A stretch of 14,892 nucleotides of DNA, from contig JAHKZT010000011.1 of NCBI GenBank assembly GCA_020626475.1, positions 1 to 14,892 of the forward strand, given 5' to 3'. The position numbers were made by a program, and so were the translations under genes. Every line of letters starts with the position of its first letter. Within the stretch, counting starts at the first letter, position 1. Below, one piece after another: positions 1 to 14,892 of this stretch. The notes beneath the pieces are model-generated. The model saw nothing but the letters and a program-made list of their open reading frames with translations. It had not been told where the DNA came from and searched no databases. Source of the stretch: a bacterium. GTDB taxonomy: Bacteria; Patescibacteriota; Saccharimonadia; Saccharimonadales; Saccharimonadaceae.

Positions 1-108
1 ATGATTTCTATCGCACTCACGATTATGTTCATCGCCTTCCTCGCTGGCACGCTTCCTGCACGCCGCGCGTCAAAGAAAAACCCAATCGACGCATTGCGTT
101 ACGAATAA
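1..108 (+). CDS. C-terminal end of a MacB/FtsX-type ABC transporter permease (partial)
   Basis: The window opens inside this gene; 35 codons and a TAA stop are visible. The residues show a hydrophobic segment followed by a PARRASKKNPIDALRYE tail. In FtsX/MacB permeases the last transmembrane helix is usually followed by a Pro-Ala-x-x-Ala...Asn-Pro-Ile-x-Ala-Leu-Arg-x-Glu tail like this one. The ATG at the first base is probably an internal Met, because the family is several hundred residues long. A terminator follows 13 bases after the stop. The family call rests only on this tail. Confidence 0.75.
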   Translation: MISIALTIMFIAFLAGTLPARRASKKNPIDALRYE

Positions 109-121
109 AATGCAAGAAAAT

Positions 122-151
122 GACCCTCGCAAAACGCGGGGGTCTTTTTTT
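122..151 (+). terminator. Rho-independent terminator, possibly working in both directions
   Basis: A 9-bp stem (122-130 with 136-144, one T/G wobble) with a five-base loop is followed by seven T on the plus strand. It ends the permease gene on the left. On the minus strand the same stem is followed by ATTTTCTTG, so it may also end the small-protein transcript arriving from the right; the stop codon of the 32-residue protein lies within the T tract. Confidence 0.85.
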
Positions 152-248
152 ATTTCTTTGGTAGCGGGATTAGGCGGAACACGTCAGCAGTATAAAAGAC
201 AATGAGGACCGCAAATATCATTGATGCAGTCACAATGCCTATATCCAT
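150..248 (-). CDS. Putative 32-residue single-pass membrane protein
   Basis: A short reading frame of 32 residues beginning MDIGIVTASMIF. It has one long hydrophobic stretch (about residues 4-20) followed by a short tail ending PLPKK, which suggests one membrane segment with a positively charged C-terminus. A GGAG lies 9 bases before the ATG. It follows the 46-residue frame on the same strand by 27 bases, probably on the same transcript, and ends at the shared hairpin terminator. I recognise no family. Support comes from ribosome site, context and hydrophobic composition, not from homology. Confidence 0.45.
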   Translation of the reverse strand: MDIGIVTASMIFAVLIVFYTADVFRLIPLPKK

Positions 249-275
249 AACGCGCTGCTCCGTTTCTTCTGAAAT

Positions 276-416
276 TCAATCTGATTTCATAAATGGCATA
301 ATAGCCAACATCCATCCGCCGAATATAACGAACTCATAAATCAGAAAGTTAGCCAGAAACACGCCAGCACACGCTAGCCAATGCAAAATAGTACTTATAT
401 CAAATATTGCCGACAT
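276..416 (-). CDS. Putative 46-residue small membrane protein
   Basis: A 46-residue frame beginning MSAIFDISTILHWLACAG, hydrophobic along almost its whole length (about residues 7-42), enough for one long or two short membrane segments. An AAGGGGG ribosome site lies 7 bases before the ATG. A strong promoter with an extended -10 lies about 50 bases upstream, which is the best argument that it is a real gene. It lies directly downstream of the ABC exporter operon on the same strand, with no terminator between, so readthrough is also possible. No family recognised. Function could be a small accessory subunit or a toxin-like peptide, but nothing in the sequence decides this. Confidence 0.5.
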   Translation of the reverse strand: MSAIFDISTILHWLACAGVFLANFLIYEFVIFGGWMLAIMPFMKSD

Positions 417-465
417 AACATTACCCCCTTTTGAAAATGCACAACACTACAGATACAATACATCT

Positions 466-494
466 ATTTTAGCACACTTTTACCATAAAGTCAA
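466..494 (-). promoter_or_regulatory. Sigma70-type promoter for the two small membrane proteins
   Basis: On the minus strand a TTGACT -35 box (489-494) and a TAAAAT -10 box (466-471) are separated by 17 bases, with TGC just before the -10 (extended -10). It starts 7 bases after the stop codon of the ABC permease. Its sequence closely resembles the dcd promoter at 12949-12977. Confidence 0.8.
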
Positions 495-500
495 TAGAGC

Positions 501-1652
501 TTATGCTATCTTCTGACGTTTCTTCGAAATAATATTCGTAATAATTACCACAACGACACTAGAGCAGAGTACAATCAGTATATTTAATAATACCGGCCAT
601 ATTGCATCAAAGTTATCATTCTCGAGCAACATTATCTTATTGTTCGCATCAATGTAGTAGTAACTTGGCAAAACGTGCGCAAAAGCCAATACGCCTTCAG
701 GCAAATATTCCGCCGGGACAAAGGCGCCACACAGGAAGCTAGAACCAAGCGCCACGACGTTCATAATGCCATTTACGGCGCCAGTATTCGTCACGAAGCT
801 ACTAATGAAGTATGCCAGCGTCGTTGCAAAAATACAGAATACGAAAGCGTTAGAAACATATAACAAACCATGCATGTTTAGTAGCGACTCAGCACCGATA
901 ACAATAAAGCCCACTACGACATAGAGCAGCCAAACCAAAGCCGAATATATGCAGCTATTTCGCAAGAGAATACGATTCATTTTACGAATATCTATGCCAC
1001 CCACAAGATTACGCTTCTTAATTGTCTGACGATTAAATGAAGTCATGATTAAACAAATAATCGTGATCACGCAAGCGAGAATACTATAATTCGCAAAACT
1101 AAAATAACGCGTCGCCTTGGCATATCTCGAGGCGTCTACTGCACCGCGAACCTCCACCTTCACATCGGTCTTCAATGCATTATCGAGTTTTTCGACAATT
1201 ACATTTTCGCTCAAAGACAATGCCGCATACGATTCCGCCGTAGTCACAAAGCGACGAATCATCGCCTTCGACACTTCCGCCACGTATCCAGCCGATGAAC
1301 GCAAACGAAGCTCCGGTTTGCGGCCAAAGGTCAAATCCTGCGAATAATTTTCTGGAATATCTACAACCACAGAAACCTGCTCATAAAATAGCGCATCTTT
1401 AAGCTCATCGTCATCCTCATAGCCCTCGGCGATATCGGCGTTCTCGCCCAAATAATCGAGGAATTTCTTCGTAATGCCACGTTCTTCGTCATGATTAAAT
1501 ACGACGATATTCGGGCGCACGGCCTCATATTCTACGGTCGTAGAATTGCCCGACATATTCATACTGCCGAACATAATCAAAATAATCGAATAGGTAATAA
1601 TCGTCCCAATATTTTTCGCCGTTATTTTCCAGAAAGCTTTAGATACTGTCAT
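501..1652 (-). CDS. ABC-2 type transporter permease (second permease of the exporter)
   Basis: A 383-residue membrane subunit of an ABC exporter. One membrane helix near the N-terminus (about residues 12-30) is followed by an extracytoplasmic region of roughly 150 residues and then five or six hydrophobic helices between about 188 and 378, ending in a KKRQKIA basic tail. This one-plus-large-loop-plus-five layout is that of ABC-2 permeases of the YhgE/NatB/DrrB-like group. The start is supported by AAGGAGG 7 bases before the ATG. It overlaps the end of the upstream permease gene by 14 bases, so translation is probably coupled. The two permeases likely form a heterodimer with the ATPase at 2799-3737. 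The substrate cannot be told from sequence. Confidence 0.88.
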   Translation of the reverse strand: MTVSKAFWKITAKNIGTIITYSIILIMFGSMNMSGNSTTVEYEAVRPNIVVFNHDEERGITKKFLDYLGENADIAEGYEDDDELKDALFYEQVSVVVDIPENYSQDLTFGRKPELRLRSSAGYVAEVSKAMIRRFVTTAESYAALSLSENVIVEKLDNALKTDVKVEVRGAVDASRYAKATRYFSFANYSILACVITIICLIMTSFNRQTIKKRNLVGGIDIRKMNRILLRNSCIYSALVWLLYVVVGFIVIGAESLLNMHGLLYVSNAFVFCIFATTLAYFISSFVTNTGAVNGIMNVVALGSSFLCGAFVPAEYLPEGVLAFAHVLPSYYYIDANNKIMLLENDNFDAIWPVLLNILIVLCSSVVVVIITNIISKKRQKIA

Positions 1653-2799
1653 AACGTTGCCTCCTTAAGCTGCGAATTGATAATGCAAAGAATACGCCGG
1701 CCACAATCAGCAAACTAACGACATCCATGGTAAAGCGCGCCGAATCGCCATAATACAATAGGGAATAATAACCATCCGTAATCATGCCAACTGGGCTGAT
1801 TTTATTGATTAATGGCATCGCCGCATCAAATAAGCCTTTTTGCCCACCAAACATACCAGCAAACAGACAGCCGACCATCGTTACAATCAATACAATGACG
1901 TTTTTTGCGCTCTCGTTCGTCTTCAGCGCCACCGAAAGCAACATACCCATTGTCGTTGCCGTCAAGCTGCCTACGGCCGCTAAGAGGATGATTAAGCGCA
2001 TATCACTGCCATATTCGATTCCCAAAATGTAGCGCGTAAACAAAATTAGCGCAACTACTGCCGCTAGAAGCATCGTATAGCCCGCCAAAATATTACTCAA
2101 AATCATCGTACTCTTACGCGTCGGCGCGACTGCAACACGCTTGCCACGATTAGAAATATTCGGCATGCAACGATTCATCATTTCAACACTCAACATTGCA
2201 CCTTGCATGCAGGCCATTGCAATCAAAGTATAGAATTCAATCGAAACAACATTCATCACATGCGAATCGTCCTTTATATTCGGTTCCGTCTCGGCAACAA
2301 TCTTTACCGCATTCCGATAAATCTCTTCGATATTTACAGTCTGACCAGCACGACGATAGATATCCGTCATCGCAATATCCTCAATCATCTTCGAACTTTG
2401 CGCAATCTGCTCGACCGTCATCTGCAAAACCGTTTCGCTAGAACCGTTCCCATTCACTTTGACGTGCGGAACGTCTTTTTCGATGTAGATGTAACCGACA
2501 ATTTCATTATCTTCAAGCAGCTCCGATGCCTTCATAGCATCAATATACTGCGTATTAAAAACGCGCTTATCGCCTTCGCTAACGGACTTAATTGCTTCAC
2601 TAAAAACTGTCGCTTTTTCGTACTCCGCATCGTTTACGACCGCCACATCAATCGCTTCGAAAACGTCGTAATCATGAAGACGCGCAAAAGCTAGATTAAA
2701 TAGAATCGCCAAAATAAACGGAAAGGCCAAAGTCCAAAAAACTAGTGCGCGATTCTTGAGCAGAGTCTTAAAAGCATACTTGTAATTATGCCAAAACAT
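1639..2799 (-). CDS. ABC-2 type transporter permease (first permease of the exporter)
   Basis: A 386-residue membrane subunit with the same layout as its downstream partner: a first helix at about 19-40, a large extracytoplasmic part to about residue 185, then helices near 190-210, 230-260, 268-292, 300-320 and 358-375, ending in a basic tail. Its ATG shares one base with the stop codon of the ATPase gene (TAATG junction), and an AGGAG is present about 11 bases upstream inside that gene. The tight coupling of one ATPase and two different permeases points to a heterodimeric exporter. Drug, lipid or peptide export are all possible. Confidence 0.9.
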   Translation of the reverse strand: MFWHNYKYAFKTLLKNRALVFWTLAFPFILAILFNLAFARLHDYDVFEAIDVAVVNDAEYEKATVFSEAIKSVSEGDKRVFNTQYIDAMKASELLEDNEIVGYIYIEKDVPHVKVNGNGSSETVLQMTVEQIAQSSKMIEDIAMTDIYRRAGQTVNIEEIYRNAVKIVAETEPNIKDDSHVMNVVSIEFYTLIAMACMQGAMLSVEMMNRCMPNISNRGKRVAVAPTRKSTMILSNILAGYTMLLAAVVALILFTRYILGIEYGSDMRLIILLAAVGSLTATTMGMLLSVALKTNESAKNVIVLIVTMVGCLFAGMFGGQKGLFDAAMPLINKISPVGMITDGYYSLLYYGDSARFTMDVVSLLIVAGVFFALSIRSLRRQRYDSI

Positions 2800-3737
2800 T
2801 AGTCACGTAGCTCCTTACCAGTAAGCTCCAAAAAGACGTCATTGAGAGTAGGGCGCTCAGAGAAAATCTTATTGTAATGAATCTTGTTTTCTTTCAAATA
2901 CTCCATCATATCGATAAGGTTGTTCTTGCCTTTGCGATAGACAATCTTTAGGATGCCATTATCATATTCAACTTCGCTAACGTTTTTAATCTTGTCGAAA
3001 CCAGCGAGTTTTTCAGGAGCCAAATCAGGAATCTCAATCGTGACTTTTTCTTCAATTTTCGCGAGCGCTTTAAGTTCATCATTCGTACCGCTAGCAATGA
3101 TCTTTCCATGGTCGAGAATAATTACACGGTCGCAAAGAATCTCAACTTCTTCCATATAGTGCGTCGTATAGACAACCGTCGCACCATCCTCGCGGAGCTT
3201 TTTAATGCCTTCAAGAATATTATTGCGGCTCTGTGGATCAACCGCCACCGTCGGCTCGTCCAAGAAAATCAATTTCGGCTTATGCGCAATGCCGCAAGCA
3301 ATGTTCAAACGACGCAACAAACCGCCAGAAAGTTGCTTCGGATACTGACTCTTGTTTTCTTCCAGACCAACCAATTTCAAGGCATCTTCCACGTACTGCG
3401 CGCGCATAGCCTTATCTTCAATATATAGGCCACAGAAATAATCGATATTTCCATAAACCGTCAGCTCGTCAAAAACGGCAACATCTTGAAATACGACGCC
3501 AATTTTCGTTTTAATATCGTAAGCATCCGGCGCCATTTCCTTGCCAAAAATCTTTATCTCGCCCGCCTCGAATTTCAAAAGCGACAAGATACAATTCATT
3601 GTCGTAGATTTACCCGAACCGTTCGGACCAAGGAGACCAAGTATCTCGCCTTCCTTAACCGCAAAGCTCAAATCGTCGACCGCTTTATTTGATTTATAAC
3701 TCTTAGTTAAATGTTTTACATCAATAACGTTTTTCAT
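2799..3737 (-). CDS. ABC transporter ATP-binding protein
   Basis: A 312-residue ATPase that powers the exporter formed by the next two genes. Visible motifs: Walker A GPNGSGKST at 37-45, Q-loop Gln84, signature LSGGL at 136-140, Walker B LIFLDEP with catalytic Glu161, and H-loop His193. The C-terminal 100 residues are the extension common in DrrA/NatA-type exporter ATPases. The frame stays open upstream for another 49 codons, but that stretch lies over the divergent methyltransferase gene and does not look like ABC protein. MKNVIDVKHLTK is therefore the real start. There is no Shine-Dalgarno; a TATAAT box ends 7 bases before the ATG, so the mRNA is probably leaderless. First gene of a three-gene operon. 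Confidence 0.95.
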   Translation of the reverse strand: MKNVIDVKHLTKSYKSNKAVDDLSFAVKEGEILGLLGPNGSGKSTTMNCILSLLKFEAGEIKIFGKEMAPDAYDIKTKIGVVFQDVAVFDELTVYGNIDYFCGLYIEDKAMRAQYVEDALKLVGLEENKSQYPKQLSGGLLRRLNIACGIAHKPKLIFLDEPTVAVDPQSRNNILEGIKKLREDGATVVYTTHYMEEVEILCDRVIILDHGKIIASGTNDELKALAKIEEKVTIEIPDLAPEKLAGFDKIKNVSEVEYDNGILKIVYRKGKNNLIDMMEYLKENKIHYNKIFSERPTLNDVFLELTGKELRD

Positions 3738-3740
3738 TGA

Positions 3741-3750
3741 TATAATTATA
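3741..3750. promoter_or_regulatory. Overlapping divergent -10 boxes
   Basis: The perfect 10-base palindrome TATAATTATA contains a TATAAT on each strand: 3741-3746 for the rightward methyltransferase gene (10 bases before its ATG) and 3745-3750 for the leftward ABC operon (7 bases before its ATG). Neither gene has a Shine-Dalgarno, which fits two leaderless transcripts from one shared site. No good -35 box is visible for either direction. Confidence 0.6.
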
Positions 3751-3756
3751 AGATAA

Positions 3757-4908
3757 ATGTTAGCAAAAATCGAAAAACTAGTACCGGGCGGACAAGGGCT
3801 TGCTACACTCGAAGATGGCAAAAAGGCCTTTATTTGGAATGCTTTGCCCGGCGAAACCGTAGAATTCAATATCACAAAGAACAAACGCAGTTACTGTGAA
3901 GGTGTCGCATATCATATTTTGAATGCGAGCGAACACCGCATTGAGCCAAAAGACGCCTGTTATCTTGCAACAAGTCCATGGCAGATTATGGATTATCAAT
4001 ATGAACTTACGCAAAAATCCGAATTGGTTCGTGAATGTTTTTCGCAACAGCATATCTCCGTCAGGCCAAACGACACTAAAACCGATGGCAAAGATTTTTA
4101 TTATCGCAACAAAATGGAATATTCACTCTACTGGGATAATGATGACAACAAAATTTATCCTGCCTTCCATGAGCGCGGTACGCATCGCAAAGTCCCGATT
4201 AAACAGAGTAGTATTGAGCGTCCTGAAATCTGGGCAAAAGCAACCGAAATCTTCGATAAGCTCAATGCTGAACATGCCGAGGCGCGTACTTACCAATCAC
4301 TTCTGATGCGTTGCGACCAAGCAGGGAACACGAGCGGCGACCTATTCATCAACGGACAGCCACATCCACAAATGCCAAATCTAGTCGACAGCCTTAATGG
4401 CCAAGAATATAGCTACTCGCCAAATGGCTTCTTCCAAATCAACCTGCCCGTCTACGAAATGGTTCTCAAAGAAATCCAGCAACACATCACGACCAATAAA
4501 GTCCTCGACCTTTATTCCGGCGTCGGCAGTATTGGTCTTTCAGTTGCACGCGATAAAGATTTAACGCTCGTCGAAATAAACGGCGCCGCTTTCGAAGAAA
4601 TGCAAAAGAATGCTGTCGGAACAAATGCAAAATGCATCCTCGCGAAATCCGAAGACGTTATAGACTATATTACGCCAGATTGCACAGTCATTCTCGACCC
4701 ACCACGTGCAGGCTGCGACCAAAAATTAATCGACCGCCTCAACGAAGTCAAGCCAAAGTCCGTCATCTATCTTTCCTGCAACCCCATCACACAAGCGCGC
4801 GACATCGCCATGCTCGTCGACAACTACGAAATAAAAGACTTAACGCCATACAATTTCTTCCCACGCACACCACACATCGAATCGCTCGCGATACTTATGC
4901 TAAAATAA
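3757..4908 (+). CDS. TrmA/RlmD-family RNA (uracil-5-)-methyltransferase
   Basis: A 383-residue SAM-dependent enzyme expected to methylate C5 of a uridine in 23S rRNA or tRNA. In order: a TRAM-like N-terminal domain (about 1-55), the YRNKMEYS segment, SAM-binding motif VLDLYSGVGSIGL at 249-261, DPPRAGC at 314-320, the catalytic-cysteine motif SCNP with Cys341, and PHIE with the general base Glu375. In RlmD-type enzymes a CxxxxxCGGC cluster near the N-terminus binds an Fe-S centre; here the matching region reads CYLATSPWQ and only one Cys (68) is left, so the cluster is presumably absent. The start has no Shine-Dalgarno but a TATAAT box 10 bases upstream. Target base not decidable from sequence. 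Confidence 0.9.
   Translation: MLAKIEKLVPGGQGLATLEDGKKAFIWNALPGETVEFNITKNKRSYCEGVAYHILNASEHRIEPKDACYLATSPWQIMDYQYELTQKSELVRECFSQQHISVRPNDTKTDGKDFYYRNKMEYSLYWDNDDNKIYPAFHERGTHRKVPIKQSSIERPEIWAKATEIFDKLNAEHAEARTYQSLLMRCDQAGNTSGDLFINGQPHPQMPNLVDSLNGQEYSYSPNGFFQINLPVYEMVLKEIQQHITTNKVLDLYSGVGSIGLSVARDKDLTLVEINGAAFEEMQKNAVGTNAKCILAKSEDVIDYITPDCTVILDPPRAGCDQKLIDRLNEVKPKSVIYLSCNPITQARDIAMLVDNYEIKDLTPYNFFPRTPHIESLAILMLK
4898..4906 (+). promoter_or_regulatory. Extended -10 box for gpsA inside the methyltransferase stop
   Basis: TGC followed by TAAAAT (4901-4906) overlaps the last codons and the first base of the stop of the upstream gene and ends 7 bases before the gpsA ATG. There is no ribosome site in the five-base gap. 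This would give a leaderless gpsA mRNA, although translational coupling from the upstream gene is an alternative. Confidence 0.5.
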
Positions 4909-4913
4909 TACTT

Positions 4914-5702
4914 ATGAAAATTGCAATTCTTGGCGCCGGCGCATTCGGCAAAGCTCTCGGCAAAATTCTTTCCGACAACGGCCATACCATCAGTTACTAC
5001 GATCCCGCCGTCTTCCCAGACGTAGATTTGACGGCCGCCACCGACGGCGTAAGCACCGTCGTCATTGCAATTCCGTCTATTTTCTTGCCAGAATTCATCG
5101 ACAACTATCCAGATCATCTCAAAAAGTTACCGACTATTCTTGCCAGCAAAGGCCTCATAAATATCGACATGTTCGCCGATTTTGAGCAATTTTCGGTTAT
5201 ATCCGGCCCAGCATTTGCAAGCGAAATCATGGAAGGCAAACCGGCTACGTTTACAGCTTCCAACCCATACGCGATGGGATTGTTCAAGAATGACCAGATT
5301 TCCATCGAGCTTTTTGATGACCCTTATGGCATCGTATTATGCGGCACACTAAAGAACATCTATGCAATTGGCTCCGGCTACCATAGCGAGTCAATGAACG
5401 ACATGGCCACATTTATTGAACGGGCGCATAATGAAATCGCGAATTATCTCCATAAACATGGTGCCAATCCGCACACCTCAGATCTGGCCTGCGGCCTTGG
5501 TGATCTCATTCTAACTTGCACAAACGACACTTCGCGCAACTTTACTTTCGGTAAACGTCTCCGCGCAGGCGAAAGCGTCGACGATATTCTCAACGACCTA
5601 AAGACCGTCGAAGGCTTCAGCGCAGCACAGATTGTCGATTGGGAGGGTTATCCGCTCCTAACTCAGATTCAAAACATAATCTCGCAACATATGCAAGAAT
5701 AG
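4914..5702 (+). CDS. gpsA: NAD(P)-dependent glycerol-3-phosphate dehydrogenase, short form
   Basis: Interconverts dihydroxyacetone phosphate and sn-glycerol 3-phosphate, the backbone of membrane phospholipids, in the cytoplasm. Visible: Rossmann motif GAGAFGKALG at 7-16, SKGL at 78-81, ISGPAFASE at 96-104, catalytic Lys147 in LKN, the NDMATFIER segment at 162-170 (substrate binding, normally GdN...ALitR), and GLGDL at 194-198 followed by TCTNDTSRN. At 262 residues it is shorter than the usual 330 or so, with a compact N-terminal half and a short C-terminus, but the catalytic motifs remain. The frame extends 94 codons upstream, over the methyltransferase gene; MKIAILGAGAFG is the natural start. 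Confidence 0.93.
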   Translation: MKIAILGAGAFGKALGKILSDNGHTISYYDPAVFPDVDLTAATDGVSTVVIAIPSIFLPEFIDNYPDHLKKLPTILASKGLINIDMFADFEQFSVISGPAFASEIMEGKPATFTASNPYAMGLFKNDQISIELFDDPYGIVLCGTLKNIYAIGSGYHSESMNDMATFIERAHNEIANYLHKHGANPHTSDLACGLGDLILTCTNDTSRNFTFGKRLRAGESVDDILNDLKTVEGFSAAQIVDWEGYPLLTQIQNIISQHMQE

Positions 5703-5712
5703 TTCAAAACGC

Positions 5713-5741
5713 TTGACTTTTTCATCAAAATTTGATATAAT
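5713..5741 (+). promoter_or_regulatory. Consensus sigma70-type promoter for the surface protein
   Basis: TTGACT (5713-5718) and TATAAT (5736-5741) are 17 bases apart, starting 11 bases after the gpsA stop. The expected transcript start near 5748 leaves a leader of about 29 bases with GGGAG 8 bases before the GTG start at 5777. Confidence 0.85.
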
Positions 5742-5776
5742 ATACATATATATTAACTTTCGTGGGAGTAGGGAAG

Positions 5777-5908
5777 GTGAAGAAGTATATTTTTGCGCTA
5801 CTCGGCGCACTAGCTATGGCATTTATTCCGCAAAGTGTCAATACTACAGATGGTTGCAATATTACTGTTGCGAGCGGCGAAACAAAAAACAATAAACTAC
5901 AACGTTAA
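5777..5908 (+). CDS. Signal-peptide fragment of the frameshifted surface protein
   Basis: Starting at GTG 5777, the frame reads MKKYIFALLGALAMAFIPQS and continues to a TAA at 5906-5908 (43 residues). Residues 1-20 are a clear Sec signal peptide: two Lys, a hydrophobic core, then a polar region. A GGGAG lies 8 bases upstream and the consensus promoter fits this start, not the later one. Just after the A6 tract at 5884-5889 the sensible coding frame jumps to that of the 5835-6638 reading frame. Removing one A would join the two as ...SGETKTINYN... and give one 286-residue protein. Either this is an on/off contingency tract, a pseudogene, or a base-calling error in a homopolymer. Confidence 0.75.
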   Translation: MKKYIFALLGALAMAFIPQSVNTTDGCNITVASGETKNNKLQR

Positions 5909-6638
5909 TGCTGCTAATAATAGCAACGACTGCCATATTACCAACTGTGGCACATTAAATATCGCCGGCGGCAGCATTTACGCCGATTACGGTTACGCAA
6001 TTAACAACCGCGGCGGCATCGTAAATGTTTCCGGCGGCAGCATTACGTCTGCATTACACCAAGCAATTTGGTCTAATGGTGGCACCGTTGCCGTTAAGGG
6101 CGGTACGCTCAAAAGCGCCGGCGGCTACGAAGAAAACATCTACTTCGCCACTAACGGCAACCTCAATCTTTGCGGCAACTATTCCTATGATGGAGCCGCA
6201 AACGTAACCAATGTCTGCCCTAAACCTGCACAAGCTCCAGCAAAGACCCCTAGTGCTTCTACACAAAGCACTTCCGAAACGATCACCATCACAATTACTT
6301 CCTCCGAAAAGAAAACCGAAACCCCGAAAACCACCGTTCAAAATACAGCAAAAACTCAATCAGTCACAAAAAGCCAGCCAGTCACAAACACCACGCCAAA
6401 GATAGAAGAGAAGACCGAAGCAAAGGCTGAGACGAAAACCGAGACGAAAACCGAGACGAAAACCGAAACAAAAGCCGAAGAAAAGCCGGCTACGACTGAA
6501 GTAAAAACCGAATTACCAAGCGCCGGAAAAGACGAAAAAGCCGAAAGCGACAATACAATCGCTATCGTAATCGCCGCAACGATCGCCGTTCTCGGTAGCG
6601 CATCTGCCGCAATTCTCATTAATCGCCTCCGCGCCTAA
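5835..6638 (+). CDS. Body of a sortase-type surface beta-helix protein (frame shifted from its signal peptide)
   Basis: The open frame runs from a GTG at 5835, but its first 20 or so residues are a shadow of the signal-peptide frame; the true sequence begins at about TINYNVNAAN after 5889. Next come rungs of about 20 residues with the pattern GGxxxVxGGxI/L (GTLNIAGGSIYA, GGIVNVSGGSITS, GGTVAVKGGTLKS), typical of a right-handed beta-helix. A long Thr/Lys/Glu/Pro-rich stalk with KTET repeats follows. The C-terminus has LPSAG, a hydrophobic segment and NRLRA, the layout of a sortase anchor with Ala in place of Thr in LPxTG. Probably a cell-wall-displayed adhesin or host-contact protein. The specific role is unknown. 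A strong terminator follows. Confidence 0.75.
   Translation: MSILQMVAILLLRAAKQKTINYNVNAANNSNDCHITNCGTLNIAGGSIYADYGYAINNRGGIVNVSGGSITSALHQAIWSNGGTVAVKGGTLKSAGGYEENIYFATNGNLNLCGNYSYDGAANVTNVCPKPAQAPAKTPSASTQSTSETITITITSSEKKTETPKTTVQNTAKTQSVTKSQPVTNTTPKIEEKTEAKAETKTETKTETKTETKAEEKPATTEVKTELPSAGKDEKAESDNTIAIVIAATIAVLGSASAAILINRLRA
5884..5889 (+). other. A6 tract at the frame junction of the surface protein
   Basis: Six A between GAAAC and CAAT. Upstream coding uses the frame of 5777 and downstream coding uses the frame one base later. Five A would restore one continuous protein. The tract is short for classic phase variation but sits exactly where the frames switch. Confidence 0.7.
6429..6464 (+). 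repeat. Three perfect 12-bp tandem repeats in the stalk region
   Basis: GAGACGAAAACC occurs three times in a row, followed by a diverged copy (6465-6476) and preceded by related Glu/Lys/Thr codons. It encodes ETKT units of the surface-protein stalk. Copy-number change would keep the reading frame and alter stalk length. Confidence 0.9.
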
Positions 6639-6648
6639 TTAATCACCC

Positions 6649-6679
6649 AAAAAGCCGCGTCATATTGCCGCGGCTTTTT
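6649..6679 (+). terminator. Rho-independent terminator of the surface protein gene
   Basis: An 11-bp perfect stem (6649-6659 with 6669-6679) made of AAAAAGCCGCG and its complement, with a nine-base loop, 10 bases after the stop codon. The A/T arms let it work in either direction. Confidence 0.92.
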
Positions 6680-6709
6680 GTAGCAAACATAGACATGCTA
6701 TAAACTTCG

Positions 6710-6778
6710 TTTCCAAAATGGAAATATTTTCAATCGAAGAAGCTACTAGCCATCTAGAATCTTTTTCCAATTCGGAAA
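6710..6778. promoter_or_regulatory. Two matching dyads upstream of the helicase gene
   Basis: TTTCC-N5-GGAAA occurs at 6710-6724 and again at 6764-6778, 54 bases apart centre to centre (about five helical turns). Both have AA after TTTCC. They lie in the 170-base gap between the surface-protein terminator and the helicase gene and could be a pair of operators. The first is flanked by CTTCG (6705-6709) and CGAAG (6735-6739), so an RNA hairpin is another reading. A 31-codon frame (6718-6813) crosses this stretch, but it has no ribosome site and I do not count it as a gene. Confidence 0.4.
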
Positions 6779-6837
6779 CAAATATCATAGCAAAGAAATA
6801 TCCAGACAGTTAGAAAATCATCTCACAAAAATCAAGC

Positions 6838-6843
6838 TATAAT
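6838..6843 (+). promoter_or_regulatory. -10 box of the helicase gene, leaderless spacing
   Basis: TATAAT ends 6 bases before the ATG at 6850, so transcription would start at or next to the start codon. There is no spaced Shine-Dalgarno and no clear -35 box. Confidence 0.6.
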
Positions 6844-6849
6844 ATAGGT

Positions 6850-9800
6850 ATGAATAATACAAACGACGCATTTGAAACCGCTTATAGCAAACTCAACGAC
6901 GAGCAGCGCCAAGCAGTCGATCACATCGACGGCCCGCTCCTAGTCATCGCCGGCCCAGGCACTGGCAAAACCCAATTGCTCTCCGTCCGCGTCGCAAATA
7001 TTCTTAAACAAACTGATGCCTCACCAGACAATATCCTATGTCTCACATTCACTGAAGCTGCTGCAAGCAACATGCGTCACCGTCTTGCGGATTTCATTGG
7101 ACCAGAAGCCTACAAGGTTCAAATCCATACATATCATTCATTTGGCTCCTATATTCTTCAAGAACATCGCCCAGACCTCAAGAGCAGCATTGACGAGCTA
7201 GAACGTTTTCAGATCATTCGCGATATTCAAAGCAGGCTCAAAATCACCGCACCTCTTCGCGGCGAGTTTTGGACAAAAAATATCATTAGTGCCATCGGCA
7301 ATCTCAAAGCCGCCGCAATCAGCGCCGACGATATCGACAAAATCATTTACCGCAACCAGCAAGACAATGGCTTAATTCTCAGCGCCATCGATGAGGATTT
7401 ACAACAAATCGGCAAGAAATACCCGGCCAACATCCCACATTATCAGGGCATTCTAGAAGCGCTCAAAGATTTCATTAATAATGCGCCAGAATACATCACT
7501 GACCGCGTTGAGCCGCTCGCGCACATCTATTACCGTAGCCTCGCCGATATCCTCTTGAAGTACGACGGCGAAACCAGCATCGCAACCGACCTGCGCAAAT
7601 GGCGCGACAAATTCTTCATGAAAGATTCCAGCGACCGCTACATTTTTTCCGATTCAATCGCAAACGATAAGCTCGCCGATCTCGCATTTATTATGCGCGA
7701 ATACACCAAAATCCTCACCGACAAAGGTCTATATGACTATGACGATATGATTTTAACCGCCATCGACCTGCTCAAAAACGATGCCGAGAAACGCTATAAT
7801 GCTCAGGAACGTTTTCAATACATTCTGCTCGATGAATACCAGGACACAAACGATGCGCAAAGTCAGCTCGTCGCGCAACTTACCGACAATCCAAGTAACG
7901 AAGGTCGTCCAAATATCATGGCTGTCGGCGACGACGATCAGGCGATTTATGGTTTTCAGGGCGCAAACAGTTCTAACTTCTTTGAGTTTGATGCAAAATA
8001 CCATCCAAAACACATTCTCCTTAGCAAAAACTATCGTTCTAGCGCCGAAATTCTCGAACTTGCACACAATGTAATCGAGCAGGGCGAAGACCGCTTCTGC
8101 GCCGCACCGAACGTCGCAATCGATAAAAATATTACCGCCGAAAACCCGCCAAAAGAAACTAATATCGAGTATCGCGAATTCAAGAGTTACCAAGCCGAAT
8201 ATTCGCATGTCGCTCGTCAAATCCGCGCGCTCCTAGATAGCGGCGTGGAGGGAAGCAAAATTTCCATCATTGCGCCAAAGCACAAACATCTAATGTCAAT
8301 TCTGCCATATCTACACGCGCTCGATATTCGCATTTCCTATGAACGTCGCGAAAATATCCTCGAAAATCCAAAAGTCGCCACGCTCGTAGAATTCTGCAAA
8401 TTCCTCCAGGCAATTTCCGAAGGCAAACTCGAACGCGCCGATCAATACTGCTTCCATCTTTTCTCGCTCGAAAACTGGAATATTACACCGGCTGAGATTA
8501 TTGCGCTTCTAGACGACGCACACAAAAACCGCACGACAATTATTACCGAAATGCAAGCCGAAGGCCGCCCAGACCATATCAAAGCCGCCATCAATTGGTG
8601 TATCGAGCTTGCCGCCAAAGTCAGCACTTATTCCGCCGAATATATTGTCACGCAAATCGTCGCAAAAATCTTTAACGACACTAGCGATTACGATTTCTAT
8701 AGCAACCTTAATACGCTCCGCGATAGCATCTTCGCAAAATCAAACACAAAACTCAAACTTGCTGATTTTGTCGCAAAACTTGAGGCTTACGAAAATGCCG
8801 AAATTCAGATCCTCGACCGTTCGCCATATCATGAATCTGACACTGCCGTTACCGTCCAGACGATTCACTCCAGTAAAGGCCTCGAGTACGACTATGTCTT
8901 CATGATTGCCGTCGATAACTACAACTGGGCCGACGCAAAGGGTAACACGGATCGCCTCACGCTACCACGCAATCTTGAGTACGTCCGCCACACCGGCGAT
9001 TCTGCCGACGAAAAGCTTCGTCTCTTCTTTGTTGCAATTACCCGCGCTAAGGCATACTTACTCATGAGCTTCAGCAGCTCTGATTTTGCCGGCAAGAACG
9101 TTGATCGCCTCAAATTCCTCGACACATACGAGCAGGATGGCAAAATCTTTAGCCGCACTATGCCGGCCGCCTTTAATGAAGTTATCCCAAGCACCAGTGC
9201 TGAACTCGAGCCAAAAGACATTTCACCTTCGCTCTGGTTCGATAGCTATATCCCAGACGACGAGGTTCGCAAAAATCTCTACAAGCCAAAGGTCGAGCAT
9301 CTTCGCCTATTCCCAACCCAGCTCAATACTTTCCTCGACGTCGAATATGCCGGCCCAATTGCATTTTTGCAATCATACATCATCGGCGTGCCGGGCGAGA
9401 GCAACTTCTTTATGGATTACGGTAATTTCGTTCACGAGATTATGGACCGCATTAACAAAGAGAAGATCAGCAACGACGAAGCCTACAAGCAGTTCATGCA
9501 ACTTGTCGACGAAGCCGATATGACCGACGATGAAAAACGCGACCTCCGCGATCGTGGCGATGCCGAAATCATGAAATTCCTCGAAGCGCGCGGCGACCAA
9601 CTTCGCAACACTAAAGCCGACTCCGAGTGCAGTTTCTTTAGTGAAAATATTATGCTTGACGATATTCCGCTCGGCGGCAAAATTGACCGCATCGAAATCA
9701 ATGAAGATTCCAAGACTATCACCGTCGCGGACTTCAAGACCGCCAAGCCAAAGTATAAATGGGACGACAAGAATAACTCTATCCTCAAATACAAGCTTCA

Positions 9801-10065
9801 GCTTTACTTCTATAAATTTCTTATCGAAGACAGTAAAGATTACAAGAATTATAAGGTTACCAAGGGTCGCATCGATTTCATTGCGCCAGGCGAGAAAGGC
9901 GACATTAGCCCACTCGAACTTGATTTCAACGACGAAGAGTCTGCTCGCATCAAACAGCTAATTAAGATTGTCTATAAGCACATCAAAGCCCTTGATTTTC
10001 CAGACGTCTCCGAGTTTGATAAAATCATCGATTTCGCCAATAATTTACTTGACATAAATAGCTAA
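6850..10065 (+). CDS. UvrD/Rep-family ATP-dependent DNA helicase with C-terminal RecB-like nuclease domain
   Basis: A 1071-residue superfamily 1A helicase fused to a PD-(D/E)XK nuclease; probably unwinds and trims DNA ends during repair or recombination. Helicase motifs: Q-motif LNDEQRQAVDH at 15-25, Walker A GPGTGKT at 35-41, Ia LTFTEAAASNM, Ic HTYHSFGS, Walker B LLDEYQD ending at 332, motif III VGDDDQAIYGFQGA from 359, IV NYRSS, V TIHSSKGLE at 671-679, VI VAITRAK at 728-734. Nuclease motifs: GNFVHE with His862, GGKIDRIE with Asp946, ADFKT with Asp961 and Lys963, and QLYFY with Gln984 and Tyr988. This is the AddA/AdnB-like order, but AddA is somewhat longer and no partner subunit is visible in the window. 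Leaderless start. Confidence 0.93.
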   Translation: MNNTNDAFETAYSKLNDEQRQAVDHIDGPLLVIAGPGTGKTQLLSVRVANILKQTDASPDNILCLTFTEAAASNMRHRLADFIGPEAYKVQIHTYHSFGSYILQEHRPDLKSSIDELERFQIIRDIQSRLKITAPLRGEFWTKNIISAIGNLKAAAISADDIDKIIYRNQQDNGLILSAIDEDLQQIGKKYPANIPHYQGILEALKDFINNAPEYITDRVEPLAHIYYRSLADILLKYDGETSIATDLRKWRDKFFMKDSSDRYIFSDSIANDKLADLAFIMREYTKILTDKGLYDYDDMILTAIDLLKNDAEKRYNAQERFQYILLDEYQDTNDAQSQLVAQLTDNPSNEGRPNIMAVGDDDQAIYGFQGANSSNFFEFDAKYHPKHILLSKNYRSSAEILELAHNVIEQGEDRFCAAPNVAIDKNITAENPPKETNIEYREFKSYQAEYSHVARQIRALLDSGVEGSKISIIAPKHKHLMSILPYLHALDIRISYERRENILENPKVATLVEFCKFLQAISEGKLERADQYCFHLFSLENWNITPAEIIALLDDAHKNRTTIITEMQAEGRPDHIKAAINWCIELAAKVSTYSAEYIVTQIVAKIFNDTSDYDFYSNLNTLRDSIFAKSNTKLKLADFVAKLEAYENAEIQILDRSPYHESDTAVTVQTIHSSKGLEYDYVFMIAVDNYNWADAKGNTDRLTLPRNLEYVRHTGDSADEKLRLFFVAITRAKAYLLMSFSSSDFAGKNVDRLKFLDTYEQDGKIFSRTMPAAFNEVIPSTSAELEPKDISPSLWFDSYIPDDEVRKNLYKPKVEHLRLFPTQLNTFLDVEYAGPIAFLQSYIIGVPGESNFFMDYGNFVHEIMDRINKEKISNDEAYKQFMQLVDEADMTDDEKRDLRDRGDAEIMKFLEARGDQLRNTKADSECSFFSENIMLDDIPLGGKIDRIEINEDSKTITVADFKTAKPKYKWDDKNNSILKYKLQLYFYKFLIEDSKDYKNYKVTKGRIDFIAPGEKGDISPLELDFNDEESARIKQLIKIVYKHIKALDFPDVSEFDKIIDFANNLLDINS

Positions 10066-10077
10066 AAATAGTATAAT
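10049..10077 (+). promoter_or_regulatory. Perfect-consensus promoter for the zinc-ribbon pair
   Basis: TTGACA (10049-10054) and TATAAT (10072-10077) are 17 bases apart, the full sigma70-type consensus. The -35 box lies within the last codons of the helicase gene and the -10 overlaps the left arm of that gene's terminator. A transcript start near 10084 leaves a leader of about 60 bases before the AAAGGAGG ribosome site. Confidence 0.85.
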
Positions 10078-10109
10078 AGCCTGCAGTTAGTTATTATATA
10101 GGCTATTTT
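10075..10109 (+). terminator. Probable helicase-gene terminator overlapping the next promoter
   Basis: AATAGCCT (10075-10082) pairs with AGGCTATT (10100-10107), an 8-bp stem with a 17-base loop, followed by TTTGTTCTTTTATTTTT. The long loop makes it weaker than the other terminators here. Transcripts from the new promoter start inside the loop and lack the left arm, so they would escape it. Confidence 0.6.
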
Positions 10110-10144
10110 GTTCTTTTATTTTTCCGAAAGGAGGGCTCTGCCCT

Positions 10145-10351
10145 ATGTATTATTGTCCTAAATGCGGCCGAATGACAATGTCGCCCGGCCTCTGTGATAG
10201 CTGTAACTATATGGCTGACGGCACTGGAGATATTCATCTCGGCAAAAAGATTTGCAGCGTCTGCCACGGTTCCGGAAGAATCATCGGAATTTACGGTGAA
10301 AACGAACCTTGTCCGTACTGCAACGGAGAAGGCACAACCGACACATATTAA
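10145..10351 (+). CDS. Small zinc-ribbon protein with DnaJ-like CxxCxGxG motifs
   Basis: A 68-residue protein with four CxxC knuckles: CPKC and CDSC near the N-terminus, then CSVCHGSG and CPYCNGEG in the second half. The last two match the CxxCxGxG repeats of the DnaJ zinc-binding region, which holds unfolded protein or guides disulfide chemistry in that family. It probably binds two zinc ions. No other domain is present. AAAGGAGG lies 10 bases before the ATG. It is the first gene of a two-gene unit with its own consensus promoter, and the partner is a second four-knuckle protein. Role unknown; a protein-binding adaptor or nucleic-acid-binding factor are both possible. Confidence 0.8.
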   Translation: MYYCPKCGRMTMSPGLCDSCNYMADGTGDIHLGKKICSVCHGSGRIIGIYGENEPCPYCNGEGTTDTY

Positions 10352-10368
10352 ACGGGGAGGTGATATGC

Positions 10369-10575
10369 GTGTACGGAAGATGTTCAAGATGTGGAGCTTT
10401 AGCATACCTGAATCACAATTCACTTTGCTCAGGTTGCGCAAACTATCCGGACAGTCACAATCCGGCGCCTAAGTACGGCATATGCAAATACTGCGGACAG
10501 CCTAAGAGCGATCTGAATAGTGACGGTATTTGCTCGTCGTGCAACAACGGCAAAAAGTCCGGACTGTTCGGATGA
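10369..10575 (+). CDS. Second small zinc-ribbon protein
   Basis: A 68-residue protein that begins at GTG: MYGRCSRCGALAYLNHN. It has four CxxC knuckles (CSRC, CSGC, CKYC, CSSC), consistent with two zinc sites, and ends KSGLFG. GGGGAGG lies 8 bases before the GTG, better spaced than for the ATG four bases earlier, which reads a different frame with no cysteine pattern. The frame is open further upstream to a TTG at 10309 inside the previous gene, but that part lacks a ribosome site. It follows the first zinc-ribbon gene by 17 bases and ends at a strong terminator. No family recognised beyond zinc ribbon. Confidence 0.75.
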   Translation: MYGRCSRCGALAYLNHNSLCSGCANYPDSHNPAPKYGICKYCGQPKSDLNSDGICSSCNNGKKSGLFG

Positions 10576-10583
10576 TAACTTTT

Positions 10584-10611
10584 GCCGCCCCTTACCGGGC
10601 GGCACTTTTTT
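10584..10611 (+). terminator. Rho-independent terminator of the zinc-ribbon pair
   Basis: GCCGCCC (10584-10590) pairs with GGGCGGC (10597-10603) around a six-base loop, followed after AC by six T, 8 bases after the stop codon. Confidence 0.93.
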
Positions 10612-10701
10612 ATGCTAAAATATTAATATCGAGCTATGCTTCGGCCCCTGGCTCTGATTCATAAATTTTCCGACGCCAATATTGCGTCAAACCTCTATAA
10701 A
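10612..10701 (+). promoter_or_regulatory. Leader and possible control region of the polymerase operon
   Basis: An extended -10 box, TGC plus TAAAAT (10613-10621), follows the terminator directly. A second -10-like TATAAA lies at 10696-10701. Between them GACGC (10672-10676) and GCGTC (10684-10688) form a dyad around CAATATT, placed where it could act as an operator. I see neither an E. coli-type CTGT-N8-ACAG nor a Bacillus-type CGAAC-N4-GTTCG LexA box. Confidence 0.4.
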
Positions 10702-10724
10702 ACGTAATACACAAAGGATTTTTT

Positions 10725-11003
10725 ATGAATCAATCTTCTTATCAAACACCACTTCACGAACCAATCGACGTCGACGCTACTTTTTCGCGTAGCATCCTCG
10801 GGCATTGCCGACCAATCGCCTTCCGTACTAAATCCGGCAGAGAAGTACTCATTAGCGAAGTCGGGCTCGTTCATCCGCGCTATGACGGCCTCAAAACAAC
10901 TTTTGCTTTCGATATCACCGACGGATCTAGCGATTATCGCATTACACTCGATAGCGAATCGCTAAACTGGTACCTAGAATTCGAAGGAGATCGATATGCT
11001 TGA
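10725..11003 (+). CDS. Hypothetical 92-residue protein coupled to a Y-family polymerase
   Basis: A 92-residue soluble protein beginning MNQSSYQTPLHEPIDVDATF and ending LEFEGDRYA. It is rich in acidic residues and predicted beta strands, with no signal peptide, membrane segment or Cys. AAAGGA lies 6 bases before the ATG. Its last 8 bases overlap the start of the polymerase gene, which strongly suggests a shared function. In Gram-positive bacteria a small YolD-like protein is often encoded just before UvrX-type polymerases, and in enterobacteria UmuD precedes UmuC; this protein has the same position, but I see no sequence similarity that would prove homology. Confidence 0.8.
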   Translation: MNQSSYQTPLHEPIDVDATFSRSILGHCRPIAFRTKSGREVLISEVGLVHPRYDGLKTTFAFDITDGSSDYRITLDSESLNWYLEFEGDRYA

Positions 11004-12234
11004 ACGCCGCCCACCTAACGATATTCTCTATATCGATCTTAATTCTTGCTTTGCCACAATCGAGCAACAATGCCGTCCAATGCTACGCGGTCGCCCGGTC
11101 GCTATTACAAACCGCCTCGTGCCGAATTCTTGCATTATCGCCGCCAGCTACGAAGCAAAGGCTCTCGGCATTAAAGTCGGCATGCGCAGCAATGAAGCCT
11201 CCGCCATTTGCCCAGAACTAATCTACGCCGAGACCGAGCCAGACAAATTCATTTTCGTGCACGAAAAATTAAAAAAGATTATGAAAGATTACTCGCCGTC
11301 CGTCGTTATGAAATCTATCGACGAAGGCGTCATTGACCTCACCGAATCGCCAAAACATATCTACGAACGTAGCCGTTTTGAACTTGGATACGAAATTAAA
11401 CAACGGCTCAAAGACGAAGTGGGTTGCTATATGCGTTGCAATGTCGGCATCGCCAGCAATCGCTTCCTCGCCAAACTTGCCGGCGAGCTCCATAAGCCAG
11501 ACGGCCTCGATGAAATCACTGCCGAAAATCAACGCAAGATTTTTAGTACGCTCAAACTCACCGATTTACCAGGCATCAATGTTCGTATGGAGGCTCGCTT
11601 AAATGCCGTCGGAATTAAGACACCGCTACAATTCTTAGATGCCGACGAAGATACGCTCGTTAAGCTTGTTTGCAAAAGCATCGATGGTCACAAATGGTAT
11701 CGCCGCCTACGCGGCATCGAGGTCGACAGTACTACCAGCGATATTAAATCCATCGGAAGGCAATTCGTGCTAGACGGGAAAAATCTCTCGCGCTCCGGAA
11801 CCGACGCTCGCTTCGTCCATCTCGCAGAAGATGTCGGCTATCGCCTACGCAGCAAAGGACTCTATGCCCGCGGGATTTACGTTTGGACTTATGATTTTAC
11901 TCGCGGATATACTCATACTCAGCTCATCGCCAAGGAGACCTTTAACAGTGACTACGAAATCGCGCGCCTCGCCCGCGAACTCTACAAAAAGCTCCCATGT
12001 CCAGTACGCATCATTGGTATCACACTCTATAAACTCCAGTCAGTCGCCGACGCTCAATTATGCTTCGAACAAGACAAAAAGAATCGCATCGACACAATCT
12101 GCGCCACAACCGACAAAATCAATCTACGTTTCGGCGCCCGCAAAATCCATTGCGCCGACAGTTCCGGCACCGATCAAGTGAAATGCAAGATCCCATTCGG
12201 TTCTACGCGTTACCTCGACCACTCAATCACATAA
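10996..12234 (+). CDS. Y-family (UmuC/UvrX/DinB-like) translesion DNA polymerase
   Basis: A 412-residue error-prone polymerase expected to copy past damaged bases. Motif I is YIDLNSCFATIEQ, with metal-binding Asp14 and Phe19 as the likely steric gate; the D-x-N-S form resembles UmuC and UvrX more than DinB (usually D-x-D). SYEAKALGIKVGM follows at 51-63. The second catalytic pair is Asp109-Glu110 in SIDEG. GIASNRFLAKLAGELHKPDG at 151-170 is the conserved thumb-side motif, followed by a helix-hairpin-helix and little-finger domain. QLCF at 354-357 sits where the beta-clamp motif QLxLF is expected and looks shortened. AAGGAG lies about 8 bases before the ATG; translation is likely coupled to the preceding gene. 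Confidence 0.92.
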   Translation: MLERRPPNDILYIDLNSCFATIEQQCRPMLRGRPVAITNRLVPNSCIIAASYEAKALGIKVGMRSNEASAICPELIYAETEPDKFIFVHEKLKKIMKDYSPSVVMKSIDEGVIDLTESPKHIYERSRFELGYEIKQRLKDEVGCYMRCNVGIASNRFLAKLAGELHKPDGLDEITAENQRKIFSTLKLTDLPGINVRMEARLNAVGIKTPLQFLDADEDTLVKLVCKSIDGHKWYRRLRGIEVDSTTSDIKSIGRQFVLDGKNLSRSGTDARFVHLAEDVGYRLRSKGLYARGIYVWTYDFTRGYTHTQLIAKETFNSDYEIARLARELYKKLPCPVRIIGITLYKLQSVADAQLCFEQDKKNRIDTICATTDKINLRFGARKIHCADSSGTDQVKCKIPFGSTRYLDHSIT

Positions 12235-12261
12235 AAAACCGCCACTATTACTAGCGACGGT
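12233..12261 (-). terminator. Terminator of dcd, placed between convergent genes
   Basis: On the minus strand an 8-bp stem (12254-12261 with 12238-12245, two wobbles) with an eight-base loop is followed by six T. It overlaps the stop codon of the polymerase gene. On the plus strand it has no T tract, so it mainly serves dcd. Confidence 0.75.
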
Positions 12262-12273
12262 CTTCGAGTTAAA

Positions 12274-12855
12274 TTAGCTTTTAGACATATCCGGCGACGT
12301 GGTGGTAGACTGACCCTGATAAACTCCTGCATATGGAGCGGAAGTAGACTTATCAAGCTTCATAAATATAAGCTGTCCGACCGTATCGTATGGACGCAGA
12401 AGTATCGGAACCGGTGCTTCATTCTTGAGCTCGAGCGTAATTCTGCCTTCGAAACCGGCATGGATAAACGCAGCTGTCTGAATCACAAGTCCCATACGGC
12501 CAATAGAAGAACGGCTATCCACCATCGCCATTACGTCATCGGGGAGCAGCAAATACTCATCGGAAGTCGCCAGGCAGAACTCTCCAGGATGAAGGAAGAT
12601 TCCTCCACCATCAAGTTCAGGCATCAGCTTATAGTCGTACTTCCCAGATACCTCAAGATAACCGAGCCTGCTCGTATCAATCTGCTTGAAACCATGCCCG
12701 AGCCTAACATCCAGATTATCCGGACCGACTTTACTCAAAACATAATCTTTCGCATTAACATCGCGCTCCTGCTTCGGGTCATACACGACACCCTCGCAGC
12801 GTACAAGCTGTCCTTTAGCAATATAACTCTTAATTGTGTCTCCGCAAAGAACCAT
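12274..12855 (-). CDS. dcd: dCTP deaminase
   Basis: A 193-residue enzyme that converts dCTP to dUTP, feeding dTTP synthesis. Motifs: HPGEFCLATSDEY at 89-101, SRSSIGRMGL at 114-123, and HAGFEGRITLELKN at 132-145 with Glu142 at the place of the catalytic Glu of E. coli Dcd. QLIFM and YxGVYQGQ (to 182) close the trimer-type active site. Some relatives are bifunctional and also split dUTP to dUMP; which form this is cannot be decided by eye. Length matches the family. AAGGAGG lies 9 bases before the ATG. It is transcribed from a consensus promoter about 95 bases upstream through a leader with alternative hairpins. Confidence 0.93.
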   Translation of the reverse strand: MVLCGDTIKSYIAKGQLVRCEGVVYDPKQERDVNAKDYVLSKVGPDNLDVRLGHGFKQIDTSRLGYLEVSGKYDYKLMPELDGGGIFLHPGEFCLATSDEYLLLPDDVMAMVDSRSSIGRMGLVIQTAAFIHAGFEGRITLELKNEAPVPILLRPYDTVGQLIFMKLDKSTSAPYAGVYQGQSTTTSPDMSKS

Positions 12856-12899
12856 TTTTCTAACCCTCCTTAGAATATATTTTTGATTTTTTCAGAGAA

Positions 12900-12932
12900 C
12901 GCTCTAAAAAAACGAGCGAGTTTTACCTCGCT
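12900..12932 (-). promoter_or_regulatory. Attenuator-like leader of dcd
   Basis: On the minus strand AGCGAG (12927-12932) pairs with CTCGCT (12915-12920) around GTAAAA; after CG comes a run of seven T (12912 down to 12906). This is terminator-like but lies between the promoter and the dcd start. Downstream GAGCG (12900-12904) can instead pair with CGCTC (12914-12918), which would break the first stem. The two hairpins exclude each other, the usual layout of attenuation. Confidence 0.5.
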
Positions 12933-12948
12933 ATACAACATAACGTAT

Positions 12949-12977
12949 ATTATAGCACACTTAGGCCAAAAAGTCAA
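12949..12977 (-). promoter_or_regulatory. Sigma70-type promoter of dcd
   Basis: On the minus strand TTGACT (12972-12977) and TATAAT (12949-12954) are 17 bases apart, with TGC before the -10. Of the 29 bases, 24 match the promoter at 466-494. Confidence 0.88.
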
Positions 12978-12994
12978 TAACACTCAAATAAACC

Positions 12995-13115
12995 CCTCTT
13001 AGTCTAGACAGATAGCAAGAGCGCAGCAGTCGTCCGGCCTGTCGTTACAGGCGGACGCTGCTTTTGCTCGTCCGTAGCCTCCGCAAAGCTCTTGCCATCT
13101 GTCCATACTAAGAGG
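12995..13115 (-). ncRNA. Structured element E1, putative non-coding RNA
   Basis: Bases 12995-13022 and 13088-13115 form a 28-position stem. Read as minus-strand RNA it has 25 Watson-Crick pairs, two U-G pairs (at 13006/13104 and 13014/13096) and one G-A mismatch; on the plus strand those U-G pairs would be A-C mismatches, so the minus strand is the better RNA. Inside are two hairpins: TTTGC/GCAAA (13063-13067 with 13083-13087) and GCAGC-GTCCG-CCTG closing a TAACGA hexaloop with a bulged C. The core matches E2 on the other strand. No long reading frame, not a tRNA. No family recognised. Confidence 0.55.
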
Positions 13116-13128
13116 ATTTCATTGGCTC

Positions 13129-13136
13129 TATTATTA
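13129..13136. promoter_or_regulatory. Possible divergent -10 region between E1 and E2
   Basis: The 24-base AT-rich spacer between the two elements contains TATTAT on the plus strand (13129-13134), whose expected start point is the first base of the E2 stem, and TAATAAT on the minus strand (13136-13130), whose start would be about 8 bases before the E1 stem. No -35 boxes are evident. Confidence 0.25.
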
Positions 13137-13139
13137 ACT

Positions 13140-13269
13140 AAAGCCTCCGAGCTACTTGCTCCTTATGAAGCTCGCGCAGCCTACGGGCGAGCGTGAGGAG
13201 CGAGCTACCCGTAACGACGGGCTAGCTCGACGACGTTCTTCTTAAGGAGCAAGTAACAATGAAGGCTTT
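13140..13269 (+). ncRNA. Structured element E2, putative non-coding RNA related to E1
   Basis: AAAGCCT (13140-13146) pairs with AGGCTTT (13263-13269); after an internal loop TACTTGCTCCTTA (13153-13165) pairs perfectly with 13243-13255; then GAAG with CTTC (13167-13170, 13238-13241). Inside are CTCGC/GCGAG (13171-13175, 13187-13191) with a loop holding CCTACGG, and CGAGCTA-CCCG (13201-13211) pairing with CGGG-C-TAGCTCG around a TAACGA hexaloop, with the same bulged C as E1. Its right edge is 5 bases from the polA -10 box, so it could also act on polA expression as DNA or as leader RNA. Confidence 0.55.
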
Positions 13270-13274
13270 TAGGT

Positions 13275-13280
13275 TATAAT
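13275..13280 (+). promoter_or_regulatory. -10 box of polA, leaderless spacing
   Basis: TATAAT ends 6 bases before the polA ATG at 13287. No Shine-Dalgarno precedes the ATG. The matching -35 position would lie in the right arm of element E2 and shows no consensus. Confidence 0.6.
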
Positions 13281-13286
13281 AATGTT

Positions 13287-14892
13287 ATGAAGGATAATCT
13301 TACAATCATCGACGGCAAAAGTGTTTTTTATCGCGGCTATTACGCCATGGGACACCTTTCATTGCCAGATGGCACGCCAACTGGCGGCGTCTTTGGCTTC
13401 GCCACGATGCTAATTGAGATTATCGAAAAACTCCAGCCAGAATACATAGCCGTCGCTTGGGATAAGCCGAAGACCAACATCCGTCGTCGCCGTAAGATTT
13501 ATGCCGATTACAAAGGAAATCGCAAACCAGCTCCAGATGATTTTTACGCCCAAATCCCATATCTAATGGAGCTCCTCGAGGCCTTCCATATTCCGCTCTA
13601 CGAATTCGACGATTACGAAGCCGACGATATCATCGGCACTCTAGCACGCAAAGCTGACGCCAAAAATGTACGTGTCGAAATTATTTCCGGCGACCTCGAT
13701 ATGCTTCAGATCGTCGATAACGACATCCATATGTATCAGCTCAAACGTGGCTTTAGCGACGTTCAGAAGTTCGATATCGCCGCTGTAGAAGAGAAATATG
13801 GCCTCAAAAAATCCCAATTCCTCGATCTTAAATCCCTCAAAGGTGACTCCTCGGATAATATTCCAGGCGTACCAGGCATCGGCGAAAAAGGCGCCGTCAA
13901 ACTATTACAAGAATACGAGACACTCGACAACTTATATAACCATGTCGATGAAATTCCGGGCGCAACTGGCCAAAAGCTAAAAGACGGCAAAGAACTCGCA
14001 TATATCAGCAAGCAGCTCGCACAAATTCAATTCGATGCGCCAGTCGAGTTCGACCCGAACGGCACAAAGCTCGCAGATTTCAACCCAGATAACGTTCTAG
14101 CTGTGCTCAAAAAATACCAATTCAATTCGCTTGTCGCTAAGTTCAAAAAAATATTCCCGAATGCCAACAGCACACCCATCGTAGCCGCAAAGTCAGAACA
14201 AAAACCGGAGAAAAATGTTGTAAAACCTACAACAAAATATAGCCTGCCAGAGCCAAAGAACATCGATATTGGAATACCAGAGAATCTTTATATCTCCAAA
14301 GACGTCAAATCTAGCATGCACGATAATGATACGCTCGCAAAAGAAATCATCGCAGGTCGTCCATATTGGGACCTCGGCCAAGTTGATTTCTTACTCGACC
14401 CGCTCGCGCGCAAAACTGACCAACTCGAATTAGTCGTCAGCGACGAAAAAGAGGATTACGTCAAACAACGCCAGCAACTCGCCGCGGTACCAGAACTCGA
14501 ACGCATTGCGACCGAATTCGACCTCCCGCTAATTCCGGTTCTATTCAAGATGGAACAAGAGGGTATTAAGATCGATAAAGGCCGTTTCGATGCGCTCGCA
14601 AAAGAATTTAGCTCCGAACTCACTGAGCTTGAAAAAGAAATACATGAGCTAGCAGGGCAGAGTTTTAATATTAACTCACCAATCCAGCTTTCTGAAATTC
14701 TTTTCGATAAGCTTGCACTCCCAACCAAAGGCATCAAAAAGACTACGCGCGGCTATTCCACTGGCGCCAAAGAGCTCGATAAGCTCCGCGACCTCCATCC
14801 AATCATCGCCAAGCTCGAACGCTACCGCGAAGTCAGCAAGCTCCTCAGCACTTACATTACGCCACTCCCGGCCCTCGCCGACGATAATCTCC
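13287..14892 (+). CDS. polA: DNA polymerase I, N-terminal 535 codons (runs off the window)
   Basis: Begins MKDNLTIIDGKSVFYRGYYA and stays open to the right edge. Residues 1 to about 290 are the 5'-3' exonuclease domain that removes RNA primers: YKGNRKP, DDYEADDIIGTLA, SGDLDMLQIV, and LKGDSSDNIPGVPGIGEKGA with its metal-binding Asp residues and helix-hairpin-helix. From about residue 403 (ELERIATEFDLPLIPVLFKM) the polymerase domain begins, including the FNINSPIQLSEILFDKL segment. The roughly 110 residues between lack the DxE motif of a proofreading exonuclease and resemble the shrunken, inactive domain of Taq-type enzymes. Used in Okazaki fragment processing and repair synthesis. Leaderless start; divergent from dcd. 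Confidence 0.95.
   Translation, partial: MKDNLTIIDGKSVFYRGYYAMGHLSLPDGTPTGGVFGFATMLIEIIEKLQPEYIAVAWDKPKTNIRRRRKIYADYKGNRKPAPDDFYAQIPYLMELLEAFHIPLYEFDDYEADDIIGTLARKADAKNVRVEIISGDLDMLQIVDNDIHMYQLKRGFSDVQKFDIAAVEEKYGLKKSQFLDLKSLKGDSSDNIPGVPGIGEKGAVKLLQEYETLDNLYNHVDEIPGATGQKLKDGKELAYISKQLAQIQFDAPVEFDPNGTKLADFNPDNVLAVLKKYQFNSLVAKFKKIFPNANSTPIVAAKSEQKPEKNVVKPTTKYSLPEPKNIDIGIPENLYISKDVKSSMHDNDTLAKEIIAGRPYWDLGQVDFLLDPLARKTDQLELVVSDEKEDYVKQRQQLAAVPELERIATEFDLPLIPVLFKMEQEGIKIDKGRFDALAKEFSSELTELEKEIHELAGQSFNINSPIQLSEILFDKLALPTKGIKKTTRGYSTGAKELDKLRDLHPIIAKLERYREVSKLLSTYITPLPALADDNL

Follow-up and report, generated by a model that had tools for sequence, protein, structure and literature searches.

A probable non-autonomous mobile palindrome with a conserved folded core in one family of Saccharibacteria

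Background

Very small symbiont genomes are expected to have lost selfish DNA. REP, BIME and REPIN sequences are repeated palindromes that often occur as inverted pairs, a REP being a hairpin of 20-40 bases; the ends of MITEs are conserved inverted repeats of a parent transposon; and copies of Rickettsia palindromic elements (RPEs) conserve sequence along their whole length. In the parts of PMC10969869 drawn on here, RPEs are described as small palindromes of several families that lie in frame within unrelated genes of a reduced genome, and bacterial MITEs (ERIC, RUP, BOX and QMITE) as short, non-autonomous elements that are at times fused in frame. Template-switch (quasipalindrome) mutation makes a reverse-complement copy of nearby sequence and gives a perfect stem in one event, as outlined in the excerpt of PMC8794818 used in this study, and the mitochondria of Nematomorpha carry long inverted repeats within translated genes, according to the abstract of PMC6649704.

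The elements examined here, E1 and E2, appear by analogy to behave most like RPEs. Like RPEs, they belong to small palindromes, about 100-150 bases long as judged from folds and inverted repeats, that are found in frame in unrelated genes, with a net length divisible by three in 68 of 73 comparisons. Unlike RPEs, only a core is kept and the outer stem varies by site (mean identity of 0.30 for the arms and 0.63 for the core), the fold is three-way and probably includes a kissing pair, and numerous copies lie between genes, at gene edges. Because conservation along the whole length, a trait of RPEs, was tested and was not found, the elements are set apart by description and are not classed as RPE members. 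They resemble MITEs in being short and non-autonomous, with some in-frame copies, but their outer arms are unrelated from copy to copy and do not form conserved terminal inverted repeats, and no parent transposon was found in a search for the families Y1_Tnp and RVT_1. Repeated palindromes in inverted pairs also recall REPINs, whereas the element is a Y-shape of 110-130 bases, unlike REP, and Y1 transposase was found in none of 20 element-bearing genomes. In contrast to template-switch mutation, which the excerpt of PMC8794818 describes as spontaneous, stem formation here is tied to the arrival of a conserved mobile core, and no repeated conserved core is described for the coding palindromes of Nematomorpha in the abstract of PMC6649704. 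Among the papers listed for Saccharibacteria or Patescibacteria with noncoding RNA, inverted repeats, and palindromic or mobile elements, none was seen to describe the element.

We consider it probable (about 0.7) that E1 and E2 are copies of a non-autonomous mobile palindrome of one Saccharibacteria family, one that works like RPE and is built differently. Copies are spread over the family, are present or absent between relatives, and lie in frame in housekeeping genes of the sister genus g27.

Results

Within the window (the whole stretch of 14,892 nucleotides that was analysed), E1 and E2 point outward from a short AT-rich spacer between two genes that we take to be dcd and polA, names given in the earlier note that agree with the sequences. 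The two structured elements were found at the positions claimed there (Table 1). The folds of E1 (-75.5 kcal/mol, z -10.7) and E2 (-67.5 kcal/mol, z -7.0) were matched by 0 of 200 shuffled sequences each, and the reverse strands also fold well (z -8.6 and -8.0), which is expected because E1 and E2 are palindromes. GxAGxCTACGGRCGAGC, GTAACGAC and a bulged C are common to both elements, just as had been noted, although GTAACGAC is better seen as a tetraloop, AACG, with U-A and G-C as the closing pairs. The family had not been recognised, and a comparison with Rfam agreed: Rfam 15 at gathering threshold gave 0 matches in the window, and positions 12900-13340 at a relaxed threshold gave one weak match (E 1.7) and nothing credible. 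A tRNA scan of the window found none. Two copies of the window genome (L068 and L069) reach contig ends, as assembly-breaking repeats would.

Table 1. Features of the dcd-polA region of the window
Feature	Position	Strand	Evidence
dcd	12274-12855	minus	
dcd promoter TTGACT ... TATAAT, just outside E1	12949..12977	minus	sequence; present too in L164 and L172
Whole E1-spacer-E2 insertion	12980..13268	none	absent at the site in G033 (L164) and G029 (L172)
E1	12995-13118	minus	fold
E1 3' outer-stem arm	12995..13022	minus	inverted repeat I1, fold
E1 arm 2, bulged C and loop GTAACGAC	13025..13062	minus	fold; core covariation, 138 copies
E1 arm 1, loop CUACGG	13063..13087	minus	fold; core covariation
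E1 5' outer-stem arm	13088..13115	minus	inverted repeat I1
AT-rich spacer separating the outward-reading E1 and E2	13119..13141	none	sequence
E2	13142-13269	plus	fold
E2 5' outer-stem arm	13142..13171	plus	inverted repeat I2, fold
E2 arm 1, loop CUACGG	13172..13197	plus	fold; covariance model match
E2 arm 2, loop GTAACGAC	13199..13236	plus	fold; covariance model match
E2 3' outer-stem arm	13238..13267	plus	inverted repeat I2
polA -10 box TATAAT, just outside E2	13274..13279	plus	sequence; offsets across many copies
polA	from 13287 (ATG at 13287)	plus	

The covariance model match on E2 stops 14 bases before the polA -10 box. The polA loci examined come from 30 of 44 genomes that had a polA match; one locus (L192) is short, and the E1-E2 pair was found at only one of these 30. 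In G033, the closest relative (93% identical over the part of polA used), and in G029, the dcd-polA order is kept as far as can be seen, with a short spacer and no element; both relatives (L164 and L172) read AAAAAGTCAATATTAGAGTATAATAGAGTTATG at the insertion site, and neither contains a model match. Because the two relatives share the short spacer, an insertion in the window genome is simpler than two deletions. The insertion left both promoters intact, and the pair most probably does not regulate dcd and polA, contrary to one of the roles proposed in the earlier note.

There were 10 occurrences of the pattern CTACGGNCGAGCN{6,30}GTAACGAC, spread over 5 of 61 genomes, and this core pattern read backwards gave 0 matches in the 61 genomes, so that the forward matches are more than chance. 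The 10 copies were aligned without the use of structure, and 23 of the 34 consensus pairs in this alignment had at least one change on both sides. The first covariance model, built on this alignment, detected the element in 30 of the 45 genomes of the genus and in 75 of the 244 genomes of the class, the latter in 7 of 108 genera, all of one family, with a marginal match only (E 9e-4) in one of the seven. The class-wide search scored at most 15 candidates per genome, and its per-genome counts are thus lower bounds. With a second covariance model, G194, a genome of 700 kb, yielded 33 copies and G236 yielded 10, with weak matches among them. Among named genomes, a DNA pattern matched at least 119 stretches; each of the 80 matches listed bore a Candidatus Saccharibacteria title, and a ruminant gut sample was named in over half of these 80 titles. 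One DNA pattern run against viral contigs gave 0 matches. At L080:3991-4242 of G029, two near-identical tandem copies lie upstream of one gene, MKILGIESSCDET, the gene presumably being tsaD.

The core was analysed in 138 matches from 100 sources (99 of 100 stretches and the window), aligned to the model; the set includes some orthologous copies from sister genomes. It is predicted to be a Y-shape in which two hairpin arms stand on a long outer stem and their loops appear to kiss. Of its 23 pairs, kissing pairs included, 21 had changed on both sides, and core cells were paired in 94.7% of cases, compared with 73.2% when partners were shuffled and 29-46% when partners were slid; the 138-copy alignment was fitted to the model and so leans towards structure, whereas the 10-copy alignment was not. 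The final arm-1 loop base, taken with base 3 of the arm-2 loop, gave GC in 100 copies, UA in 32, GU in 1 and no pair in 4, and the CG pair next to them was retained in 136 of 137. Judged from these base combinations, the loop pairs are likely what a two-base-pair kiss would give, and the GC/UA exchange may stem from one or a few old events, the 32 copies not being 32 independent changes. Between different gene edges of different genomes, mean identity was 0.30 for the outer arms and 0.63 for the core.

In the sister genus g27, many copies lie within coding sequence, in host genes that include what we take to be ileS, pheT, lepA, leuS, valS, gatB, uvrB, alaS, obgE, der and truB. At the ileS and pheT loci, 34 of 35 model matches are in open frame, and in-gene copies are oriented sense (29) or antisense (5) to the gene. 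A clean empty site was found in ileS by comparison of G194 with G236, and three more were found on a syntenic stretch of the same two genomes, in genes that by sequence are gatB, uvrB and leuS. TCTTCG is repeated at one ileS site, and no clear target-site duplication was seen at other sites. In LepA the insertion point lies between residues 190 and 191 of a solved protein, 3cb4 (presumably LepA from E. coli), where two matched stretches meet. In genus g29 (L207, L208, L213 and L215), LepA is seemingly encoded by two open frames, split at the domain boundary where other genomes have the element, and the second frame begins MKPLKALIFDSYYDDYRG.

After removal of four duplicate loci, 73 of 105 candidate comparisons of filled and empty sites were in genes (26 elements). 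Net length was a multiple of three in 68 of the 73 before filtering, and the five exceptions (L144 three times, L355 and L356) all involved partners other than the one kept. Filtering for flanks that were both at least 75% identical, a net difference of at least 75 nt and one partner per element kept 19 comparisons and dropped 7 of the 26 elements; L355, L356 and L383 were kept, but each of them also had a partner of higher identity and smaller net difference that was left out. Net length was a multiple of three in all 19 filtered comparisons, several of which represent the same ileS or pheT site in different genomes and are not independent events. Stem lengths are given here by a measure that replaced a more lenient one, which had overestimated them.

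The 19 inserts exceed the core by 9 to 50 nt, with a mean of 31.5 nt, compared with mean lengths of 29.3 for one stem arm and 58.6 for two. The two arms summed were longer than the extra DNA in 17 of 19 comparisons, the remaining two being without a detectable stem, and in 8 of 8 comparisons with both flanks at least 80% identical. The simplest reading of these lengths would be that about one stem arm pre-existed the insertion and that the other is its reverse complement. At one ileS site the codons of the 5' arm follow those of the empty site one by one and the copied arm is the 3' arm; in leuS the native arm is the 3' arm. These two were the only ones of 21 insertions in which a test for homology between arm and empty site gave p<0.01, so the claim of one native arm in general rests on lengths. 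A reverse-complement control of the test also gave 2 of 21, but since either arm is similar to the other arm's reverse complement, this control lacks independence.

The dcd-polA site departs from this pattern: the outer stems and the spacer are all missing in the relatives, and the arms there look new. So do both arms of the copy in the groES-groEL gap of the window genome (G000). The simple form of the one-native-arm model fails to explain these two loci.

A strand bias was observed in the intergenic copies of genus g1, in line with the strand-specific wobble described in the earlier note. In the outer stems, G.U pairs on the sense strand outnumbered A.C combinations by 196 to 85 (p 3e-11), and the bias was seen in 61 elements compared with 18 biased the other way and 21 ties. 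In the stems outside the modelled part, which matters because the model used to find the copies tolerates G.U, the counts were 79 and 42 (p 0.001). The bias held for either direction of the 3'-side gene, with the element (132 vs 60) or against it (48 vs 24). In the g27 set, the counts of 56 and 41 did not differ significantly (p 0.15). The bias is explained by selection on the fold of the sense strand, whether as RNA or as single-stranded DNA; strand-biased deamination of a single strand would explain it too.

Placement in g1 is also regular. The 3' end of the element adjoins a convergent stop codon, within -7 to +14 bases in 28 of 35 cases, or precedes a -10 box, by 13-16 bases in 23 of 58 cases, and 5' distances are broad. 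Among pairs less than 600 bases apart in the list from the genus search, counted by eye, 15 point outward (2 of them orthologues of others), 0 inward and 2 along the same strand. The G of a TGnTATAAT-like context was commoner beside elements (80% of 47) than elsewhere (54% of 194); the context as such also occurs at other promoters of the genus, and the possibility that the element is a promoter carrier was rejected on that ground.

By a rough clustering of neighbouring proteins, 70 of the 100 elements with a gene on the 3' side lie at 20 edges that recur in at least two genomes, sister genomes being counted as well. At the same edge in different non-sister g1 genomes, core identity was 0.635, compared with 0.639 by chance, and identity was slightly higher than chance for the inner 5' arm (0.416 vs 0.350, 0 of 400 permutations) and the inner 3' arm (0.401 vs 0.355, 4 of 400 permutations). 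Because cores outside sister genomes carry no orthology signal, the recurring edges look like favoured sites of repeated landings or exchanges, and inheritance of the elements at conserved gene edges was rejected. Likeness of the inner arms but not of the cores is an independent sign for the one-native-arm model.

Candidate mobilising enzymes were searched for in 34 genomes. None of the 20 element-bearing genomes had Y1_Tnp, compared with 5 of the 14 others; RVT_1 was found in 9 of the 20 (8 of 11 in g27 and 1 of 9 in g1) and in 3 of the 14. The RVT_1 genes of g27 are in genomes G194, G251, G231, G095, G283, G232, G141 and G178. A reverse transcriptase was rejected as a requirement for mobility in g1, where RVT_1 occurs in one of nine genomes. 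Neither Y1_Tnp nor RVT_1 being required, no mobilising enzyme was identified among the two families searched in these 34 genomes.

Discussion

The results suggest that the mobile unit is the core of about 65 bases, consisting of the arm 1 and arm 2 hairpins with a two-base-pair kiss between their loops. Each insertion appears from the measured lengths to add this core and about one arm. We infer that the DNA end receiving the core folds back, copies 20-30 bases of its own flank and returns to the template, by template switching or by snap-back synthesis. The outer stem would then consist of one native target flank, on either side, and a new inverted copy of it. One strand only would fold, as RNA or single-stranded DNA, as the wobble bias of the intergenic g1 copies suggests. 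Because inserts amount to the core and about one arm, outer stems that are unrelated between copies and still complementary are best read as target flank plus inverted copy and not as a product of compensatory evolution.

This bears on the argument of the earlier note that compensatory change favours selection on RNA structure over a copied mobile repeat. Covariation is supported in the core, where 138 aligned copies changed on both sides of 21 of 23 pairs, and the search with a covariance model that was suggested there yielded further copies with paired substitutions, which agrees with the proposal of a repeated structured element of this lineage. The outer stems, also cited as compensatory change, are better explained by an inverted copy of target DNA, and the opposition to a mobile repeat did not hold, as the element proved to be one for which empty sites exist. 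We tentatively suggest, as a possibility with the odds somewhat against it, that this is a new kind of mobile element: its inherited part would be limited to a fold of 65 bases whose two arms kiss, it would carry no transposase, and its long outer stem would be built at each landing by reverse-copying of 20-30 target bases. Every copy would thereby become a nearly perfect palindrome specific to its site, which essential enzymes of ultra-small bacteria tolerate as an in-frame peptide.

Other explanations differ in what they ask of the stem and of the gene edges. The g1 elements might be kept for a function, as once mobile and now domesticated cis- or trans-acting RNAs selected for their fold. 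The sense-strand wobble bias, which holds whichever way the 3'-side gene runs, the abutment of the 3' end on a convergent stop (28/35) or a -10 box (23/58), and the 70 of 100 elements at 20 recurring edges are all consistent with this; against it, the edges recur outside sister genomes with unrelated cores (0.635 vs 0.639), so that the elements seem not to have been inherited with those genes, the pair occurs at only 1 of 30 polA loci, and g27 has the same core within coding sequences, so we regard such a function as unlikely. If instead the core inserted into the tips of existing hairpins such as terminators, both outer arms would be native and complementary stems would need no copying, and the short hairpin without a core that L089 (G008) holds at the site of one L085 element would fit. 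However, in the filtered set of 19 (7 of 26 elements having been dropped for smaller net differences or weaker flanks) the inserts are 9 to 50 nt longer than the core, no such palindrome was seen by eye in the empty sites of ileS and leuS, and the L089 hairpin could equally be a deletion between two-base repeats; insertion into hairpin tips is in our judgement distinctly improbable. Long stem-loops at gene ends would also suit intrinsic terminators or insulators, but TTTT follows the 3' end in 17 of 94 g1 copies and the 5' end, as a control, in 17 of 94, AAAA is found at the 5' end in 21 of 94 and, as a control, at the 3' end in 12 of 94, and 38 of the 138 matches lie between divergent genes, where no neighbour is transcribed into the element. 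Intrinsic termination was rejected for want of an excess of T-runs after the stem, and we give terminators or insulators very little weight.

Two further readings concern how copies move or are tolerated. Outward-paired palindromes recall REPINs and thus REP-like sequences moved by RAYT or an IS200-type Y1 transposase, but Y1_Tnp was absent from the element-bearing genomes tested (0/20, compared with 5/14 others) and the element is far longer than a REP; this reading was rejected and is hardly credible, a past enzyme since lost being possible. A conserved compact fold with a likely tertiary contact within essential genes could point to in-gene copies that are spliced out of the mRNA like introns. 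Splicing, however, needs neither a net length that is a multiple of three (68/73) nor an open frame (34/35), and the copies lie in both orientations to the gene (29 sense and 5 antisense), which makes intron-like removal extremely improbable. A mobile palindrome remains our preferred explanation for E1 and E2.

The 33 model matches in about 700 kb of G194 occur despite the small size of that genome, and the essential genes that g27 copies occupy include ileS, lepA and leuS. Should the outer stem be a copy of target DNA, a signature of RNA selection can be mimicked without compensatory evolution, and stems that are unrelated yet complementary are then a warning for discovery based on covariation. 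If true, the proposed mechanism would also provide a mobile-element route to long hairpins and new protein loops in one step. With many filled and empty sites at hand, the mechanism is directly testable.

Several observations were made at single sites. Close relatives carry different elements at the same gene edge (L124 of G035 and L126 of G034), and G035 has seemingly retained a broken 5' part of an old element beside the new one. G008 is without most of the element present in G032 (L089 and L085, respectively) and has a short hairpin left, which reflects either deletion or the state before insertion. G194 also carries a palindromic insertion of a second, different type (GGGCCTGCCGCCACATGTTCCCCCACC...) at L448:16759-16863, absent in G236, and an insertion in ileS of G192 (L376) resembles this GGGCCTGCCGCCACATGTTCCCCCACC palindrome; insertions of this type are perhaps another family of in-frame palindromes.
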